This document shows positions 1 through 64,000 of a stretch of 64,000 nt of DNA, one piece after another. The notes below the pieces were generated by a model. It was not told the DNA's origin. It worked only from the letters and a program-made list of their open reading frames with translations, and searched no databases. The position numbers and the translations under genes were made by a program. Positions within the stretch are counted from its first letter, which is position 1; the number at the start of each line of letters is the position of its first letter. Origin of the DNA: Bacteroidota bacterium (GTDB taxonomy: Bacteria; Bacteroidota; Bacteroidia; Palsa-965); contig VBWE01000012.1 of the NCBI GenBank assembly GCA_006218065.1, positions 73,616 to 137,615 on the forward strand, written 5' to 3'.

Positions 1-46
1 CGTCCTGTATCTGTAAAGAGATTTTTTTTCCGTCGATGACCTGCAT
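1..46 (-). CDS. folD: FolD N-terminus (partial, cut by window edge)
   Basis: Only the first 15 codons are inside the window, read on the minus strand from the ATG at 46. The peptide MQVIDGKKISLQIQD matches the usual start of methylenetetrahydrofolate dehydrogenase/cyclohydrolase, in which a short strand is followed by IDGK and a helix. The enzyme interconverts methylene-, methenyl- and formyl-tetrahydrofolate in the cytoplasm. The gene lies just downstream of ffh in the same direction, with a palindrome between them. The call rests on a very short stretch, so it is a reasonable guess rather than a firm identification. Confidence 0.6.
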   Translation of the reverse strand, partial: MQVIDGKKISLQIQD

Positions 47-54
47 GGTATTGT

Positions 55-119
55 CGATTTGCGATTGCCGATTTGCGATTTACCCACAAGCCCAATCGGC
101 AATCGGCAATCGAAAATCG
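55..119. repeat. Imperfect palindrome, AATCGGCAATCG family
   Basis: Arms 55-80 and 94-119 pair over 26 bases with about three mismatches around a 13-base loop. The arms are built from repeated GATTGCCGATT-like steps. Related palindromes lie at 7950-8083 and 45053-45112. It sits between ffh and folD and could act as a terminator or transcript end for ffh, but it has no T-tract. Confidence 0.75.
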
Positions 120-129
120 GAATTGATTT

Positions 130-1464
130 TTACCTCCCCATCTTCGGCATACTCTTCATCAGCTTCTGCATCTGCCCTTTGTCGTTCATCACCTTCATCA
201 TCTTGCGCATGTCTTCGAACTGCTTGAGCAAACGGTTCACTTCCTGGATCGACGTGCCGCTGCCTTTGGCGATACGGTCGCGGCGGTTTCCGTTCATCAG
301 GTCGGGATTTTCGCGTTCCGCTTTCGTCATCGACTGGATGATCGCCTCGATGCTCTTGAACGAATTGTCGTCGATGTCGATATCCTTGATGGCCTTGCCG
401 ACGCCCGGGATCATGCCCATGAGGTCTTTCAGGTTGCCCATCTTTTTGATCTGCTGCAGCTGGTTCAGGAAATCGTTGAAATCGAATTTGTCCTTGCGGA
501 TCTTATCGCGCAGTTTCTTCGATTCTTCTTCGTTGAATTGCTCCTGCGCGCGTTCCACGAGTGTTACCACGTCGCCCATGCCCAGGATACGATCCGCCAT
601 ACGTTCGGGATAGAATACGTCGATCGCGTCCATCTTCTCGCCCGTTCCCACAAATTTGATCGGCTTGTTCACCACCGAGCGGATCGAAAGCGCAGCGCCG
701 CCGCGGGTATCGCCGTCGAGCTTGGTCAGGATCACGCCGTCGAAATCGAGACGTTCGTTGAACGCTTTCGCGGTATTTACCGCATCCTGTCCCGTCATCG
801 AATCGACCACGAAAAGGATCTCGTGCGGGTTCACGGCGGCTTTCACGGCGGCGATTTCTTTCATCATCACCTCGTCGATGGCCAGGCGGCCGGCGGTATC
901 GATGATCACTACGGAATGCCCGTCCTGCTTCGCTTTGGCGATCGCTTTTTTCGCGATATCCACGGGATTTTTATTCTCGGGTTCGGCATATACTTCCACG
1001 CCGATCTGCTCGCCGAGCACTTTCAGCTGGTCGATGGCCGCGGGACGGTACACGTCGCCGGCCACGAGCAGCGGGTTCTTGCCTTTCTTGGTTTTCAGGT
1101 AATTCGCGAGCTTGCCGGAGAAGGTCGTTTTACCGGAACCCTGCAGGCCGCTCATCAGGATCACCGTCGGGTTTCCGCCGAGCTTGATATCGATCTTCTC
1201 GCCGCCCATCAGGTTCACCAGCTCATCGTGCGTGATTTTAACCATCAGCTGCGAAGGCGAAATGGCCGTGAGTACGTTCTGCCCGAGGGCTTTCGTCTTC
1301 ACGGTATCAGTGAATTCTTTCGCGGTTTTAAAATTGACGTCGGCGTCGAGCAGCGCTTTGCGTACTTCTTTCAGTGTTTCGGCCACGTTGATTTCCGTGA
1401 TCTTGCCGTGTCCTTTCAGGACTTTAAACGCCCGTTCGAGCTTGTCGCTTAGATTTTCAAACAT
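130..1464 (-). CDS. ffh: Signal recognition particle protein Ffh
   Basis: This is the GTPase of the signal recognition particle. It binds signal sequences and 4.5S RNA and brings ribosomes to FtsY at the inner membrane. The 444-residue length is normal. An N-terminal helical N domain (about 1-85) is followed by the G domain, with the P-loop GLQGSGKTT at 106-114, then DTAGR and TKLDGD. A Met-rich M domain (from about 325) ends in a run of Met/Lys residues. A -7 promoter element TACCTTTG lies on the minus strand at 1500-1493, about 28 bases before the ATG. I see no truncation. Identification is firm. Confidence 0.98.
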   Translation of the reverse strand: MFENLSDKLERAFKVLKGHGKITEINVAETLKEVRKALLDADVNFKTAKEFTDTVKTKALGQNVLTAISPSQLMVKITHDELVNLMGGEKIDIKLGGNPTVILMSGLQGSGKTTFSGKLANYLKTKKGKNPLLVAGDVYRPAAIDQLKVLGEQIGVEVYAEPENKNPVDIAKKAIAKAKQDGHSVVIIDTAGRLAIDEVMMKEIAAVKAAVNPHEILFVVDSMTGQDAVNTAKAFNERLDFDGVILTKLDGDTRGGAALSIRSVVNKPIKFVGTGEKMDAIDVFYPERMADRILGMGDVVTLVERAQEQFNEEESKKLRDKIRKDKFDFNDFLNQLQQIKKMGNLKDLMGMIPGVGKAIKDIDIDDNSFKSIEAIIQSMTKAERENPDLMNGNRRDRIAKGSGTSIQEVNRLLKQFEDMRKMMKVMNDKGQMQKLMKSMPKMGR

Positions 1465-1492
1465 GGTAAAATGGATGCTTTTTTAAGGAGAA

Positions 1493-1500
1493 CAAAGGTA
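1493..1500 (-). promoter_or_regulatory. -7 element of the ffh promoter
   Basis: Read on the minus strand this is TACCTTTG, matching the Bacteroidota -7 consensus TAnnTTTG, 28 bases upstream of the ffh start. No clear TTG was found 19-20 bases further upstream. Confidence 0.6.
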
Positions 1501-1549
1501 AGAAATTGCGGACTGTAACAGGCGAAGCTATTTTAAGAACCAAAAACTA

Positions 1550-1582
1550 ACCCGTCACCCCGAGCGGAGACGAGGGGCGGGT
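1550..1582. repeat. G/C-rich hairpin between ffh and the T9SS protein
   Basis: ACCCG and CCCC on the left pair with GGGG and CGGGT on the right, with a 3-base bulge and a loop GAGCGGAGACGA. The CACCCCGAGCGGAGNCGAGGGG type is a repeat seen in many Bacteroidota intergenic regions. It lies between two divergent genes, so a terminator role is unlikely. Confidence 0.6.
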
Positions 1583-1670
1583 GCAAAACAAACTATATTC
1601 CCCAATATTTCCGTAATTTTATCAGTACAAAATTTTTCCCTGCAAATTCATTTTCCAATTTTCCTCACCC

Positions 1671-3182
1671 ATGCGCAAATACTTACCCCTGCTCGTTTTA
1701 CTGTTTTCCTCACCGGGCATATTATCCGCCCAGTCGCTGTACACAGCTACTATCACCGACCAGGTTCCTTCCAATACATTTGGAGTATGGAAGTCAACGC
1801 CCATGCCCGGCGGCTCCCTGCTGATGTGCGGTACGGTAGGAACAGGGTCCGGATTCCTGCTCGATTACAATCATAGTGCAACGGCCAACTGGTATAAAAC
1901 CTATTCCGGCTTCCGGGATATTTTTGATGCCCGTCGTGCTCCCGATGGTGCTGTTTTCGCAGCCGGAATGACGCCCGCCTATAAGCTGGTTTTCATGAAA
2001 ACCGATACGGCAGGAAATCCGCTCTGGACAACCGAACGTGCAGGAACGACACTTTACATGAACGGATTTGTCATCCCCAAAGCCGGGGGTGGCTGCCTGG
2101 CGGGAGGCGGATCATTCGGACTGGATACATTGTTCGTCTGCGAATTCAGTTCCAGCGGAGCCGTACTTTGGGAAAAATCATACGAGGTCTACCTGAACGT
2201 TTACCAGAACCATTTCGCCCAGCCCACATCGGATAACGGGCTGATCATTTGCTCAACACTCGGTTCCGCCGGTGGCGCCTGCCTGCTGAAACTGGACAGC
2301 CTCGGCAATATAACATGGCAGAAAGCGTATCCCGGAACAGGACAGGGCTGCTGCGCGCGACCCATGGACGGCGGTTATTTTTTTACGGCGCGGGGCGGAA
2401 ACGAGCATATCGCCATCCAGACCGACAGCATCGGAAATGTACTCTGGTCAAGGGTTTGGCCAATCAACTATAACGGCAATATCGCGGAAAGCCCTTTCCC
2501 TGTGATTACACAGGGAAATGTGCGGACAGTTTACGGCACCCGGTTTTCGGGTAATTTTACAAAAGGAGTTGTTGTAAGTTTTGACTCCGGCGGTAATTTT
2601 GCCTGGACCAAAACTTATTCCTACTCGCCGCAGGATAATCAAAACGATGTAATTTCCGCCTTCCGCTACCAGGATCATTCGCTGGGCATTACCAAGATCG
2701 TCCCGAACAGTTCCACGGTCTGGGTTGTAAATGCAGATTCTTCGGGTACGCTGAATTGTGCGAACGATCAGCCGCTGGTTACGCCCACCGCCGGCAATTA
2801 TTCCGCAGGACCATCATCCATTGCAGCGCATAACCCGGGATTCACCTGGGCAGCATTGAACAATTCCGCCACCGCAAGACAGATCGGCTACACCCTGACC
2901 TGCGGCCCGCTGGGATGGGATGTGCAGGAAGAAGCTTCCGCCTTTTCAACTTTCCCGAATCCGGCCTCCGCCAGCGTGCATTTAAAATACCAGCCCGTTC
3001 CCTTCAGCCGGAGCATGCTGCTGTATAACGCAACCGGAATGCTCGTTCTCCGGCAGGAAGCGCAGGCAGGATCGGTACAAATGGAGATCAGTACGGCAGC
3101 TCTGCCTTCGGGAATTTACTTCCTCCTGGTGGAAAATGACCGTGCAGGACGCTACTGCGGCCGTTTCGCCGTTATTCACTGA
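1671..3182 (+). CDS. Secreted repeat protein with T9SS sorting domain
   Basis: A 503-residue exported protein of unknown function. The first 20 residues are a signal peptide ending SAQ. The body holds repeated units of the type LDSxGNxxWxKxY (near residues 110-120, 165-175, 210-220, 250-260 and 295-305), suggesting a beta-propeller with several blades. The last 75 residues begin FSTFPNPAS and end in short beta strands (MLLYNATGM, LPSGIYFLLV), the pattern of the type A C-terminal domain recognised by the type IX secretion system. The protein is therefore expected at or beyond the outer membrane. It is followed by another T9SS cargo gene on the same strand. Confidence 0.85.
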   Translation: MRKYLPLLVLLFSSPGILSAQSLYTATITDQVPSNTFGVWKSTPMPGGSLLMCGTVGTGSGFLLDYNHSATANWYKTYSGFRDIFDARRAPDGAVFAAGMTPAYKLVFMKTDTAGNPLWTTERAGTTLYMNGFVIPKAGGGCLAGGGSFGLDTLFVCEFSSSGAVLWEKSYEVYLNVYQNHFAQPTSDNGLIICSTLGSAGGACLLKLDSLGNITWQKAYPGTGQGCCARPMDGGYFFTARGGNEHIAIQTDSIGNVLWSRVWPINYNGNIAESPFPVITQGNVRTVYGTRFSGNFTKGVVVSFDSGGNFAWTKTYSYSPQDNQNDVISAFRYQDHSLGITKIVPNSSTVWVVNADSSGTLNCANDQPLVTPTAGNYSAGPSSIAAHNPGFTWAALNNSATARQIGYTLTCGPLGWDVQEEASAFSTFPNPASASVHLKYQPVPFSRSMLLYNATGMLVLRQEAQAGSVQMEISTAALPSGIYFLLVENDRAGRYCGRFAVIH

Positions 3183-3290
3183 CTTGTTTCAGCACCCGGC
3201 TGCTTTTCGGGGAATAACTTAATTTTAGGTGCCTGTCTCATCGTAACAGTGCAATGAACACGTCATTGAATACATAAATAAACTACCGTC

Positions 3291-5249
3291 ATGCGCAGCC
3301 TGCTGATTACCGCTCTCCTTCTCCTTTTTACGATCTGTCGTTCCCAGCAAACATTCCCGCAGGATAAAATCAACAGTGTCCTGCAAAACGGTTTCGGAAA
3401 ACAAACGCTGCCTTCCCCGGCCATCACGCCAGGCAACAGCAGCAGCATTTCCCCCGTCCTGCAAACCATACGCGAACTGCAGCAGGCGGGAACGCCCGCA
3501 CAGTTCCGCACGAACCAGCCGCAGCCCGCGCAGCCGCTCGCACTCGATACGCTGATCGTTGGCGCCGTGCCGAACGATACGCTCATCATCACCGGCAACT
3601 GGACACATACCGGCCCGATCTGGGTGCTGAACGACGGCGTACTGATTTTCGATAACGCCAACGTGACGGATACCGGCGACGTGTATGTTTTCGGAAGCGG
3701 GCAATGGATCGCCGATTCGTCGTCCTTCTTTTTTCCGCAGGCGTATTTTTACGAACGGCTTTTCGTCGCCGTGCAGGATGCTTCCGTGCATTTCGGCAAT
3801 TGTTCGCTCAACTACAGCGGCATGTCGCACCAGCTGGCTATCGGCGATTCTGCATTTTACGAATGGATCAACGTACACAATAACGACTGGACTACCTGCG
3901 GATTGTACGGCGGCCCGACGCTCAACATCAACGGCTCCAACCTGAGCGGCGAATACATCCTGAACGGAAGTTCCACTACTTCATTCACGAATGCCGATTC
4001 GATCATCCTCTGGCACCAGTTTCCGCAAACCGCCGTGGTGAATTACGCATTTCCCCCGGGCGATACGGTTTACAATTATGTGTTCAGCAATACCACGCCC
4101 GGCGTAAGCGGACTCAATTACAGTACGCAGGTCGATTCCTGTCACACCGTCTGGTGGGCGCTGATGCCCGTGAACGGCTCCGACGTAACCGTTTCCAATT
4201 CCGATATCCGTTTGATCGGCGCCTGGTTCGAGCGCGGCGACACGGCCAGCGCGTACGGCATCTTCAACAATTCCAGCTACGTGAATTACACCACCCCGCT
4301 CAGCGACCGCAACCTGCAGCTCAACAATACCACCGTAGGTACCTGGAGCCTGTACGTTTTCGATTCCTCGTTCGTAAGTATCGACAGTTGCCAGCTGGGC
4401 GAAGTGGGTACGCAGCAACGATCGACTGTCGTTTCCACTGACTTTATCCTCGACGGAAGCGGCGGTTATTTCTGGGCCACCGATTCGAGTTTCACCAGCG
4501 CGGCCAACGTGATCTCCTACTCCACCTGCCGCAGCGAAAAAGAAGCCGTATTTGTACTCGCATACAGCTGGCTGCCTTTCGCCGCGCCGATGTCCGTGCA
4601 CAACAGTACGATCATCTGCGTGCAGAATACGCTGGTCGCCGATCCCGTTCCGTACGACGGCAGCGTGGCCTGGCTGGCGAACATGGACGCGCCGGATACC
4701 GCCAGTGTAAATGCGATTTTCCCGGTTACCGGCTCGGCCTGGATCAACCAGGGCCCGAACGGCAACCCGGTTGATTTCGGCAGTTACAGTTTGTACTACC
4801 AACTGCCGAGCGTTTCGGCCACCTGGTAGGCGATTACGGTGAACGCCGCGACGGAAGTCTCGAACGGCATGCTGGCCAGCTGGAATACGAACGGCCTGCA
4901 GTCTGGCACGTACCTGCTGAAACTCGTACTGAAAAATAATTTCGGCGACAGCGTGGAAGGATTGAAGATCGTGGAACTGCTCCCGAACCCGGTGAACGTG
5001 CAGGATGTACAAACTGCTGCAACGGTTACTGTTTATCCGAATCCTTCGGACGGGAAATTTACGTTCTCGTTTCCTGCGGCTGACGGAGAACTGACTGTTT
5101 ACAATATGCTTGGGGAGATTGTGATGCGCAAAACGATTACTGATAAACTTACGGAGCTTGATTTTTCTGCGGAAGCAAAAGGAGTTTATTCCTGGGAGTT
5201 TTTGCCGAAGGATGGTTCTGCGATTGTCGGGAAAATGGTGGTTAGGTAG
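3291..5249 (+). pseudogene. T9SS cargo protein interrupted by an in-frame TAG
   Basis: One reading frame runs from the ATG at 3291 to the TAG at 5247-5249, broken only by a TAG at 4827-4829. The first part (512 residues) has a signal peptide (first 18 residues, ending CRS) and a beta-rich body with many Asn/Ser/Thr-rich strands, resembling a right-handed beta-helix or filamentous surface protein. The part after the stop (about 139 codons) holds an Ig-like stretch (GTYLLKLVLKNNFGDSVEG) and then a T9SS sorting domain (VTVYPNPSDGKF, VYNMLGEIV, GVYSWEF). Without it the first product would lose its export and anchoring signal. TAG ends intact genes nearby (for example 31933-31935 and 35760-35762), so recoding is unlikely. 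A recent nonsense mutation or a consensus error fits best. Confidence 0.85.
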
Positions 5250-5259
5250 TTTGCCTCTG

Positions 5260-5290
5260 TTGATTTTCCGCCGCAACTGGCGTATCTTTG
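5260..5290 (+). promoter_or_regulatory. Promoter of the toxin-antitoxin pair
   Basis: TTG at 5260-5262 and TATCTTTG at 5283-5290 are separated by 20 bases, a near-ideal match to the Bacteroidota -33/-7 promoter. The expected transcript start is near 5297, which favours the ATG at 5311 as the antitoxin start over the TTG at 5302. Confidence 0.75.
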
Positions 5291-5310
5291 GTAGTATATA
5301 ATTGATACTT

Positions 5311-5550
5311 ATGACCACAGCTGCATTGAAAAAAAACATCCACAAAGCCATCGACCGGCTGGAGGATGAAGAAATTTTGAAAATGTTATATGCCCTTATT
5401 GATGATAAGCCGGCTGGTAAGCGTATTACGAAAAAACAGTACAACAAGGAACTGAATGAATCCATTAAGCAGGCTCGGGCCGGTAAAGTGCATTCTCATG
5501 CGTCCGTTGTTAAAGAATCTTTGAAATGGCTAAAAGGAAACGAAGCATAG
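5311..5550 (+). CDS. RelB-like antitoxin
   Basis: A 79-residue, mostly helical acidic protein (LEDEEILKMLYALIDD near the N-terminus, a basic KKQYNKELNESIKQA stretch in the middle). Its length, charge and position just before a RelE/ParE-type toxin mark it as the antitoxin of a type II toxin-antitoxin pair; it should bind and neutralise the toxin and repress the shared promoter at 5260-5290. It overlaps the toxin gene by 25 bases, which suggests translational coupling. An alternative TTG start at 5302 would add three residues. The antitoxin family cannot be named precisely from sequence reading alone. Confidence 0.8.
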   Translation: MTTAALKKNIHKAIDRLEDEEILKMLYALIDDKPAGKRITKKQYNKELNESIKQARAGKVHSHASVVKESLKWLKGNEA

Positions 5551-5831
5551 TCTGGACCAATCTTGCAAAGAGCCAATTCAAAGAAATTCTGCAAACTGTA
5601 CATAAACAATCTCCCCGGGGAGCGATGCTCATCAGGAAAGCAATTACTGATCGTATCGAATTGCTTACCGGACATGCAGAAATACATGAATTCGACAAAT
5701 TGAAAGAAGAACCATCTTCTGCTTTCCGGGCTTTTACGGTTTATCATTACCGGGTTACTTATGAAATTTCAGTGCGGGAGTTGATCATTCACCGGGTTCG
5801 GCATACGAGCAGAGAACCGTTGGGATATTAA
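5526..5831 (+). CDS. RelE/ParE-family toxin
   Basis: A 101-residue basic protein with the plan of the RelE/ParE superfamily: a start IVWTNLAKSQFKEIL, two helices, a central strand EFRAF-like region (SSAFRAFTVYHYRVTYEI) and an end strand LIIHRVRHTSREP. RelE members cut mRNA on the ribosome and ParE members poison gyrase; the sequence does not decide between them. It starts inside the end of the antitoxin gene, so the two are co-expressed. No frameshift or missing part is seen, so the pair may be functional. Confidence 0.88.
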   Translation: MAKRKRSIVWTNLAKSQFKEILQTVHKQSPRGAMLIRKAITDRIELLTGHAEIHEFDKLKEEPSSAFRAFTVYHYRVTYEISVRELIIHRVRHTSREPLGY

Positions 5832-5857
5832 TACTTTAGAAAAAGTAACCGAACTTC

Positions 5858-6376
5858 ATGATCCTCGAAAAACTCAATCTCCGCCTTATCCTTCTCCACC
5901 TGCTCGCGGCCTTCTTCTTCATGCTGGCGGCAAAAAATTTTTCTATCCTGACCGATGTTGAATTTTTCGAGAAGTTCTCATTGTACGGCAAGGATAAATT
6001 CGGCGAACATCTTGTGCAGGATACATCCGTTAAACTGAACGACCGGATATTTCACGCCCTGCTCTGGATGGCCATGTTTCCCTTCATCGGCCTGTTCACC
6101 GCACTGATCGTTTCCATATTAGCCGCGCGACGGAAAAAGATACACCTCATCAATTCCATGTTAATGGCCCTGGGCGGAGCTATCCTGGTTAAAACAGGAT
6201 TACTGAATGTGCATATCATAAAAACAATTGCCAGTCCGGTCAGTCTCCTTGTTCCCGGTCTTGACTTTGGCTGGGGTTATGCGATCGACGGACTGCTCAT
6301 GATCGCTATCGGGATGTTCGTGTTTTTCAGTAAATGGACCAACAGACTTATCCTCGTTAAACCGTCATCGCAATGA
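5858..6376 (+). CDS. Small membrane protein, unknown function
   Basis: A 172-residue protein with about four membrane segments (near residues 10-26, 68-90, 101-117 and 136-156), separated by a charged external or periplasmic loop after the first segment and a basic ARRKK loop after the second. I recognise no family motif. It starts 26 bases after the toxin gene on the same strand and may share its transcript, but this could be chance. Hydrophobic pattern and host-like codon use support a real gene. Confidence 0.65.
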   Translation: MILEKLNLRLILLHLLAAFFFMLAAKNFSILTDVEFFEKFSLYGKDKFGEHLVQDTSVKLNDRIFHALLWMAMFPFIGLFTALIVSILAARRKKIHLINSMLMALGGAILVKTGLLNVHIIKTIASPVSLLVPGLDFGWGYAIDGLLMIAIGMFVFFSKWTNRLILVKPSSQ

Positions 6377-6399
6377 ATCAAACCGGTTTAAAAAATCTT

Positions 6400-6571
6400 G
6401 CCGCAGATTTCGCAGATTAACGCAGATTCAAGTGTTCCGTTCGACCATACTCTTTGTGATGCTTTGAGACTTTGTGTATTCGTGGCAGAGGCCTGCAAAG
6501 GGACACCGGATTGGACTCAGGCAAATCCACTGGACCTTGGCCAATCTGCGCTAATCTGCGAAATCTGCGGC
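6400..6571. repeat. Long inverted repeat CGCAGATTAACGCAGATT family
   Basis: The left arm near 6401-6428 (GCCGCAGATTTCGCAGATTA...) pairs with the right arm near 6543-6570. The space between holds pieces of a second family (CTTTGTGATGCTTTGAGACTTTGTG near 6451-6475, compare 52262-52348). A shorter copy of the first family lies at 41766-41826. These intergenic palindromes are common in Bacteroidota. A 113-codon frame through this stretch is not considered a gene. Confidence 0.8.
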
Positions 6572-6581
6572 CGCTTTTCCC

Positions 6582-6589
6582 TACCTTTG
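6582..6589 (+). promoter_or_regulatory. -7 element of mtaB promoter
   Basis: TACCTTTG at 6582-6589 ends only eight bases before the mtaB ATG at 6597, so the transcript would be nearly leaderless. No convincing -33 TTG is visible; the upstream bases belong to the inverted repeat. Confidence 0.55.
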
Positions 6590-6596
6590 TCCCCGC

Positions 6597-7949
6597 ATGA
6601 AAAACCCGGGAACCGTAGCTTTTCACACCCTCGGCTGCAAGCTGAATTATTCCGAAACATCGGCCATCGGCCGTACTTTGGAAGAAGCTGGCTGGCAGAA
6701 AACGGAATTCCCCGCGCCCGCCGATCTCTACGTGATTAACACCTGCTCGGTGACGGCCAATGCGGATAAGGAATGCAAGCTCATCGTCCGCCAGGCCCTC
6801 GCGCAAAAACCCGACGCCTGCGTAGTGGTGATCGGTTGCTACGCCCAACTCAAGCCGCAGGAAATCGCCGCGATCGAAGGCGTGGACCTGGTACTCGGCG
6901 CTACCGAAAAATTCAAGCTGCTGAATTACCTCGACGAGCTGCGCAAGAAAGAACATGCCGACGTGTTTTCCTGCGAGATCGCGGAAGCCGATTTTTTCGT
7001 GGATTCGTATTCCTTCGGCGACCGCACCCGCGCTTTCCTGAAAGTGCAGGACGGCTGCGATTACAGCTGCACCTTCTGCACCATTCCCCTCGCCCGCGGC
7101 CGCAGCCGGAGCGACAGTATCGAAAACGCCGTGAAGAATGCGGAACACATCGCTTCACTCGGCGTGAAGGAGATCGTACTCACCGGCGTCAACCTCGGCG
7201 ATTTCGGGAAAGGCGAATCCGGCGGGCGGAAGAACGAAGAAAATTTTCTGCAACTCACGAAAGCACTCGACGAAGTAAACGGCATCGAACGTTTCCGCAT
7301 CTCGAGCATCGAACCGAATTTGTTGCGCGACGAGATCATCACATTCGTTTCGGAGTCGAAACGTTTTGCGCCGCATTTCCATATCCCGCTGCAGTCGGGC
7401 TCCGACAAAATCCTGAAAGCGATGAAACGCCGCTACCTGCGCAACCTGTACAGCGAGCGCGTGGCGAAGATCAAAGCGCTGATGCCGCACTGCTGCATCG
7501 GCGTGGACGTGATCGTCGGTTTTCCCGGCGAAAACGAAGCGGATTTTCTCGAAACGTATAATTTCCTGAACGGGCTCGACATTTCGTACCTGCACGTATT
7601 TACCTATTCCGAGCGCGACAATACGGAAGCCTTTCACATGAAAGACGTCGTGCCCGTGGAAGAACGCCGCCGCCGCAATAAAATGCTGCGCATCCTTTCG
7701 GAAAAAAAACTGCGGCATTTCTACGAACAGCACGCCGGAAGTACCCGCACCGTCCTGTTCGAACAGGAAAACCGCCACGGCTTTATGACTGGTTTCACCG
7801 ACAATTACGTCAAAGTAAAAATCGCGTACGACGAATCTTTAGCCAACACACTTTGTGAAGTGGAGCTGAAAAAAACTGATACGGACGGAACTGTTACTTG
7901 CTCTGTTTTACAAAAGCTCGCGCACCAACCCACCCACAGTACCATTTGA
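6597..7949 (+). CDS. mtaB: tRNA t6A37 methylthiotransferase MtaB
   Basis: A radical-SAM enzyme that adds a methylthio group to threonylcarbamoyl-adenosine 37 of tRNAs reading ANN codons. The 450-residue protein has the UPF0004 domain with cluster cysteines 14, 50 and 81 (TLGCKLN, INTCSVT, IGCYAQ) and the radical-SAM motif CDYSCTFC with cysteines 154, 158 and 161. A C-terminal TRAM-like RNA-binding region follows (HGFMTGFTDNYVKVKI). The motif set and length fit MtaB better than MiaB or RimO. The gene begins just after a promoter element and stands alone between two repeats. Confidence 0.93.
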   Translation: MKNPGTVAFHTLGCKLNYSETSAIGRTLEEAGWQKTEFPAPADLYVINTCSVTANADKECKLIVRQALAQKPDACVVVIGCYAQLKPQEIAAIEGVDLVLGATEKFKLLNYLDELRKKEHADVFSCEIAEADFFVDSYSFGDRTRAFLKVQDGCDYSCTFCTIPLARGRSRSDSIENAVKNAEHIASLGVKEIVLTGVNLGDFGKGESGGRKNEENFLQLTKALDEVNGIERFRISSIEPNLLRDEIITFVSESKRFAPHFHIPLQSGSDKILKAMKRRYLRNLYSERVAKIKALMPHCCIGVDVIVGFPGENEADFLETYNFLNGLDISYLHVFTYSERDNTEAFHMKDVVPVEERRRRNKMLRILSEKKLRHFYEQHAGSTRTVLFEQENRHGFMTGFTDNYVKVKIAYDESLANTLCEVELKKTDTDGTVTCSVLQKLAHQPTHSTI

Positions 7950-8083
7950 TTTCCGATTGCCGCTTAAAGTACTCGTTAGCGCCTTAGCGGTGAAGAATTG
8001 TATTCCGGTTTTTACCGCGAAGACGCAAAGGCGCTAAATTTTGCCAAATCGCAAATCGCCAATCCAAAATCGACAATCGGAAT
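7950..8083. repeat. Nested palindromes between mtaB and lgt
   Basis: An inner hairpin pairs TTAGCGCCTTAGCGGTGAA (7976-7994) with TTTACCGCGAAGACGCAAAGG... (8011-8037). An outer pair TTCCGATTG (7951-7959) and CAATCGGAA (near 8074-8082) is of the AATCGGCAATCG family. Both types recur in Bacteroidota intergenic DNA. Possible terminator for mtaB; no T-tract. Confidence 0.65.
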
Positions 8084-8141
8084 GCCTTCGCATTGCACCA
8101 GATACTTTACCTTTACGCGATCATAATTTTCCAAATACACT

Positions 8142-9299
8142 ATGTATCCTACGATATACCACGCCGTAAAAGACCTGTTCGGAATTGAAATCAACGGGCT
8201 GAAACTGCTGCAGAGCTTCGGTTTTTTTGTCGCGGTGGCCTTTCTTGTCGCGGCGTACGTGATCGTGAAGGAAATGAAACGGTACACGGCGCTCGGTATT
8301 TTCAAAGCCACGACGCGGAAAACGATAATCGGTGCGCCCGCAGGTATCGCGGAACTCGCCGGCAGTTTTGTGATCGGCTTCCTGCTCGGCTGGAAAATCA
8401 TCGGGATGTTTTTTGCGGAAAACGTCGGTGCCGATCCCCGCGCCTATGTACTTTCCGGCCAGGGCAGCATCGCGGGCGGCGTGGTAATTGGTGCGGCGCT
8501 TGCAGCCTGGCGCTGGTATTCGGCGAACAAAAACAAACTTCCGAAACCCGAAGAGAAAGAAGAAAAAGTACAGCCGGCCGATCATGTCGGCAATATTATT
8601 CTCTACGGTGCGGCATTCGGTTTTCTCGGCGCAAAACTTTTTCACATTTTCGAAAATTTCGGCAGTTTCCTGAACGATCCCTGGGGCATGTTCGCTTCGT
8701 TCAGCGGGCTGACCATGTACGGCGGACTCATCATGGGCGGCGGAGCCGTGATCTGGTATGCGCGCAAACATAAATTCGGCATGCTCCACCTGGCCGACGT
8801 TTGTTCACCCGCGGTTATGCTCGCGTACGGCGTGGGCCGCATGGGCTGCCACATTTCGGGCGACGGCGACTGGGGAATCGAGAACACGACCAATATTCCC
8901 GGGTTCCTGCCGCATTGGTTCTGGGCGTACACATTTCCGAATAACGTAAACGGCGAGGGCCACACGCCCGTTCCCGGCTGCACCGACGGATACTGCATGC
9001 AACTGGATACTCCCGTTTACCCTACTTCGCTTTACGAATTCCTGGCCGGCATTTTTCTTTTCTTCATGCTGTGGAGCATGCGCAAAAAAATCACCACACC
9101 CGGCTTGCTCTTCAGTATTTTTCTCCTGTTCAACGGGGTCGAGCGTTTTCTCGTCGAACTGATCCGCGTGAACAACGTACTGTTTCATATCGGCAGCTTC
9201 GGCGTTACGCAGGCCGAAATCATTGCCTTCTGCCTGGTACTCGTGGGCGGGCTCGGTATCTGGTGGACTAAATTCCGGCGAAAACCGACGCTTTCGTGA
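8142..9299 (+). CDS. lgt: Prolipoprotein diacylglyceryl transferase
   Basis: Lgt transfers diacylglycerol from phosphatidylglycerol to the lipobox cysteine of prolipoproteins in the inner membrane, the first step of lipoprotein maturation. The 385-residue protein has about seven to eight membrane segments and the signature YGVGRMGCHISGDGDWG near residues 230-246, with the essential Arg. A charged loop rich in Lys/Glu (about 128-145) is longer than in E. coli Lgt, as usual in Bacteroidota. Its stop overlaps the start of the next gene by four bases (GTGA), so the two are probably co-translated. Several lipoproteins in this window would be substrates. Confidence 0.93.
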   Translation: MYPTIYHAVKDLFGIEINGLKLLQSFGFFVAVAFLVAAYVIVKEMKRYTALGIFKATTRKTIIGAPAGIAELAGSFVIGFLLGWKIIGMFFAENVGADPRAYVLSGQGSIAGGVVIGAALAAWRWYSANKNKLPKPEEKEEKVQPADHVGNIILYGAAFGFLGAKLFHIFENFGSFLNDPWGMFASFSGLTMYGGLIMGGGAVIWYARKHKFGMLHLADVCSPAVMLAYGVGRMGCHISGDGDWGIENTTNIPGFLPHWFWAYTFPNNVNGEGHTPVPGCTDGYCMQLDTPVYPTSLYEFLAGIFLFFMLWSMRKKITTPGLLFSIFLLFNGVERFLVELIRVNNVLFHIGSFGVTQAEIIAFCLVLVGGLGIWWTKFRRKPTLS

Positions 9300-10096
9300 C
9301 AGCTGATCAACTTGCCGCACTTTGTCCGCGCGTGCAGGAAATTGCGCGTGAAGCGGGTGCGTATATCCGGAACGAACGAAAAGCCTTCGATCATACCACG
9401 ATCGAAAGCAAGGGCCGGAATAATTTCGTTACGCATGTGGATAAAAATTCGGAGCAGATGCTGGTGAACGCACTTGCCCCGTTACTGCCCGGCGCAGGAT
9501 TCATTACCGAAGAAGACGATACCCGCGAACGCAGCGCCGATTATAATTGGGTGATCGATCCGCTCGACGGCACGACGAATTTCATTCACGGCATTCCCTG
9601 TTACTGCGTGAGCATCGGCCTGGTCAGCGGAAACGAATCCGTGCTCGGCGTGATTTACGAAGTGAACATGGACGAATGCTTTTACGCCTGGAAAGGCGGC
9701 GGCGCCTGGCTGAACGGAAAAAAGATACGGGTCGCTGCGACGAAGTCGCTTTCCGAGTCCGTTGTAGCTACCGGTTTTCCTTACGATGTAGGCACACACA
9801 GCCATGCCTACGTGCAGGTTTTAAGCGAACTGCTGAAAACCGTACGCGGACTGCGGCGCATAGGAGCGGCTGCTGTCGATATGGCCTACGTGGCCTGCGG
9901 ACGTTTCGATGCGTTTTATGAATCGGGTATTAATGCCTGGGATGTTGCAGCGGGATCGATCCTCGTGCAGGAAGCCGGCGGCAAAGTTTCCGATTTTAAA
10001 AACGGGACTGATTTTATTTTCGGACGGCAGATTATTTGCGGCCCGGAAGAAGTGACGGGGGAGTTATCCCTTATCATGGAAAAACACTTTTCTTGA
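9296..10096 (+). CDS. Inositol monophosphatase family protein (SuhB-like)
   Basis: A 266-residue metal-dependent phosphatase. It has the Mg-binding motif WVIDPLDGTTNF near residues 84-95 and the second motif NAWDVAAG near residue 213, with EED in between as a further metal ligand. The family hydrolyses inositol monophosphates, and related members act on other sugar or nucleotide phosphates; the substrate is not visible from sequence. The start is a GTG at 9296 that overlaps the lgt stop. It is the last gene of the lgt transcript; the following 336 bases hold a small hairpin. Confidence 0.92.
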   Translation: MTADQLAALCPRVQEIAREAGAYIRNERKAFDHTTIESKGRNNFVTHVDKNSEQMLVNALAPLLPGAGFITEEDDTRERSADYNWVIDPLDGTTNFIHGIPCYCVSIGLVSGNESVLGVIYEVNMDECFYAWKGGGAWLNGKKIRVAATKSLSESVVATGFPYDVGTHSHAYVQVLSELLKTVRGLRRIGAAAVDMAYVACGRFDAFYESGINAWDVAAGSILVQEAGGKVSDFKNGTDFIFGRQIICGPEEVTGELSLIMEKHFS

Positions 10097-10432
10097 TATG
10101 CCGGAAGTCCGATACGCCGGAACCGTTGCCCGAATTATTACGATGTATCCGGGAAGCGCCGCGTTCAGCAGAAGATTATGCTGAACAGCCTGAAATGATT
10201 TCTTCTACCCTGCAATAGTTTGCCGCGTCCCGTACCGGGAAAATTGTCCTGTAAAATGGCGCATCTTTCTTTTCGCCAATTAAACCTTCCCAACCGCCAG
10301 TTAACAGGAAAACAAAACCAGTTATTGCCCGCGCATTCTGAAACATGATTTGCAACCGGTTTTTACACGTTCGCTGCCAAACCATCCTGTACGTTTGTTA
10401 CGTAAACAGTTTTAAACAAGACTGTCCGTTCT
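10097..10432. other. 336-base intergenic stretch
   Basis: GTTCAGCA (10163-10170) and TGCTGAAC (10179-10186) form an eight-pair hairpin with an eight-base loop, a possible weak terminator without a T-run. A -7 promoter element TACGTTTG lies at 10390-10397, 36 bases before the next gene. I see no gene, tRNA or repeat family here otherwise. Confidence 0.5.
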
Positions 10433-11158
10433 ATGAAGCGTCACCTCTCTTCCGCATCCAAACTGTTTCTCCCGCTTTTACTGGTTTGTTTTTCCGCCGC
10501 AACCGCCCAGCGCCGTTGCGAGAAACAGGTTTTTCGCGCCGAGACCAATACCTGGCTCCGCAAAAACTTCCTGACTTTCGCTTTCGAGCGAAGTATAGGT
10601 CCCTCGTCGCTGACTATCGCTGTTGGCGGCGGCTGGCTCGGGCGCGACGAGCAGTACCTGCCCCCGGAAAAAATGAATTCCATGCTGGATGTGGCCGAGA
10701 TTCATAACAGCCAGACCTTTTTCCCGGATGTTGTTCCCCAACTGAAACAGGAAAGACCCTACCTGCAGCGCGTGAATACAAATTATACCGGCGGACTGAT
10801 GCGGATCGGTTACGCGTATTACCTGCACGGACGACGCTGCGACGACCGGCTCAAAGGACTGTATACCGGTCTCGACCTGAGCCTGCTCAAAACATTCGAA
10901 GACCAGGCGCTGATTTACCATTATATCAAAGCCAACAAATCATACGAAGTAAGTTCGGTAAATCGTTTCTGGACACTGGGTGTGGCTTTGCACGTGGGAT
11001 ACCAGTGGCTTTTCCTGAACGATCACCTTGCGCTTAACACACGCGTGCAGCACCCGTTTTACATTCCCTTCACCGAAGAGATCAACACGAATAGTCCTTT
11101 CGCAGGAAATCACTGGGAGCTGAATATCGGGATCGGTTGCCGCATCGGGGCGAAATAA
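10433..11158 (+). CDS. Exported beta-rich protein, likely outer membrane
   Basis: A 241-residue protein of unknown function. The first 25 residues are a signal peptide (basic start MKRH, hydrophobic core, cleavage after ATA before QRR). The mature part alternates aromatic and polar residues in strands such as FLTFAFERSI, GLMRIGYAYYL, LYTGLDLSLLK, WTLGVALHVGYQW and HWELNIGIGCRI, the pattern of a small outer-membrane beta-barrel or a porin-like adhesin. The last strand ends close to the C-terminus, as expected for barrel insertion. It has its own promoter element and faces the convergent cotransporter gene across a strong palindrome. Confidence 0.72.
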   Translation: MKRHLSSASKLFLPLLLVCFSAATAQRRCEKQVFRAETNTWLRKNFLTFAFERSIGPSSLTIAVGGGWLGRDEQYLPPEKMNSMLDVAEIHNSQTFFPDVVPQLKQERPYLQRVNTNYTGGLMRIGYAYYLHGRRCDDRLKGLYTGLDLSLLKTFEDQALIYHYIKANKSYEVSSVNRFWTLGVALHVGYQWLFLNDHLALNTRVQHPFYIPFTEEINTNSPFAGNHWELNIGIGCRIGAK

Positions 11159-11163
11159 AATGT

Positions 11164-11226
11164 CGAATGCCGAACTCCGAATGACGAAGTTTATTAGTGC
11201 ACTTCGCCATTCGGAGTTCGGCATTC
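11164..11226. terminator. Palindrome between convergent genes
   Basis: The arm 11164-11190 (CGAATGCCGAACTCCGAATG...) pairs with 11200-11226 almost perfectly around a nine-base loop. The position between the ends of two convergent genes suggests a bidirectional terminator. The GAATGCCGAACTCCGAAT type is another recurrent intergenic repeat of the phylum. Confidence 0.65.
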
Positions 11227-11276
11227 GGCATTAAATCCGGTTCACTTTCCCGAAGGGATATTCCCCATACTTTATG

Positions 11277-12944
11277 TTATCCTTGCTCCCATTTCGCCTG
11301 CTCCATCTTGCCTTGCTGAAAACGCAGGGATAAAGCATTGAGCAGCGACCGTTTGGCGAGAAAAATTTCACGTTCCATATTCAGCAGGGTCGAGGTTTCT
11401 TCACTCGAAAGTTTTCCATGCTGCAAAGCATCTGCGGCAAGTTTGGCCCCGGTTTCCTTATCCTGGTACGCATGCTTCAGCCGTTCCCCCAGCGCGCTGT
11501 TGCTGAGTCCCTGCTCCGCGTTGTCGAGCAATTCGGTAAGCGAATTTTCAAACCCGGTCCATTCTTTCCGGATCTGGTATGCCCAGTCGTGCTGAAAATC
11601 ATTCGCCGATTCGCGGAAATCTTTGATGTTGTGCCGGATATCCTTGATTGATTTCGCCGCCTGGATGGCATAGCGGATCGATTCTACCAGGTGTGATACT
11701 TCTTCATGTTCTTTCCTGTCGAGTTCCTGTCCGCGCAGTTGCAGCGAAAAAGCGAGCAGTTCGCCTTCCAGCTTTTTCAGATCGCTGTATGCTTCCGTGT
11801 GTTTTCCCGACACGCCGGCCAGTTGTTTAATCCCGCTGATGAACCCGGGATTCTTTTCCGTGTCATCCACGTCCAGCATTTCCCGGATATAAACCATCAC
11901 CTGCCGCGTTGCTTTGGCGCTTTCTTCTTTCAGGATATCGATACCGACCTGCGAAACCGGGATGTTTTCACGCAGCAGCGACAATTGTGATTTGTCTTCT
12001 CCCGAAGGGAAAAGCCGGGTGAGCATTTTCACGAAGAGCGAAATCAGCGGTACAAAAAGGAGAATACCGAACAGGTTGATCAGGCTCTGGAAGCTGACCA
12101 GCGCGATCAGTACGTCTTTCACGCCGAGGAAATCGCGGATGAAGGAGATCAGGGCGTTGAGAAAAACAAAAGCGAGCAGCAGCAAAACGATATTGAAAAT
12201 AAAATTGCCCCAGACCACTCTTTTTTTCTCCGCTGAAATCCGGAACCCGGCGAGGATGAATTTAACCGTTGTACCTACTTCCGAGCCGATAACGACAGCG
12301 GCCGCCTGCGGAAAACCGATGGTGCCGGTATGCAACGCTGTGAGCGTAATGGCCACCGCCGCCGAGCTCGACTGGATCAGCGAAGTGAGGACAAAACCGG
12401 CAAGGACAAAAAACCAGTTGCCGTATGCCGCATACGCGGAAAAATTAAAATCGCCGACCATGTCCAGGGCAGAGACTTTCATATAACCCAGGCCGACGAA
12501 CAGGATACCGAAAGCGAAAAAAACCTGGAACACATGGTAAAGTCTTTTCCGGTTCTCCAGGAAAAACATAGCCAGCGCCGAAACGGCGACTACAGGCAGG
12601 GAATAACTTTCGATATCGAGTTTGAAACCGACAGAAACCACGATCCAACTGGCCAGCGTCGTTCCCAGGTTGGCGCCGAGAATAATGCCCAGCGCATTCC
12701 GGAAACTGATTATGCCGGCTCCCACGAAAGCCAGGGTCATAAAACCCACGAGCGAACTGCTTTGCAGCAAACCGGTAACCAGCGCGCCGCCGAGAATCGC
12801 TTTAAACAGGTTGTTGGTATGCCTGCGCAGGAACAACTTAAACGTACGCCCCGACAACTTCCGGAGTACGCGTTCCATCATCGTCATGCCGTAAAGGAAA
12901 AGCCCGAGGCCGGCAAGAAACATCCAGAAAGAACTTCCGTTCAT
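11277..12944 (-). CDS. Na/Pi cotransporter family protein
   Basis: An inner-membrane protein of 555 residues in the NptA/YjbB family, which couples sodium to phosphate movement or exports phosphate. It has about eight to nine membrane segments and the two signature QSSS motifs, at residues 61-64 (GLLQSSSLVGF) and 191-194 (SLIQSSSAAVA), in an inverted duplicated arrangement. The C-terminal 220 residues are a soluble helical region of the PhoU type, rich in charged heptads. The gene stands alone on the minus strand. Confidence 0.9.
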   Translation of the reverse strand: MNGSSFWMFLAGLGLFLYGMTMMERVLRKLSGRTFKLFLRRHTNNLFKAILGGALVTGLLQSSSLVGFMTLAFVGAGIISFRNALGIILGANLGTTLASWIVVSVGFKLDIESYSLPVVAVSALAMFFLENRKRLYHVFQVFFAFGILFVGLGYMKVSALDMVGDFNFSAYAAYGNWFFVLAGFVLTSLIQSSSAAVAITLTALHTGTIGFPQAAAVVIGSEVGTTVKFILAGFRISAEKKRVVWGNFIFNIVLLLLAFVFLNALISFIRDFLGVKDVLIALVSFQSLINLFGILLFVPLISLFVKMLTRLFPSGEDKSQLSLLRENIPVSQVGIDILKEESAKATRQVMVYIREMLDVDDTEKNPGFISGIKQLAGVSGKHTEAYSDLKKLEGELLAFSLQLRGQELDRKEHEEVSHLVESIRYAIQAAKSIKDIRHNIKDFRESANDFQHDWAYQIRKEWTGFENSLTELLDNAEQGLSNSALGERLKHAYQDKETGAKLAADALQHGKLSSEETSTLLNMEREIFLAKRSLLNALSLRFQQGKMEQAKWEQG

Positions 12945-13052
12945 CCTCGCAATAATAGAAAGAATTTCAGCCTGAAACCCTGACGCAGGTCAGTCCGGGG
13001 AAATGCCTCCTGTTTTTTGTAACTTTACAGGGAAATTTCTCAGGAAAGATAT

Positions 13053-15275
13053 ATGCCTACCGAACAACCTGTCATTGATCTTGAACAGGAACGAAAAGAG
13101 ATTCTGAAGCGCTACCGCGGCCTGCTTAAAGCATGCAAACGCCGCCTGGAGAAGGGCGACAAAGCGCTTATCCGCAAAGCCTTCAACGTAGCCCTCGAAG
13201 CGCACAAGGACGTGCGCCGGAAGTCGGGCGAACCGTATATCTATCACCCGATCGCCGTAGCCCAGATCGCCGCCGAGGAAATCGGGCTGGGAACCACTTC
13301 GGTGGTTTGCGCATTGCTGCACGACGTGGTGGAAGATACCGACATCAGCCTGGATGATATCCGCGGCATGTTCGGTGAAAAAGTGGCGAAGATCATCGAC
13401 GGGCTTACCAAAATTGCGGGTGTTTTTGATGCGCGGACCAATTCGCTGCAGGCGGAAAACTTCCGCAAAATGCTGCTCACGCTCAGCGACGATGTCCGCG
13501 TGATCCTGCTCAAACTCTGCGACCGCCTGCACAACATGCGCACGCTCGAATCGATGAAGCGCGACAAGCAACTGAAGATCGCATCGGAAACGCTGTACCT
13601 CTACGCCCCGCTCGCACACCGGCTCGGACTCAACGCCATCAAAATAGAACTGGAAGATCTCGGGCTTAAATTTACCGAGCCGGAAATTTTCGGCGATATC
13701 GAAACCAAGCTCAAGGAAAGCGAACCCGAACGCAAAAAATTCATCCAGAAATTCATCCAGCCGATCAAAGAAATCCTGGCCGAGCAGGGATTCAAAGCGC
13801 GCGTATTCGGTCGCCCGAAATCCATTTTTTCGATCAACAACAAAATCCGGAATAAAAACGTGCCGTTCGAAGAGATCTACGACATCTTCGCCATCCGCAT
13901 CATCATCGACAGCAAAACAGAAGATGAAAAATCGGATTGCTGGCGCGTGTATTCCATCGTAACGGATTTCTATCATCCCAGCCCCGACCGGCTCCGCGAC
14001 TGGATCAGCACGCCGAAAGCCAACGGGTACGAATCGCTGCACACCACCGTGATGGGTCCCGAAGGGAAATGGGTGGAAGTGCAGATCCGCACCGAGCGTA
14101 TGGATGAAGTGGCCGAAAAAGGATACGCCGCACACTGGAAATATAAAGACCAGGGCGAAGCCGATCGCGAAAACCAGCTCGACGACTGGCTGCGCCGCAT
14201 CCGCGAGATGCTGGAAAGCGCCGAGGAAAATGCGCTCGACTTCATCGACGATTTCAAGCTCAATCTTTTTGCCGAAGAAATTTTTGTTTTCACCCCGCGC
14301 GGTGAAATGAAAACACTGCCCGTGGGCGGAACCGCACTCGATTTCGCATTTGAAATCCATACCAAAGTCGGTGAACAATGTATCGGCGCCAAAGTGAACC
14401 ACAAACTCGTTCCGCTGAGCCACCCGCTCAAAAGCGGCGACCAGGTGGAAGTGATCACCTCTTCCAAGCAGTCGCCGAAAGAAGACTGGCTGGGATACGT
14501 AGTTACCGCACGCGCCAAATCCAAAATCAAAAACGCGCTGAAAGAAGTCCGCCGGAAAATCGCCGAAGAAGGACGCGAAACGCTGGAGCGCAAGTTCAAC
14601 CACATCAAGGAAGATTTTACCATCCAGAATATCCAGGACCTCGCCAACTGGTATAAACTGCCGAGCAGCCAGGAACTTTTCTATCGCGTAGCCATGGGCA
14701 ATATCGGGCTCAAGCACGTGAAAGAATGGGTGAAAAACAAAGACAAACCGAACAAATCATCCAACAAGCAGGAACCTACGCTGGAACAGGTGGTGAAACA
14801 GGTGCGCGGCGACAAGAGCAGCGACTCGCTGGTGATCGGCGAAAACCTGACGAAGATCGACTATAAACTTTCGCCCTGCTGCAACCCGATTCCCGGCGAC
14901 GACGTGTTCGGTTTTATCACGATCAACGAAGGCATTAAAATTCACCGCGTCAACTGCCCGAATGCGCTGCAGCTGATGTCGAACTATGCTTACCGGATCG
15001 TCAAGGCGCGCTGGCACGGGCAGGAACTCATTTCCTTCCTCGCGGGCATCAAAGTTACCGGGATCGATGAAGTGGGTTTGGTGAACAATATCACGCACAT
15101 TATTTCCGGCGAACTGAACGTCAATATGCGTTCACTCAGTTTCGATACGAATGACGGAACATTCGAAGGTACGATCATGGTTTTTGTCCACGATTCGCAT
15201 CACCTGACCGAGCTGATCGGTAAACTGAAAAAAGTTCCGGGCGTACTGACGGTTAAGCGGATCAATCCTTCGTAG
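13053..15275 (+). CDS. Bifunctional (p)ppGpp synthetase/hydrolase
   Basis: A 740-residue RelA/SpoT-type enzyme that makes and degrades the alarmone (p)ppGpp on stalled ribosomes. The HD hydrolase domain carries H65 and the H90-D91 pair (LLHDVVEDT), so hydrolysis is expected. The synthetase domain follows (RPKSIFSINNKI, YDIFAIRIII, GYESLHTTVMGP, EVQIRTERMDEVAEKGYAAHW), then TGS (EEIFVFTPRGEMKTLPVGGT, from about 405), a helical/zinc region with CCNPIPGD near residue 610, and an ACT domain at the end. Both catalytic halves look intact. It has a possible -7 element TAACTTTA near 13031. Confidence 0.96.
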   Translation: MPTEQPVIDLEQERKEILKRYRGLLKACKRRLEKGDKALIRKAFNVALEAHKDVRRKSGEPYIYHPIAVAQIAAEEIGLGTTSVVCALLHDVVEDTDISLDDIRGMFGEKVAKIIDGLTKIAGVFDARTNSLQAENFRKMLLTLSDDVRVILLKLCDRLHNMRTLESMKRDKQLKIASETLYLYAPLAHRLGLNAIKIELEDLGLKFTEPEIFGDIETKLKESEPERKKFIQKFIQPIKEILAEQGFKARVFGRPKSIFSINNKIRNKNVPFEEIYDIFAIRIIIDSKTEDEKSDCWRVYSIVTDFYHPSPDRLRDWISTPKANGYESLHTTVMGPEGKWVEVQIRTERMDEVAEKGYAAHWKYKDQGEADRENQLDDWLRRIREMLESAEENALDFIDDFKLNLFAEEIFVFTPRGEMKTLPVGGTALDFAFEIHTKVGEQCIGAKVNHKLVPLSHPLKSGDQVEVITSSKQSPKEDWLGYVVTARAKSKIKNALKEVRRKIAEEGRETLERKFNHIKEDFTIQNIQDLANWYKLPSSQELFYRVAMGNIGLKHVKEWVKNKDKPNKSSNKQEPTLEQVVKQVRGDKSSDSLVIGENLTKIDYKLSPCCNPIPGDDVFGFITINEGIKIHRVNCPNALQLMSNYAYRIVKARWHGQELISFLAGIKVTGIDEVGLVNNITHIISGELNVNMRSLSFDTNDGTFEGTIMVFVHDSHHLTELIGKLKKVPGVLTVKRINPS

Positions 15276-15337
15276 GAATTTCAATGCAACATTGCAGCGG
15301 AAAAACGTGGAGGCCGTATGGAAAATGCTGAGCAAAC

Positions 15338-17464
15338 CTAAACGGGATCTTCCACCGCAACGGAATCCGTTTTATTCAGCGAGTCTTTCGGATTCTTGTT
15401 TTTCTTCGGCAACGGTACTTCCACTTTTTTCCCGATCTCTTTTTTCTTGATCCCGAAAATCCGGTACGCGAGCAGTTTGCCGGTATCTTCCGTTTTCTTG
15501 ATCACCATCGCTCCCGAAACCAGCGTACTGTCCTTGTCGCCGGAAATACGGTAGTGAATTTCCCTGTTCTTGCCGTTGGTTTTGAACTCCACGGAAACTT
15601 TCGGCGCTTTGGTGTCTTCCGTCCATTCGATATCGCAGCTTTCGAATTCTTCGCGGATGGTTTTGAACTCTTCCGTTCCGTCGCCGGTTACGCTGAGCCG
15701 GAAAGGAAGTTCGACATCGGAATAAGGCACAAGCTGCGGGTAAATCTCATAAAACTTAACGGCGCATTTCATCCGTGCTTCTTCTTTATCCTGCTGGTCG
15801 TATGATTCCGCAAGCGCTTCGTAGCAGCGGGCGATCAGCAGCCGTTCATAAGCGGTATCGAGGTCTTTGTCTTCGAGTACTTCTTTCAGGTAGGTTTCGG
15901 CTTCTTCGGCTTTTCCTTCATTGAGCAGCAGCCTTCCGACAAAATATTTGAAGTACTTCTTTACATTTTTCCGCTTGTCGGTTTCGATCAGTTTTTTGTA
16001 ACGATCTATAAAATAATCGTTGCTGAAACCGCCGATCAGGAACCAGACTTCATCGAACGACATCAGGTTTTCGGAAGAGAAGAGCGTGTAGATCACGTCC
16101 GCACGTTCCGGGTTGTTTGCCAGCAGCGAAGCCACTACCATCTTCAGCGTGTACTGCTGTATGTTCAGCGTCATCCACCTGAACCAGCGCTTCGGGTTGC
16201 ACCATTCCCAGAAGCCGTTATGCTCGAACATGTATTCTTTTTCTTCGTGCACCTTGTTCATGTAATTGTACAGCGCGATGCAAAGCTCATACTGTTCCTG
16301 TCCCCAGGTTGTGCCGATATGCAGTTCGTGGAACGCATTCGCTTTATTCATCCGGTGCTGGCTTTCGGCCGTGAGTCCCTGGTAAAACTGCGCGCGCGCC
16401 AGGCCGATGCTGTGCCAGCCGAAACCAGGAGTGGAGCCCTGCTGTTCGATGACTTTGGAAAGCAGGCTGTCCGACTGTTCCGGCTGCCCTTTGTAAATAC
16501 CGATCATACCGCGCATGTAGTTGAACTCGCGCGTGCGTTTTTCGGAATAATCTTCGCGGGATGCGGCTTGTGCGTAAAACTCTTCGGCCGTTTTGAAATC
16601 GGCGCAAACGTATTTGAAATTGGCGTAGTTGTTGTTCGAAAAACCTGCCCAGTCCTGCATCAGCCCGTAATAATACTCGGCCGAATCGACTTCAAAATTA
16701 TAGGCAAACAGGATCGCTTTATAATGATACACGCCGTAACGCTGCTGCTCGATGAAATTAGGCTGGAAGATGCGGATGTTGAGGTAATAGTCGCGCTGGT
16801 ATTTCCACGCCGCCGAATCCAGCATCTTCATAGCCATATCGTTATTCTCTTTTACCGAGTTTTTCAGGAAGCTGTACTGCGACGAAGTATATACCCGGTT
16901 ACGGTGATACAGCCACGACATGGTATTGTAAGGCTCAACCGCAAATTCGAGCTGCATGTTTTTGTCGCGCACTTTGCGCAGCACTTCCATGGCTTTATCG
17001 GGCTGTTCGATATTCTGGTAACACTGTTCGAGATAATAGCAGATGAACCCGTAATCTTCCTGCCGGCGATACACATTGAAAAACGTAAAAAAGTCGGACG
17101 TGCGCGTGCGAAGCTGCCACTTGTAATCCTTCTCGATCAGTTTCAGCGCTTTCTCCAGCGGTTTGATGGCGCGTGCAAAACCGTCGGCATCCGCTGCGCG
17201 GAAATAAAAGAACGCGCCCTGCAGGAACCAGCCGCCATAGTACGTGCTGTCGTTCCGGATGAATTCCTTGCTTTTGCTGAACGCTTTTTCATCCGTGAAA
17301 TTTATGCCCTGCCGCTCCTGGTCCATCCGGTCGCGCAACGATCCGCCCTGTCCCGGCAACTGGAACTGGGCATGCGCGGAAAAAGCGAATGAAAAAAACA
17401 GCACGAAGCCGGCATAAAGCTTATGCTTCCATCTCATTCCGGTACCGGGTTTCCTGCTGTTCAC
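15338..17464 (-). CDS. Large exported helical-repeat protein
   Basis: A 708-residue protein with an N-terminal signal peptide (hydrophobic core LYAGFVLFFSFAF, cleavage after AHA). An internal Met ten residues in (start 17437) would give a more typical signal peptide and is equally possible. The bulk is helical, with repeated pairs of amphipathic helices rich in Tyr, Trp and Glu (for example near 95-135, 280-320, 480-560), consistent with TPR-like repeats. The C-terminal 120 residues turn into beta strands and end in a Lys/Asp-rich tail. It is the last gene of the DUF58-transglutaminase-MoxR operon, 25 bases after MoxR, so it probably works with that envelope system. Its exact role is unknown. 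Confidence 0.72.
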   Translation of the reverse strand: MNSRKPGTGMRWKHKLYAGFVLFFSFAFSAHAQFQLPGQGGSLRDRMDQERQGINFTDEKAFSKSKEFIRNDSTYYGGWFLQGAFFYFRAADADGFARAIKPLEKALKLIEKDYKWQLRTRTSDFFTFFNVYRRQEDYGFICYYLEQCYQNIEQPDKAMEVLRKVRDKNMQLEFAVEPYNTMSWLYHRNRVYTSSQYSFLKNSVKENNDMAMKMLDSAAWKYQRDYYLNIRIFQPNFIEQQRYGVYHYKAILFAYNFEVDSAEYYYGLMQDWAGFSNNNYANFKYVCADFKTAEEFYAQAASREDYSEKRTREFNYMRGMIGIYKGQPEQSDSLLSKVIEQQGSTPGFGWHSIGLARAQFYQGLTAESQHRMNKANAFHELHIGTTWGQEQYELCIALYNYMNKVHEEKEYMFEHNGFWEWCNPKRWFRWMTLNIQQYTLKMVVASLLANNPERADVIYTLFSSENLMSFDEVWFLIGGFSNDYFIDRYKKLIETDKRKNVKKYFKYFVGRLLLNEGKAEEAETYLKEVLEDKDLDTAYERLLIARCYEALAESYDQQDKEEARMKCAVKFYEIYPQLVPYSDVELPFRLSVTGDGTEEFKTIREEFESCDIEWTEDTKAPKVSVEFKTNGKNREIHYRISGDKDSTLVSGAMVIKKTEDTGKLLAYRIFGIKKKEIGKKVEVPLPKKNKNPKDSLNKTDSVAVEDPV

Positions 17465-17489
17465 GTTTATTTCGTTTTTGGCGGCGGAA

Positions 17490-18497
17490 TTACTGCGCGC
17501 CGATTTTCAGTTTCACGAGCCGGTCCATTTCACGTTCGAGCACCTGCCCGAGGGCGATGCGCGATGCTTCACGGTTCTTGAAGATCAGGCGATGGTGAAG
17601 CACTACGTGCGCCAGGTTTTTGATATCGTCTTCCACCACGTAATTGCGCTGGTTGACCAAAGCGAAAGCCCGGAGGCATTTCAGGAAAATGATTCCCGCG
17701 CGCGTGGATGCGCCCAGCTGGATTTCCGGGTGCCTGCGCGTTCCCCAGATCACGTTTTTCACACCGCGGATGATTTCCGGGTGCACATAAACGGATTCGG
17801 ATTCGTTCTGCATGCCGATCACATCCTGGTAACTGAGCACCTGCCCGATCGTTTCGTTGATCTTGTTGATGCTGACATAATTTTCGAGGATGTTCATTTC
17901 ATCCTCTTCGGTAACGTACCCGAACGAAATCTTCATAAAGAAACGGTCGAGCTGCGCGGCGGGCAGCGGGTAGGTTCCTTCCATTTCGATCGGGTTCTGC
18001 GTAGCGATGGTGAAGAAAAAACGGTCGAGCTGGTGCGTGTGGTCGCCGATGGAAATCTGGTTTTCGGCCATACACTCGAGCAGCGCGCTCTGCACTTTCG
18101 GCGAAGCGCGGTTGATCTCGTCGGCCAGCAGTACGTTGGTGAACAACGGCCCTTTGCGGAAAACGAAATCTTTTTTCGACTCATCAAAAATATGCGAACC
18201 GATCAGGTCCATCGGCAAAAGATCGGGCGTGAACTGGATACGTTTAAACGTAACGTGTCTGCCGCCATCTGCCGGGTTCGCTTCGCCAAGCCCGCCCGCA
18301 ATGGAATGCGCCAGCGCTTTGGCCATCTGGGTTTTTCCCATGCCCGGGTTGTCTTCGAGCAGGATATGTCCTTTGGCCAGCAGCGCAGTAATGACAAAAC
18401 TCACTTCGAGGCGTTTGCCTTTGATGATCTTGCCGATATTATCGTTCAGCGACTGGATTTTCTGGTAATGCGCGGGAGCAATGCTGTTCACTTCCAT
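17490..18497 (-). CDS. MoxR-family AAA ATPase
   Basis: A 335-residue AAA+ ATPase with Walker A EDNPGMGKT at 48-56 and Walker B VLLADEIN at 122-129, a sensor-1 region FFTIATQNP, and the helical lid that ends the AAA_3/AAA_lid_2 arrangement. MoxR proteins act as chaperone-like ATPases that activate or assemble partner proteins; with DUF58 and transglutaminase-domain neighbours they form a widespread but poorly understood envelope-stress module. It lies 37 bases after the transglutaminase gene. Confidence 0.93.
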   Translation of the reverse strand: MEVNSIAPAHYQKIQSLNDNIGKIIKGKRLEVSFVITALLAKGHILLEDNPGMGKTQMAKALAHSIAGGLGEANPADGGRHVTFKRIQFTPDLLPMDLIGSHIFDESKKDFVFRKGPLFTNVLLADEINRASPKVQSALLECMAENQISIGDHTHQLDRFFFTIATQNPIEMEGTYPLPAAQLDRFFMKISFGYVTEEDEMNILENYVSINKINETIGQVLSYQDVIGMQNESESVYVHPEIIRGVKNVIWGTRRHPEIQLGASTRAGIIFLKCLRAFALVNQRNYVVEDDIKNLAHVVLHHRLIFKNREASRIALGQVLEREMDRLVKLKIGAQ

Positions 18498-18534
18498 ATT
18501 TTTTCTGTTTTATCGGATTCTTTTTCGGGATGAA

Positions 18535-21213
18535 TTATTGGTTTTTCTCTTCGCGCGGCCGCTTCAGGAAACGATGCGTCAAAGAGACATTGAGAAACTT
18601 AGCCAGCAATTTATGGAATTTGTATTTCGCAAAAACGGGCTTGGCAAAAGCCGGCAGGTAAACCGCCATCACCTCTTCGTCGTAATTATCCGGCGGCAGG
18701 TTGGCGTATTTCACCTTCAGGTAAACCCGCATGAACGCTTCGAAATTGCACTGGAACGTCTTGTCGATTTTTTCACGCGCATATTCCAGCGGCGTTTCCG
18801 TTTCATCACGCAGGATGCCAAGCTGGTTGAACGTGAACATGGAATACCGGTAAATCCAGTATGCTTTTTCTTTCGGCGTTTTGCTGTTCCGCGCTTTCGA
18901 ACGATACCAGAGATAACAGATCGTCGGAATAAGGAAGAACAGCAAAAGCAGGAAAGCCAGCAGCCCGAGCCCGCCCCAGAGCAAAGTCCACCAGGAGAAG
19001 CTTGTCGGTAACGGTTTTTTCTTTTGCGTTTCGGGTTTCTTTAACTCGGCGATTGGTTCCAGGTGAATTTCATCCGCAATCACCGGCTGGTCGGCGCGCA
19101 TCACCTGCTGCTCGGGCGTTACGCCGGGAGTCGGGCGGGGAACGCGCTTGGAGGCATCGTCGTACGCGATCACCAGGATAGAATCACCTTTATGCGCTTC
19201 TTTCAGGCTGCGCGGACCTTTTTCGTCCACCACTTTCGCCTGGGCGGCGTCAAAAGCAAATTCCATTTCCTTCGGAAGCAGGAAATCCTTGTCGTAGAAA
19301 ATTCCTTTCGTGACTTTTATTTTGATTTGCTTTTTCACGGTATCGGCATCTTCGGCGGCCACGCCGTTTACCACGAGCCAGGCGCGGGGCGGCTGCAGCG
19401 GGGGCGTTCCGTCGGGGCGCGGGGCGTCGCGCTGATCCGTATTACTGACTGTCGTATCGAAATCGAGCCAGCCGTAGCCGGGGAAATACACCTGTACCCA
19501 GGCATGCCCCTGGTTGCTGTAAAACCAGTACCAGCCTTTGTTTTTGCTCGCACGGTCCTCGGTCAGGAATCCGCAGACAAAACGGACGGGTACACCCATC
19601 GAACGCAGCATGAATAACGTAGAACCGGCGTAATAGGTGCAGTAGCCTTTCCGCTCCTTAAACAGGAAAGTGCGGAGCATGCGTGCGTTGGCGATATTCG
19701 GATCGTCGGCTTTGCCTACCTGAAGCGAGTACACGAATTTCGGTTCGCCGAATTCATCCTTCGAAAGGAAATAGTCGCGCACGGCAAGCACTTTGTCGAT
19801 CGGCGTTTTCGCATCCGCACCGATCTCTTTGGCCAGCGCCGCGATCGAATCGAACAGCGGGCCTTTCGGATTGGTGGTGTAATAATCGAGGAATTCCTTA
19901 TCGAGTTTGTCGTAATTTTTCACTTTCCGCAATTCTTTGAAGCGGATTTCCTGGAAAGCTTTGATGGACGGATTATCCGAATTGTACACGAAGTACGCGC
20001 TGTTCAGTTCCGAGATATACGATTTGGTTTTTACGGCAAACGGAAACTCCTTTCTGAATTCCTCTTCCACGGTAATCGGCTGGCAGGAGAAAGCCGTGGA
20101 CGGCGAAACGAAATCGCGCGTGGAAAGTTCCTTGTAATAAATATCGCAGCTCACCGTGCGGCGCATTTTATCGCCCCTGCCCTTTCGGATGACGGAAGTA
20201 TCCGTAAATGTTTTGAAAAGCGGAATACTTACCGGTTCAGGACAAAACAGGTCGTTGGAAGGCATCATCGAATCGCGTTCGAAACGTTCGTGCGCCGTAT
20301 CGTAATACGTCAGGTAATAACTCGTGAAGTAAAGCGGGTTCGGGATGGAATCCGGTCCGAGGAAATTGGGCAGGTATGCGCAGAAGAGCAATTTGTTCCC
20401 GCCGCTGCCCAGGTTGTTTTTCATCTGGGCGTAATCTTTCATGCTGTGCTTTCCGTCGTTCGGATTTTTTTTCATCATGCTTGACGTATCCACGCCGCCT
20501 TCACCGCCGGATGAATCGGGCGCACCGCCGCCGAATATGGCTTCAAACGGCTTTGTCGGCGGTTCCAGGTATTCGGAAACACCGATGAACACGGAAAGCA
20601 TCACCACCAGGAACAGCACCAGCCGGCCCGAAAGCCGCAGCACTTTTCCTGCACTCACTTCCAGTAAATCGCGGAGTGATTCGGCCATAAAAACCATGTA
20701 CAGCACATAGGCGAGAATCGGCAGTAACGTACGATAACCGTATTCCATGAACTCGGTCATCGAGTTGTGCGCGAACTGCGTATCCGCGCGCAGCGCCATG
20801 GTCAGCGTGAGCAGGAGCGCGGCCAGCATGACCGGGAAGTAACGCCAGCGCGCCAGCCCGAAACCGATGAGCCAGGACGTGGTGAATACCGATGAAAAAT
20901 ACCAGAACCGGATGGACGTAAAAAACACATCGAACTCGCCGGGCAAAAAAGCGATGCTTTTGTAAATCGTCCACTCAATAAAAAGCAGTACGCCGAAGGT
21001 GATAAAAAAACGGGCGCGGTACAGGTACATGATGTACGCCACGACCATACCGATGCCGAAACTGGCCACCTGCCAGAAATCGCCTGGCTCGATGAATGTA
21101 TAGCTCTGGTTGATCTGCCGGATCACGACATACATGACCAGCAGCGTAGGCGCCGCCAGGAACAGCAGGTGCAGCAGTAAAAGCGGGAAGGTTATTTTCC
21201 GCCGGGCTCTCAT
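18535..21213 (-). CDS. Membrane transglutaminase-domain protein
   Basis: An 892-residue inner-membrane protein. About six membrane segments occupy residues 1-215, a large periplasmic part follows, and a last segment (about 755-785) precedes a cytoplasmic tail. The transglutaminase/papain-like core carries the Cys in GYCTYYAGS, the His in QGHAWVQVYFPGYGW and the Asp in DFDTT, so the catalytic triad is complete. The cytoplasmic tail resembles the DUF4129 type. Such proteins are thought to act on peptides or cross-links in the periplasm. The start overlaps the DUF58 stop by four bases (ATGA). Confidence 0.9.
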   Translation of the reverse strand: MRARRKITFPLLLLHLLFLAAPTLLVMYVVIRQINQSYTFIEPGDFWQVASFGIGMVVAYIMYLYRARFFITFGVLLFIEWTIYKSIAFLPGEFDVFFTSIRFWYFSSVFTTSWLIGFGLARWRYFPVMLAALLLTLTMALRADTQFAHNSMTEFMEYGYRTLLPILAYVLYMVFMAESLRDLLEVSAGKVLRLSGRLVLFLVVMLSVFIGVSEYLEPPTKPFEAIFGGGAPDSSGGEGGVDTSSMMKKNPNDGKHSMKDYAQMKNNLGSGGNKLLFCAYLPNFLGPDSIPNPLYFTSYYLTYYDTAHERFERDSMMPSNDLFCPEPVSIPLFKTFTDTSVIRKGRGDKMRRTVSCDIYYKELSTRDFVSPSTAFSCQPITVEEEFRKEFPFAVKTKSYISELNSAYFVYNSDNPSIKAFQEIRFKELRKVKNYDKLDKEFLDYYTTNPKGPLFDSIAALAKEIGADAKTPIDKVLAVRDYFLSKDEFGEPKFVYSLQVGKADDPNIANARMLRTFLFKERKGYCTYYAGSTLFMLRSMGVPVRFVCGFLTEDRASKNKGWYWFYSNQGHAWVQVYFPGYGWLDFDTTVSNTDQRDAPRPDGTPPLQPPRAWLVVNGVAAEDADTVKKQIKIKVTKGIFYDKDFLLPKEMEFAFDAAQAKVVDEKGPRSLKEAHKGDSILVIAYDDASKRVPRPTPGVTPEQQVMRADQPVIADEIHLEPIAELKKPETQKKKPLPTSFSWWTLLWGGLGLLAFLLLLFFLIPTICYLWYRSKARNSKTPKEKAYWIYRYSMFTFNQLGILRDETETPLEYAREKIDKTFQCNFEAFMRVYLKVKYANLPPDNYDEEVMAVYLPAFAKPVFAKYKFHKLLAKFLNVSLTHRFLKRPREEKNQ

Positions 21214-22643
21214 ACGGTCATTCCGGTTGCGTTCATTTTTTTGATCAGCGTGCTGAGCTGTTTTTCATTTTTGATAATCCTGCGGCGGAAACCCGAAATC
21301 AGCCAGGCCCGCTTGACACCGTCCATATCCGACGTTTTATGCTGGAAAAACAAATCGCGGAATTTCAGGATGCGGTGCTTGCGGAAAACATCCGAAACAC
21401 GAACTAAGATTAACGTTACGTTCGACGGCAGGTCCATCAGCATCTGTTCCACATCGGCAACCGGGACCAGGGAAGAAATACAAACCACGCCCGCATTTTT
21501 TTTGTCCACGAACTGTTTCAGGTCGCGCTGGTTCTGCCAGTCGGCCGTACTGATATAGTAGATCGGTTTTTCACTTTCTTCCACGCTGAAGTTGGTGGAA
21601 GCGTCCTGGTCGGGAATAACGCGGACTTCCAGGCCCGAAGGCAGCAGCGATTCGTAGAGGTTGCGCACCTGGTCTTTGTACAGGTTGAGCAGTTCCGCAT
21701 CGAACGCTTCTCTCCTGCCCTGCGGGAATCCGTGGTAAAAACTGGCGTAGAGATAAATGTGCGAAGCGTAGGGATCGGTAACTTCCGGGATACGCACGAC
21801 AAGCTGGCGGGTGCGCGCGTAAATTTTCCAGACGATACGCCGTACATCATCGCCCGGTTCGAAATCTTTGTAGTTCACGTATTCGCCTTCGATGCGCTTG
21901 GGCGTGGGAATACGGATATCCTGTTCTTCGGTTTTATTCGGATCGGCCTTGACCTCGCGCAGGGGCATTTGCGGCGGTACGGTGTACATGCTGCGGCTTA
22001 CCGGGACAAGCGCGGGCAGTGACAGCATGCGGAACATATCCTGGAAGAAAAACTGGATTTCGGTGATGTGGTATTCGCGCCTGTCTTTCAACGGAAGAAA
22101 ACGGCGGCCTGAAATCCCGGTCCGCCAGAATTTTCCTTTTGCGCGCATATTATCGTTCAGCACGATCTCGGAAGAAACGGTCATCCCTTCGAATTCGATC
22201 CGCGTTTTCACCACGCCGAAAAGCGGCCGGATGATGCCGGGAACGCCGATCGCCGCGAGTACATTGCCCGCCACAGCCTGCCGGCCTTTGCCGAATTCGA
22301 GCTGCAGCTGCGATTTGATCCTGCTGTGATTCAGGAGGAACCAGGCCCAGGCGACCAGGTTTACGAACAGGGCGAAAATGATGATCCAGATAAAAAACCA
22401 GAGCAGCACGTATCCCCAGTGGCGCATGACGAATTCGAAACGCGTGGAGACATCGAAACGGTTGTCGATACCCGGGGAGTAATATGTTTCCTGCAGGTAG
22501 CCGAAAGCGAGATAGCCGAAACCGAGGGCAAGCAAAAAAGGCCAGCGGATTACCGAAAAGGCGGAATAATAATTCACCTTTCTGAAAAACGAGGAGCGCG
22601 ATTTTGCGGGGTTGGCGTGAATTTCGGTTGCAGCGGACGACAT
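21210..22643 (-). CDS. DUF58 domain protein
   Basis: A 477-residue membrane-associated protein with two membrane segments near the N-terminus and a DUF58 signature about two thirds along (NYKDFEPGDDVRRIVWK followed by ARTRQLVVR). The rest resembles a von Willebrand factor A-like fold. DUF58 proteins are the usual partners of MoxR ATPases. A -7 element TACCTTTG on the minus strand (22665-22658) lies only three bases before the ATG at 22655, so the second Met, at 22643, is the more likely start. It is the first gene of a four-gene operon. Confidence 0.88.
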   Translation of the reverse strand: MSSAATEIHANPAKSRSSFFRKVNYYSAFSVIRWPFLLALGFGYLAFGYLQETYYSPGIDNRFDVSTRFEFVMRHWGYVLLWFFIWIIIFALFVNLVAWAWFLLNHSRIKSQLQLEFGKGRQAVAGNVLAAIGVPGIIRPLFGVVKTRIEFEGMTVSSEIVLNDNMRAKGKFWRTGISGRRFLPLKDRREYHITEIQFFFQDMFRMLSLPALVPVSRSMYTVPPQMPLREVKADPNKTEEQDIRIPTPKRIEGEYVNYKDFEPGDDVRRIVWKIYARTRQLVVRIPEVTDPYASHIYLYASFYHGFPQGRREAFDAELLNLYKDQVRNLYESLLPSGLEVRVIPDQDASTNFSVEESEKPIYYISTADWQNQRDLKQFVDKKNAGVVCISSLVPVADVEQMLMDLPSNVTLILVRVSDVFRKHRILKFRDLFFQHKTSDMDGVKRAWLISGFRRRIIKNEKQLSTLIKKMNATGMTV

Positions 22644-22657
22644 AAGCGAGTTCATTT

Positions 22658-22665
22658 CAAAGGTA
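22658..22665 (-). promoter_or_regulatory. -7 element of the DUF58-MoxR operon
   Basis: TACCTTTG on the minus strand. The expected transcript start lies inside or after the first possible ATG (22655), which argues for the start at 22643. Confidence 0.6.
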
Positions 22666-22802
22666 GCAAATATTTATGCCTGTGCGGGTATAACGCGCCA
22701 CCGCGGAAAAGTAATGTGTTAAAAATTTCAAAGGCAGAAAAACCGGGCTAAACGGTTTACCGAAAGATAGATTCCCGGCAACGGGAAATTCCATAAGCTC
22801 CG

Positions 22803-22810
22803 TACATTTG
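22803..22810 (+). promoter_or_regulatory. -7 element of the fahA promoter
   Basis: TACATTTG lies 20 bases before the fahA ATG. No clear -33 TTG at the expected distance. Confidence 0.55.
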
Positions 22811-22829
22811 TCGCCGATAAAAAGCAATT

Positions 22830-23992
22830 ATGCTCAAAGCCAACGATCCTTCGCTCCGTTCGTGGATACCGGTTTCTCCCGACAGCGATTTCCCGATCCA
22901 GAACCTGCCTTTCGGAATTTTTAAAACGGCGCATCGCAGTCCCCGCGTGGGCGTGGCCATCGGCGAGTTCGTGCTCGACCTGGTGGCCGTTGCGGAATTC
23001 GGTTATTTCGACGCGCTGAACATCAACAAAAAAGTATTCGGCAGCGATGCGCTGAACGATTTCATCGCGCTTGGAAAACCGGCCTGGCGCGCGGTACGCG
23101 AGCGGATTTCGGACCTGCTGAACGAAAAAAACATGGCCCTGCAGTCACAGAAAGAAGCGCGGAAACAATGCCTGCTGCTGCAAAGCGACGTGCAGATGCT
23201 GCTCCCGGTGCGCATCGGCGACTACACCGATTTTTATTCCAGCATCGATCACGCCACGAACATGGGTAAAATGTTCCGCGATCCCGCCAATGCGCTGCTG
23301 CCGAACTGGAAACATATCCCGGTAGGCTATCACGGCCGCGCCTCGAGTATCGTGGTCAGCGGAACGCCCCTGCACCGCCCGAAAGGACAACTGAAACCGG
23401 CCGATGCGGAAGTTCCAACATTCGGTGCAACCAAACTGCTGGATTTCGAACTGGAAGTCGCGTTTATCATCGGCAAACCGACCAAACTCGGCGACAGTAT
23501 CAGTACTGCCGAGGCGGAGAATCATATTTTCGGCCTGACCTTATTCAACGACTGGAGCGCGCGTGATATACAGAGCTGGGAATACGTTCCGCTTGGACCT
23601 TTCCTGTCCAAAAACTTCGGCTCCAGCACGTCGCCCTGGGTTGTAACGCTCGACGCCCTGGAGCCGTTCCGGGTAAAAGGGTACACCCAGGATCCGAAAG
23701 TATTGCCCTACCTCGAATACAGCGGCGACCGGAATATCGACATCAACCTGGAAGTTTCCATTCTTCCTGCCGTCAGTTCGAGCGGAGTCGAGAACGGGCA
23801 GGAAACCGTCGTCTGCCATTCGAATTACAAATACATGTACTGGACGATGGAGCAGCAGCTTGCACACCACACGGTGAACGGCTGCAACGTGAATATCGGC
23901 GATATGATGGCTTCGGGAACGATCAGCGGTCCGGAAGAAGGCAGTGTATCGGTTTCGGGGAATGTGCGGGGAAAATTCTGCCGGCGAAGTAA
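22830..23992 (+). pseudogene. fahA: Fumarylacetoacetase with internal deletion and frameshift
   Basis: Fumarylacetoacetase makes fumarate and acetoacetate in the last step of tyrosine breakdown. From 22830 the frame is a normal FahA: active-site stretch DYTDFYSSIDHATNMG, metal ligands in LLDFELEVAF and FNDWSARDIQ, and MASGTISGPEEGS. Right after this, near 23945, the frame is lost. The usual C-terminal end IGFGECAGKILPAK followed by TAA (23990-23992) is present in another frame only a few bases later. About 40 codons of the family, including the GSMLEL-type strand region, are missing and the loss is not a multiple of three. In its own frame the ORF reads on to 24296 through the antisense of the next gene. 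The gene is broken here unless the assembly has a local error. Confidence 0.88.
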
Positions 23993-24001
23993 GTTAATTT
24001 A

Positions 24002-25540
24002 TCAGCCTGCCGTAACAGCTTTCCCGCGTGCAACCGGTTTTTCTTCTTTTTCCAGTCCGAACTTTTTGATGACCCATTCATGCACCGGGATCAGTTCCGG
24101 GCTGAGCGGTATCCAACTGTACGGTTTTCCTTTTTCCGCGAGTTGTGCAAGCAGTTTACGGGCCTGTGTAAAACCGGATCCTTTTCGAAAACCTTCTTTT
24201 TCCAGCAACTGGAATACTTTCAGGATCATGCGGTCGCGCTCGTGTGCGGTATCTCCCCGGCGTACGTTTCGTTCGATATGCTTCTGCAGGGAGTGAATCA
24301 TCAACTGTACTTCGTCGTGCTTTTCCAGTTCAATCTGCGCCATGATACGCAGCACACGTATAGCGATTTCCCAGCCCAGGCGGTCCTTGGTGAGCTCGAA
24401 TTTCATCCGGAGCACATGGCTGCACTCGCGAAACAGTCCTTGTTTGAACAGGACGCAGGCATTGTAGAACGTGTATTTGGCGAACCGGAAATCGCCGAGA
24501 TTAGCTGGGGAACTGCTGAGGAGAACCTGGCACGTTTCTTTCGCTTTCTCAGTTCCATTCATATAGAACAAGGCGAAAAATTCCTGCTCTTTACTCACAT
24601 AATAATCAGGACTTCTTACAGCAAAATAGCGCTGTGCGTTGGCAACATGCTGAAGTGCTGATTCATAATTACCTAAATAAATATCACATTCGGCAATGTT
24701 GTCATAACAACTACCGATTCTTGATTTGCGAGAAAGAAATAGATTGTTGATAAGCAGTTCCAACATTTGTTCGCCTACTCTTTTTGCTAAAGAGTAATCT
24801 CCCAAAGATTGTGCATAGGCCATTTCCAATAATTTAAGATAATGCCCGACAACTGCAGATTTTGTGTATTCAAAATCTTTGGTCATATCAGCCACAGCCT
24901 CTCGAAGGAACTCTTGATACTTTTTTTTATCCTGGTTTCCTTCAAAGTTCAGATGCATTAACATTTTGTAATAATAGTCGGTGGCCTTCCCTACAGCCAA
25001 ACTACAATATTCATAAAATGAGATTTCCTCATTTATTTTATTAAACGGGATGAATCCTTGTCGCCAGCCCTTTCCCCACTTCTTATGCTTCAAATGATCG
25101 GCGAGCACTCCATACATTTCGTACTTTTTTGTCACTGAAATTATCTCGTCCAAAATTTCATTAGCTGTAGCCCTGCTCTTAGCTGACAATCTTAAGGTTT
25201 GATACAAAGCGCTTTTTCTTAAAACCTTAATTATCACCTGATCTAATTCATCGAATGTCCCTTTTCGTTCAACATTGATGTCGATCATCAGCGAATCAAA
25301 TACTTTATTGTGTAAACGGGATTTCAACTTCTCAATCCTGCTGTCTTTGACATGGTTGTATATTTTTATCGAACATTCATTGAGCGTCGGAATGTTTTTT
25401 TCAGATTTCAGCAGTAATTGGGCCAAGTCCCAGGTTCTCGATTCACTTTCATTCCGGGTAGAGAAACTGACCAGGTACTTCTTAAGGACTTTGATCTGTT
25501 GTCTCGACAAAGAATGGATTAAAGCGTGCAATTCTTCCAT
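24002..25540 (-). CDS. Cytoplasmic helical-repeat (TPR-like) protein, unknown
   Basis: A 512-residue all-helical protein with no signal peptide and no membrane segment. The first 60 residues (LIHSLSRQQIKVLKKYLVSF...) may be a small helical domain. Residues about 150-430 hold antiparallel helix pairs of TPR type (for example GSCYDNIAECDIYLGNYESALQHVANA). I recognise no enzymatic motif. The layout, a short N-terminal domain plus TPR array, resembles peptide-responsive regulators such as the RRNPP group, but there is no clear helix-turn-helix, so this is only a comparison. It is divergent from a small secreted peptide gene (25667). The C-terminal third has host-like G/C-rich codons, whereas the N-terminal part is A/T-rich. 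It ends ten bases from fahA, convergently. Confidence 0.75.
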   Translation of the reverse strand: MEELHALIHSLSRQQIKVLKKYLVSFSTRNESESRTWDLAQLLLKSEKNIPTLNECSIKIYNHVKDSRIEKLKSRLHNKVFDSLMIDINVERKGTFDELDQVIIKVLRKSALYQTLRLSAKSRATANEILDEIISVTKKYEMYGVLADHLKHKKWGKGWRQGFIPFNKINEEISFYEYCSLAVGKATDYYYKMLMHLNFEGNQDKKKYQEFLREAVADMTKDFEYTKSAVVGHYLKLLEMAYAQSLGDYSLAKRVGEQMLELLINNLFLSRKSRIGSCYDNIAECDIYLGNYESALQHVANAQRYFAVRSPDYYVSKEQEFFALFYMNGTEKAKETCQVLLSSSPANLGDFRFAKYTFYNACVLFKQGLFRECSHVLRMKFELTKDRLGWEIAIRVLRIMAQIELEKHDEVQLMIHSLQKHIERNVRRGDTAHERDRMILKVFQLLEKEGFRKGSGFTQARKLLAQLAEKGKPYSWIPLSPELIPVHEWVIKKFGLEKEEKPVARGKAVTAG

Positions 25541-25653
25541 GATAATCAGTTATTATTTACCTGAAACGAAAGTCTATTTGAGTATTGAATGAGCCTTAAC
25601 TGCCCGGAACTTGTCCTTTTCTTTGTCGGCGTAAATAATCAAACAAAAAAAAC

Positions 25654-25658
25654 GGAGG
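25654..25658 (+). promoter_or_regulatory. Strong Shine-Dalgarno of the small peptide gene
   Basis: GGAGG sits eight bases before the ATG at 25667. Strong Shine-Dalgarno sites are rare in Bacteroidota, and most genes in this window lack one. It supports the start at 25667 over upstream possibilities. Confidence 0.7.
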
Positions 25659-25666
25659 AACCAAAC

Positions 25667-25981
25667 ATGATTAAGATGATTTCCAAATCGCTTTTCGCAG
25701 CCATTGCCTTGCTTTTTATCACAACAACAACTGTGCATGCAACTGCAAAAGTTACAACTGAAACAGCCAATACCAACACAGTTATTGCAAGTGAAGACTA
25801 TTGCGGAGTTAGCGAGAGTGAAATAGTTCAATATCTTGCTCAATATGGATATATTGTAAAAGGAATGACTTCGTGTACAGGTTCCTGCAATGTGATTGTC
25901 AACACCCAGAATTCTTTTAACACGATTGTTTATATCAATCCTGATATGGGGATTGTTGGTCATGAAGATATTCATGACTAA
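25667..25981 (+). CDS. Small secreted Cys-containing protein, unknown
   Basis: A 104-residue protein. A signal peptide (MIKMISKSLFAAIALLF..., cleavage probably after VHA near residue 25) is followed by a Thr/Asn-rich linker and a conserved-looking core with three cysteines (DYCG, then SCTGSC) and a C-terminal end GIVGHEDIHD. I do not recognise the family. Codon use is A/T-rich. It is divergently transcribed from the helical-repeat gene, has a strong Shine-Dalgarno, and ends before a hairpin terminator at 26139. It could be a secreted signal or effector, but nothing in the sequence proves it. Confidence 0.75.
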   Translation: MIKMISKSLFAAIALLFITTTTVHATAKVTTETANTNTVIASEDYCGVSESEIVQYLAQYGYIVKGMTSCTGSCNVIVNTQNSFNTIVYINPDMGIVGHEDIHD

Positions 25982-26138
25982 GGCAAACCTTTCGTAAGAA
26001 ATATGCCTCCAACGAATGTCCGACCAAAATTTCATTTTTCCTGCAATTGAATGTCGTAACGTATAACAAAACATCACTAAATAACTGATTTTGAGCTAAG
26101 GTAATAATTTATTTTTCAAATCAAAACTGAAAACGAAT

Positions 26139-26191
26139 GTCCGGAAAAGGGGGCTGACCAACCTGTCAAAACCCTCTTTTCGGACTTTCTT
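26139..26191 (+). terminator. Hairpin terminator after the small secreted protein
   Basis: GTCCGGAAAAGGGG (from 26139) pairs with CCCTCTTTTCGGAC (26172-26185) with one or two mismatches, followed by TTTCTTTGTT. It lies about 155 bases after the stop at 25981; the stretch between is A/T-rich and shows nothing else. Confidence 0.65.
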
Positions 26192-26230
26192 TGTTAGGCA
26201 GGGTAGAACCATTTACAACTGCAAACGGAC

Positions 26231-26686
26231 ATGAGCAAAGAAGGAACCTTGATTGATGTACGTCCGATGACCATTTTGGAATCGGCGTTGGTGATTGACG
26301 ATGTGGAGACTGACCTGTTCCAGGCCGTACAACTGCTGGAAAACCAGTCTGTTGCCGGCACTATTGATACCGCCCCTACGGGGCGGGCAGCCATGGACAG
26401 GCTGGCCGGCAGAAAAGACTACCCGCAACTGATCCTCCTCGAGCTTTCGGCTCCCCATCTCGGCGGGCTGGCATTTCTCGACTGGCTGGACCAGCAACCC
26501 GATGAAATAACCCGCGCCACCCGCGTCATCCTTCTTACCGGTATGCTTGGCCAGAAGCCTTTCCTGCTTCGCAAAGCCATGGAATACCCGCATGTTATCG
26601 GTTGTATTGAAAAACCGCTTGAGGCAAACCTGCTTCATGAACTGCTGGAAGAAGGCTGGCCCGCGCCGATGGCTTCTAACTATTGA
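26231..26686 (+). CDS. Receiver-like protein without the phospho-acceptor Asp
   Basis: A 151-residue stand-alone response-regulator receiver fold. ALVIDDVETD gives the acidic pair of the first strand, LILLELSAPHLGG is the phosphorylation-site strand, ILLTG the Thr strand and CIEKPLE the Lys-Pro end. The Asp that normally accepts phosphate in the third strand (LLDLxxP) is Glu here, so it probably cannot be phosphorylated and may mimic an active state. There is no output domain. An internal Met at 26267 is a possible alternative start. It is followed four bases later by a GIY-YIG-like gene, so the two probably act together. Confidence 0.82.
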   Translation: MSKEGTLIDVRPMTILESALVIDDVETDLFQAVQLLENQSVAGTIDTAPTGRAAMDRLAGRKDYPQLILLELSAPHLGGLAFLDWLDQQPDEITRATRVILLTGMLGQKPFLLRKAMEYPHVIGCIEKPLEANLLHELLEEGWPAPMASNY

Positions 26687-26690
26687 CCTT

Positions 26691-27176
26691 ATGCGATTCA
26701 TGCAACATGTAAATGTTCGTCTCTATTGGGAAGGTTCCTGGGATGTTACCGACAGGCAACTCCCCGAAAGTCTACCGAATACCCCGGGGATTTACATGAT
26801 TGTTGCTGAAAGAATCACCCCGAACCAGTTGTCTTTTATCGACGATGAAAGCAACCTGCGTCTGGTGTATATAGGTGAAACCGAACACCTCCGGAAGTCG
26901 CTCAACGAATCGAAAAGATGGGGCGACTGGGAAAAATACGGCAAAGGATACCGGCTCCTGCTCAAAGTCGCTAAAACCGATCGCGTGGAATGCCGCCGGA
27001 AAATCGCTTCCCTCCTCACCTTCCAGAACAAACCAGCCTGCAATACCCGCTACAATAACGTAGCCCTGATCACCTGCCTGCAGCTCAACCTGAGCCATTC
27101 CGGCTGCTGCCAGCCGCTCAAAAACGCCAGCCCCGCCCCGGTATGGATCGAGCCGCAGATCATGGAAATGGCCTGA
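26691..27176 (+). CDS. GIY-YIG-like nuclease-fold protein
   Basis: A 161-residue protein with the start of the GIY-YIG fold: TPGIYMIVAERITP, then LRLVYIGETEHLRKSL and a helical region with a basic WEKYGKGYRLLLKVAK stretch, ending NKPACN. The GIY and YIG motifs and an Arg after YIG are present; the usual Glu later in the fold is not clearly placed, so catalytic activity is uncertain. Family members include homing endonucleases and UvrC N-termini. The gene follows the receiver-like gene after a four-base gap. The last 45 residues are Cys/Pro-rich and unrecognised. Confidence 0.75.
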   Translation: MRFMQHVNVRLYWEGSWDVTDRQLPESLPNTPGIYMIVAERITPNQLSFIDDESNLRLVYIGETEHLRKSLNESKRWGDWEKYGKGYRLLLKVAKTDRVECRRKIASLLTFQNKPACNTRYNNVALITCLQLNLSHSGCCQPLKNASPAPVWIEPQIMEMA

Positions 27177-27240
27177 TTGGAGTACCGATTGTTTAAAATC
27201 CCTCCCTTGAGCCGTTTTACAGGAAAACTGTTGCTATACG

Positions 27241-27384
27241 TCGGAATAGATCCAGCAGCGGCAGTCGGCAGTGGCAGCAGCAGCCCGCGTGGTTAAACCA
27301 GGAGCAGGTAAATTTTGACGACATCCCTGTAATACCAAGACTGTGCCGACTGCCAGCAAGAGCTATTCCGAAGGAATTTTAAAC
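27241..27384. repeat. Intergenic repeat unit, copy A
   Basis: A composite palindrome. The ends GGAATAGATC and CTATTCCGAAGGAATTTTAA flank CAGTCGGCAGTGGCAG on the left and GACTGTGCCGACTGCCAG on the right, with a central GGAGCAGGTAAATTTT. The same arrangement recurs at 53630-53775, where the central GGAGCAGGTA piece is on the opposite strand. Confidence 0.75.
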
Positions 27385-27391
27385 AGACTAT

Positions 27392-28729
27392 CTACTCTTT
27401 CGTCAGTTCGATCCGCTCCCGGTAAAGGAACTTCTTCTGTACCGATTCGTATGGCCTGTGGATATAGTACACGAAGCCGTCACGAAGCCGGATATGCTTG
27501 ATGTAGTTATTGGAAATTTTGAAACTGCCTGCAATTTTACCCGTCTTTAGATCGATCTTCTTGAGGTAAAAAAAGCTGCCCTTTTCATAGATCGTATAAA
27601 CGTCATCGGTTACTTCATCCTGTACCAGCTTCCGGCCCCAGTCGCGCCAGTTCTTCGGATGATGATAATCAATGGACGATGAATCGAGTTTCCTGCACTG
27701 GCTGTCGAACCGGTAAAGTTTGTCCACGTAATGATCAAATACGCAGATCGTATCGTGTGCAACGAACATCGGGGCGTAAATCGGGCGGTAAAACTGCGAT
27801 TTCGAAAAACCGGTCATCGTTGCGGCAATGATGCGTTTGTCCACACCGGTGTACATTTCCATCTTGCGCGCATAAAGCCTGTCCTTTGGCTTCAGGTAAT
27901 CGAATTCATACTGGTACATGCCCATCAAAGGCTCGTCAACGATGTACCGGATCTTTCTCACGGTCGTATCCGCCGGGTTGTAGGTGAAATATGAAAAAGC
28001 CGGGTAATCGCGCGAGTAATTACTGAACAGGATCAGGTTATCCAGCGTATCCACGCAGGGCAGCATACGATCCACGAAATCTTCGTAAGGCATTTCCGCA
28101 AGACTGAGATTGTCGCCGCGCACTTTGACGCGATAAACGGCATCTTTGCAAAGCACGTTGATAAATCCCTGGTAATCGCGGTACAGTTCTTTGGCTTCCA
28201 CCGGGATGTTCTGCTGTGAAATCACTCCTGCAGATTCTGAAACCAGCATCACTTTGGCTTCTTTCAGGCTTTTTTCCCAGGTCAGCAAAACATAGCGGTC
28301 ATCGACAAACATATAGTCCTCGATGAAGAAACGCCAGTTCCCGATCACCGTATCCGCACCGGGCCGGATCTCCGTTACGCTGAACTCCTGCGGTTTGTAT
28401 TTCAGTTGCACATCCAGGCGCAGCGTATCGTTTTTCGATTTAGCGAGCAGTTCAGGCGTGATCATGATGCGCTGCGATTCGCAACCGTAATGGATAAACT
28501 CGACTGTGATATTGGTTTTCTGCTCTGTGAGAATTGCATAGTGGCCGTTTTTACCCGTCTGCGCAATTGTCGCAGTACCTTTTATTTTGACTACGGCGTC
28601 GGGTAATATTTCCCCGTTTTCCAGCCGCGAAACCAGCCCGGTGATCAGCAGTCGGCTGTCCTGCGCAAACGCAGCATGAAAACAAAAAAGGAAAAAAACG
28701 CCGGATATGGAGAGAATACGAAAGTTCAT
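27392..28729 (-). CDS. Exported propeller-like protein with regulatory domain
   Basis: A 445-residue protein. The start at 28729 gives a clean signal peptide (MNFRILSISGVFFLFCF, cleavage after AFA); upstream ATGs at 28735 and 28765 are also possible. Residues about 25-110 resemble the carboxypeptidase-regulatory-like beta-sandwich common in Bacteroidota outer-membrane proteins (LVSRLENGEILPDAVVKIKG, TGKNGHYAI). The remainder is a set of beta-rich units of about 45 residues (for example YVLLTWEKSLKEAKVML, KRIIAATMTGF), suggesting a six-bladed propeller of the 6-bladed/NHL kind. Function unknown. It is in the same direction as the following TonB-receptor-like gene, but upstream of it lies a palindrome, so it probably has its own promoter. 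Confidence 0.75.
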   Translation of the reverse strand: MNFRILSISGVFFLFCFHAAFAQDSRLLITGLVSRLENGEILPDAVVKIKGTATIAQTGKNGHYAILTEQKTNITVEFIHYGCESQRIMITPELLAKSKNDTLRLDVQLKYKPQEFSVTEIRPGADTVIGNWRFFIEDYMFVDDRYVLLTWEKSLKEAKVMLVSESAGVISQQNIPVEAKELYRDYQGFINVLCKDAVYRVKVRGDNLSLAEMPYEDFVDRMLPCVDTLDNLILFSNYSRDYPAFSYFTYNPADTTVRKIRYIVDEPLMGMYQYEFDYLKPKDRLYARKMEMYTGVDKRIIAATMTGFSKSQFYRPIYAPMFVAHDTICVFDHYVDKLYRFDSQCRKLDSSSIDYHHPKNWRDWGRKLVQDEVTDDVYTIYEKGSFFYLKKIDLKTGKIAGSFKISNNYIKHIRLRDGFVYYIHRPYESVQKKFLYRERIELTKE

Positions 28730-28793
28730 AAACATACTTTCCCGGAAGACGCGTGGGCTGATCAAAATTCACAATTTCCCGGGAGAATGCCTA

Positions 28794-28981
28794 ATGGCAA
28801 ATAAAAAGCAAAGGGCAAAAGCAACTCGCAAAAGCAAAAATAATTTTACAGCAGACCTCGGAAACAAGACTTTACTAGTCGTAGTCTGAGACTACGACCA
28901 GCAGCGACTCATGTACCAGAGACTGCCTTACTTGCCTTTTGCTTTGCCATTTTGCCTTTTGCTCCTTGCCTTTTGCTATTT
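28794..28981. repeat. GGCAAATAAAAAGC palindrome enclosing another repeat
   Basis: The left arm (28794-28837, GGCAAA...GGGCAAAAGCAA) is complementary to the right arm (28925-28981, TTGCCTTTTGCTTTGCCATT...). The right arm runs into the end of the adjacent outer-membrane gene. Between the arms sits the covarying palindrome at 28860-28924. The nesting suggests one element landed inside another. Confidence 0.65.
28860..28924. repeat. Covarying palindrome family, copy 1
   Basis: The core 28878-28898 is a perfect odd palindrome: GTCGTAGTCT, G, AGACTACGAC. Flanks GGAAACAAGACTTTACTA and CAGCAGCGACTCATGTACCA match the flanks of the copy at 43107-43170, whereas the stem differs by paired changes. Confidence 0.8.
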
Positions 28982-31360
28982 CACCCTCCCCCGCTCTTCC
29001 TGGTTGATCGGGCGTTCGTTGAAATCGGCTTTTTTCAGTTTCCCGATCCGCCAGGTGAGCTGCAGGCGCAGGAAGAACGAATCGGAATACTCTTTATAAG
29101 TAAGATCAAAGCCCGGGATGCGGGACTCGCCGATGGTGACCTGGCTCCGAAGGAGATCGTTGCAGGTGAGGCGCACAGTGAATATACTCTCCTTCGATTT
29201 GTAAAGCAGGCTGGTCCGCAAAGAATACATCGGCTTCCCGACAAAAAGCCCCTCCGCTCCTGTAGTATTGTACTGGAAAATTCCTTCCACCGACCAGCGT
29301 TTCAAAAAACGGAAAGCCTGGTACGAATAAAAGTACCAGAGACCGCGCGCGTTCACAATCGTTTGTGTTGTATCGGAATACTCCGCGTGATCGTAGGAAT
29401 AGCCGACGCCGTTACTCGTGGTCCACCAACTGTTCTCGTACGGAATTTCCAGGTCCATACTGTAATTGCGCGCGAACCGGAAATTCCGTTCCTGCCCGGT
29501 GAACTGGTTCGTCCCGGCGATGCGTTCCACGTAGGTATTGATATCGTTCCGCGTATGCGCATATCCCAGTTCGAGCGAAGCCGCTTCCAGGTAAACCAGC
29601 GCAACGGACGCTTCCTGCGTGTATTCGGGGCGCAGCCCGGGATTGCCGCGAAGCGACGACAATGAATCGATATAGGTAATGAACGGATCGAGGTCGGAGA
29701 AATCGGGACGATCGATGCGGAATGCGTACGATCCGTTCAGGTTGAGGTCCTTCATCAGCGTGTACTCCGCAAAAAGACTGGGAAAAAGACTGAAATACGT
29801 CGTGTCCACAACATCCGCGTTCAGCCGGTGCGAAAAACCGTACGTATGCGTCAGTTCACCGCGCAGGCCCGCCCGCATATTCCATTTCGGGTATTTCAAC
29901 TGCAGTTGCGAATACAAAGCGGCCGTTCCTTCCGAATAATCGAACGCATTGTTGATGGTCGAATCGGCCTCCCAGCCGTTGTTTCCCGACTGCCGCTCGA
30001 GCCCCACGCTGCTGCCGTTCCAGATACCCGCGAGTTTCGCGCCATTTTCGAAAACGATTTTCTTCCCGAATGTTTTTGCAAAATCGGCCTGCGCCGAAAC
30101 GATATGCATGGCGTTTCTTCCGCTGCTGCGCTTGGGCGTGCTGCTGGAAGAAGCGGAATCCGAAACGGATTCGTCAATATCGCCGCTGGTTTGGTTACCG
30201 AACTGCGAATACGAAATCAATCCCGAACGTTTTCCGCCGAGCGTATCCGTTCTGCGTGTATAATCCAGGCTCATGTTATGATTATAGCCATTGATCTTAC
30301 TTTTCGTGATCGCATGGATCAGGTACGGTGTGGCCTGCATCGTTACCAGGTTCGTATCGTCCGCCGTCTTATCCGTTTGCGTCAGTCCGCCGTTATAGAA
30401 AAAATTGACATTGCGCGTGGAATCGATATCGTATTTCACGCCCCCGCCGAAATAATGATTCCCGCTGAAACGGTTTTGTGTTTCGATGGTATTGCGCATC
30501 GTAACCGGGATTCCGCCGCTTTCAAAATCACGGAGGTATTCTGTTTTTTCCCAGCGCCTGCCGAAAAACATACCGTAACGGGTGAGGATCGAAATTTTAC
30601 GTTTCTTCCAGAGCAGGCTTGCGCCGTCGTACGAATACAGGTTCTGCTGTTTCAAGCCCAGGCTCCAGTTACTGGTGAAGTTAAGCTGGTAACCTTCGAG
30701 TACGTTTTTTTTGGAAACGATATTGATGACCGCGCGCCCCTGTGCATCGTAACTGGCCGGCGGATGCTCGATTATTTCCACGTAACGGATTTGGTCGGAA
30801 GGCAGCGCGCGCAGCAATTCTACCGGTACCCGCTGTCCGTCGAGATACACTACGGCGGCTCCTTTTCCGAAAACGGTAACGGTACCTTCGCCGCTCACCA
30901 TCAGGCCGGGCGAAGCTTCCAGCACATCCATCGCACTGCCGGCGCTGTTGAGCATGGTCCCTTCCACGTTTACTTTTTTGCGGTCGCCTTCGTTCTGAAC
31001 AAGCGGGATAACCGCTGTTACTTCCACTTCTTTCAACTGGTTCCGTTTCATTTCGATCTTCCCGATATCCAGCAGTGGCAGGCCGGCAGCGTTTGCAATC
31101 GTTTTATAAAACGTTTCGAAGCCTACGGCGGAAATACGCAGAAGCAAAGGACTTTCGTTGATCTCCTTCAGTTCAAAAGCGCCGTTTTCGAAAGCCATAC
31201 CCGCATACAGGGTGGAATCCGCCGGGCGAAGCAAAACGGCATTTCCAAGTTCCACGCGCTCCCCTTTGTTGTCGAGTACTTCCGCTTTGAGTGCGTAGGG
31301 CTGCGCGCAGAGTTTAGACAATGAAAACAGTATGATCAAAAGGGAGTGGAGTTTTTTCAT
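28976..31360 (-). CDS. TonB-receptor-like outer membrane beta-barrel protein
   Basis: A 794-residue outer-membrane protein. The start at 31360 gives a clear signal peptide (MKKLHSLLIILFSL, ending KLCAQ). A regulatory-like beta-sandwich (residues about 20-110) leads to a plug region (AMDVLEASPGLMVSG, VYLDGQRVPVELLRALPSDQIRYVEIIEHPPASYDAQGR is its landmark, near 150-220), then a C-terminal barrel of about 550 residues with many aromatic-polar strands. This is the plan of TonB-dependent receptor relatives of the outer-membrane beta-barrel type 3 family. No SusD-like gene is adjacent, so the ligand cannot be guessed. Confidence 0.87.
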   Translation of the reverse strand: MKKLHSLLIILFSLSKLCAQPYALKAEVLDNKGERVELGNAVLLRPADSTLYAGMAFENGAFELKEINESPLLLRISAVGFETFYKTIANAAGLPLLDIGKIEMKRNQLKEVEVTAVIPLVQNEGDRKKVNVEGTMLNSAGSAMDVLEASPGLMVSGEGTVTVFGKGAAVVYLDGQRVPVELLRALPSDQIRYVEIIEHPPASYDAQGRAVINIVSKKNVLEGYQLNFTSNWSLGLKQQNLYSYDGASLLWKKRKISILTRYGMFFGRRWEKTEYLRDFESGGIPVTMRNTIETQNRFSGNHYFGGGVKYDIDSTRNVNFFYNGGLTQTDKTADDTNLVTMQATPYLIHAITKSKINGYNHNMSLDYTRRTDTLGGKRSGLISYSQFGNQTSGDIDESVSDSASSSSTPKRSSGRNAMHIVSAQADFAKTFGKKIVFENGAKLAGIWNGSSVGLERQSGNNGWEADSTINNAFDYSEGTAALYSQLQLKYPKWNMRAGLRGELTHTYGFSHRLNADVVDTTYFSLFPSLFAEYTLMKDLNLNGSYAFRIDRPDFSDLDPFITYIDSLSSLRGNPGLRPEYTQEASVALVYLEAASLELGYAHTRNDINTYVERIAGTNQFTGQERNFRFARNYSMDLEIPYENSWWTTSNGVGYSYDHAEYSDTTQTIVNARGLWYFYSYQAFRFLKRWSVEGIFQYNTTGAEGLFVGKPMYSLRTSLLYKSKESIFTVRLTCNDLLRSQVTIGESRIPGFDLTYKEYSDSFFLRLQLTWRIGKLKKADFNERPINQEERGRVK

Positions 31361-31479
31361 ACAGGGCGTTAAGTTACCGGAAAGATGCCGTTTCAAAACG
31401 TAGATTCTGTTCTGAAATTGCCTGTTTAACAGACGCACCAGCGGACAAAAAGTTGCACGGCGTGAAAAAGGTGAATCCC

Positions 31480-31487
31480 TAACTTTG
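31480..31487 (+). promoter_or_regulatory. -7 element of the J-domain gene
   Basis: TAACTTTG ends five bases before the ATG at 31492, so a very short leader is expected. A TTG at 31453-31455 is 24 bases upstream, longer than the usual spacing. Confidence 0.55.
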
Positions 31488-31491
31488 CATT

Positions 31492-31935
31492 ATGGCTTTC
31501 GATTGCTACAAGATGCTTGATATTCCGCCCGATACAAACGGCGACGAAATCAGGCGCGCGTTCCGGCACAAGGCCAAGGAATTTCACCCGGACGTAAATC
31601 AAAGCCCGGAAGCAGGCGCCATATTCCGCGAACTGAAGGAAGCGCTCGAAACCCTTACCGATCCTGCCCGCCGGCATGCGCACGATGCCCGTTTCGGATA
31701 TCACCGGCAAAAGAAAAAAGGGGAACAGAACCTTTACAGCATCAACGAAGCGGATTCCGAAAAAGCGAAAGCGGCCATCAGCCAGTGGGAAAAATCACAG
31801 TCGCTGCAGCGCGCGGCGGCCGAACGAAAGAAACAGGAACTGCTGAACCAGTACCGGAAACGCCGCAGGATGCTTTTGCTTGCCATCCTGGGAATCGGGT
31901 GGCTCGTTTTTCTGCTGATCTGGATTTTGTCGTAG
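31492..31935 (+). CDS. J-domain protein with C-terminal membrane anchor
   Basis: A 147-residue protein. Residues 1-70 are a DnaJ J domain with the catalytic HPD at 32-34 (EFHPDVN) and the helices around it, so it should stimulate Hsp70 (DnaK) ATPase. A charged coiled-coil-like linker (about 85-125) leads to a C-terminal membrane helix (MLLLAILGIGWLVFLLIWIL). There is no Gly/Phe or zinc region, so it is not a DnaJ of the main type. It probably recruits DnaK to the inner membrane. It runs convergent to the amidase gene, four bases apart. Confidence 0.88.
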   Translation: MAFDCYKMLDIPPDTNGDEIRRAFRHKAKEFHPDVNQSPEAGAIFRELKEALETLTDPARRHAHDARFGYHRQKKKGEQNLYSINEADSEKAKAAISQWEKSQSLQRAAAERKKQELLNQYRKRRRMLLLAILGIGWLVFLLIWILS

Positions 31936-31939
31936 AAAG

Positions 31940-33154
31940 TTACTGTTGCTTCAGCAGTTTTTCCGCTTCGCTCACAGGAATGCGCACGCCGTCGTTGAAG
32001 GCAATCACGAAGGCTTCGGGAAAACCATTCTTGCGCAGTTCGTTCTGTTTGGCTTTGGCGTCGGATGAGGATTTGAATTCGCCGACCGTGTATTTGTACA
32101 CGTTTTTCTCTTCGTAGAATGCGTAATCCTTCAGGTTCTTCAACTGCGCGGATTTCGGATCCAGTTTTTTATCCGAAGAAAGCACCTGCACTTTGAAAAC
32201 GACGTTAACCGCAACCGGTTTTACTTTCGGCGTATCCACTTTCACCGCGACCGTGTCTTTGACCACGGGATTTGTTTTTGCCGACGTGTCGCGCACCGGG
32301 ACAAAAGGTTTCATACGCTCGATCTCATCGTCGTACACGATACTCGTTCCTTCCACGTTGTTTTTCCATTTCCGGAAAGCCCTGAAAATAGCGGCCGCCA
32401 TGTGTTCCTGCCCGGTTCCGGAGCCAAGAAATTTCTCTTCATCGCTGTTGGTCAGGAAACCTGTTTCGATCAGCACTGAAGGCATGGACGTTTTCCAGAG
32501 CACGAGAAAACCGGCCTGGTTCACTTCTTTATCCTTGCGGCCGCAGCGTTCACGGAACTGGTCCTGCACCAGTTGGGCAAAATCGATACTCTGCTGCTGG
32601 TACAGGTTCTGGTAAACCGAGAGGATCATCCGCGCTTCGTCGTTATCCAGCAGCGACTCGTAACGGGCTTTGTAGTCGCTTTCCAGCAGCACCGACTCGT
32701 TTTCGCGGGCGGCGACGGCCAGGTTTCCTTCGTTTTTATGCAGACCCATCACGTAGGTTTCGGCGCCGTGCACTTCGCCTTTGCAGATATCTTTCTTGGT
32801 TTTCTTGTCGCGCACACAGGCCGAATTGCAGTGGATGCAGATAAACAACTGCGCGTTATTGCGGTTGGCGATGGCTGCCCGCTCGTTCAACTCGATAAAC
32901 ACGTCGGTTTTGCGCGTGTAAACGACCTTCACGTCTTTGAAATTATCCTCGATGTACTTCCCGAGCCGCAGCGCAATGGCCAGGGCCACGTCTTTTTCCT
33001 TGGCTATTCCGCCGTGACAACCCGGGTCTTTTCCTCCGTGGCCTGCATCAATGCAGACCGTCCGCACCTTGAATTCCGGCGCGATTTTTGGAGCAAAGGA
33101 GGCCGTCAAAAATGCAACGGTTAAAACCCCGACAATGCAAGCGATCGATTTCAT
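31940..33154 (-). CDS. N-acetylmuramoyl-L-alanine amidase
   Basis: A 404-residue exported peptidoglycan amidase (Amidase_3), which splits the bond between MurNAc and the stem peptide during cell division or wall turnover. The signal peptide (about 1-20) is followed by the zinc-site motifs IDAGHGGKDPG (H39), KEKD (E53), ICIHCN (H108) and the catalytic Glu in SVLIETGFLTN near 236. The insert between the two catalytic parts is long and Cys-containing. The last 80 residues (KVQVLSSDKK..., PEAFVIAFNDG) look like a SPOR-type peptidoglycan-binding domain. It is divergent from the LPS assembly gene. Confidence 0.92.
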   Translation of the reverse strand: MKSIACIVGVLTVAFLTASFAPKIAPEFKVRTVCIDAGHGGKDPGCHGGIAKEKDVALAIALRLGKYIEDNFKDVKVVYTRKTDVFIELNERAAIANRNNAQLFICIHCNSACVRDKKTKKDICKGEVHGAETYVMGLHKNEGNLAVAARENESVLLESDYKARYESLLDNDEARMILSVYQNLYQQQSIDFAQLVQDQFRERCGRKDKEVNQAGFLVLWKTSMPSVLIETGFLTNSDEEKFLGSGTGQEHMAAAIFRAFRKWKNNVEGTSIVYDDEIERMKPFVPVRDTSAKTNPVVKDTVAVKVDTPKVKPVAVNVVFKVQVLSSDKKLDPKSAQLKNLKDYAFYEEKNVYKYTVGEFKSSSDAKAKQNELRKNGFPEAFVIAFNDGVRIPVSEAEKLLKQQ

Positions 33155-33248
33155 TTTTTTCCGGTTCTGCTTAATAAAAACGCGGTTCTCCCGTTTTTAT
33201 TTAGTTTTGAGGCCATTACAACCCGGTAAACAAAAATATAGCCAAATC

Positions 33249-35762
33249 TTGCCGACGGGACTGCTCAAATCGTGTTTTTTCATCCTTGCCTTGTTAATAA
33301 CTGCTAAAGTTTCGGGGCAGGATACCATGGCAGCAGCCGACAGCCTCCAGGCCAAAGCAAGCGGGCGCATTAAGGCCCAGATCAAATACCACGGCCACGA
33401 TTCCATTGTACTCGACCTTGCCAACGAAAAAGTGTACCTCTACGACAGCGCCTGGGTGAGCTACGAGGACAAGAAAATGAATGCGCATTATATCGTGATC
33501 GATTTCGTGAAAAACGAGGTCCTGGCGAAAGGCGAAAAAGACAGTACCGGCAAGATCCTGAAAGCGGAGTTTATCGACAGCGACCAGACCTATTATTTCG
33601 ACAGTATCCGTTACAATATCCAAACGCAGAAAGCCCTGATTTACGATGCGAATACGGTTGACGGCGACAGTCACGTGATTGCCGAAAAAGCGAAAAAGGA
33701 TTCAGACAACGTGGTTTTCATTCACAAAGGATTGTACACCACCTGCGAGCTCGACCATCCGCATTTCGCCATCCGCGCCCAGAAACTTAAGATCATTCCC
33801 GACGATAAAATCATTACCGGCCCGGCTTACCTGGAAATCGGCGATGTGCCTACTCCGCTTGCCGTGCCTTTCGGATTTTTCCCGAACAAAAAAGGCCGCG
33901 CTTCGGGACTGATCATTCCCACGCCGGGCGAATCGCCGGGACTGGGCTTTTACCTGCGCGACGGCGGCTGGTACTGGGGACTCAGCGACAAGATCGACCT
34001 GGCCGTGCGGGGAGATATTTATTCGAAAGGAAGCTGGGGCGCGAAACTGCAGACCAATTACCGCGTCCGGTATAAATACAACGGCAACCTGAATATCAAA
34101 TATGCCCGCATCATCCAGGGCGACCAGGAATTGCCCGACAGCGACATCAGCAACGACTTTTTTGTTACCTGGAATCATGTGCAGGATGCAAAATTCAATC
34201 CCACGATTCGTTTTTCGGCGAGCGTCAACGGCGGAACGAGCACGTACAACCAGCTCAACAGCTACAACGCGAACGATTACCTGCGCAACCAGTTCCAGTC
34301 GAACGTGGCCTGGAGCAAAAGCTGGCGTTTCGGAAGTTTGTCGGCCAACCTGCGCCACGACCAGAATACGCAGACGCACCTGGTAAACATGACGCTGCCG
34401 CAGCTCGCGTTTACGGTAAACCGATTCTTCCCTTTCCGGAATCCCAACCGCATCGGCTCGCGCTTCTACGACAAGATCGGCGTGAGCATGGTGACGGATT
34501 TCCAGAATACGCTGAGCGTGGTCGACAGTACGATAAACATTAACGAGACGGATGCGCTGGTGAAAAAAATGCGGAACGGGATCAAAACAAGCATACCGGT
34601 TTCATCGACGCTGCAGTTCAAAAAAACCAAGTTGAAATATTTTACACTCACCCCGGCTGCGAATATCAATACGTACACCTATTTCCGCACGGTCAATAAA
34701 ACATACGATATCCCGAACGATACGATCCTCGTTGATACGAGTTACACGACACGGATGGCGTATGATTATAATGTGAACGCCACGATCAGCACGCGTTTTT
34801 ACGGTATGTGGACTTTCCGCAAAGGCCGTGTTACCGCGCTTCGCCACGTGATGACGCCGCAGGTCAGTTTTGTCTGGCGCCCGGATTTCAGCGCGGAAAA
34901 ATACGGCTGGTACAAGGATGTACAGTCGAATACGGCTGGCGGATATCAAACCTATTCCATTTTCGAAGGCGGTATTTACGGATCGCCGGGATCGGGAAAA
35001 TCGGGCGGCGTGAATGTGAATATCGGCAACTCGGTGGAAGGCAAACTGCGGCCGCTGGATACGGACACGGCTTCGACGGCGAAAAAATTCATGCTCATCG
35101 ACCAGTTCAACCTGGCTTTCGGGTACAATATTCTTGCGGAACATTTCAACTGGTCGAACATTACGTTCTCCGGCCGCACGCGCCTCTTCAAAAAGCTCGA
35201 CATCAACGGCTCGCTTTCCGTCGATCCCTACCGGATCAACGAAGACGGCGTCCGCATCGAACGTTTTGAATGGCGGGAGAACAAACGGCTGGGCAGGATT
35301 ACGGGAGCGTATGCGGCTCTTTCAACCAGCCTGCGCAAAGGCGGACTGACCGCGTCGCAGCCCAAAACCAGCGGCAAAGGCACCGAACAGGAAATGAATT
35401 TCATCAACCAGCACCCGGAAGCATTCGTCGATTTCAACGTGCCCTGGTCGCTGAACGTGGGTTATACCATCAACTATTCGAAACCTTCGCTCACCAAAAC
35501 CATCACGCAGGGCATCCAGTTATCCGGCGATGTAAACCTGACCCCGAAATGGAAAGTGGGATTCTTTTCCAACTACGATCTCGTGCTGCAGAAATTTGCG
35601 AATTCCTCGCTCAATATTTACCGCGACCTGCATTGCTGGGAAATGAGTTTCAACTGGGTGCCTTTCGGGCAGTTCCAGAATTACAACCTGACGATCAACG
35701 TAAAGTCCGCCGTGCTGCAGGACCTGAAGCTGAATCGTCGCAGGAGCTGGTATGATTTTTAG
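33249..35762 (+). CDS. lptD: LPS transport/assembly protein LptD-like
   Basis: A large outer-membrane protein of the OstA/LptD family, which together with LptE places lipopolysaccharide in the outer leaflet. An OstA-like N-terminal beta-jellyroll (ANEKVYLYDSAWVSYEDKKMN, IDFVKNEVLAKGEKD) is followed by the LptD motif FGFFPNKKGRASGLIIP and a C-terminal barrel. The start is uncertain: TTG at 33249 gives 837 residues and a good signal peptide (LLKSCFFILALLITAKVSGQ). An ATG at 33135 would give 875 residues but overlaps the first 20 bases of the divergent amidase gene. The cell envelope neighbourhood fits. Confidence 0.87.
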   Translation: MPTGLLKSCFFILALLITAKVSGQDTMAAADSLQAKASGRIKAQIKYHGHDSIVLDLANEKVYLYDSAWVSYEDKKMNAHYIVIDFVKNEVLAKGEKDSTGKILKAEFIDSDQTYYFDSIRYNIQTQKALIYDANTVDGDSHVIAEKAKKDSDNVVFIHKGLYTTCELDHPHFAIRAQKLKIIPDDKIITGPAYLEIGDVPTPLAVPFGFFPNKKGRASGLIIPTPGESPGLGFYLRDGGWYWGLSDKIDLAVRGDIYSKGSWGAKLQTNYRVRYKYNGNLNIKYARIIQGDQELPDSDISNDFFVTWNHVQDAKFNPTIRFSASVNGGTSTYNQLNSYNANDYLRNQFQSNVAWSKSWRFGSLSANLRHDQNTQTHLVNMTLPQLAFTVNRFFPFRNPNRIGSRFYDKIGVSMVTDFQNTLSVVDSTININETDALVKKMRNGIKTSIPVSSTLQFKKTKLKYFTLTPAANINTYTYFRTVNKTYDIPNDTILVDTSYTTRMAYDYNVNATISTRFYGMWTFRKGRVTALRHVMTPQVSFVWRPDFSAEKYGWYKDVQSNTAGGYQTYSIFEGGIYGSPGSGKSGGVNVNIGNSVEGKLRPLDTDTASTAKKFMLIDQFNLAFGYNILAEHFNWSNITFSGRTRLFKKLDINGSLSVDPYRINEDGVRIERFEWRENKRLGRITGAYAALSTSLRKGGLTASQPKTSGKGTEQEMNFINQHPEAFVDFNVPWSLNVGYTINYSKPSLTKTITQGIQLSGDVNLTPKWKVGFFSNYDLVLQKFANSSLNIYRDLHCWEMSFNWVPFGQFQNYNLTINVKSAVLQDLKLNRRRSWYDF

Positions 35763-36111
35763 AGTTGGAGATGCTCAATTAATCAATGTCTCAATTTGAA
35801 AATGAACCAATTTGAAAATGCCCATGCGCGTGGAGATGTGGACATTGTTTCATTTTCAAATTTTCTCAATTGTCAAATCGGTTCATTCGGCAATACGCTT
35901 CCAATTTGAAAATGCATTAATTTGAAAATTGAGAAAATGCCTATGCGCGTGGAGATTTTGAGAATACTCAATTAACCAATGCTTTAATTTGAAAATTGAG
36001 AAAATGTCTATGCGCGTAGAGATGTGAACATTGTTTCATTTTCAAATTTTCTCAATTGTCAAATCAGTTCATTAAGCAATCCGCTATCTTTGGAGCGATA
36101 ATCGCTTTACC
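35763..36111. repeat. A/T-rich region with direct and inverted repeats
   Basis: A segment of about 80 bases around 35818-35897 (ATGCGCGTGGAGATGTGGAC, CATTTTCAAATTTTCTCAAT) is repeated at about 36005-36084. The motif ATGCGCGTGGAGA appears three times (near 35824, 35943, 36010). Runs of TTTGAAAATTGAGAAAATG and their complement alternate, so the region can fold in several ways. A -7 element TATCTTTG sits at 36085-36092 at the end, before the peptidase gene. No gene seen. Confidence 0.75.
36085..36092 (+). promoter_or_regulatory. -7 element of the M28 peptidase promoter
   Basis: TATCTTTG lies 19 bases before the ATG at 36112. No -33 TTG at the usual distance. Confidence 0.55.
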
Positions 36112-37503
36112 ATGTCCAAACGTCTCCTTTTCGCTTTAACCGGCATCATCGCATTTTCTGCTGCATCCCATGCCCAGGTAGTCGCTTCTAAAGATCCCGA
36201 TTCGCTGGCGATCCGTAAAATTTTCGATGAAGCTTTGCTTCACGGACAGAGCTACGATAACCTGCACTACATGTGCAAAAAGATCGGGCACCGCCTGAGC
36301 GGATCTCCGCAGGCCGCTGCTGCAGTGGAATACACGTACCAGGTGATGCAGCAGTTCTGCGATACCGTTTACCTGCAGGAATGTATGGTTCCGCACTGGG
36401 TACGCGGGACGCACGACGAAGGAAAAATAACGGGGAGCAAATCGCACGGCACCGTCCCGGTAAACCTGCTCGCGCTGGGCGGATCCATCGCGACACCGGC
36501 CGGCGGAGTAACTGCCGAAGTGCTCGAAGTACATGATTTCAAAGAACTCGAAAAGCTCGGCAAAAAAGGCGTGCAGGGAAAAATCGTTTTTTTCAATCAC
36601 CCGTTCGATAACGCGCATGTCAATACGTTTCACGCTTACGGCGAATGCGTGGAATACCGCTGGGCCGGGCCTTCGGTGGCAGCGAAATACGGAGCGGCGG
36701 CTACGATCGTCCGTTCGATGACCAACGGTATCGATGAATTTCCGCATACCGGTTCGATGCACTACGATACGCTTCAGCCGAAAGTTCCCTGCGCCGCCAT
36801 CTGCACACGCGACGCCGAACTGCTCAGCAAGATCATCAAAAACGAAGGAAAGGCTTCCTTTTACCTCAACCTCGACTGCCAGACGCTGCCAGACGTGAAA
36901 TCATACAACGTGATCGGTGAACTGCGCGGCAGCGAGCGCCCGGAAGAAATCATCGCCGTAGGCGGGCACCTCGATTCGTGGGATGTGGGCGAAGGCGCGC
37001 ACGACGACGGGGCGGGCGTGGTGCAGAGCATGGAAGTGCTTCGCCTGTTTAAAGCAACCGGCGTGCGGCCGAAACATACGCTTCGCGCGATCATGTTCAT
37101 GAACGAGGAAAACGGGCTGCGCGGCGGAACCAAATACGCCGAAGTCGTTGCACTGAAAAAAGAAAAACACATCGCCGCGCTCGAAACCGACGCCGGCGGA
37201 TTTTCTCCCCGCGGTTTCGGACTGGGTATGACCGACGCGCAGCAAACCAAAGTGCGCACCTGGGCTCCCCTGCTCCTTCCGTACGGCATTCACGAATTAA
37301 AATCGGGCGGCGGCGGTGCGGATATCGGCCCGCTGGCCAAGCAAGGTGTTCCTGTAATCGGTCTTCGTCCCGATTCGCAACGGTATTTCAATTACCATCA
37401 TACTCCCGCCGACGTTTTTGAAGCCGTGAACAAACGGGAACTCGAAATGGGCGGCGCAGCCATCGCAGCGCTGCTTTACCTGATTGATATGTACGGGCTG
37501 TAA
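36112..37503 (+). CDS. Exported M28-family metallopeptidase
   Basis: A 463-residue secreted zinc aminopeptidase/carboxypeptidase of family M28, of the carboxypeptidase Q type. A signal peptide (about 1-21, ending SHA) is followed by an N-terminal part with an inserted PA-like domain (about 110-250), then the catalytic region with HLDSWD near 286-291, HDDGAG near 296-301, NEENG near 332 and the last metal ligand in YHHTPAD near 426. All metal-site motifs appear present. It should act on peptides in the periplasm or outside. It is followed by two genes on the same strand after short gaps. Confidence 0.9.
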   Translation: MSKRLLFALTGIIAFSAASHAQVVASKDPDSLAIRKIFDEALLHGQSYDNLHYMCKKIGHRLSGSPQAAAAVEYTYQVMQQFCDTVYLQECMVPHWVRGTHDEGKITGSKSHGTVPVNLLALGGSIATPAGGVTAEVLEVHDFKELEKLGKKGVQGKIVFFNHPFDNAHVNTFHAYGECVEYRWAGPSVAAKYGAAATIVRSMTNGIDEFPHTGSMHYDTLQPKVPCAAICTRDAELLSKIIKNEGKASFYLNLDCQTLPDVKSYNVIGELRGSERPEEIIAVGGHLDSWDVGEGAHDDGAGVVQSMEVLRLFKATGVRPKHTLRAIMFMNEENGLRGGTKYAEVVALKKEKHIAALETDAGGFSPRGFGLGMTDAQQTKVRTWAPLLLPYGIHELKSGGGGADIGPLAKQGVPVIGLRPDSQRYFNYHHTPADVFEAVNKRELEMGGAAIAALLYLIDMYGL

Positions 37504-37530
37504 AATCAATTCCTGCAATCCCGGCTATAC

Positions 37531-38160
37531 ATGAGCGAGCTGATCTTACCCCATTTTGTACCGCACGACCGGAAAGACCTGGATAGCATACTGCACCGGC
37601 CGATGTTCACAGAGCCGCAGGGACGCAGCATTCCATTCCTGACTTACGGAAACTGGAAAGACAACCAGTTTGAGTTTATCCGCACGGAATCCCTCGACCG
37701 GAGCCCCGACGAGATTCACGCGAAAGCGATGAAGAACCTGCTGAATTTTTCGCCGGAAACAAAACTCATCGGAAAAGACAAAACTAAAATGATCGCGTCT
37801 GTACTCCGGACCGCGCCTGAAAAAATATTGGATGAAAATTACATGAACGATTTGGCATTTACGCTGAAATGCCAAAACCTCATCGTCGCTATTCCTTCCA
37901 GTGTCATGCTCTATGCTGTGCCGGCAGATAATACAGAGGCCCTGATGTGCATGGCGAGCGTCGCATCCATTTTCCCAAAAGATTCGCCGGATTTTATCCT
38001 GACCAAGCGTTTATTCTGCGTAGCCAACGGAAAAATTTCATTCGCGATGGATACCTTGGTTGATGAGGTACCAACGCCAAGCAGCATGGTGCAAGAATAC
38101 CTGGGCCGGAAGCAGGCGGAAGAATCCAAAAAATCATTCTGGGAACGGCTTTTCGGATAA
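37531..38160 (+). CDS. Hypothetical protein, DUF1444-like appearance
   Basis: A 209-residue cytoplasmic protein I cannot assign. It has no signal peptide or membrane segment. Mixed alpha/beta pattern with strands such as NLIVAIPSSVMLYAVP and FAMDTLVDEVPTPSSMVQE, and a basic end KKSFWERLFG. It starts 27 bases after the peptidase stop and may share its transcript. Codon use is host-like. A resemblance to DUF1444-type proteins is only an impression. Confidence 0.6.
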   Translation: MSELILPHFVPHDRKDLDSILHRPMFTEPQGRSIPFLTYGNWKDNQFEFIRTESLDRSPDEIHAKAMKNLLNFSPETKLIGKDKTKMIASVLRTAPEKILDENYMNDLAFTLKCQNLIVAIPSSVMLYAVPADNTEALMCMASVASIFPKDSPDFILTKRLFCVANGKISFAMDTLVDEVPTPSSMVQEYLGRKQAEESKKSFWERLFG

Positions 38161-38215
38161 TCCCTTTTCACTTTTCCCGGCAAAACACAACGCGGATGTT
38201 TGATTTTAAATCAGT

Positions 38216-39301
38216 ATGGCTACTCCACTAAAAGAATACTACAATAAAGACTTCGTTCGTCGCCTGGCTGCGGCGCTGCGTAAAAAAGACACGTCGTTCG
38301 ACTCCGCAGGATTTGAAAAATTTGTTTTTGATAAATCCTGGAAAGACCGCGAACTCAAGCAGCGTGTCCGGCATATCAGCCAGTCGCTTCACAAATTTCT
38401 TCCCTATCTCTATAAGAAGCAGGTTGACCTCCTGCGCGCGGTAGCTGCTGAGTTTAAAGGACTGGAAGCCTTTGTTTTTCCCGATTTCATCGAAGTTTAC
38501 GGACTTGATGATTTACAGACTTCTGTCAAAGCGATGGAAGAATTCACCACCTACTCCACTTCCGAATTTGCCGTGCGCCCGTTCATCATCCGCTATGAAA
38601 AGCCGATGATGAAACAAATGACGGCCTGGGCAAAAAGCAAAAACGAACATCACCGCCGTTTGGCCAGTGAAGGCTGCCGTCCGCGCCTGCCCTGGGCTAT
38701 GGCCCTTCCGGGCTTCAAAAAAAATCCCGCACCCGTGCTGCCGGTTCTCGAATTGCTGAAAAACGACGAAAGCGAATACGTGCGGCGCAGCGTGGCGAAT
38801 AACCTGAATGACATCGCCAAAGATCATCCGCAGCTCGCGCTGGAAACCGGGAAAAAATGGCTAGGCAAAAGCCCGGAAACCGACCGGCTGGTGAAACATG
38901 CCCTGCGCACCCTGCTCAAAAAAGGAAACCGCGAAGCGCTCGCTTTATTCGGACACGGCAATCACGATCATGCGGAAATACACGATCTGAAGTTGGATTC
39001 AACCGGCATTCGCATCGGCGAAAATCTCGGTTTCAGCTTTTCGGTTTCGCACAGCGAGAAAAAAGTGTCGAAACTTCGCCTGGAATACGCGGTGTATTTC
39101 ATGAAAGCGAACGGGAAACAGTCGAAGAAGATTTTTAAAATTTCCGAAAACAGTTTTGAAGGCGGGAAAAAATTTACGTACAAACGCACGCACCGCTTCC
39201 GCGATTTCACTACGCGCGTGCATTACCCGGGCGAGCATGTTATTGCCGTAGTGGTGAACGGCGAGGAAAAAGCGAGGAAAAAATTTCTGCTGAAGAAGTA
39301 A
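38216..39301 (+). CDS. DNA alkylation repair protein, AlkC-like with Ig-like tail
   Basis: A 361-residue protein. The first 230 residues are HEAT-like helical repeats with the AlkC/AlkD-superfamily signature SEYVRRSVANNLNDIAKDHP near 182-201. These are DNA glycosylases that remove alkylated bases without base flipping. The last 110 residues form beta strands (EKKVSKLRLEYAVYFMKANG, HVIAVVVNGEE) consistent with the immunoglobulin-like domain found fused to AlkC. No defect is seen. It is the last host-like gene before the A/T-rich cassette block. Confidence 0.85.
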   Translation: MATPLKEYYNKDFVRRLAAALRKKDTSFDSAGFEKFVFDKSWKDRELKQRVRHISQSLHKFLPYLYKKQVDLLRAVAAEFKGLEAFVFPDFIEVYGLDDLQTSVKAMEEFTTYSTSEFAVRPFIIRYEKPMMKQMTAWAKSKNEHHRRLASEGCRPRLPWAMALPGFKKNPAPVLPVLELLKNDESEYVRRSVANNLNDIAKDHPQLALETGKKWLGKSPETDRLVKHALRTLLKKGNREALALFGHGNHDHAEIHDLKLDSTGIRIGENLGFSFSVSHSEKKVSKLRLEYAVYFMKANGKQSKKIFKISENSFEGGKKFTYKRTHRFRDFTTRVHYPGEHVIAVVVNGEEKARKKFLLKK

Positions 39302-39490
39302 CTTCCAAATACCAACTTTCAAAACTCTACTGCCGGCGGACTAACCTGATCAGACAAAATTGTTTTCAGCAGGCAATATTCAATTGTAAACGCTTGTTGC
39401 CGGGTATTTTGATACATCATCAACAGCATATAGAACTTTGGCTTTGTTGGTTGGGATTTGTAAATTTGAAAGAGTAGTGCTTATACACAA
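39302..39490. other. Spacer before the cassette block
   Basis: A/T-rich stretch with no gene. It ends in ACACAA directly before the GTTATATGCC box at 39491, where an integron attachment site would be cut. I cannot see a complete attC or attI in it. Confidence 0.4.
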
Positions 39491-39500
39491 GTTATATGCC
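39491..39500. other. Cassette 5-prime box GTTATATGCC
   Basis: Ten bases exactly complementary to GGCATATAAC at 40540-40549. In integron cassettes the 5-prime edge (after the G-TT cut) is complementary to the R'' box at the cassette's other end. The gene's ATG (39496) lies inside this box, as expected for cassettes with very short leaders. Confidence 0.6.
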
Positions 39501-40536
39501 ACATAAAGAATGCTTCATACAAGATAATTCTTGCGTCGATAAATTCAAGCAGGCACACATCCTATCTCAATCCGCAACAATGAAGTTAGTTCATGGACCA
39601 ACAACGGCTGGTCTGAACGTAATCCATTTAGGAAATAAGAATAAACAGGGCAGTTACGAACCAAAACCGATTGGTTGGACAAAAGCGTCAGCATATCACT
39701 GCTTTTGTCATGATCACGATAATGATTTGTTCCTTCCAATAGAAAACGATAATAAACTTGACCCAAAAAATGCCCATCAGTTATTTCTACATGTAATGAG
39801 GTCATTTTCTTACGTATATTATCGTAAGAAAGAACAAATGCAATTTTATGCCGATTTAGTAAAAGAGTTTCATGAAATTGGTGATTCGCAAAATAAGCTT
39901 CAAGATTTTCTAGCTCAATTTATCGTTCTGCCGCCTCGCGAATTAAGTAAGGAACAAGCTCTGAAATATAATCTATCGTTAAGCTTTTGGTCATTTCAAT
40001 ATGTGAGAAATGAATTGTTAAAAAGCCTGAACTCGAATAAGTTTGAAAATCTCGAATACAGAACTTTAATTTTCCCCGAACGTTTGCCATTTGCCAGCGC
40101 AGGAGTATTACTAGCGCGTATAGTTGAGCCGCTGCCAAAGAAAATGACCATAGTAAGCATCAATCCTGGCGATCCTGTTGTTAAGTCACCAGCACTAATG
40201 TTCAATGTTTTACCTGATAAATTTGATAGAACAATTATTATTGCAGCCGCGTTGAAGGATGACTACAACGCAGTGCATCTCCTTAACAAGTTTGATCGGT
40301 TGCCACAACCTGAATTGGGTAAAGCATTAACTCGATTGATGTTTGATGCGAATAAAGAAAATACTTTTCTCCATCCCCGATTTTGGGAGTTCTTAAAGAA
40401 AAATGATTACGTGAGCACCGTATGTAAGGAGTTGAATGAAGACAGGGGTTATGATTCAATGCTGGATTCTTTAAAGCTATCAGACCTTAATCTTTTTGAT
40501 CAGAAACTTTCTTGCAAAGCAATTGGAATAGATTAA
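39496..40536 (+). CDS. Cassette gene 1: unknown protein with N-terminal Cys/His motifs
   Basis: A 346-residue cytoplasmic protein. The N-terminal 120 residues have spaced Cys and His (CFIQDNSC, KFKQAHILSQS, YHCFCHDHDNDLF), suggesting a zinc-binding or HNH-like small domain. The rest is mixed helical and strand, unrecognised. It resembles a family of uncharacterised proteins with a CxxxxxxC, AHxxSxS, CxxHDxxLF order, but I cannot name it. Codon use is clearly A/T-rich compared with alkC upstream. It is framed by 10-base complementary boxes and followed by an attC-like site, so it looks like a mobile cassette gene. Zinc binding is an inference. Confidence 0.75.
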   Translation: MPHKECFIQDNSCVDKFKQAHILSQSATMKLVHGPTTAGLNVIHLGNKNKQGSYEPKPIGWTKASAYHCFCHDHDNDLFLPIENDNKLDPKNAHQLFLHVMRSFSYVYYRKKEQMQFYADLVKEFHEIGDSQNKLQDFLAQFIVLPPRELSKEQALKYNLSLSFWSFQYVRNELLKSLNSNKFENLEYRTLIFPERLPFASAGVLLARIVEPLPKKMTIVSINPGDPVVKSPALMFNVLPDKFDRTIIIAAALKDDYNAVHLLNKFDRLPQPELGKALTRLMFDANKENTFLHPRFWEFLKKNDYVSTVCKELNEDRGYDSMLDSLKLSDLNLFDQKLSCKAIGID

Positions 40537-40539
40537 TAC

Positions 40540-40630
40540 GGCATATAACAGCGCATTGGCACCATGCACTTTTCACGTATATTTATTTCAAGGAAAAGCG
40601 CACGACGCCAATTCGCAAAACGTTAGTGGC
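40540..40630. other. attC-like recombination site after cassette gene 1
   Basis: The site starts GGCATATAAC and ends AACGTTAGTGGC. GCGCATTGGC (40551-40560) pairs with GCCAATTCGC (40607-40616) with one mismatch; inside these, TGCACTTTTC pairs with GAAAAGCGCA around an A/T-rich loop. This is the imperfect two-box hairpin of an integron attC site, with outer TAAC and GTTA boxes and a cut expected between G and TT at 40622-40623. Confidence 0.65.
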
Positions 40631-40641
40631 AATGTAAGACT

Positions 40642-41037
40642 ATGGAAATGTTACCGAAAGCACTTAAAATATTGACGGTATTAAGCTACTGTTTTATTCA
40701 ACTAAATGGCGAACATTTAGGCGGCCCCTTAATTCTGTTTCTTTTCCTTGGACTATTTAATGGCTCTTGGATAACCGTTCTGGGTATAATATCAATACTA
40801 ACAGCATTAACTATTCTATGCTTAACAATTTGGAGGGAAATTTTCATCCCTGACAAAATTGTAATCCCTATAGTTTTGATTATTCTTTTTGTTCCTTTAA
40901 CTCTGGAGACTGTTGAAGTTATTGAAAATGGTCGCTGGCTTTCGACAAGATTTTTTCAATATACGGTTGGGCTGTTTATTACTTTAGCTGGTTGGCTGGC
41001 AATCTTAACATTAAAACAAAAGAAACACAGCCACTAA
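40642..41037 (+). CDS. Cassette gene 2: small membrane protein
   Basis: A 131-residue protein with about four membrane segments (near residues 7-25, 30-45, 43-62 and 73-125) and almost no soluble part. No known motif. A/T-rich codons. It begins shortly after the GTTAGTGGC box (40622-40630), whose complement GCCACTAAC is found at its end (41030-41038). This nine-base match fits the cassette rule for a second, separate cassette. Function unknown; many integron cassettes encode small membrane proteins. Confidence 0.7.
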   Translation: MEMLPKALKILTVLSYCFIQLNGEHLGGPLILFLFLGLFNGSWITVLGIISILTALTILCLTIWREIFIPDKIVIPIVLIILFVPLTLETVEVIENGRWLSTRFFQYTVGLFITLAGWLAILTLKQKKHSH

Positions 41038-41072
41038 CACGGGCCGTCATTGTAAAATGACAACGTCAAAAT
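41030..41072. other. Possible decayed attC after cassette gene 2
   Basis: GCCACTAAC followed by ACGGG gives an R'' and the start of an L'' box; GTCATT and AATGAC form a small stem inside, but the closing boxes are not convincing (AACGTC in place of AACGTT). It may be a damaged site. Confidence 0.4.
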
Positions 41073-41101
41073 AAATTTACAAGAAAATAATTGACATCAG
41101 C

Positions 41102-41656
41102 ATGGACTTTAATACTTCACCTGAATTACAGGAATATTTAGACAGCAACGAAAAACTAATTTGGACAGGGCAACCCAAAAAAGGGATTGTTTTTAGAACA
41201 GCAGATATCTTTCTAATTCCATTTAGTCTTTTATGGTGTGGGTTTGCGATTTTTTGGTTCACGAAAACACTGGCATCCGGTGCACCTTTTTTCTTTATAA
41301 TATTCGGGCTTGCATTCGTTATAGTTGGACTGATTTTCGTTTTTGGGCGATTTATTATTGACGCAAAACAAAGAGAATACATTTTCTATGGCTTGACCAA
41401 CGACAGAATTATTATTAAGTCAGGTATTTATAGAAAGTCTATTCAATCACTGAATATCAGAACACTTTCTGATATTGAATATGATGAAAAAAGCGACGGG
41501 AGTGGGACAATAAATATTGGACCGAAAAACCCAATGATGATGTGGGGCAACGGAATGAACTGGTGGCCTGGAGTTAAGGCAACTCCTTCACTTGACTTAA
41601 TACAAGACGTTAGAAAAGTTTATAACAAGATACTGGAAATTCAAAAGGCGAAATAA
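41102..41656 (+). CDS. Cassette gene 3: PH-domain membrane protein
   Basis: A 184-residue protein. It starts NEKLIWTGQPKKG, the usual entry of the bacterial PH (bPH2/YdbT) family, has two membrane segments (about 44-62 and 66-88) and then a PH-like beta domain (IFYGLTNDRIIIKSGIYRK, SLNIRTLSDIEYDEKSDGSG). Function in this family is not settled; some members act at the membrane in stress or transport. Codon use is A/T-rich like cassette genes 1 and 2. An attC-like half-site follows at 41668, but the 5-prime box complement is not found, so its membership in the array is less sure. Confidence 0.82.
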   Translation: MDFNTSPELQEYLDSNEKLIWTGQPKKGIVFRTADIFLIPFSLLWCGFAIFWFTKTLASGAPFFFIIFGLAFVIVGLIFVFGRFIIDAKQREYIFYGLTNDRIIIKSGIYRKSIQSLNIRTLSDIEYDEKSDGSGTINIGPKNPMMMWGNGMNWWPGVKATPSLDLIQDVRKVYNKILEIQKAK

Positions 41657-41667
41657 AAATGCCGATC

Positions 41668-41700
41668 CGCTAACATCGGCTTAGCAATATGGCGACTGGT
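41668..41700. other. attC-like half-site after cassette gene 3
   Basis: CGCTAACATCGGCTTAGC followed by AATATGGCGAC resembles the R''-L'' half of an attC. The partner half is missing. It marks the likely right end of the cassette block, before host DNA resumes. Confidence 0.35.
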
Positions 41701-41765
41701 TAACCGGTTTCAGGATAAAAGGATACGAAAACGTTTTCGGGCAGCATCCCGGTTGGTTGAGGCAT

Positions 41766-41826
41766 CAGCCGCAGATTAACGCAGATTTACGTAGACCAAT
41801 CTGCATTAATCTGCGTAATCTGCGGC
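41766..41826. repeat. Palindrome, CGCAGATTAACGCAGATT family
   Basis: GCCGCAGATTAACGCAGATT on the left pairs with AATCTGCATTAATCTGCG and AATCTGCGGC on the right. Same family as 6400-6571, but more compact. Confidence 0.8.
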
Positions 41827-41847
41827 TCCTTCTTCTTTTCAAATGCC

Positions 41848-41855
41848 TACTTTTG
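41848..41855 (+). promoter_or_regulatory. -7 element that sets the methyltransferase start
   Basis: TACTTTTG lies between two in-frame ATGs at 41843 and 41876. Transcription should begin after it, so the ATG at 41876 is the real start and the 11 codons upstream are not translated. Confidence 0.65.
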
Positions 41856-41875
41856 CACAGCTTTTATCCAAAATC

Positions 41876-43066
41876 ATGGCCAAAGAATACACTAAAATCG
41901 TTCTCCGCTCCGGCAAAGATCAATCGCTGCGGCGTTTTCATCCCTGGGTTTTTTCGGGAGCTATCAAAAAAACATACGGACCAACGCAGGACGGCGATAT
42001 CGTCGAAGTGTTTTCCAACCAGGACGAATACCTCGGAACGGGCCATTACCAGGAAGGTTCGATTACCGTGCGCGTTTTTTCATTTGAACAGGTAAATCCC
42101 GGGCCGGATTTCTGGGCGGCCAAAATCCGCAGCGCCTGGAATTACCGCGAAAACGCAGGCCTGACCAACAAAAGCGATACGAATGTTTTCCGCCTCATTT
42201 TTGCCGAGGGCGACGGCATGCCCGGGCTGATCGTGGATTATTATAACGGCACGGCCGTACTGCAGGCGCACAGCATCGGCATGTACCGGATGCGCAACGA
42301 ACTGGTCGCCGCTATGAAAGAAGCGCTGGGCGACCGGCTGCAGGCGGTGTACGATAAAAGCGCCGAAACACTTCCTTCACGCGAAAGCGCCGGCATGAAA
42401 AACGGCTACCTGCTCGGCGATAACGGAAGCGGCTGCGAAGTTTTGGAAAACGGACACCGCTTTCTCATCGACTGGGAAGCCGGGCAGAAAACCGGTTTCT
42501 TCATCGATCAGCGCGACAACCGTGAACTGCTTGCACATTACTCCAAAGGAAAAAGCGTACTCAATACGTTTTGCTACACGGGCGGATTTTCCGTGTATGC
42601 CGGGAAAGCCGGCGCGACGGAAGTACACAGCGTCGACAGTTCCAAAAAAGCGATCGAACTGACCAACCGGAATATGGAACTGAACGGCTTGTCGCATATT
42701 CACCAGTCGTTTGCCGAGGATACTTTCGATTTCCTGAAAGACAAGGACAACCGTTACGATGTGATCATACTGGATCCGCCCGCATTTGCCAAGCACCACA
42801 ACGTGAAGCACAATGCCGTGATGGGATATAAAAGACTGAATGCCGAGGCGCTGATGAAAATCAAACCGGGCGGAATTCTTTTTACATTCTCGTGTTCGCA
42901 AGTCGTGGACCGGAATCTTTTCTTCAACACGATCATGTCGGCAGCCATCGTGGCACGGCGGAATGTGCGGGTGCTGCATCACCTTACGCAGCCGCCCGAT
43001 CACCCGGTGAATATTTTTCATCCCGAAGGCGAGTACCTGAAAGGGTTGGTTGTATATGTAGAGTAA
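41876..43066 (+). CDS. Class I rRNA methyltransferase, RlmI-like
   Basis: A 396-residue SAM-dependent methyltransferase. An N-terminal PUA domain (about 1-90, HPWVFSGAIKK) is followed by an EEHEE-like linker and the Rossmann methyltransferase domain with VLNTFCYTGGFSVYAGKAGA, an acidic VDSS, and the catalytic motif ILDPPAFAKH; a Cys in TFSCSQ near the end is the expected nucleophile for 5-methylcytosine formation. The family methylates C1962 of 23S rRNA. The start is fixed by the promoter at 41848. Confidence 0.9.
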   Translation: MAKEYTKIVLRSGKDQSLRRFHPWVFSGAIKKTYGPTQDGDIVEVFSNQDEYLGTGHYQEGSITVRVFSFEQVNPGPDFWAAKIRSAWNYRENAGLTNKSDTNVFRLIFAEGDGMPGLIVDYYNGTAVLQAHSIGMYRMRNELVAAMKEALGDRLQAVYDKSAETLPSRESAGMKNGYLLGDNGSGCEVLENGHRFLIDWEAGQKTGFFIDQRDNRELLAHYSKGKSVLNTFCYTGGFSVYAGKAGATEVHSVDSSKKAIELTNRNMELNGLSHIHQSFAEDTFDFLKDKDNRYDVIILDPPAFAKHHNVKHNAVMGYKRLNAEALMKIKPGGILFTFSCSQVVDRNLFFNTIMSAAIVARRNVRVLHHLTQPPDHPVNIFHPEGEYLKGLVVYVE

Positions 43067-43106
43067 AGAAATCTCGCGGGAAACAGTCTTCGTTACACAA
43101 GCTCAC

Positions 43107-43170
43107 GGAAAGCAGTCTTCACTAGTCGACGACTGAGTCGTCGACTAGCAGCGAGTCAAGTACAACAGAC
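43107..43170. repeat. Covarying palindrome family, copy 2
   Basis: The core 43122-43148 is a perfect odd palindrome: CTAGTCGACGACT, G, AGTCGTCGACTAG. The outer flanks GGAAAGCAGTCTTCA and CAGCGAGTCAAGTACAACA match copy 1 at 28860, but the stem sequence differs on both arms. A partial upstream duplicate GGGAAACAGTCTTCGTTACA begins at 43079. Confidence 0.8.
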
Positions 43171-43185
43171 CCTTAAACATTTTCC

Positions 43186-44682
43186 TTAAACACAAGCCTG
43201 GTACACCGCCATCGCGGCAGTGATTATAATAATACCGGCAAGGTCAACGGTCCAGCCCACGCCCATCATCTCGCGCACTTTGATGCGTTTGCTCCCGAAC
43301 ACGATCGTATTCGGCGCGGTGGCTACCGGCAGCATAAAGCCGAGCGATGCAGCCAGCGTAGCCGGGATCATGAGTACCAGCGGATCAACGCCGATCTCTT
43401 TGTGAATCGCCAGCAGGATAGGCAAAATGAGCTGTATGCTGGCCACGTTGGAAGCAAATTCGCTGATGACCGTAACCAGTACGCAAAGGGCAGCGATGAG
43501 TACGATGATGTTCACGTTTTGTATAAACTGCAGTTGCCCCGCCAGCCAGCCGCTCAGTCCCGACTTATCGAAACCGTAAGCAAGCGCAAATCCCCCGCCG
43601 AAAAGCAGGATGATTTCGAACGGAAGCCGGGACGCTTCTTTCCAGGTGATCAGCGAACGGTTTTTCTCGCTGCGCGCCGGGATGAGAAAAAGGAACATAG
43701 CCATCAGCACCGCCACGGTACTGTCCTGCGCGTATTCTTTATACTTCACGGGAAATAAATCGGACCAGCCGGGCATACGGAAACCGCCGAAGTCGATCGC
43801 GCTGCGCGTAAACCAGAGCACGGCGGTGATGGTGAAAATAATCGCCACCATCCGTTCTTCGTATTTCATTTTGCCGAGTCCCCGGTACGATTCCAGGAAA
43901 AAATTTTTGTCCAAACCGGTTTTCAGTTTGCGCGGCAAAATGAATAAACGGATCAGCAAGTACGCTGCTACCAGCAGCAGCAATGCGACCGGGAAACCGA
44001 TCTTCGCCCATTGAAGGAAATTCATCCCGCCCGTTCCCGGAAATTCCTGTTCGTAAAAGCGGAGGAAAATCATATTTGTCGGTGTTCCCACCAGCGTCGC
44101 CATGCCGCCGATGGAAGCCGAATACGCCAGGCCGATGAGCAGGGCCGCGGCAAAACGACGGCGCTGATCCTTGTCTTCGATATGTTCTTCCACCTGGTAA
44201 ATCACCGCGTAAACGGCGGAAAGCAGCATCATCACCGTCGCCGTATTTGAGATCCACATGGAAAGTAAAAACGTGGTGAGCATCACCCCGAGCAGGATGC
44301 GCGAAGGTTTCGATCCTACGGCGAGCAGGATGCGCAGCGCGATCCGTTTATGCAGGTTCCAGCGCTCGATGGCGAAAGCGATGATGAAACCGCCGATGAA
44401 CAGGAACATGATATTGTCCATATACTGCTGGGCGACTTCTTTGGAAGGGACGATGGAAAGCAGCGGCAGGAGAATCATCGGGAGCAGCGAGGTTACCGCC
44501 AGGTGAACCACTTCACTCAGCCACCACCAGGCCATCCAGAGCGTAACGCCCGCCATGGCCGTAACGGCAGGTTTACCGGGAACAAGATCGAAAAACCGGA
44601 GCATGATCAGCAGCAGAGCCGGGCCGAGCAGCAACTTTATCCAATACCCGGCAGAATATTCCTGCTCTTTTTGTTCTTCCAT
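43186..44682 (-). CDS. SLC13/DASS-family sodium:anion symporter
   Basis: A 498-residue inner-membrane protein with about eleven to twelve membrane segments and the paired signature motifs of the family: MWISNTATVMML in the first half with GTPTNMIF, and SEFASNVASIQLILP with ATAPNTIVFG in the second half. Members take up dicarboxylates, sulfate or phosphate with sodium; the specificity motif does not resolve the substrate here. It stands alone on the minus strand, with a small lipoprotein gene divergent from its start. Confidence 0.9.
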   Translation of the reverse strand: MEEQKEQEYSAGYWIKLLLGPALLLIMLRFFDLVPGKPAVTAMAGVTLWMAWWWLSEVVHLAVTSLLPMILLPLLSIVPSKEVAQQYMDNIMFLFIGGFIIAFAIERWNLHKRIALRILLAVGSKPSRILLGVMLTTFLLSMWISNTATVMMLLSAVYAVIYQVEEHIEDKDQRRRFAAALLIGLAYSASIGGMATLVGTPTNMIFLRFYEQEFPGTGGMNFLQWAKIGFPVALLLLVAAYLLIRLFILPRKLKTGLDKNFFLESYRGLGKMKYEERMVAIIFTITAVLWFTRSAIDFGGFRMPGWSDLFPVKYKEYAQDSTVAVLMAMFLFLIPARSEKNRSLITWKEASRLPFEIILLFGGGFALAYGFDKSGLSGWLAGQLQFIQNVNIIVLIAALCVLVTVISEFASNVASIQLILPILLAIHKEIGVDPLVLMIPATLAASLGFMLPVATAPNTIVFGSKRIKVREMMGVGWTVDLAGIIIITAAMAVYQACV

Positions 44683-44718
44683 AAGGAAATGGAATTATTT
44701 TTGAATGCGCTACAGATT

Positions 44719-45039
44719 ATGACGAACAAACTTAAGCATATTGCCGTATCCGGCATTTTCGTACTTGCGGTACTTGTTTCCTGCAAAACGAAATCCAAAA
44801 CGACCTCGATCGATTTCGAGAAAGAAGGGTATACCCGGGCCATCATTCGTAATTACGAGCTCGACGGATGCCGCTACATGATTTTCCTCGACGAGACGAA
44901 GAAGTTGGAACCCGACTGGCTGCCCATGGAAATGCAGAAGGACAGCGTTCCGGTTTGGGTGAAATATGAACGCGATGAACGCATGAGCATCTGCATGGCC
45001 GGTGAAACGGTGAAGGTGATCGATATTAAAAAGAGATAA
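44719..45039 (+). CDS. Small lipoprotein
   Basis: A 106-residue protein beginning MTNKLKHIAVSGIFVLAVLVSC with the lipobox LVSC at residues 19-22, so it should be lipidated by Lgt and anchored by its Cys. The mature part is short, with two Cys-free strands, an acidic-basic middle (FLDETKKLEPDW), and an end VKVIDIKKR. Unknown function. An upstream in-frame ATG at 44689 would add ten residues, less typical for a lipoprotein signal. It faces the SLC13 gene divergently and ends before fmt. Confidence 0.75.
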   Translation: MTNKLKHIAVSGIFVLAVLVSCKTKSKTTSIDFEKEGYTRAIIRNYELDGCRYMIFLDETKKLEPDWLPMEMQKDSVPVWVKYERDERMSICMAGETVKVIDIKKR

Positions 45040-45052
45040 ACGAACTGATTCC

Positions 45053-45112
45053 GGTTGGCGATTTTCGATTGGCGATTGTACGCATTCAAAATCGGCAATC
45101 GAAAATCGAAAA
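45053..45112. repeat. Palindrome, AATCGGCAATCG family
   Basis: GGCGATTTTCGATTGGCGATT pieces at 45058-45077 pair with AATCGGCAATCGAAAATCG at 45090-45112. Same family as 55-119. It lies directly before fmt, ten bases from the GTG start. Confidence 0.75.
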
Positions 45113-45121
45113 TCGAAAATA

Positions 45122-46084
45122 GTGACTGATCCAAAGTCTTTACGAATCGTATTCATGGGCACGCCGGAATTCGCGGTGGCTTCGCTCGACGAACTGGTTT
45201 CCAATCATTATAATGTAGTGGGTGTGATTACCGTTCCCGACAAACCGGCCGGGCGCGGGCTCCAGGTGCAGCAGAGCGACGTAAAAAAATACGCGCTGGA
45301 AAAAGGACTGAAAATCCTGCAGCCGGAGAAACTAAAAGACGAAAGTTTTCTTTCCGAATTGAAATCCCTGCAGGCCGACCTGCAGATCATCGTGGCGTTC
45401 CGCATGCTTCCCGAAGCCGTGTGGACGATGCCGCGCCTGGGAACCTTTAACCTGCACGGATCGCTGCTGCCGCAGTACCGGGGCGCTGCGCCGATAAACC
45501 GGGCGGTAATGAACGGCGACAAGGAAACGGGCGTAACCACTTTTTTCCTGCAGCATGAGATCGATACGGGGAATATTATTTACCGGGAAATTATCCCGAT
45601 CGGCGAAGATGATACGGCCGGTGATATACACGACCGGCTGATGCTTACCGGTGCAAAACTTGTCCGCAAAACGGTTGATTCCGTCGCCTCGGGCAACTGC
45701 CCGAAAATTCCGCAAAGCGAGCTGGTTCAGCCCGGTGAAAAATTAAAGTCGGCACCCAAAATATTCCGCGAAGACTGCCGGATCGACTGGACCAAAACCA
45801 GCGGCGAAATCCACAACCAGGTGCGCGGACTGAGCCCGTACCCGGCGGCATGGACAGAATTGCTGGAAACGAACGGGAAGAAAACAGCCGTAAAAATATT
45901 CCGCACCGAAAAGCCGGCAAAAGCCTGTACAGCCAGCCCGGGCACTATTCTCCCCGGATTAAAAGTTGCAACAGGCGACGGGTACGTTATAATAAAGGAG
46001 TTGCAGCTTGCCGGGAAAAAGAGAATGCCTGCCGATGAATTTTTGCGCGGATTCCGGATCCCGGACGATGCCGTTTTTTCCTGA
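45122..46084 (+). CDS. fmt: Methionyl-tRNA formyltransferase
   Basis: Fmt formylates the initiator Met-tRNA using 10-formyl-tetrahydrofolate. The 320-residue protein has the N-terminal Rossmann-like domain with VFMGTPEFAV, the formyl-transfer signature FNLHGSLLPQYRG with catalytic Asn and His near 109-112, and the DTG pair in HEIDTGNI; a C-terminal OB-like domain follows. The start is a GTG at 45122; an ATG at 45155 would cut into the first strand. The 10-formyl-folate supply would depend on FolD, whose gene begins at the left edge of the window. Confidence 0.94.
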   Translation: MTDPKSLRIVFMGTPEFAVASLDELVSNHYNVVGVITVPDKPAGRGLQVQQSDVKKYALEKGLKILQPEKLKDESFLSELKSLQADLQIIVAFRMLPEAVWTMPRLGTFNLHGSLLPQYRGAAPINRAVMNGDKETGVTTFFLQHEIDTGNIIYREIIPIGEDDTAGDIHDRLMLTGAKLVRKTVDSVASGNCPKIPQSELVQPGEKLKSAPKIFREDCRIDWTKTSGEIHNQVRGLSPYPAAWTELLETNGKKTAVKIFRTEKPAKACTASPGTILPGLKVATGDGYVIIKELQLAGKKRMPADEFLRGFRIPDDAVFS

Positions 46085-46457
46085 ACGGTGAAAAAACCTT
46101 AAAAATCAGCCTTTCCAGGGGAACAAACACCGGAAACCTGCTTGAACAGCGGGATACAGCAGATTTGTTTTTGCGGCAACCGATTGATTTTCAAAAAAAT
46201 AGCCTTCTTAAAATGCAGTAATACGGGGGAATACAGGGCTTTTTTATGCTCAAAGCTACTATTTACAATAGTTTTACGAGACAGGCAAGCCGAAACAGCT
46301 ATAAACACAGGGGTTCTTCCGGGTTTATTAACAAAACAGCCCTATTTATCAACAATTTTGCATTTTCCTTCGCTGAAAGCTTGACTGGTATTGATTTTCC
46401 TATACATTTGCTGCATACATCAATTCACAGAAATTAAACCAAAAAAACAAACACAAA
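46085..46457. other. 373-base intergenic stretch before the first HU gene
   Basis: A/T-rich. It contains the HU promoter at 46381-46410. I find no terminator of clear shape after fmt, no tRNA and no repeat family here. Confidence 0.5.
46381..46410 (+). promoter_or_regulatory. Promoter of the first HU gene
   Basis: TTG at 46381-46383 and TACATTTG at 46403-46410 are 19 bases apart, an exact match to the Bacteroidota -33/-7 pattern. The 5-prime untranslated region would be about 40 bases. Confidence 0.82.
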
Positions 46458-46733
46458 ATGAACAAAGCTGAACTCATTGACGCAACTTCTGCAAGTGCAA
46501 AGCTCTCTAAAGCTGATGCTGCCCGCGCACTCGACGCTTTCATCGAAGCAGTAAGCAAGTCGCTCAAAAAAGGTGACAAAGTTGCTCTCGTAGGTTTCGG
46601 TACTTTCTCGGTTAGCAAGCGTGCTGCACGCACAGGCCGCAACCCGCAGACTGGCAAAGCCATCCAGATCAAAGCTAAAAAAGTAGCTAAGTTCAAGGCT
46701 GGCGCCGAACTCGCGAAGACTGTCAACAAGTAA
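46458..46733 (+). CDS. HU-family DNA-binding protein, copy 1
   Basis: A 91-residue histone-like protein that bends and compacts DNA. It has the standard HU start MNKAELID, the strand [11 protein letters not shown], and the DNA-intercalating arm [12 protein letters not shown] with the conserved RNPQTG. It matches copy 2 at 47064 in 80 of 91 residues and its gene is preceded by an exact promoter and followed by a terminator, so it is expressed on its own and probably strongly. High expression of HU is usual. Confidence 0.97.
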
Positions 46734-46756
46734 TTTGTTGCAGAAAAGAGTTTGAT

Positions 46757-46788
46757 CCCCTGCCCTCCCGGCAGGGGATTCCTTTTTA
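46757..46788 (+). terminator. Terminator of HU copy 1
   Basis: CCCCTGCC (46757-46764) and GGCAGGGG (46770-46777) form an eight-pair stem with a five-base loop, followed by ATTCCTTTTTAT. Confidence 0.88.
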
Positions 46789-46789
46789 T

Positions 46790-46911
46790 GGTAAGCTCTG
46801 AAAATGCGGATTCTCTTCGCTGAGCTCCGGCTGAAAATGTTCGCTTACCAAAGTAAACTAAGCTTTTCAGCCGTTCGCTCATCTTGACCTTCTGCATTTT
46901 GAGAGCTTACC
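46790..46911. repeat. Nested hairpin element between HU genes
   Basis: Outer arms 46790-46807 (GGTAAGCTCTGAAAATGC) and 46894-46911 pair over 18 bases with one mismatch. Inside, CGGCTGAAAA (46828-46837) pairs perfectly with TTTTCAGCCG (46864-46873), and short TGAGC/GCTCA and TTAC/GTAA pairs continue the fold. The whole could form one long hairpin of about 120 bases, or be a small mobile element or structured RNA. Confidence 0.7.
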
Positions 46912-46986
46912 TTCTGTTTACTGTAGTTATTCACAAAGCGGCGTTTTGTTGTTGAAAAATAATACCCGGTAAAATGGCGCAATCTA

Positions 46987-47016
46987 TTGCAGGGGCAAAG
47001 GCTTCCGCTATTTTTG
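46987..47016 (+). promoter_or_regulatory. Promoter of the second HU gene
   Basis: TTG at 46987-46989 and TATTTTTG at 47009-47016 are 19 bases apart, an exact match to the Bacteroidota pattern. So copy 2 is transcribed independently of copy 1. Confidence 0.8.
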
Positions 47017-47063
47017 CCAACAATCAAAATCTTTATTCCATCTAATTTCAAATCAAAAACAAA

Positions 47064-47339
47064 ATGAACAAAGCACAACTCATTGACGCAACTGCTGCAG
47101 GTGCGAAAATCTCTAAGGCTGAAGCCGGACGCGCACTCGACGCAATTATCGAATCGGTAAGCAAGTCGCTCAAAAAAGGTGACAAAGTTGCTCTCGTAGG
47201 TTTCGGAACTTTCTCGGTCAGCAAACGCGCTGCACGTACAGGCCGCAACCCGCAGACCGGCAAAGCGATCAAAATCGCCGCTAAGAAAGTTGCTAAATTC
47301 AAAGCTGGCGCTGATCTTGCCAAGACTGTGAATAAGTAA
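47064..47339 (+). CDS. HU-family DNA-binding protein, copy 2
   Basis: A 91-residue HU protein, 80 of 91 residues identical to copy 1; the 11 differences cluster in the N-terminal helices (residues 5-31) and near 70-84. The central DNA stretch from SLKKGD to RNPQTG is nearly identical at the base level, a sign of recent duplication or gene conversion. HU proteins act as dimers, so homo- and heterodimers are possible. It has its own promoter and a strong terminator. Confidence 0.97.
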
Positions 47340-47354
47340 TCACTGACGCATTTT

Positions 47355-47407
47355 AAAAATCCTCCGCTCCCCGGTAACAACCGGAACGAGCGGAGGATTT
47401 TTCTTTT
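47355..47407 (+). terminator. Terminator of HU copy 2
   Basis: AAAAATCCTCCGCTC (47355-47369) and GAGCGGAGGATTTTT (47388-47402) form a perfect 15-pair stem, with a small CCGG/CCGG inner stem, followed by more T. It ends next to the -7 element (47409) of the following gene. Confidence 0.9.
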
Positions 47408-47408
47408 G

Positions 47409-47416
47409 TAGTTTTG
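47409..47416 (+). promoter_or_regulatory. -7 element before the arginase-family gene
   Basis: TAGTTTTG, 26 bases before the ATG at 47443. The preceding 60 bases are the HU terminator, so no -33 is visible. Confidence 0.5.
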
Positions 47417-47442
47417 CGCCTGGACATGAATCGATCCTGACT

Positions 47443-48501
47443 ATGAGTAAAGCCGATAAAATTGCCGCCTTCGATCCGAACGGCCTGGGCGACCGGAACA
47501 ACAACCTGTACGGCCTGCCTTTTACCTGCGATGAAGCGGAACTGGTAATCATTCCCGTTCCCTGGGATGTTACCGTTTCATACAGCGACGGCACCGCGCA
47601 AGGACCTGAAGCGATTTTTAATGCATCCATGCAGGTGGATTTATACGATCCCCTGGTGAAAGACGCCTGGAAACTCGGGCTGGCGATGGACGAAATCCCC
47701 CAGCAGTGGCTCGACCGCGGAACGGCGCTGCGCACCAAAGCACGTTCGTATATCGATGCGCTGGAAAACGGTGAAACACCGGAAACCAGCCCAGTCATGC
47801 AGCATACACTGAACGAGGTCAACGCCGGCTCCCGCGAACTCAATGCATACGTCAAACAGAAATGCCTCGACTGGATGAACAAAGGCAAACTGGTTGCGCT
47901 GCTCGGCGGCGATCACAGTACGCCGCTCGGCCTGATGCAGGCGCTGGCCGAAAAATACCCGTCGTACGCCATCCTGCAGGTGGATGCGCATGCAGACCTG
48001 CGCGACGCCTACGAAGGTTTTGAATTTTCGCACGCGTCGATCATGTTCAACGCGCTTAAAATAAAACAGGTGGAAAAGCTGGTGCAGGTGGGCATTCGCG
48101 ACTACTGCCAGGCCGAAGCCGATATCATTGAGAAATCGAACGGGCGGGTGAAAACGTTTTTTGACCGCAGCCTGAAACACAACCAGTACGGCGGACTGAC
48201 CTGGGCGGAACAATGCAAATTGATCGTGGACGAACTGCCCGCTCACGTGTACATCAGTTTCGATATCGACGGGCTGGACCCGAAACTTTGCCCGAATACC
48301 GGCACGCCTGTAGCCGGCGGATTTGAACTGGAACAGGCGGTTTACCTCATTCAGCAGGTGGTGCAATCCGGGAAAAAAATAATCGCGCTCGACCTGAACG
48401 AAGTCGCTCCCGGGGATGATGAATGGGACGCGAACGTGGGTGCCCGGCTTTTATTCCGCATGTGCAACCTCGCTGCGCTTTCACAGAACAGGTTTACTTA
48501 A
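47443..48501 (+). CDS. Arginase/agmatinase-family hydrolase
   Basis: A 352-residue ureohydrolase. The two-manganese site motifs are complete: GGDHS near 156-160, DAHADL near 180-185, and SFDIDGLDP near 272-280. The family includes agmatinase, arginase, formimidoylglutamase and related enzymes; the substrate pocket is not decidable by eye, though the length and PVPWDVTVSYSDGTAQGP start fit the agmatinase/formiminoglutamase kind. It is followed 11 bases later by the tRNA methyltransferase gene on the same strand. Confidence 0.92.
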   Translation: MSKADKIAAFDPNGLGDRNNNLYGLPFTCDEAELVIIPVPWDVTVSYSDGTAQGPEAIFNASMQVDLYDPLVKDAWKLGLAMDEIPQQWLDRGTALRTKARSYIDALENGETPETSPVMQHTLNEVNAGSRELNAYVKQKCLDWMNKGKLVALLGGDHSTPLGLMQALAEKYPSYAILQVDAHADLRDAYEGFEFSHASIMFNALKIKQVEKLVQVGIRDYCQAEADIIEKSNGRVKTFFDRSLKHNQYGGLTWAEQCKLIVDELPAHVYISFDIDGLDPKLCPNTGTPVAGGFELEQAVYLIQQVVQSGKKIIALDLNEVAPGDDEWDANVGARLLFRMCNLAALSQNRFT

Positions 48502-48512
48502 AATCAACGCAG

Positions 48513-49205
48513 GTGAACCAGGAACAGGCCCTTTACGAATACATGGCCCGCTGTATAAGCGATGCCCGCCTGGCGAAGTTTGATGAAAACATCCGCCTGC
48601 GAACCCGGTACATCACCGTCGTGCTCGAAGATATTTTCCAGCCGCAAAACGCCAGCGCCGTGCTGCGAAGCGCCGACGGGTTCGGTATCCAGGATATTCA
48701 CATCATCGAAACACGCAATACCTACCGGGTAAATCCCGATGTAGCGCTCGGGGCTTCGCAGTGGCTGAGCCTGCACAAATACCGCGGACACGACAACAAT
48801 ACCAAAACATGCATCGCTGCGCTGCGTGAGCAGGGCTACCGGATTGTAGCCACCACGCCGCATACCGACGACTGCTACATCCACGAACTTGATCTCACGA
48901 AAGGAAAAGTCGCTTTGCTGTTCGGAACAGAGATTGACGGACTGAGCAAGGACGCTATTGCCGAAGCGGATGAATTTGTGCGGATACCGATGTCGGGCTT
49001 CACGGAAAGCTACAATATCTCCGTTTCAGCGGCGATCTGCATGTATGAGCTCAGCAAAAGGCTGCATGCGTCCGGAATAAGCTGGCAACTGAACGCCGAA
49101 GAAATGCTGAAAGTCAGGCTGGACTGGGTGCGTAGCTGCCTCCAAAGGCCCGATTTGGTGGAAGCGGAGTTTTTCAGGCTAGAGGAAGAAAAAAAGAATC
49201 AATGA
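48513..49205 (+). CDS. tRNA (Gm18) 2'-O-methyltransferase TrmH-like
   Basis: A 230-residue SPOUT methyltransferase. It carries the three family motifs in order: FQPQNASAVLRSADGFG near 46-62, ALLFGTEIDGLS near 138-149 and IPMSGFTESYNISVSAA near 165-181. The RTRYITVVLEDIFQPQN start strongly resembles TrmH, which methylates the ribose of G18 in the tRNA D-loop. The start is a GTG at 48513, chosen because earlier in-frame positions overlap the previous gene. The C-terminal tail is basic and charged. Confidence 0.93.
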   Translation: MNQEQALYEYMARCISDARLAKFDENIRLRTRYITVVLEDIFQPQNASAVLRSADGFGIQDIHIIETRNTYRVNPDVALGASQWLSLHKYRGHDNNTKTCIAALREQGYRIVATTPHTDDCYIHELDLTKGKVALLFGTEIDGLSKDAIAEADEFVRIPMSGFTESYNISVSAAICMYELSKRLHASGISWQLNAEEMLKVRLDWVRSCLQRPDLVEAEFFRLEEEKKNQ

Positions 49206-49211
49206 TTTTTA

Positions 49212-49219
49212 TACTTTTG
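49212..49219 (+). promoter_or_regulatory. -7 element of the THX gene
   Basis: TACTTTTG, 22 bases before the ATG of the small ribosomal peptide gene. No -33 TTG at the usual distance. Confidence 0.55.
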
Positions 49220-49241
49220 CTGCGTACAAAACAAGAACATT

Positions 49242-49379
49242 ATGGGAAAAGGCGACCGCAAATCACGTAAAGGCAAAGTTTTCAGAAAGAGCTACGGCGT
49301 ATCCCGCCCGCGCAATAAAAAGAAAACCACCGCGACTGCAGCTAAAAAGAAAACTGCAGCCAAGAAGAAAAAAGCCTGA
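49242..49379 (+). CDS. 30S ribosomal protein THX
   Basis: A 45-residue, extremely basic peptide starting MGKGDRKSRKGKVFRKSYGV and continuing into SRPRNKKK, then an Ala/Lys tail. The MGKGDxKxRxGKxxxxSYGxxRPR pattern is that of bTHX, a small peptide bound at the top of the 30S subunit; here the Lys/Ala tail is a little longer than usual. It is too short for most gene-finding cut-offs. It has its own promoter element and a clear terminator. Confidence 0.93.
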   Translation: MGKGDRKSRKGKVFRKSYGVSRPRNKKKTTATAAKKKTAAKKKKA

Positions 49380-49399
49380 CGATAAAAGGTTTGATGAAT

Positions 49400-49427
49400 G
49401 CCGGCTTTCACGAGCCGGCTTTTTTTA
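49400..49427 (+). terminator. Terminator of the THX gene
   Basis: GCCGGCT (49400-49406) and AGCCGGC (49413-49419) form a seven-pair stem around TTCACG, followed by eight T. Confidence 0.9.
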
Positions 49428-49470
49428 TTGGTATCCCTGCTGCCAGGGCATTGAAATAAAACGCTCAACG

Positions 49471-49561
49471 CCAAACGCTCAATTATCAAGTATCATCGGA
49501 CAAATTCACCCGCCTGCCATAGCTGTGCGGCGGGCAGGTTGATAATTGAGCGTTGAGCATT
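49471..49561. repeat. Palindrome, CGCTCAATTATCAA type
   Basis: AACGCTCAATTATCAA (49474-49489) pairs with TTGATAATTGAGCGTT (49538-49553). Inside, CCTGCC and the later GGGCAGG form a second stem. It lies between THX and the convergent glycosyltransferase gene. Confidence 0.75.
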
Positions 49562-49601
49562 TGACATTGTGCGGTTCATGCCCGGAAGGAATATCTAACT
49601 T

Positions 49602-51620
49602 TTATTTAATACGCTCCACCTTCGTTACATGGCGCACACGCCGGTCGGCTTTATGCGTATCGAAATGCGCGACATCAACCGGCTCGCCTTTATCACTCAG
49701 CACGACTGCGTTAAACCCGCGCCTGTTTGGTGAATAGTCTTCTTCCCCTACCCTGATTACCGAACGGTTTCCTTTATCCATACCCAGCGAAAGCAGTTCG
49801 ATCGTTTTTTTCCCGGGCCTGCTGATTTTAATTTCCGCACCTTCCCCGAGATCGAAGATTTCACCGGCGACTTTTCCGTGATCAAGTACCAGCACATAAC
49901 CCTGCCGGTATTTCAGGCTGTCGGTATGCGCACCTTTTCCACGCAGGTATTTCCGCGTAGTTTCCGACAGGAATGTGGACGCTTCGTCTTTCACCGCGAG
50001 CAGCACAACCTCGTTTTCATGCTTCGCAAGAAACCTGCCGAGCGAAGTCGTGTCCTCTTCGGGAACCAGTCGATAATAGCGCGGATCGGAAACGAAATCC
50101 GTTTGCTCATTCAGAATATAAAATGGTTTTCCGACCGCAGGCTTCAGTTCAAACAGGTTGTTGTACAGGTCAACGTTACCGTAAAGATGCTTCTGTTTCC
50201 TGATCGCTTTGAAAATATACCGGAGCCTTGCATCGGGTTCGCCGGCAAGTAAAGCGCTTCCGGCAGGAACTTCGCGGGAAAGAAATGCGAAATCTTTCAT
50301 CCATAGATACTCGGTCTTCTTCAGGTCATTCATCGACCCGCTTGCCAGGAATTGCGGGTAACGCCAGTTCCATGCATAAAAATCCGTTTGCTCATCGATG
50401 TTCGGAAGGTCGTTCCAGTTGTATGTTTCCCGGTTATAAATTCCTTGCACAGTATGCACATAGATGCCGAATAAAGCCATGCCCGCAATGCCCGCGAGAC
50501 CGATTTTCATCCGCAGGCCGGCGCTTTGTTTTTCCAGGACAGGCATGAGCATAAAAATCAATACGGCAAATGCAGGAAGAATATCCGTACTCAAACGCGG
50601 ACCATAGCACCAGCCGCCCCACCAGCCGGTATGCCGGGCCAGCATGAGTAGGTGAAGCAGTATCCATATCCAGGTAAACAGGAAGATTACGTTTTTCCGC
50701 AGTTCCGAAAAAAGAATGCCGGCGAAAGCCACGAGCAGCAAAGGCGTGAAAACGAACAGGCCGCGGGCAGGACTGAAAAGCGTAGCAAAAAAACGGTACA
50801 GCATGCCGTGCTCCGCATCACCTCCCGACCAGCGGAAAATATTGTAATACGGTGGAACAAATTCATGGATGTTTGCCCAGGAAAAAATGACGAGCGCAAA
50901 AAACGGGACCAGGAATGCAGGAATCATCCACATGAGCTGCCGGAATTTTTTACGGTAAAGCATCCAGCCAAGCACCACGAGAATAAACGAAAGCGCCGCA
51001 GGCCGGCAGAACCAGGCGAGGAAAAGCCAAAGCCCGGTTTTTACCGGTTTGATCTCTTTCCCGTTCTTCTCCGCATCGATCCAGTCGGTAAGCACGAGCA
51101 GTATAAAAACCGTTTCAAATCCGAAACTCCAGAGCGCCGTGCCCAGCGTACTCATCCAGCTGCTTCCGAAAAAAAGAAGCAGCATCGCCGTCAGCGCATT
51201 CCATTCGCCGGTAAAACGCAGGGCCAGCCGGTAAAGCAGCAAAGCGATCAGCACACAGAGCAAAGCGGAAATAAAAATCTGTAACTGGATATCATCCGCC
51301 CGGATCGTCATGTCCATGCCCAGTTTCCGGGCCGCCGCGACGAAAGGCAGGGATAAAACAGGAGTGCCCAACGGGTAGAAATAATAAACGGAACCTTCCC
51401 GCGAATACGTTTTCCAGTCGCCATCGGCAAACTGGTTCTTTGGGAGGGCGTACTTATACGTATCGAGTTCCAGGCTGCCCTGTTCCAGGATCGCCTGCGA
51501 CGTGAGCAGGGTCAGTTGCGGGTCGCTGTTGGTATAACGTACGTTGCCCGTGAGCACCACGAGGTAAATACCCAGCAGGGAAAGCAGCAGCAGGAAACGG
51601 TGAACCGAGATTGCAGGCAT
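49602..51620 (-). CDS. GT-C-type membrane glycosyltransferase with ILEI-like tail
   Basis: A 672-residue protein. About ten to twelve membrane segments fill residues 1-415, after an N-terminal periplasmic loop with acidic residues (YTNSDPQLTLLT), the pattern of GT-C glycosyltransferases (PMT/ArnT-like), which use lipid-linked sugars. A soluble C-terminal region follows. Its last 110 residues (GQYVLVLDHGKV... through SPNRRGFNAVVLSDKGEPVDVAHFDTH) look like the interleukin-like EMT inducer (ILEI/FAM3-type) fold. That fold is a beta-sandwich usually known from eukaryotic secreted proteins; its bacterial copies are often attached to glycosyltransferases. Substrate unknown. It stands alone on the minus strand. 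Confidence 0.78.
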   Translation of the reverse strand: MPAISVHRFLLLLSLLGIYLVVLTGNVRYTNSDPQLTLLTSQAILEQGSLELDTYKYALPKNQFADGDWKTYSREGSVYYFYPLGTPVLSLPFVAAARKLGMDMTIRADDIQLQIFISALLCVLIALLLYRLALRFTGEWNALTAMLLLFFGSSWMSTLGTALWSFGFETVFILLVLTDWIDAEKNGKEIKPVKTGLWLFLAWFCRPAALSFILVVLGWMLYRKKFRQLMWMIPAFLVPFFALVIFSWANIHEFVPPYYNIFRWSGGDAEHGMLYRFFATLFSPARGLFVFTPLLLVAFAGILFSELRKNVIFLFTWIWILLHLLMLARHTGWWGGWCYGPRLSTDILPAFAVLIFMLMPVLEKQSAGLRMKIGLAGIAGMALFGIYVHTVQGIYNRETYNWNDLPNIDEQTDFYAWNWRYPQFLASGSMNDLKKTEYLWMKDFAFLSREVPAGSALLAGEPDARLRYIFKAIRKQKHLYGNVDLYNNLFELKPAVGKPFYILNEQTDFVSDPRYYRLVPEEDTTSLGRFLAKHENEVVLLAVKDEASTFLSETTRKYLRGKGAHTDSLKYRQGYVLVLDHGKVAGEIFDLGEGAEIKISRPGKKTIELLSLGMDKGNRSVIRVGEEDYSPNRRGFNAVVLSDKGEPVDVAHFDTHKADRRVRHVTKVERIK

Positions 51621-51798
51621 AGTGCGTGAAGTACAGCAAAGATAATCTTGTTGGCCAAAGCGCGATTTTTTCCCCGGTCATACATATTAAAAACCGTTCA
51701 GCCTGCCGGTCAGACGTTTATCATTTCACTACGTCTGGATAACCTTTTCATAAAAAAACTTTTGTACACTTGCTTCACACAAAACAAAAATAAACGTC

Positions 51799-52182
51799 AT
51801 GGACAAAAATTCGAATAGCCTGAACTGGTTTGAGATTCCCGCCACGGATATCAGCCGCGCAAAAAAATTCTATGAAAACATTTTCAGCATTACCATGGAT
51901 GAACAGGATATGATGGGCATGCAGATGGCCTTCTTCCCTGCTGAAATGGGTAACGGCAAAGCAAACGGCTGCCTTTGTAAAAGCGAAATGCACAAACCGA
52001 GCATGGACGGCGCAATAATTTACCTCAATGCCAATTCGGGTATGGACAACATCATCGGGCGGATCGAAAGCTCCGGCGGAAAAATGATCATGCCCAAAAC
52101 ACAGATTACACCGGAAATCGGGTTTATGGCATTTTTCGTGGACAGCGAAGGCAACCGCATGGCTTTGCATTCACAAAACTAA
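51799..52182 (+). CDS. VOC-family protein
   Basis: A 127-residue glyoxalase/bleomycin-resistance-fold protein, with two beta-alpha-beta-beta-beta units (FEIPATDISRAKKFYENIF; then IGFMAFFVDSEGNRMALHS). The family covers glyoxalase I, dioxygenases and drug-binding proteins; the substrate is not visible. The possible metal ligand positions at the end of each half include the Glu/His of AFFVDSEGNRMALH. It ends before a strong terminator at 52205-52238. A second VOC gene lies at 53172. Confidence 0.88.
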   Translation: MDKNSNSLNWFEIPATDISRAKKFYENIFSITMDEQDMMGMQMAFFPAEMGNGKANGCLCKSEMHKPSMDGAIIYLNANSGMDNIIGRIESSGGKMIMPKTQITPEIGFMAFFVDSEGNRMALHSQN

Positions 52183-52204
52183 TTTTAATCAGCACTTTGA
52201 TTTG

Positions 52205-52238
52205 AACGACTCGTCAAACCGGCGGGTCGTTTTTTTTG
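52205..52238 (+). terminator. Terminator after the first VOC gene
   Basis: AACGACTCG (52205-52213) pairs with CGGGTCGTT with one mismatch, followed by a run of T and then TTGAC. Confidence 0.85.
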
Positions 52239-52261
52239 ACAGAGAGTCTTTCCCCGACCAG

Positions 52262-52348
52262 TCTCGTGTGACTTCGTGTCCTGGTATCTTTGTGACGATC
52301 TGTATAACGCTTGCCACAAAGACACCAAGGCACAAAGAATCACAAAGA
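52262..52348. repeat. Palindrome, CACAAAGACACCAAGGCACAAAG type
   Basis: GTGTGACTTCGTGTCCTGGT and following bases on the left pair with CACAAAGACACCAAGGCACA and AAGAATCACAAAG on the right. A partial relative lies inside the repeat at 6400-6571. Confidence 0.7.
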
Positions 52349-52411
52349 GTAATGCTCAAATTGAGCAGGTACCGTTTCTATGCTTCCCTGCGATTGCGTA
52401 AACTTGCAGTC

Positions 52412-53149
52412 ATGCGGCAATTCATTTTACTGTTTATTCTCCTGTTTGTTTTTTCCTGCGGTGAACCTGAACGGAGATTTTCCGGGCAAACCGCGGATAC
52501 CATTGCCCCCGCTCCAGGCCCGGGCAGAACAAGCGAACATCAACGCGGAGACCGGCCGGACAAGCGGAATAAAAGCGAGTTCTGCCAGCAGGAAGAATTT
52601 GCAGGGCACAGCCGCGCGGTTTGTAAAGTCAATATCGCGAAAGCGCAGACCGAATCTTTTGCTTCGCTCGATGTCTTTTGGAATTCTCTTCCCGGCGACA
52701 AGGAAATGAGCAATCATAATCCCAGGATAAAAGATGATTCCGCATTCGGCCGTGTGAAGGAAGAAATGCGTAATGTCCGCATTAAAAAAACCTGGCTCCT
52801 GGCTGTAAAGCGGGAAGATGACGGCGATTTCCACCTGATCATCGGGAATAAACCTTCCGCTAAATCCGATATATTATTCAACGCCGAAATTTCCGGCCTG
52901 CCCGAAACTTCGTCCGGATCGTACGATCAACTGAAAAAAGTACGCGACTATTTCAAAGCGTATTTTAACCAGCACACTTGTTTTCACAACTACAAAAAAT
53001 TTTACGACGAGCCGAAAGAAATTTCCATTTCCGGCAGCCTGTTTTACGATATTGAACATACTCCGCCCGGCACCGTCGGACCGAAAGACCTGAAAACCGC
53101 GACAGCATGGGAAATTCACCCGGTGACGGAAATTGTTTTCCTGAAATAA
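52412..53149 (+). CDS. Lipoprotein of unknown function
   Basis: A 245-residue protein. The start at 52412 gives MRQFILLFILLFVFSC with a lipobox FSC and Cys at 16, so it should be a membrane-anchored lipoprotein; earlier in-frame codons run through the palindrome upstream and are not used. A low-complexity polar stretch (residues 20-60) leads to a beta-rich C-terminal part with KKTWLLAVKREDDGDFHLII and ending GSLFYDIEHTPPG..., TAWEIHPVTEIVF. The last pattern occurs in uncharacterised Bacteroidota proteins. It precedes the second VOC gene by 22 bases. Confidence 0.75.
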   Translation: MRQFILLFILLFVFSCGEPERRFSGQTADTIAPAPGPGRTSEHQRGDRPDKRNKSEFCQQEEFAGHSRAVCKVNIAKAQTESFASLDVFWNSLPGDKEMSNHNPRIKDDSAFGRVKEEMRNVRIKKTWLLAVKREDDGDFHLIIGNKPSAKSDILFNAEISGLPETSSGSYDQLKKVRDYFKAYFNQHTCFHNYKKFYDEPKEISISGSLFYDIEHTPPGTVGPKDLKTATAWEIHPVTEIVFLK

Positions 53150-53171
53150 ACGACACTATAAACTCACGCAC

Positions 53172-53597
53172 ATGGACGCACGACTTTCTTTCCTCACACT
53201 CGGCGTAAACGATCTCGAAAAATCGAAGCGCTTTTACATGGACCAGTTCGGCTGGAAACCGATCAAAGACAGCGACGGGATCGTATTCTTTAAACTGAAC
53301 GGTTTTATCCTCGCTCTTTTTCCGAAAGACGAACTGGCGGAAGATGCCGGTGTTTCAGTCGAAGGCAGCGGGTTCAAAGGCTTCAGCATGGCGATCAACA
53401 TGCGCTCGGAAGAAGAAGTGAATACGGTTTTCGCAAAGCTGGAAAAAAACGGGGTGAAGATCGTCCGCCCGCCCGAAAAAGTTTTCTGGGGCGGTTACCG
53501 CGGCTATATAGCCGATAATGAAGATCATCTCTGGGAAATCGCGTACAACCCGTTTTTGGAATTAGATGAGAACGGGAATGTGAAAATGCACGCCTGA
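53172..53597 (+). CDS. VOC-family protein 2
   Basis: A 141-residue protein of the VOC fold: LSFLTLGVNDLEKSKRFYMD, a middle GFSMAINMRSEEEVNTVFAK and a second half GGYRGYIADNEDHLWEIAYNP. The ending motif with NEDHLWEIAYNP is typical of a glyoxalase/dioxygenase-like subgroup in which the Glu is a metal ligand. It differs clearly from the first VOC protein. Substrate unknown. It follows the lipoprotein gene after 22 bases and may be co-transcribed with it. Confidence 0.9.
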   Translation: MDARLSFLTLGVNDLEKSKRFYMDQFGWKPIKDSDGIVFFKLNGFILALFPKDELAEDAGVSVEGSGFKGFSMAINMRSEEEVNTVFAKLEKNGVKIVRPPEKVFWGGYRGYIADNEDHLWEIAYNPFLELDENGNVKMHA

Positions 53598-53629
53598 GTG
53601 CGGTTTAATCCCGATAGCTATCGGGATCC

Positions 53630-53775
53630 TTCGGAATAGATCGGGACAAACAGCAGTTGGCAGTCGGCAGTGGCAGTCTTTGTTTTATAGGAAAGCCCGC
53701 AAAATCTACCTGCTCCTTGTTTAAACAAAGACTGCCGACTGCCGCTATGCGTTAACTATTCCGAAGGAATTTTAA
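53630..53775. repeat. Intergenic repeat unit, copy B
   Basis: Same architecture as 27241-27384: GGAATAGATC at the left end, GGCAGTCGGCAGTGGCAG, a central ACCTGCTCCTTGTTTAA (the complement of the central part of copy A), GACTGCCGACTGCC, and CTATTCCGAAGGAATTTTAA at the right. It sits between the VOC gene and the convergent GH3 gene. Confidence 0.75.
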
Positions 53776-53784
53776 CTGACTCCG

Positions 53785-56727
53785 TTACTTCCCGATCGAT
53801 TCGTAAATCGTTCTCAGGATAGAACCGCGCGTGCCGATTTTAGCGAGTTTATTGTCTTCCGCCTGCGGGAAAACGCGGTTGGAAAGAAACACGTACACGA
53901 TACCGGTTGCCGGGTCGGCCCAGGTCATGGTGCCTGTGAAACCCATGTGACCGAAGCTTTGCAGCGATGCTTTATCCGTAACCGGGCTGTCTTTTTTCGG
54001 ATCGGGTTCCGGTTTATCGAAACCGAGTCCGCGGCGGTTTTCATTATCCGGGTATTGAATACGCGTAAATTCATTTACAACCGACGAGTCGAGATAGCGG
54101 ACGCCACCGTAAGTTCCTTTGTTCAGGTAAAGCTGCATCATCACGGCGATATCGTTCGCGTTGCTGAACACGCCTGCATGACCGGCAATCCCGCCCATCA
54201 TGGCCGCGCCCTGGTCGTGCACGTCGGCCTGTACGAGTTGTTTGCGGAACGTAACGTCATTCTCCGTGGGCGGCACGCGCGAGGGCTCGAAGCGCAGGCG
54301 CGGCAGGTAGCCCATCGTGGGCAGGCCCAGCGGGCGGTAAAATGTATTCGCCACGTAATCGTTCAGCAACACGCCGCTTTTGTCCTCGATTATTTTTTTC
54401 AGGAGATAATAGCCGAGATCGCTGTACCTGTAGGTGTGCGGGCCGAGCGGACTGGCGAGCAGTTGTTTGTAAATACTGTCCCTGTAATTTTTGCTGATGA
54501 AAATTCCGGGACCGACACGGAAAGGAAACGAGTCGCTGAACTGCTTGCGGTAAATATCCTTCCGCAGGTTTCCGCCTGCATCCACCGTACGTTTCCAGAA
54601 AGGAATCCAGTCCTGCAGGCCGGCCTGGTGCGCCAGCATTTCGCGGATCACCATATTTTTCTTGTTCGTTCCGACCGTCATCGGGAGATAATCGGCCAGC
54701 TTTCCGTCGAGCGCAATTTTTTTCTCCTCCGTCATTTTCATCATGGCCGGCGTGGATGCCATGATTTTTGTAATCGATGCGACATCGTAGATATCGGTGT
54801 TTTTCACTTTCCGTTTTCCATCGTACGTATGGCTGCCGAATGATTTCATGTAAAAAACGCGGCCGTCCTTTGCAGCAATCACCTGGCAGCCCGGGTACGC
54901 TTTCTGGCGGATGCCTTGCAGGGCGAAAGAATCGACCAGGGCGAGTTTGCTGCGATCGGCTCCGACCGCTTCGGGCATGGTGTATGAAAGACGCACCGGG
55001 CTTCCTGAAGACAGGCCTGTTCCGCCTTTGTAACCGTTTGTGCTGACCGGTAATTTCCCTTTCGATTCCAGCCCGCCGAAAATGATCTGCGCCGCCACGG
55101 ATTCCGCATGCACGTTATTTTCATAACCGACAAGCACCGCATCCGCCTTTTCGATGCCGCTGATCACATTGAGCGCATACGAGGAGGCAAAAACGGAAAC
55201 GACAACACGGACATTTCTTTTTTTCAGCGTGTCGATCAGCTGCGCGGGAATTCCGTAAATGCCGAAATCATCCTGCGGCTTGATATTCGTATTATTCACG
55301 GCCAGCAATACGCAATTAAAACTTTTCAGCCGCGAGATCAGCGAGTCGACTTCCGATTTTTTGCCTTCGCGGTCGATACCGAAAAATTTACAGCCGGCAT
55401 ACAAACCGGCGATACGCTGGAATTCGCATTCGTCTTTGTCCCCCACGCTCACCGCGGCGATCTTCAGTGTATCGGGACGCATGAGGGGCAGCAGGTTGTC
55501 ATTATTCTGCACCAGCGTAACGGAAGCTTCCGCCAGCTGGCGGTTCAGCCAATCGGATGACGGCTGGTTCAGGTCCTGGATGAGGTTTTTCGTTTTGACC
55601 GGTTTGTACTGGTTCAGGCCGGCCCATTGTTTGACGAGCAGTATTTTTTTACAGCGGGCGTCGATTTCTTCCTGCGTGATCTTGCCTGCTTTGATCGCTT
55701 CTTTGATCATCAGGATCGACTTGGCTACATCTTCCGCGCAGAGCAGCACATCGTTACCCGCAACAAGCGTTTTCACGGCCAGTTCGCCCGGACCATAAAA
55801 CTGGCTCACGCCTTTCATGTTGAGCGCATCGGTAAACACCAGCCCGCTGAACTTCATTTTTTCGCGGAGCAGGTCGGTCACAACGGCTTTCGAAAGCGTG
55901 GTCGCTGTATTTTTTGTCGTATCGTACGCGGGAATAAACAAATGCGCGACCATCATACTGCCCAGCCCCTGCGCGATCAGCTCGCGGAAAGGATAGAGTT
56001 CCAGCGAATCCATCCTGAGCTGATCGTGGTTGATCACGGGCAGCGTTTTGTGCGAATCGCTGTCGGTATCGCCGTGGCCGGGAAAATGTTTTGCGTTCGC
56101 CAGCACACCGCCATCCTGCAAACCTTTCATGTACAGCGAAGCCTTGCGCGCCACTTTCAGTTTGTCTTCACCGAAAGAACGCACACCGATCACCGGGTTC
56201 ATCGGGTTGTTATTGACATCCGCCACCGGCGAAAAGTTAACGTGAATGCCCATGCGTTTGCACTGTACAGCAATATCGCGGCCCATCCGGTAAATCAGCG
56301 AATCGTTTTCGATCGCGCCGAGTGTCATCTGCTTGGGATATTTCACCGTACTGTCGAGGCGCATGGCCAGTCCCCATTCCCCGTCGATGGAAATGAGCAG
56401 CGGCGTTTTGGCCAGTTTCTGGTACTTGTTCGTCAGGTTCGCCTGCCGCACCGGCCCGCCCTGCAGGAACATCAGGCCGCCGATCTTCTGCTGCTTTACG
56501 AGGTCGGAAATTTCTTTCACATGTGCTGCATCCTTGTTCGAGTAAGCCGTTACCATGAACAGTTGTGCAATGCGTTCGTCCGGGGTGAGCGATTTAAAAA
56601 CCGAATCGGCCCAGCGGGTATCCTGCATTTGCGAAAAAGGCGGAGCGACCTGGCTGTAAACCGTCCGGGCGGCGATCAGGAAAAACAGGAAAAAAAGATT
56701 GGTAACAGGAAAAAAATTCCGGCGCAT
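53785..56727 (-). CDS. GH3 glycosidase fused to a beta-lactamase-type hydrolase
   Basis: A 980-residue exported protein. The ATG at 56727 gives a signal peptide (NLFFLFFLIAARTVYSQ); ATGs further upstream, up to 56859, would lie in a region without coding character. Residues about 30-570 are a glycoside hydrolase family 3 enzyme of the NagZ kind, with the motif KHFPGHGDTDSDSH and the acid residue in VFTDALNMKG. Residues about 600-980 are a serine beta-lactamase/esterase fold with SITK (SxxK), YSD for the YxN position and HMGFTG in place of KTG. The two-part plan, seen in Bacteroidota, suggests action on muropeptides or peptidoglycan fragments. Confidence 0.93.
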   Translation of the reverse strand: MRRNFFPVTNLFFLFFLIAARTVYSQVAPPFSQMQDTRWADSVFKSLTPDERIAQLFMVTAYSNKDAAHVKEISDLVKQQKIGGLMFLQGGPVRQANLTNKYQKLAKTPLLISIDGEWGLAMRLDSTVKYPKQMTLGAIENDSLIYRMGRDIAVQCKRMGIHVNFSPVADVNNNPMNPVIGVRSFGEDKLKVARKASLYMKGLQDGGVLANAKHFPGHGDTDSDSHKTLPVINHDQLRMDSLELYPFRELIAQGLGSMMVAHLFIPAYDTTKNTATTLSKAVVTDLLREKMKFSGLVFTDALNMKGVSQFYGPGELAVKTLVAGNDVLLCAEDVAKSILMIKEAIKAGKITQEEIDARCKKILLVKQWAGLNQYKPVKTKNLIQDLNQPSSDWLNRQLAEASVTLVQNNDNLLPLMRPDTLKIAAVSVGDKDECEFQRIAGLYAGCKFFGIDREGKKSEVDSLISRLKSFNCVLLAVNNTNIKPQDDFGIYGIPAQLIDTLKKRNVRVVVSVFASSYALNVISGIEKADAVLVGYENNVHAESVAAQIIFGGLESKGKLPVSTNGYKGGTGLSSGSPVRLSYTMPEAVGADRSKLALVDSFALQGIRQKAYPGCQVIAAKDGRVFYMKSFGSHTYDGKRKVKNTDIYDVASITKIMASTPAMMKMTEEKKIALDGKLADYLPMTVGTNKKNMVIREMLAHQAGLQDWIPFWKRTVDAGGNLRKDIYRKQFSDSFPFRVGPGIFISKNYRDSIYKQLLASPLGPHTYRYSDLGYYLLKKIIEDKSGVLLNDYVANTFYRPLGLPTMGYLPRLRFEPSRVPPTENDVTFRKQLVQADVHDQGAAMMGGIAGHAGVFSNANDIAVMMQLYLNKGTYGGVRYLDSSVVNEFTRIQYPDNENRRGLGFDKPEPDPKKDSPVTDKASLQSFGHMGFTGTMTWADPATGIVYVFLSNRVFPQAEDNKLAKIGTRGSILRTIYESIGK

Positions 56728-56880
56728 CCGCAGTGATTTTAAGTCTTTAAAATTACCTGCAAAAAAAGTGCCTCTCCTGCTGCATTCCACCGACTTATCA
56801 ACAAATGCCCTGTTGATTGAATAAGTGGAGGGAATTGCCGGATAAGCGGGAAATGACATTGGTTCTAAGGATATTTCTCC

Positions 56881-57171
56881 GTCGAAGTCTCTAAGGATAA
56901 GCAGGGCGCGGACAAATGGTTTTACAGGTTATTTATCCGTCGAAGTCTCTAAGGATAAGCAGGGCACGGACAACTGGTTTTACAGGTTATTTTATCCGTC
57001 GAAGTCTCTAACGATAAGCGGGACGCGGACAACTGGTTTTACAGGTTATTTATCCGTCGAAGTCTCTAACGATAAGCAGGGCACGGACAAATGGTTTTAC
57101 AGGTTATTTATCCGTCGAAGTCTCTAACGATAAGCAGGACACGGACAAATGGTTTTACAGGTTATTTATCC
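56881..57171. repeat. 58-bp tandem repeat array
   Basis: Five full units, each beginning GTCGAAGTCTCTAA and ending ...GGTTATTTATCC, start at 56881, 56939, 56998, 57056 and 57114. The period is 58 bases (one unit has 59). A sixth start at 57172 runs into a palindrome. The whole unit is conserved with few differences (for example AGGATAAG/ACGATAAG, GGGCACGG/GGACGCGG), so it is not a spacer-repeat array. No start or stop codons organise it as protein. Confidence 0.92.
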
Positions 57172-57192
57172 GTCGAAGTCTCAGACTTCGAC
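57172..57192. repeat. Covarying palindrome family, copy 3
   Basis: GTCGAAGTCT and AGACTTCGAC around a single C, with right flank CAGCAAAGTCTG, resembling the right flank of copies 1 and 2 (CAGCA-G). It ends the tandem array, and each array unit begins with the left arm of this palindrome. Confidence 0.7.
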
Positions 57193-57240
57193 CAGCAAAG
57201 TCTGATTTACACCAGTCGCCGATGAAGACTGGAATAGTGT

Positions 57241-57248
57241 TAACTTTA
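57241..57248 (+). promoter_or_regulatory. -7 element of the mutL promoter
   Basis: TAACTTTA (one base from TAnnTTTG) lies 25 bases before the mutL ATG at 57273. It excludes the earlier in-frame ATG at 57222. Confidence 0.5.
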
Positions 57249-57272
57249 CGTCGAAAATTTTCATCATTCCCG

Positions 57273-59162
57273 ATGCCCGATATTATCCGGCTTTTGCCCG
57301 ATACCGTTGCCAACCAGATTGCTGCCGGAGAGGTCGTTCAACGTCCCGCCTCGGTGGTCAAGGAGCTATTGGAAAACGCGGTGGATGCGGGCGCGACTGA
57401 AATCCGTCTTATTATCAAAGATTCGGGGAAAACGCTCATCCAGGTCAGCGACAACGGCAAAGGCATGTCGGAAACGGATGCGCGTATGAGTTTTGAACGC
57501 CACGCCACTTCCAAGATCAGTAATGCCGACGATCTTTTCGCCATCCGCACCAAAGGTTTTCGCGGCGAAGCGCTCGCTTCCATCGCGGCTGTCGCACAGG
57601 TCGAACTGAGAAGCCGCCGCGAAGAAGACGAACTCGGTACGCAGATCATCATCGAAGGCGGCGAAGTGAAATCGCAGGAACCCTGCCAGTGCGCACAGGG
57701 TTCGGTGTTCTTCATCAAAAACCTGTTTTACAATATCCCCGCGCGCCGCAAATTTCTGAAAACCGACGGCGTCGAACTCCGGCACATCATCGAAGAATTC
57801 GAACGCGTGGCGCTCGCTCACCCCGAAGTGGGTTTTATACTGACGCATAACGGTACCGAAGTCTTTCACCTCGAACGCGCGAACGCATCGAGCGAACAGG
57901 CCGGCCTGCGCCAGCGCATCACGTCCGTATTCGGCAACCCGTACAACCAGCGCCTCGCACCGCTGGAAGAGCATACCGATGCCGTAATCATCAGCGGTTT
58001 TATCGGCAAGCCCGAGTTCGCCAAAAAAACGCGCGGCGAACAATTCTTTTTCCTGAACAAACGCTTCATCAAGAACAGCTACCTGCATCACGCCGTAGTT
58101 TCCGCTTTCGAACAGTTGCTGCCCACGGACGCGCATCCCACCTATTTCATTTTCCTCGAGATGGCGCCTTCGTCATTCGACGTCAATATTCATCCCACCA
58201 AAACCGAAGTCAAGTTTGAAGACGAGCGGCTCGTATATGCCATTCTCCGTTCGGTGATCAAAAAATCGCTGGGGCAATACAATATCGCACCGACGCTGGA
58301 CTTCGAACAGGAAATGAGCCTGAAGGATATTCCGCTGCAGCCGGAAAACGGCCAGGTAAAACAACCGGGAATTCACGTCAATCCCGACTACAACCCGTTC
58401 GCCGGCGACCAGCAGAAAAGCGCCGGAAGCAATGGAAACCAGCACTGGCAGCGTATGCAGAATCATGCCGGCAGCGACTGGCAGAAAATGTTCGAGACGC
58501 ATGTAAGTGCGACACCGGGCACGCAAACCGAAAGCGAAACGGAAACGCAGGGCCAGATTTTACACAGCAGCTGGGACGAAGATGAAAAACAAAACACGGG
58601 TGGCGGGTGCCAGCAGCTTCACGGCCGTTATGTGCTCTCGCATATCAAGTCGGGCCTGATGATCATCGACCAGCAGCGCGCGCACGAACGTATTTTGTAC
58701 GAACGTTACCTGAAAGCCCTGCAAAATCATACCGGGCACTGCCAGCAAAAACTTTTCCCGGAAACCGTCGAGCTTGCCCCGATCGATTCGGCGCTGGCGC
58801 TGGAACTTACCGAAAGCATCAACGCACTGGGTTTCGACATCCGGCCTTTTGGTCAGCATACGTTTGTCGTGCACGGCGTTCCGGCCGGTACGGAAGACCG
58901 CGACGTAAAAAAACTGCTGGAAGGACTGATCGGCGGGTACAAGGAAAACCTGCAGGACATGAAATTAGATACCGGCGATAACCTGGCGCGCTCGCTGGCG
59001 AAGCAAACGTCCATCAGGCCGGGCAAAACGCTCAGCGACTCCGAAATGCGCGCGCTGGTGGATGAACTTTTCGCCTGTGAACTTCCGTATGCTGCGCCCG
59101 ACGGCAAACCGACCGTGATCACATACAGCATCGAAGATTTAGACAGGCGTTTCAAAAGATAA
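57273..59162 (+). CDS. mutL: DNA mismatch repair protein MutL
   Basis: A 629-residue protein. The GHKL ATPase domain begins IIRLLPDTVANQIAAGEVVQ and has VKELLENAVDAGA, DNGKGM and TKGFRGEALASI. A flexible Gln/Asn-rich linker (about 350-440) leads to the C-terminal domain, whose endonuclease motif reads DQQRAHERILYE from residue 466. The acidic residues match DQHAxxExxxxE, but His is replaced by Gln and Ala by Arg. Latent nicking activity is thus probable but not certain. It is the first gene of a cluster with two rhomboids; start fixed by the -7 element at 57241. Confidence 0.96.
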   Translation: MPDIIRLLPDTVANQIAAGEVVQRPASVVKELLENAVDAGATEIRLIIKDSGKTLIQVSDNGKGMSETDARMSFERHATSKISNADDLFAIRTKGFRGEALASIAAVAQVELRSRREEDELGTQIIIEGGEVKSQEPCQCAQGSVFFIKNLFYNIPARRKFLKTDGVELRHIIEEFERVALAHPEVGFILTHNGTEVFHLERANASSEQAGLRQRITSVFGNPYNQRLAPLEEHTDAVIISGFIGKPEFAKKTRGEQFFFLNKRFIKNSYLHHAVVSAFEQLLPTDAHPTYFIFLEMAPSSFDVNIHPTKTEVKFEDERLVYAILRSVIKKSLGQYNIAPTLDFEQEMSLKDIPLQPENGQVKQPGIHVNPDYNPFAGDQQKSAGSNGNQHWQRMQNHAGSDWQKMFETHVSATPGTQTESETETQGQILHSSWDEDEKQNTGGGCQQLHGRYVLSHIKSGLMIIDQQRAHERILYERYLKALQNHTGHCQQKLFPETVELAPIDSALALELTESINALGFDIRPFGQHTFVVHGVPAGTEDRDVKKLLEGLIGGYKENLQDMKLDTGDNLARSLAKQTSIRPGKTLSDSEMRALVDELFACELPYAAPDGKPTVITYSIEDLDRRFKR

Positions 59163-59173
59163 GCGAGCACCCG

Positions 59174-60025
59174 ATGTACCAGCAATATCGCCCCGCACAA
59201 TTCAACCAGCTCCCGGTAGTCGTTAAAAACCTGCTGATCATTAACGGGCTTTTTTTCGCGGCGAAATATATTTTCATGCAGTCGTTCGGACGCGACGTGC
59301 TGACAGAAAAACTGGGCCTGCATTTTCCGCTCTCCGATAATTTTCACTGGTACCAGTTCATCACCTACCAGTTCATGCACGGCAATTTCTGGCATATCCT
59401 GTTCAACATGATTGCCGTATGGATGTTCGGTTTCCGCCTCGAAAACATCTGGGGCCCGAAACGCTTCCTCACGTTTTACCTGATCTGCGGTCTCGGTGCG
59501 GCGCTTATTCACATGGGCTGGATCGGTTACCAGATCGTACCGGCAACCGAACCTGTGCGCGAATTTCTTTCGAACCCGGAACTCGGCGCGTTCGAGGAAC
59601 TGGCCAATAATTACAATTTTCCGGGCATCAATCCGCCCGAATGGGCCATGAGCAACGTGGAAGAAATCAGGCATCTCGCGCTCATCGGCCAGAAAGAAGC
59701 GGCGCTCGAATCCGCCATCGGTTTCTGCAACGAATACGTCGATGCCATTTTCGGTTCGCAGGTCGTGGTGGGCGCGTCGGGCGCACTGTTCGGAATACTG
59801 ATCGCCTTCGGCATGCTTTTCCCGAATACGGAAATGATGATGTTCGGCCTGTTCATCCCGATGAAAGCGAAATACGTCGTGATCATTTACGGCGCGATGG
59901 AAATTCTGCAGGCCGTATCCAATCGTCCCGGCGACTATGTGGCGCACGTGGCGCATCTCGGTGGCATGGTTTTCGGATTCATCCTGGTGAAAATATATCA
60001 ACGCAACCGAACGACTTTTTACTGA
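59174..60025 (+). CDS. Rhomboid protease with large loop
   Basis: A 283-residue membrane protein. The catalytic Ser is in VGASGALFG (Ser near 202) and the His in HVAHLGGM (near 260), as in rhomboid intramembrane serine proteases. Six membrane segments are expected. Between the early segments and the serine helix there is an insertion of about 65 residues (from IVPATEPVREFL to NEYVDAIFG), longer than usual and with its own helices. It is 11 bases after mutL and three bases before the second rhomboid, so the three are probably one transcript. Confidence 0.92.
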   Translation: MYQQYRPAQFNQLPVVVKNLLIINGLFFAAKYIFMQSFGRDVLTEKLGLHFPLSDNFHWYQFITYQFMHGNFWHILFNMIAVWMFGFRLENIWGPKRFLTFYLICGLGAALIHMGWIGYQIVPATEPVREFLSNPELGAFEELANNYNFPGINPPEWAMSNVEEIRHLALIGQKEAALESAIGFCNEYVDAIFGSQVVVGASGALFGILIAFGMLFPNTEMMMFGLFIPMKAKYVVIIYGAMEILQAVSNRPGDYVAHVAHLGGMVFGFILVKIYQRNRTTFY

Positions 60026-60028
60026 TCT

Positions 60029-60877
60029 ATGAGCGTAGCACGTGATTTACGGACAGCGTTGTCAGGATCCTATGCCTGGCTTACCCGGCTGATCATCGCC
60101 AATATCGCGGTATTCCTGGCCATCAATGTGATCCTGAATCTGATCGTATTGTCTTCCAGGCATATGAGTTTCTTCCCGGCCGACTGGCTGATCCTGCCGG
60201 GAAAGCCCGAACTGGTGCCCGTGCAGATCTGGACGATTTTCACGTACATGTTCCTGCATGCGAATTTCTGGCACCTGGTGGTCAACATGCTCTGGCTTTA
60301 TTCGTTCGGCCGGATATTCAGCGATTATGTCGGCAATCAAAAACTGCTTTGGGTTTACCTCGTGGGCGGGCTTGCGGGTGCGGTTGTATTTATCCTGCTG
60401 AGCTTTGTACTTCCCAGCGGCGGGCTGCTCGGCGCATCCGCAGCAACCATGGCCGTGGTAGCCTGTGCGGCAACTGTTGTTCCCGATATGGAAATTGCGA
60501 TTTTCGGCGTGTGGCGCGTGAAAATAAAATACGTTGCGCTTGTGGCCATCCTGCTTACATCGCTTATGGATCTTGCAGCGAATACCGGCGGAAAAATTTC
60601 GCACCTTGGGGGCGCTGCGTTCGGGTTTCTTTACGGGCTGCAGCACCGCAAAGGCAAAGACATCCTGAAATTTCTCACCAATCTTTCCAGGCCCAAAAAA
60701 CCACGCCACCTGAAAGTGGAACACCGCCGGCCGGTCAGCGACGAGCAGTACAATGCCAGTAAATTATCGATCCAGAAACGCGTGGATGAAATACTGGACA
60801 AAATTTCCCGTTCAGGTTACGACAGCCTGAGCAGGGATGAACGTGAATTCCTGCAGAAATACGGTGGAAAACTATAA
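60029..60877 (+). CDS. Rhomboid protease with DUF6576 tail
   Basis: A 282-residue rhomboid. Catalytic residues are in LGASAATMAV (Ser near 147) and ISHLGGAAFG (His near 194); a loop motif HANFWHLVVNM precedes. After the last membrane segment a soluble 80-residue tail ends VDEILDKISRSGYDSLSRDE..., the pattern of the DUF6576 domain often attached to Bacteroidota rhomboids. The tail is basic and could bind another protein. It shares the transcript with mutL and the first rhomboid. Confidence 0.92.
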   Translation: MSVARDLRTALSGSYAWLTRLIIANIAVFLAINVILNLIVLSSRHMSFFPADWLILPGKPELVPVQIWTIFTYMFLHANFWHLVVNMLWLYSFGRIFSDYVGNQKLLWVYLVGGLAGAVVFILLSFVLPSGGLLGASAATMAVVACAATVVPDMEIAIFGVWRVKIKYVALVAILLTSLMDLAANTGGKISHLGGAAFGFLYGLQHRKGKDILKFLTNLSRPKKPRHLKVEHRRPVSDEQYNASKLSIQKRVDEILDKISRSGYDSLSRDEREFLQKYGGKL

Positions 60878-60887
60878 GCATAGCTAT

Positions 60888-60960
60888 TCACCGTTTTCAG
60901 TTTCCGGTTTACCGTTTTTAATTTTTCGAACGGAAAACCGGGAACAGTGAACCGGAAACG
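60888..60960. repeat. Imperfect palindrome between rhomboid and EEP genes
   Basis: TTCACCGTTTTCAGTTTCC and GGTTTACCGTTT on the left match, in reverse complement, parts of AACGGAAAACCGGG and GTGAACCGGAAAC on the right. It separates the rhomboid transcript from the next gene. Confidence 0.6.
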
Positions 60961-60970
60961 ATAAATAAGA

Positions 60971-62131
60971 TTGGAACCCGAAATCCCGAACATACCGTCC
61001 GACATCAGCGTTACCATTCGCGAGCCGAGGCCGAAGCGTCCCTTCCGCCTGTACGACCGTATTATCTGGTGGCTCAATATCGCGGCGGCGCTCATGCTCG
61101 GACTTTCTTATTTCGCGCCCTGGGTGAGCCCGGCTGTTTTCTGGCCGGTCGCTTTTCTCGGGCTGGGTTATGGCGTGCTGGCCCTGGCCAATCTTTTATT
61201 CGCCGCTTATTTTGCCTTGCGGAAAAGGAAGCGGGCATTCGTTTCGCTCGTGGTGCTGCTCGCCGGTTTTCCCGTATTCGGTTTGCATTATTGCTTTACC
61301 TCGAAAGAAGCGGATTTTTCGGCAGGCACGTTTAAAGTGATGAGTTACAATACCAAACTTTTCGACTTATATAACTGGTCGCATAATGCCCAGACGCGTT
61401 CGAAAATGTTTGACATGATGCTGAACGAAAAACCGGACCTGCTCTGTCTCCAGGAATTTTACACGGAAGATACCGGCAGCCTGCGCAATTTCGATACACT
61501 GAAAGCCATACTGGGACTGCCTTATGCGCATTCGGAATACACCATTACCCTGCGCAAAACGGATCACTGGGGCATCGCCACCTTCAGCCGTTACCCGATC
61601 GTGAACCAGGGAAGTATCGTGTTCAATAACCGGAGCAATAATATCTGCATCTATTCCGACATGCTGATCCGCGGAGATACGGTTCGCGTTTACAATATGC
61701 ACCTGCAATCCATCCGTTTCGGTTACGCGGATCAGCAGTTCATCCACAACATCACGCACGGGAAAGAAACGGAAGACGAGATCGAAAATTCCAAAAACAT
61801 CATGCGCCGGGTAAAACGCGCCTTCACCAGGCGGGCCGGGCAGGCGGAATCCATTGCCCGGCATATTTCCTCTTCCCCTTACCCGGTAATTGTTTGCGGC
61901 GATTTTAACGATACGCCCATATCATACGCTTATCATACCATCAGTGAAAAATTAGAAGACGCTTTTCTCGAAAGCGGAAGCGGCATGGGCCGTACTTTTT
62001 CAGAATACCCGCTCGTTCCGCGGATCGATTATATCCTGCACAGCCCATACTACGAGGCTTCCGGGTTTACGGTCATCAAAAAAGAACTGAGTGATCATTA
62101 CCCGGTGGTTTGCCGGCTGAAGAAGAAATAA
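60971..62131 (+). CDS. Endonuclease/exonuclease/phosphatase-family membrane protein
   Basis: A 386-residue protein. Three membrane segments lie near residues 30-105, followed by an EEP (DNase I-like) domain with MSYNTKLFD, LLCLQEFY, WGIATFSRYPI, VYNMHLQS, VCGDFNDTPISY and LSDHYPVV, so the metal site and catalytic His are present. Such membrane-linked EEP proteins act on phosphate esters, perhaps lipids or nucleic acids outside the cytoplasm; the substrate is unknown. The start is a TTG at 60971; no good ATG lies nearby in frame before the membrane segments. Confidence 0.88.
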   Translation: MEPEIPNIPSDISVTIREPRPKRPFRLYDRIIWWLNIAAALMLGLSYFAPWVSPAVFWPVAFLGLGYGVLALANLLFAAYFALRKRKRAFVSLVVLLAGFPVFGLHYCFTSKEADFSAGTFKVMSYNTKLFDLYNWSHNAQTRSKMFDMMLNEKPDLLCLQEFYTEDTGSLRNFDTLKAILGLPYAHSEYTITLRKTDHWGIATFSRYPIVNQGSIVFNNRSNNICIYSDMLIRGDTVRVYNMHLQSIRFGYADQQFIHNITHGKETEDEIENSKNIMRRVKRAFTRRAGQAESIARHISSSPYPVIVCGDFNDTPISYAYHTISEKLEDAFLESGSGMGRTFSEYPLVPRIDYILHSPYYEASGFTVIKKELSDHYPVVCRLKKK

Positions 62132-62167
62132 GCCGCGACCTTTTTGCTGCCCGGACTTTTCAAAAAA

Positions 62168-62785
62168 TCAACTCCCTTCGCTTTCCCTTTTCACGCGGTA
62201 TGATCGCATCGTAAAATATTCAAATCCCAGGGCAATGCTGAAAAGCACCGGAAAGACTATCACACGTGCAAGGATGAGAACCGGATCGATGTCGGCCGGC
62301 CACGAATCGCTGCGGAAAACCGTTTTCCAGGAAAAGATCACATGCACGATACCGAGATGGCAAGCTGCGTCAAGCACCAGCAGCACCGCAAACAAAGTCG
62401 CCCAATTGTTCCGCCTGATCTTCCTGAACCAGAACAGGCTGGCAAACACCATGAGCAGAACAGGCAGCCAGTAAAAAACAGCATACGGTCCGGTCATACG
62501 GTTTAAAAACGGGAACTCGTTCGCAACCGCTTCTGCATCCATAGTATTCCGGGCCAGCCAGGTCAGGTGCCGGATCAATCCGCCGATAAAAAGAAAAATA
62601 TAAATCGTCGTTACCGAAGCCAGCAGCAAATTGGCCAGGTGTATAAAATGCAGGAGAAGTTCACGGCGTTTTTTCAGCAGCCGCGATAATAAAAAGAATG
62701 CGGGCACGATAACCACATACCCGTAATAACACGAGTTGACGGCCAGTCCTAGGCCGGTGAGAAAAGTCATACCTGCTATTTCCAT
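62168..62785 (-). CDS. Polytopic membrane protein, unknown
   Basis: A 205-residue protein with about five to six membrane segments (near residues 8-30, 45-65, 100-122, 130-152 and 175-195) and a basic end YRVKRE. No motif recognised. Its start overlaps the end of the phosphoesterase gene upstream by ten bases, so it is co-translated with it. A later in-frame Met at 62770 is an alternative start without the overlap. Confidence 0.7.
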   Translation of the reverse strand: MEIAGMTFLTGLGLAVNSCYYGYVVIVPAFFLLSRLLKKRRELLLHFIHLANLLLASVTTIYIFLFIGGLIRHLTWLARNTMDAEAVANEFPFLNRMTGPYAVFYWLPVLLMVFASLFWFRKIRRNNWATLFAVLLVLDAACHLGIVHVIFSWKTVFRSDSWPADIDPVLILARVIVFPVLFSIALGFEYFTMRSYRVKRESEGS

Positions 62786-63405
62786 ACAAACGTTATCGCT
62801 TCGTTGGCCGGTTGATAGTGCCTGTTCAGTACGCTGGCATTTACAAAAAGCGTATCGTCCTGCCGGATTGTTCCGTAGGCTTCGTGAATATGACCGAAGA
62901 GATGCAGCTTAGGTTTAATGCGACCAACGGTTTCCATCAGGTCTTCACAACCGACAGGCAGGCCGGTATAAACCTGGTCGAGCATGCCTGCGGGCGGGCC
63001 GTGGGTAACAAGGATATCGGTATTATCGGGAATAAGATCCCAGTGCTTTTTTATTTCCGCTCCACGCTGCCGGTTAAAAGCCCAGTCCATAAACCAGGGC
63101 TGGATCGGGGAACCCCAGATGCGGACTCCTTCGATTTCAATCCCGGAATCGTTGAGGTAAATAACCCCGGGAGGAATGAGCGAGCGGATTTTTTCGGGGC
63201 TTTCTTTTTCAAAGAAAAAATCGTGGTTCCCCGAGATGAAAATTTTATGGCGGTAATCCTGTTTCGCGAACCATTCGAGGAATGGAATGATCTCCTTTTC
63301 TTTTCCGCCCATCGAAACATCACCGGCATGCAATAAAATATCTCCCGGTGGAAGCGAAATTTCCCTGTGCAAACCATGCGTATCCGAGATGCAAATGATT
63401 TCCAT
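62776..63405 (-). CDS. Calcineurin-like metallophosphoesterase
   Basis: A 209-residue enzyme with the complete metal-binding set: SDTHG near 7-11, HAGDVSM near 26-32, GNHDFFF near 59-65, THGPP near 134-138 and FGHIHEA near 174-180. Members hydrolyse phosphate mono- or diesters, including cyclic nucleotides and nucleotide-lipid bonds; the substrate is not visible. It is the first gene of a two-gene unit with the membrane protein. The next gene, ssb, is divergent. Confidence 0.92.
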   Translation of the reverse strand: MEIICISDTHGLHREISLPPGDILLHAGDVSMGGKEKEIIPFLEWFAKQDYRHKIFISGNHDFFFEKESPEKIRSLIPPGVIYLNDSGIEIEGVRIWGSPIQPWFMDWAFNRQRGAEIKKHWDLIPDNTDILVTHGPPAGMLDQVYTGLPVGCEDLMETVGRIKPKLHLFGHIHEAYGTIRQDDTLFVNASVLNRHYQPANEAITFVWK

Positions 63406-63670
63406 GCGATTTTCCGCCCGATTTTTTTCCTAAAGATACAAAAGCCTGAAAAGTCGTAACACACTGTTTATCAATTAAATTATCCGACAACAAACGTTTG
63501 CAAACGAATACAACCAAGTACTTCCGGATACAAACGTTTATTAACCGGATAAAATTTGGAGGCTGTCACACCTTTGCACCGCATTTCGAAATTGCACCGC
63601 TAAGATCGATCGGCGGAAATTAAAAAAAGTAAGTGAAGATGCTTACGTATGTTAAACTTTAAAACAAATT
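63406..63670. other. 265-base divergent region before ssb
   Basis: Repeats of the type AACAAACGTTTGCAAACG and ATACAAACGTTTATT (63489-63543) are near-palindromic and could bind a regulator. A possible -7 element CACCTTTG at 63569-63576 serves ssb weakly. No gene seen. Confidence 0.45.
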
Positions 63671-64000
63671 ATGATTATGAACACGGTTAAGAACAAAGTA
63701 CAGTTGGTAGGAAACGTAGGAATGACTCCCGAATTGCGCGATTTCAACAACGGACGTAAAGTGGCGCGTTTTTCGATCGCCACACACGATTATTATAAAA
63801 ATGCAGCCGGTGAGCGTGTGCAGCAAACACACTGGTTCATGGTAGTTGCCTGGAACGGCCTGGCGGATACGGCCATGGAAAAGCTGCAACAGAAAGGAAC
63901 CGAAGTGGCTGTGAACGGGAAACTGATCTCCCGCAGCTACCAGGATAAAAATGGCCAGAAGCGTACGATGGTCGAAGTACTTGCCGGGGAACTCCTCCTG
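63671..64000 (+). CDS. ssb: Single-stranded DNA-binding protein (partial)
   Basis: The frame from the ATG at 63671 is open to the window end, 110 codons without a stop. The OB-fold begins NTVKNKVQLVGNVGMTPEL and continues with the conserved THWFMVVAWNGLAD and the typical end of strand and loop GTEVAVNGKLISRSYQDKNG. SSB coats single-stranded DNA in replication, repair and recombination. The acidic C-terminal tip that binds partner proteins lies beyond the window. Confidence 0.94.
   Translation, partial: MIMNTVKNKVQLVGNVGMTPELRDFNNGRKVARFSIATHDYYKNAAGERVQQTHWFMVVAWNGLADTAMEKLQQKGTEVAVNGKLISRSYQDKNGQKRTMVEVLAGELLL

Follow-up and report, generated by a model that had tools for sequence, protein, structure and literature searches.

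Integrons have been listed for Bacteroidota (PMC8618304, PMC9668308). The I2 helix of the integron integrase IntI is considered necessary for cassette capture and is regarded as the innovation that enabled integrons, with no natural intermediates known (PMC7790495; also PMC9668308 and PMC9024848), and one survey reported that the insertion is not fully conserved within its subgroup. This extra domain serves to recognise IntI, and integron finders require it; therefore, integrons with an I2-less integrase would escape detection or be classed as clusters without an integrase. Among the described systems, CALIN loci (PMC9024848; PMC8618304) consist of attC-bearing cassettes in one orientation with no integrase nearby or in the genome, and IntegronFinder 2.0 calls a CALIN from at least two attC sites without a nearby integrase (PMC9024848). 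The three-gene block described here, located in a 64,000-nucleotide stretch of a Bacteroidota genome (the window), shares these features but differs from a CALIN in its single complete attC, in belonging to a genome with many small dispersed blocks, and in the presence of integrase relics elsewhere in that genome. In addition, a CALIN need not have a leader by definition, whereas the blocks here begin with a promoter-attI-like leader. We conclude that the block is very probably what remains, after decay, of an integron cassette insertion of an ordinary kind, and that its parent integrase was likely an IntI sister lacking I2, although recombination was not assayed. The parent system with its I2-less integrase is the interesting part.

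The block is bordered by an alkC-like gene on the left (38216-39301) and an rRNA methyltransferase gene on the right (41843-43066). In two genomes of the same family (G002 and G010), alkC lies directly beside the methyltransferase gene, with gaps of 251 bp and 18 bp respectively, and the block is absent; these genomes represent different genera, not sister strains. The block is an insertion between alkC and the methyltransferase gene, and its left border moves to about 39378 once the leader is counted. From left to right, we propose that it comprises the leader with its promoter and attI-like site, cassette 1 and its intact attC, cassette 2, whose attC is truncated, and a third gene that would have lost its 5' edge and is followed by another truncated attC. 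Rfam returned nothing for the block apart from a miRNA match to the attC hairpin, attributable to chance. A long imperfect palindrome (CGCAGATTAACGCAGATT...) lies at 41757-41830, between the block and the methyltransferase gene.

The weight of the argument rests on attC1, the complete attC of cassette 1 (40539-40630, plus strand; R'' at 40540-40549 and R' at 40622-40630). A covariance model (R3), based on 28 attC sites from other arrays of Bacteroidia with the window's own site left out, found attC1 as the sole match at E<=10 in the 64 kb (72.1 bits, E 2.1e-13); the E-values of our covariance models are rough, owing to a short calibration. In the stem of this attC family, 94.9% of cells are paired, compared with 33-40% in slid controls, and each of the 17 pairs shows compensatory changes. 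For attC1 itself, the bottom strand reaches a folding energy of -17.8 kcal/mol (z -2.98), which none of 200 shuffles equalled, and the top strand folds more weakly (-12.3 kcal/mol, z -0.74). The bottom strand is likewise the more stable one in 24 of 29 array sites of a wider set, but in only 9 of the 15 sites of this genome. Moreover, over about 82 nt, attC1 shares 88-89% identity with two attCs of L091, which belong to an integrase-adjacent array of 11 attCs in the same-family genome G004.

The 5' edge of cassette 1 (GTTATATGCC; 39491-39500, plus strand) is a 10-base complement of its own R'' box (GGCATATAAC; 40540-40549), and the 5' edge of cassette 2 (GTTAGTGGC; 40622-40630, plus strand) is a 9-base complement of GCCACTAAC at 41030-41038. 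Because short inverted repeats are common in this region (81 pairs of at least 9 nt in 2.5 kb), such boxes alone prove little; they are weak evidence in isolation and strong in context. The boxes of both cassettes abut the attC1 defined by the covariance model, and in 36 cassettes of related arrays the edge rule is obeyed with a mean complementary run of 9.1 bases, runs of at least 8 bases being present in 94% of cassettes compared with 6% of mismatched pairs. Cassette 1 has an attC and both cassette edges, and it is conceivable, as an inference without a recombination assay, that it could still move if an integrase were supplied.

The gene of cassette 1 (39496-40536, plus strand) encodes a 346-aa protein of unknown function, with no match in Pfam, NCBIfam or PADLOC. 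Its sole plasmid matches are distant, namely SEC-C domain proteins at 22-24% identity, and a search of viral contigs found none. An AlphaFold model based on two sequences was unusable (pLDDT 36). Among genome contigs, the sole homologue (69% identical) lies within an array of about eight attC-like repeats on contig L020, which belongs to an uncultured Flavobacteriales genome, and the ends of the homologue's cassette match those in the window (start AACGTTATATGCC, end GGCATATAAC). With an empty site in relatives and the same cassette in another array, the pattern expected of a mobile integron cassette is present. In L020, a Ser/Thr kinase gene, absent from the window, precedes the homologue in the same cassette, and ATGCCA, common to both starts, suggests a small deletion, which is an inference. 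This kinase (L020 4889-6001) is PD-T4-6-like in PADLOC (E 6.7e-16); the kinase and the gene 1 homologue may constitute a phage-defence cassette, a possibility only. An alternative reading holds that the block is simply three fixed host genes at which boxes and a hairpin arose by chance, and the abundance of short inverted repeats speaks in its favour. However, this reading is all but excluded, refuted by the independent attC score, the empty site in the two same-family genomes, the homologue within an array and the other attCs of the genome.

Returning to the integron remnant, its right-hand part is less complete. Cassette 2 contains a gene for a 131-aa probable membrane protein (40642-41037, plus strand), hydrophobic by our reading of the sequence and without a family match in Pfam, NCBIfam or PADLOC, followed by only the 5' half of an attC (attC2; 41030-41050, plus strand), consisting of R'' and the start of L''. 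The right half is missing: there is no GTT[AG] in the 260 nt downstream and no convincing attC partner. Gene 3 (41102-41656, plus strand) encodes a 184-aa protein with a bacterial PH-like domain and membrane helices, its family matches all being weak (PF03703, PF06713 and PuhB-like), and no matching 5' cassette edge was found for it. It is followed by the 5' half of a further attC (attC3; 41667-41698, plus strand), which shares 28 of 32 bases with an attC of L081, and then by a junction with chromosomal DNA. Neither cassette 2 nor gene 3 therefore has a complete attC; they retain 5' halves only and are thus decayed. By inference, a deletion with one end within attC2 and the other in the 5' part of cassette 3, together with another deletion at the right end, would account for this decay. 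The single complete attC in the window, with half-sites only for genes 2 and 3, counts against our explanation. The first-pass annotation had proposed, from the sequence alone, a cassette array or remnant in which the edge rule is satisfied twice, with an attC-like hairpin after gene 1 and an R''-L'' half-site after the third gene, and all of this held. Every box lies where it was placed, the runs of 10 and 9 bases are confirmed, the hairpin is a complete attC scoring far above background, the half-site resembles an attC of L081 (and gene 2 likewise ends in a half-site only), and of the two readings offered it is the remnant that applies.

The leader at the left edge (39378-39490, plus strand; about 115 bp) recurs in the genome. 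A leader model (R2) detected seven strong copies, one being the window copy (E 2.8e-24) and the others lying on contigs C6 (twice), C13, C19, C41 and C73, mostly upstream of attCs; the leader is scarcely found in sister genera, and upstream homology ends at about the same point in most copies. It contains, by sequence reading, a Bacteroidota-type promoter (TTTGG, 19 bases, TAAATTTG; 39437-39468, plus strand), whose activity is inferred and whose -7 box is conserved among the copies. We considered whether these copies could be chance promoter-like sites and rejected this, as the homology extends across about 115 bp at six locations. The leader ends in an attI-like crossover site (TTATACACAA, then GTTA; 39481-39494, plus strand), a pattern that occurs four times in the genome and not at all in a reversed control. 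This end shares a TATA...AGTTA layout with sites after integrases in relatives; it is a repeated site, unproven as attI. A second leader type is present at C63 and C2. Separately, a sequence at 63456-63507 on the minus strand matches the leader's upstream half in part (E 1e-3) and lacks the attI-like end.

The repetition of the leader also counts against our explanation, since the copying of an attI is not accounted for by ordinary cassette insertion. In mobile integrons, attI pieces travel with cassettes (PMC12901181), and by analogy only, the spread of the leader resembles such attI movement. The block shares with the Delta-attI-type cassettes of those integrons the potential for attI pieces to move with cassettes, but the repeated leader here differs in its greater length, its promoter and its position upstream of the cassettes. 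A rival explanation is that the leader and one or two genes form a separate mobile unit, spread by means other than an integron, with the attC-like ends as passengers. The number of strong copies here against barely any in sister genera, and the common end of upstream homology, favour this view. On the other hand, at most of the sites where both edges of a cassette behind a leader can be located, the edge rule holds, the attCs match those of integrase-bearing arrays, and no transposase was seen in the block. We therefore regard the separate mobile unit as improbable and retain the remnant of an integron cassette insertion as our explanation.

Further attCs and traces of an integrase are present elsewhere in the genome. 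Covariance model R1, which includes the window site and was used to count attCs in this genome and its relatives, gave about 15 further matches in this genome, one of them weak, with pairs on C63, C6, C19 and C2. BLAST and an exact attC pattern had recovered only attC1 convincingly, a misleading negative given that the covariance model found 15 more. By the two-attC rule for CALIN, the window block with its one complete attC falls short; the genome as a whole has about 15, some paired. Another attC was observed on the contig of the window, about 26 kb to its left (G000:C20:47663-47800, minus strand), and its 5' edge was not found. No complete copy of an integron integrase was found in the assembled genome, in which only Xer-like recombinases match; the assembly consists of 81 contigs with completeness given as 99.98%, and an integrase in a gap is not ruled out. 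However, two fragments adjoin or precede leader copies. On C2 (L159 5626-5748), the last codons of an integrase (RIVSPFDSL, then stop) lie before a leader of the second type, and on C6 (L154 11028-11126, minus strand), a 33-residue middle fragment, 76% identical to the G008 integrase, adjoins a leader. The genome therefore once had at least one integron integrase, and probably two. A complete integron, which requires an integrase gene in the genome, is not present in the assembly, only these two fragments. As a separate observation on L154 (G000:C6), a leader copy and a short attC flank genes for an HTH-methylase, an endonuclease-like protein and a controller-like HTH protein (8386-10726, reverse strand). 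These genes are probably a restriction-modification set, possibly carried as a single cassette of about 3 kb whose 5' edge is unconfirmed.

These results also bear on what the first-pass annotation had proposed as checks. A genome search for further sites gave the additional attCs, a search for IntI gave the two fragments and no complete integrase in the assembly, and a comparison with relatives gave the two genomes without the block. Its reading would have been refuted by a background-level attC score, a lack of other copies and the fixed presence of the three genes in relatives, none of which came true. Two features were invisible to it: the attI-like leader with a promoter at the left edge, and the integrase of the parent integrons of this class, which lacks the IntI-specific insertion.

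The parent system was recognised in other Bacteroidia. P0001, a tyrosine recombinase of the L020 genome, directly precedes an attC array, and 33 of 59 Bacteroidia genomes (this genome and its relatives) contain P0001 relatives clearly above the level of Xer. Sites of the attC type were found in 32 of the 33 genomes with a P0001-type integrase and in 11 of the 26 without one (p 2.4e-6), with the caveat that the E-value dividing the two groups was chosen after both tables had been seen. Integrase-adjacent arrays contain 11 attCs in G004, 10 in G057, 8 in G040, 7 in G031 and fewer elsewhere; the attCs of such arrays are all on one strand, and none were found in shuffles. Such integrases adjoin arrays in more than 10 genomes. 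In G006 (L179) and G051 (L180), integrase and array have the divergent arrangement of canonical integrons, and in other Bacteroidia the integrase lies upstream of the array in the same direction. An interpretation of the G006 and G051 integrases as array-less was rejected, the arrays being on the other side in this divergent orientation.

Where measurable, the segment that separates KGxKDR from HxLRH has a length of 58 residues in the Bacteroidia integrases, as opposed to 100 for canonical IntI and 66 for Xer, and every one of the 20 aligned members has this short form; thus, the IntI-specific insertion (the I2 region, about 42 residues) is absent. P0001 scores 213 bits against TIGR02249, below the IntI cut-off of 265. 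In a tree including XerA and XerC/D, 16 Bacteroidia integrases fall on one side (93/91), sister to IntI (98/97); an earlier tree without XerA had left their single origin open, and the trees contain about 30 to 42 sequences. Nearly all full-length I2-less integrases have a conserved N-terminal domain of unknown function (L046 15345-15545, residues about 7-66), modelled with high confidence as strand-strand-helix-strand-strand-helix. We considered a HARP-like identity for this domain, which remains no more than a possibility; Pfam gave only weak matches to DUF5710. The best overall fold matches of the integrase are XerA (5hxy) and IntI4.

Two further groups of known systems are close to this one. 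With sedentary chromosomal integrons carrying canonical IntI, the Bacteroidia arrays share the attC stem, the R''/R' boxes, the edge rule, an integrase-adjacent attI-like site, arrays in one orientation and, in G006 and G051, the divergent integrase. They differ in that the related integrase lacks the IntI-specific insertion and has an extra N-terminal domain, and in that it is often upstream of the cassettes and in the same direction. With XerA, XerC and XerD, the Bacteroidia integrases share the short segment without an I2 region, and XerA gives the best fold match; unlike Xer, they have an IntI-like C-terminal tail of the SPFD type, the N-terminal domain and attC arrays as neighbours, and the tree groups them with IntI.

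It could also be argued that a canonical IntI with I2, elsewhere or earlier, inserted the cassettes, and that the I2-less recombinases beside the arrays do another job. In its favour, 70 of 248 genomes of the phylum have a canonical IntI above the curated cut-off, and different integrases can use the same attCs. However, the genomes with canonical IntI are nearly all in other classes, G093 being the only one in the same class; the I2-less integrases adjoin the arrays and co-occur with attCs across genomes; and canonical IntI is not among the listed matches of array-bearing genomes (TIGR02249 was not run on each). This alternative therefore appears unlikely.

Our data suggest a model for the remnant whereby the cassettes were captured while the genome or its ancestor still had a Bacteroidia-type integrase, probably the IntI sister without the I2 insertion and with the extra N-terminal domain. 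The folded bottom strand of attC would be recombined by this integrase at G/TT of attI, and the block genes would be transcribed from the leader promoter. The integrase genes would have decayed afterwards, and deletions would have taken the right halves of attC2 and attC3. The parent system is likely to be an apparently widespread, new integron variant with an I2-less integrase, with recombination of single-stranded attC inferred. I2-less integrases beside Bacteroidia attC arrays were not described in the literature searched, which included no preprints and few subscription journals. A bolder reading, which we also consider likely with capture again inferred, is that Bacteroidia hold a widespread second lineage of integron integrases, the sister of IntI, which captures folded attCs without I2, possibly by means of its N-terminal domain. 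If this is true, integrons may predate I2, or I2 may have been lost and replaced in the Bacteroidia lineage. With a natural sister lineage of IntI beside real attC arrays, the question of how single-strand attC recombination arose could be tested directly, and such a lineage also suggests that Bacteroidia carry a large, uncounted pool of cassettes.
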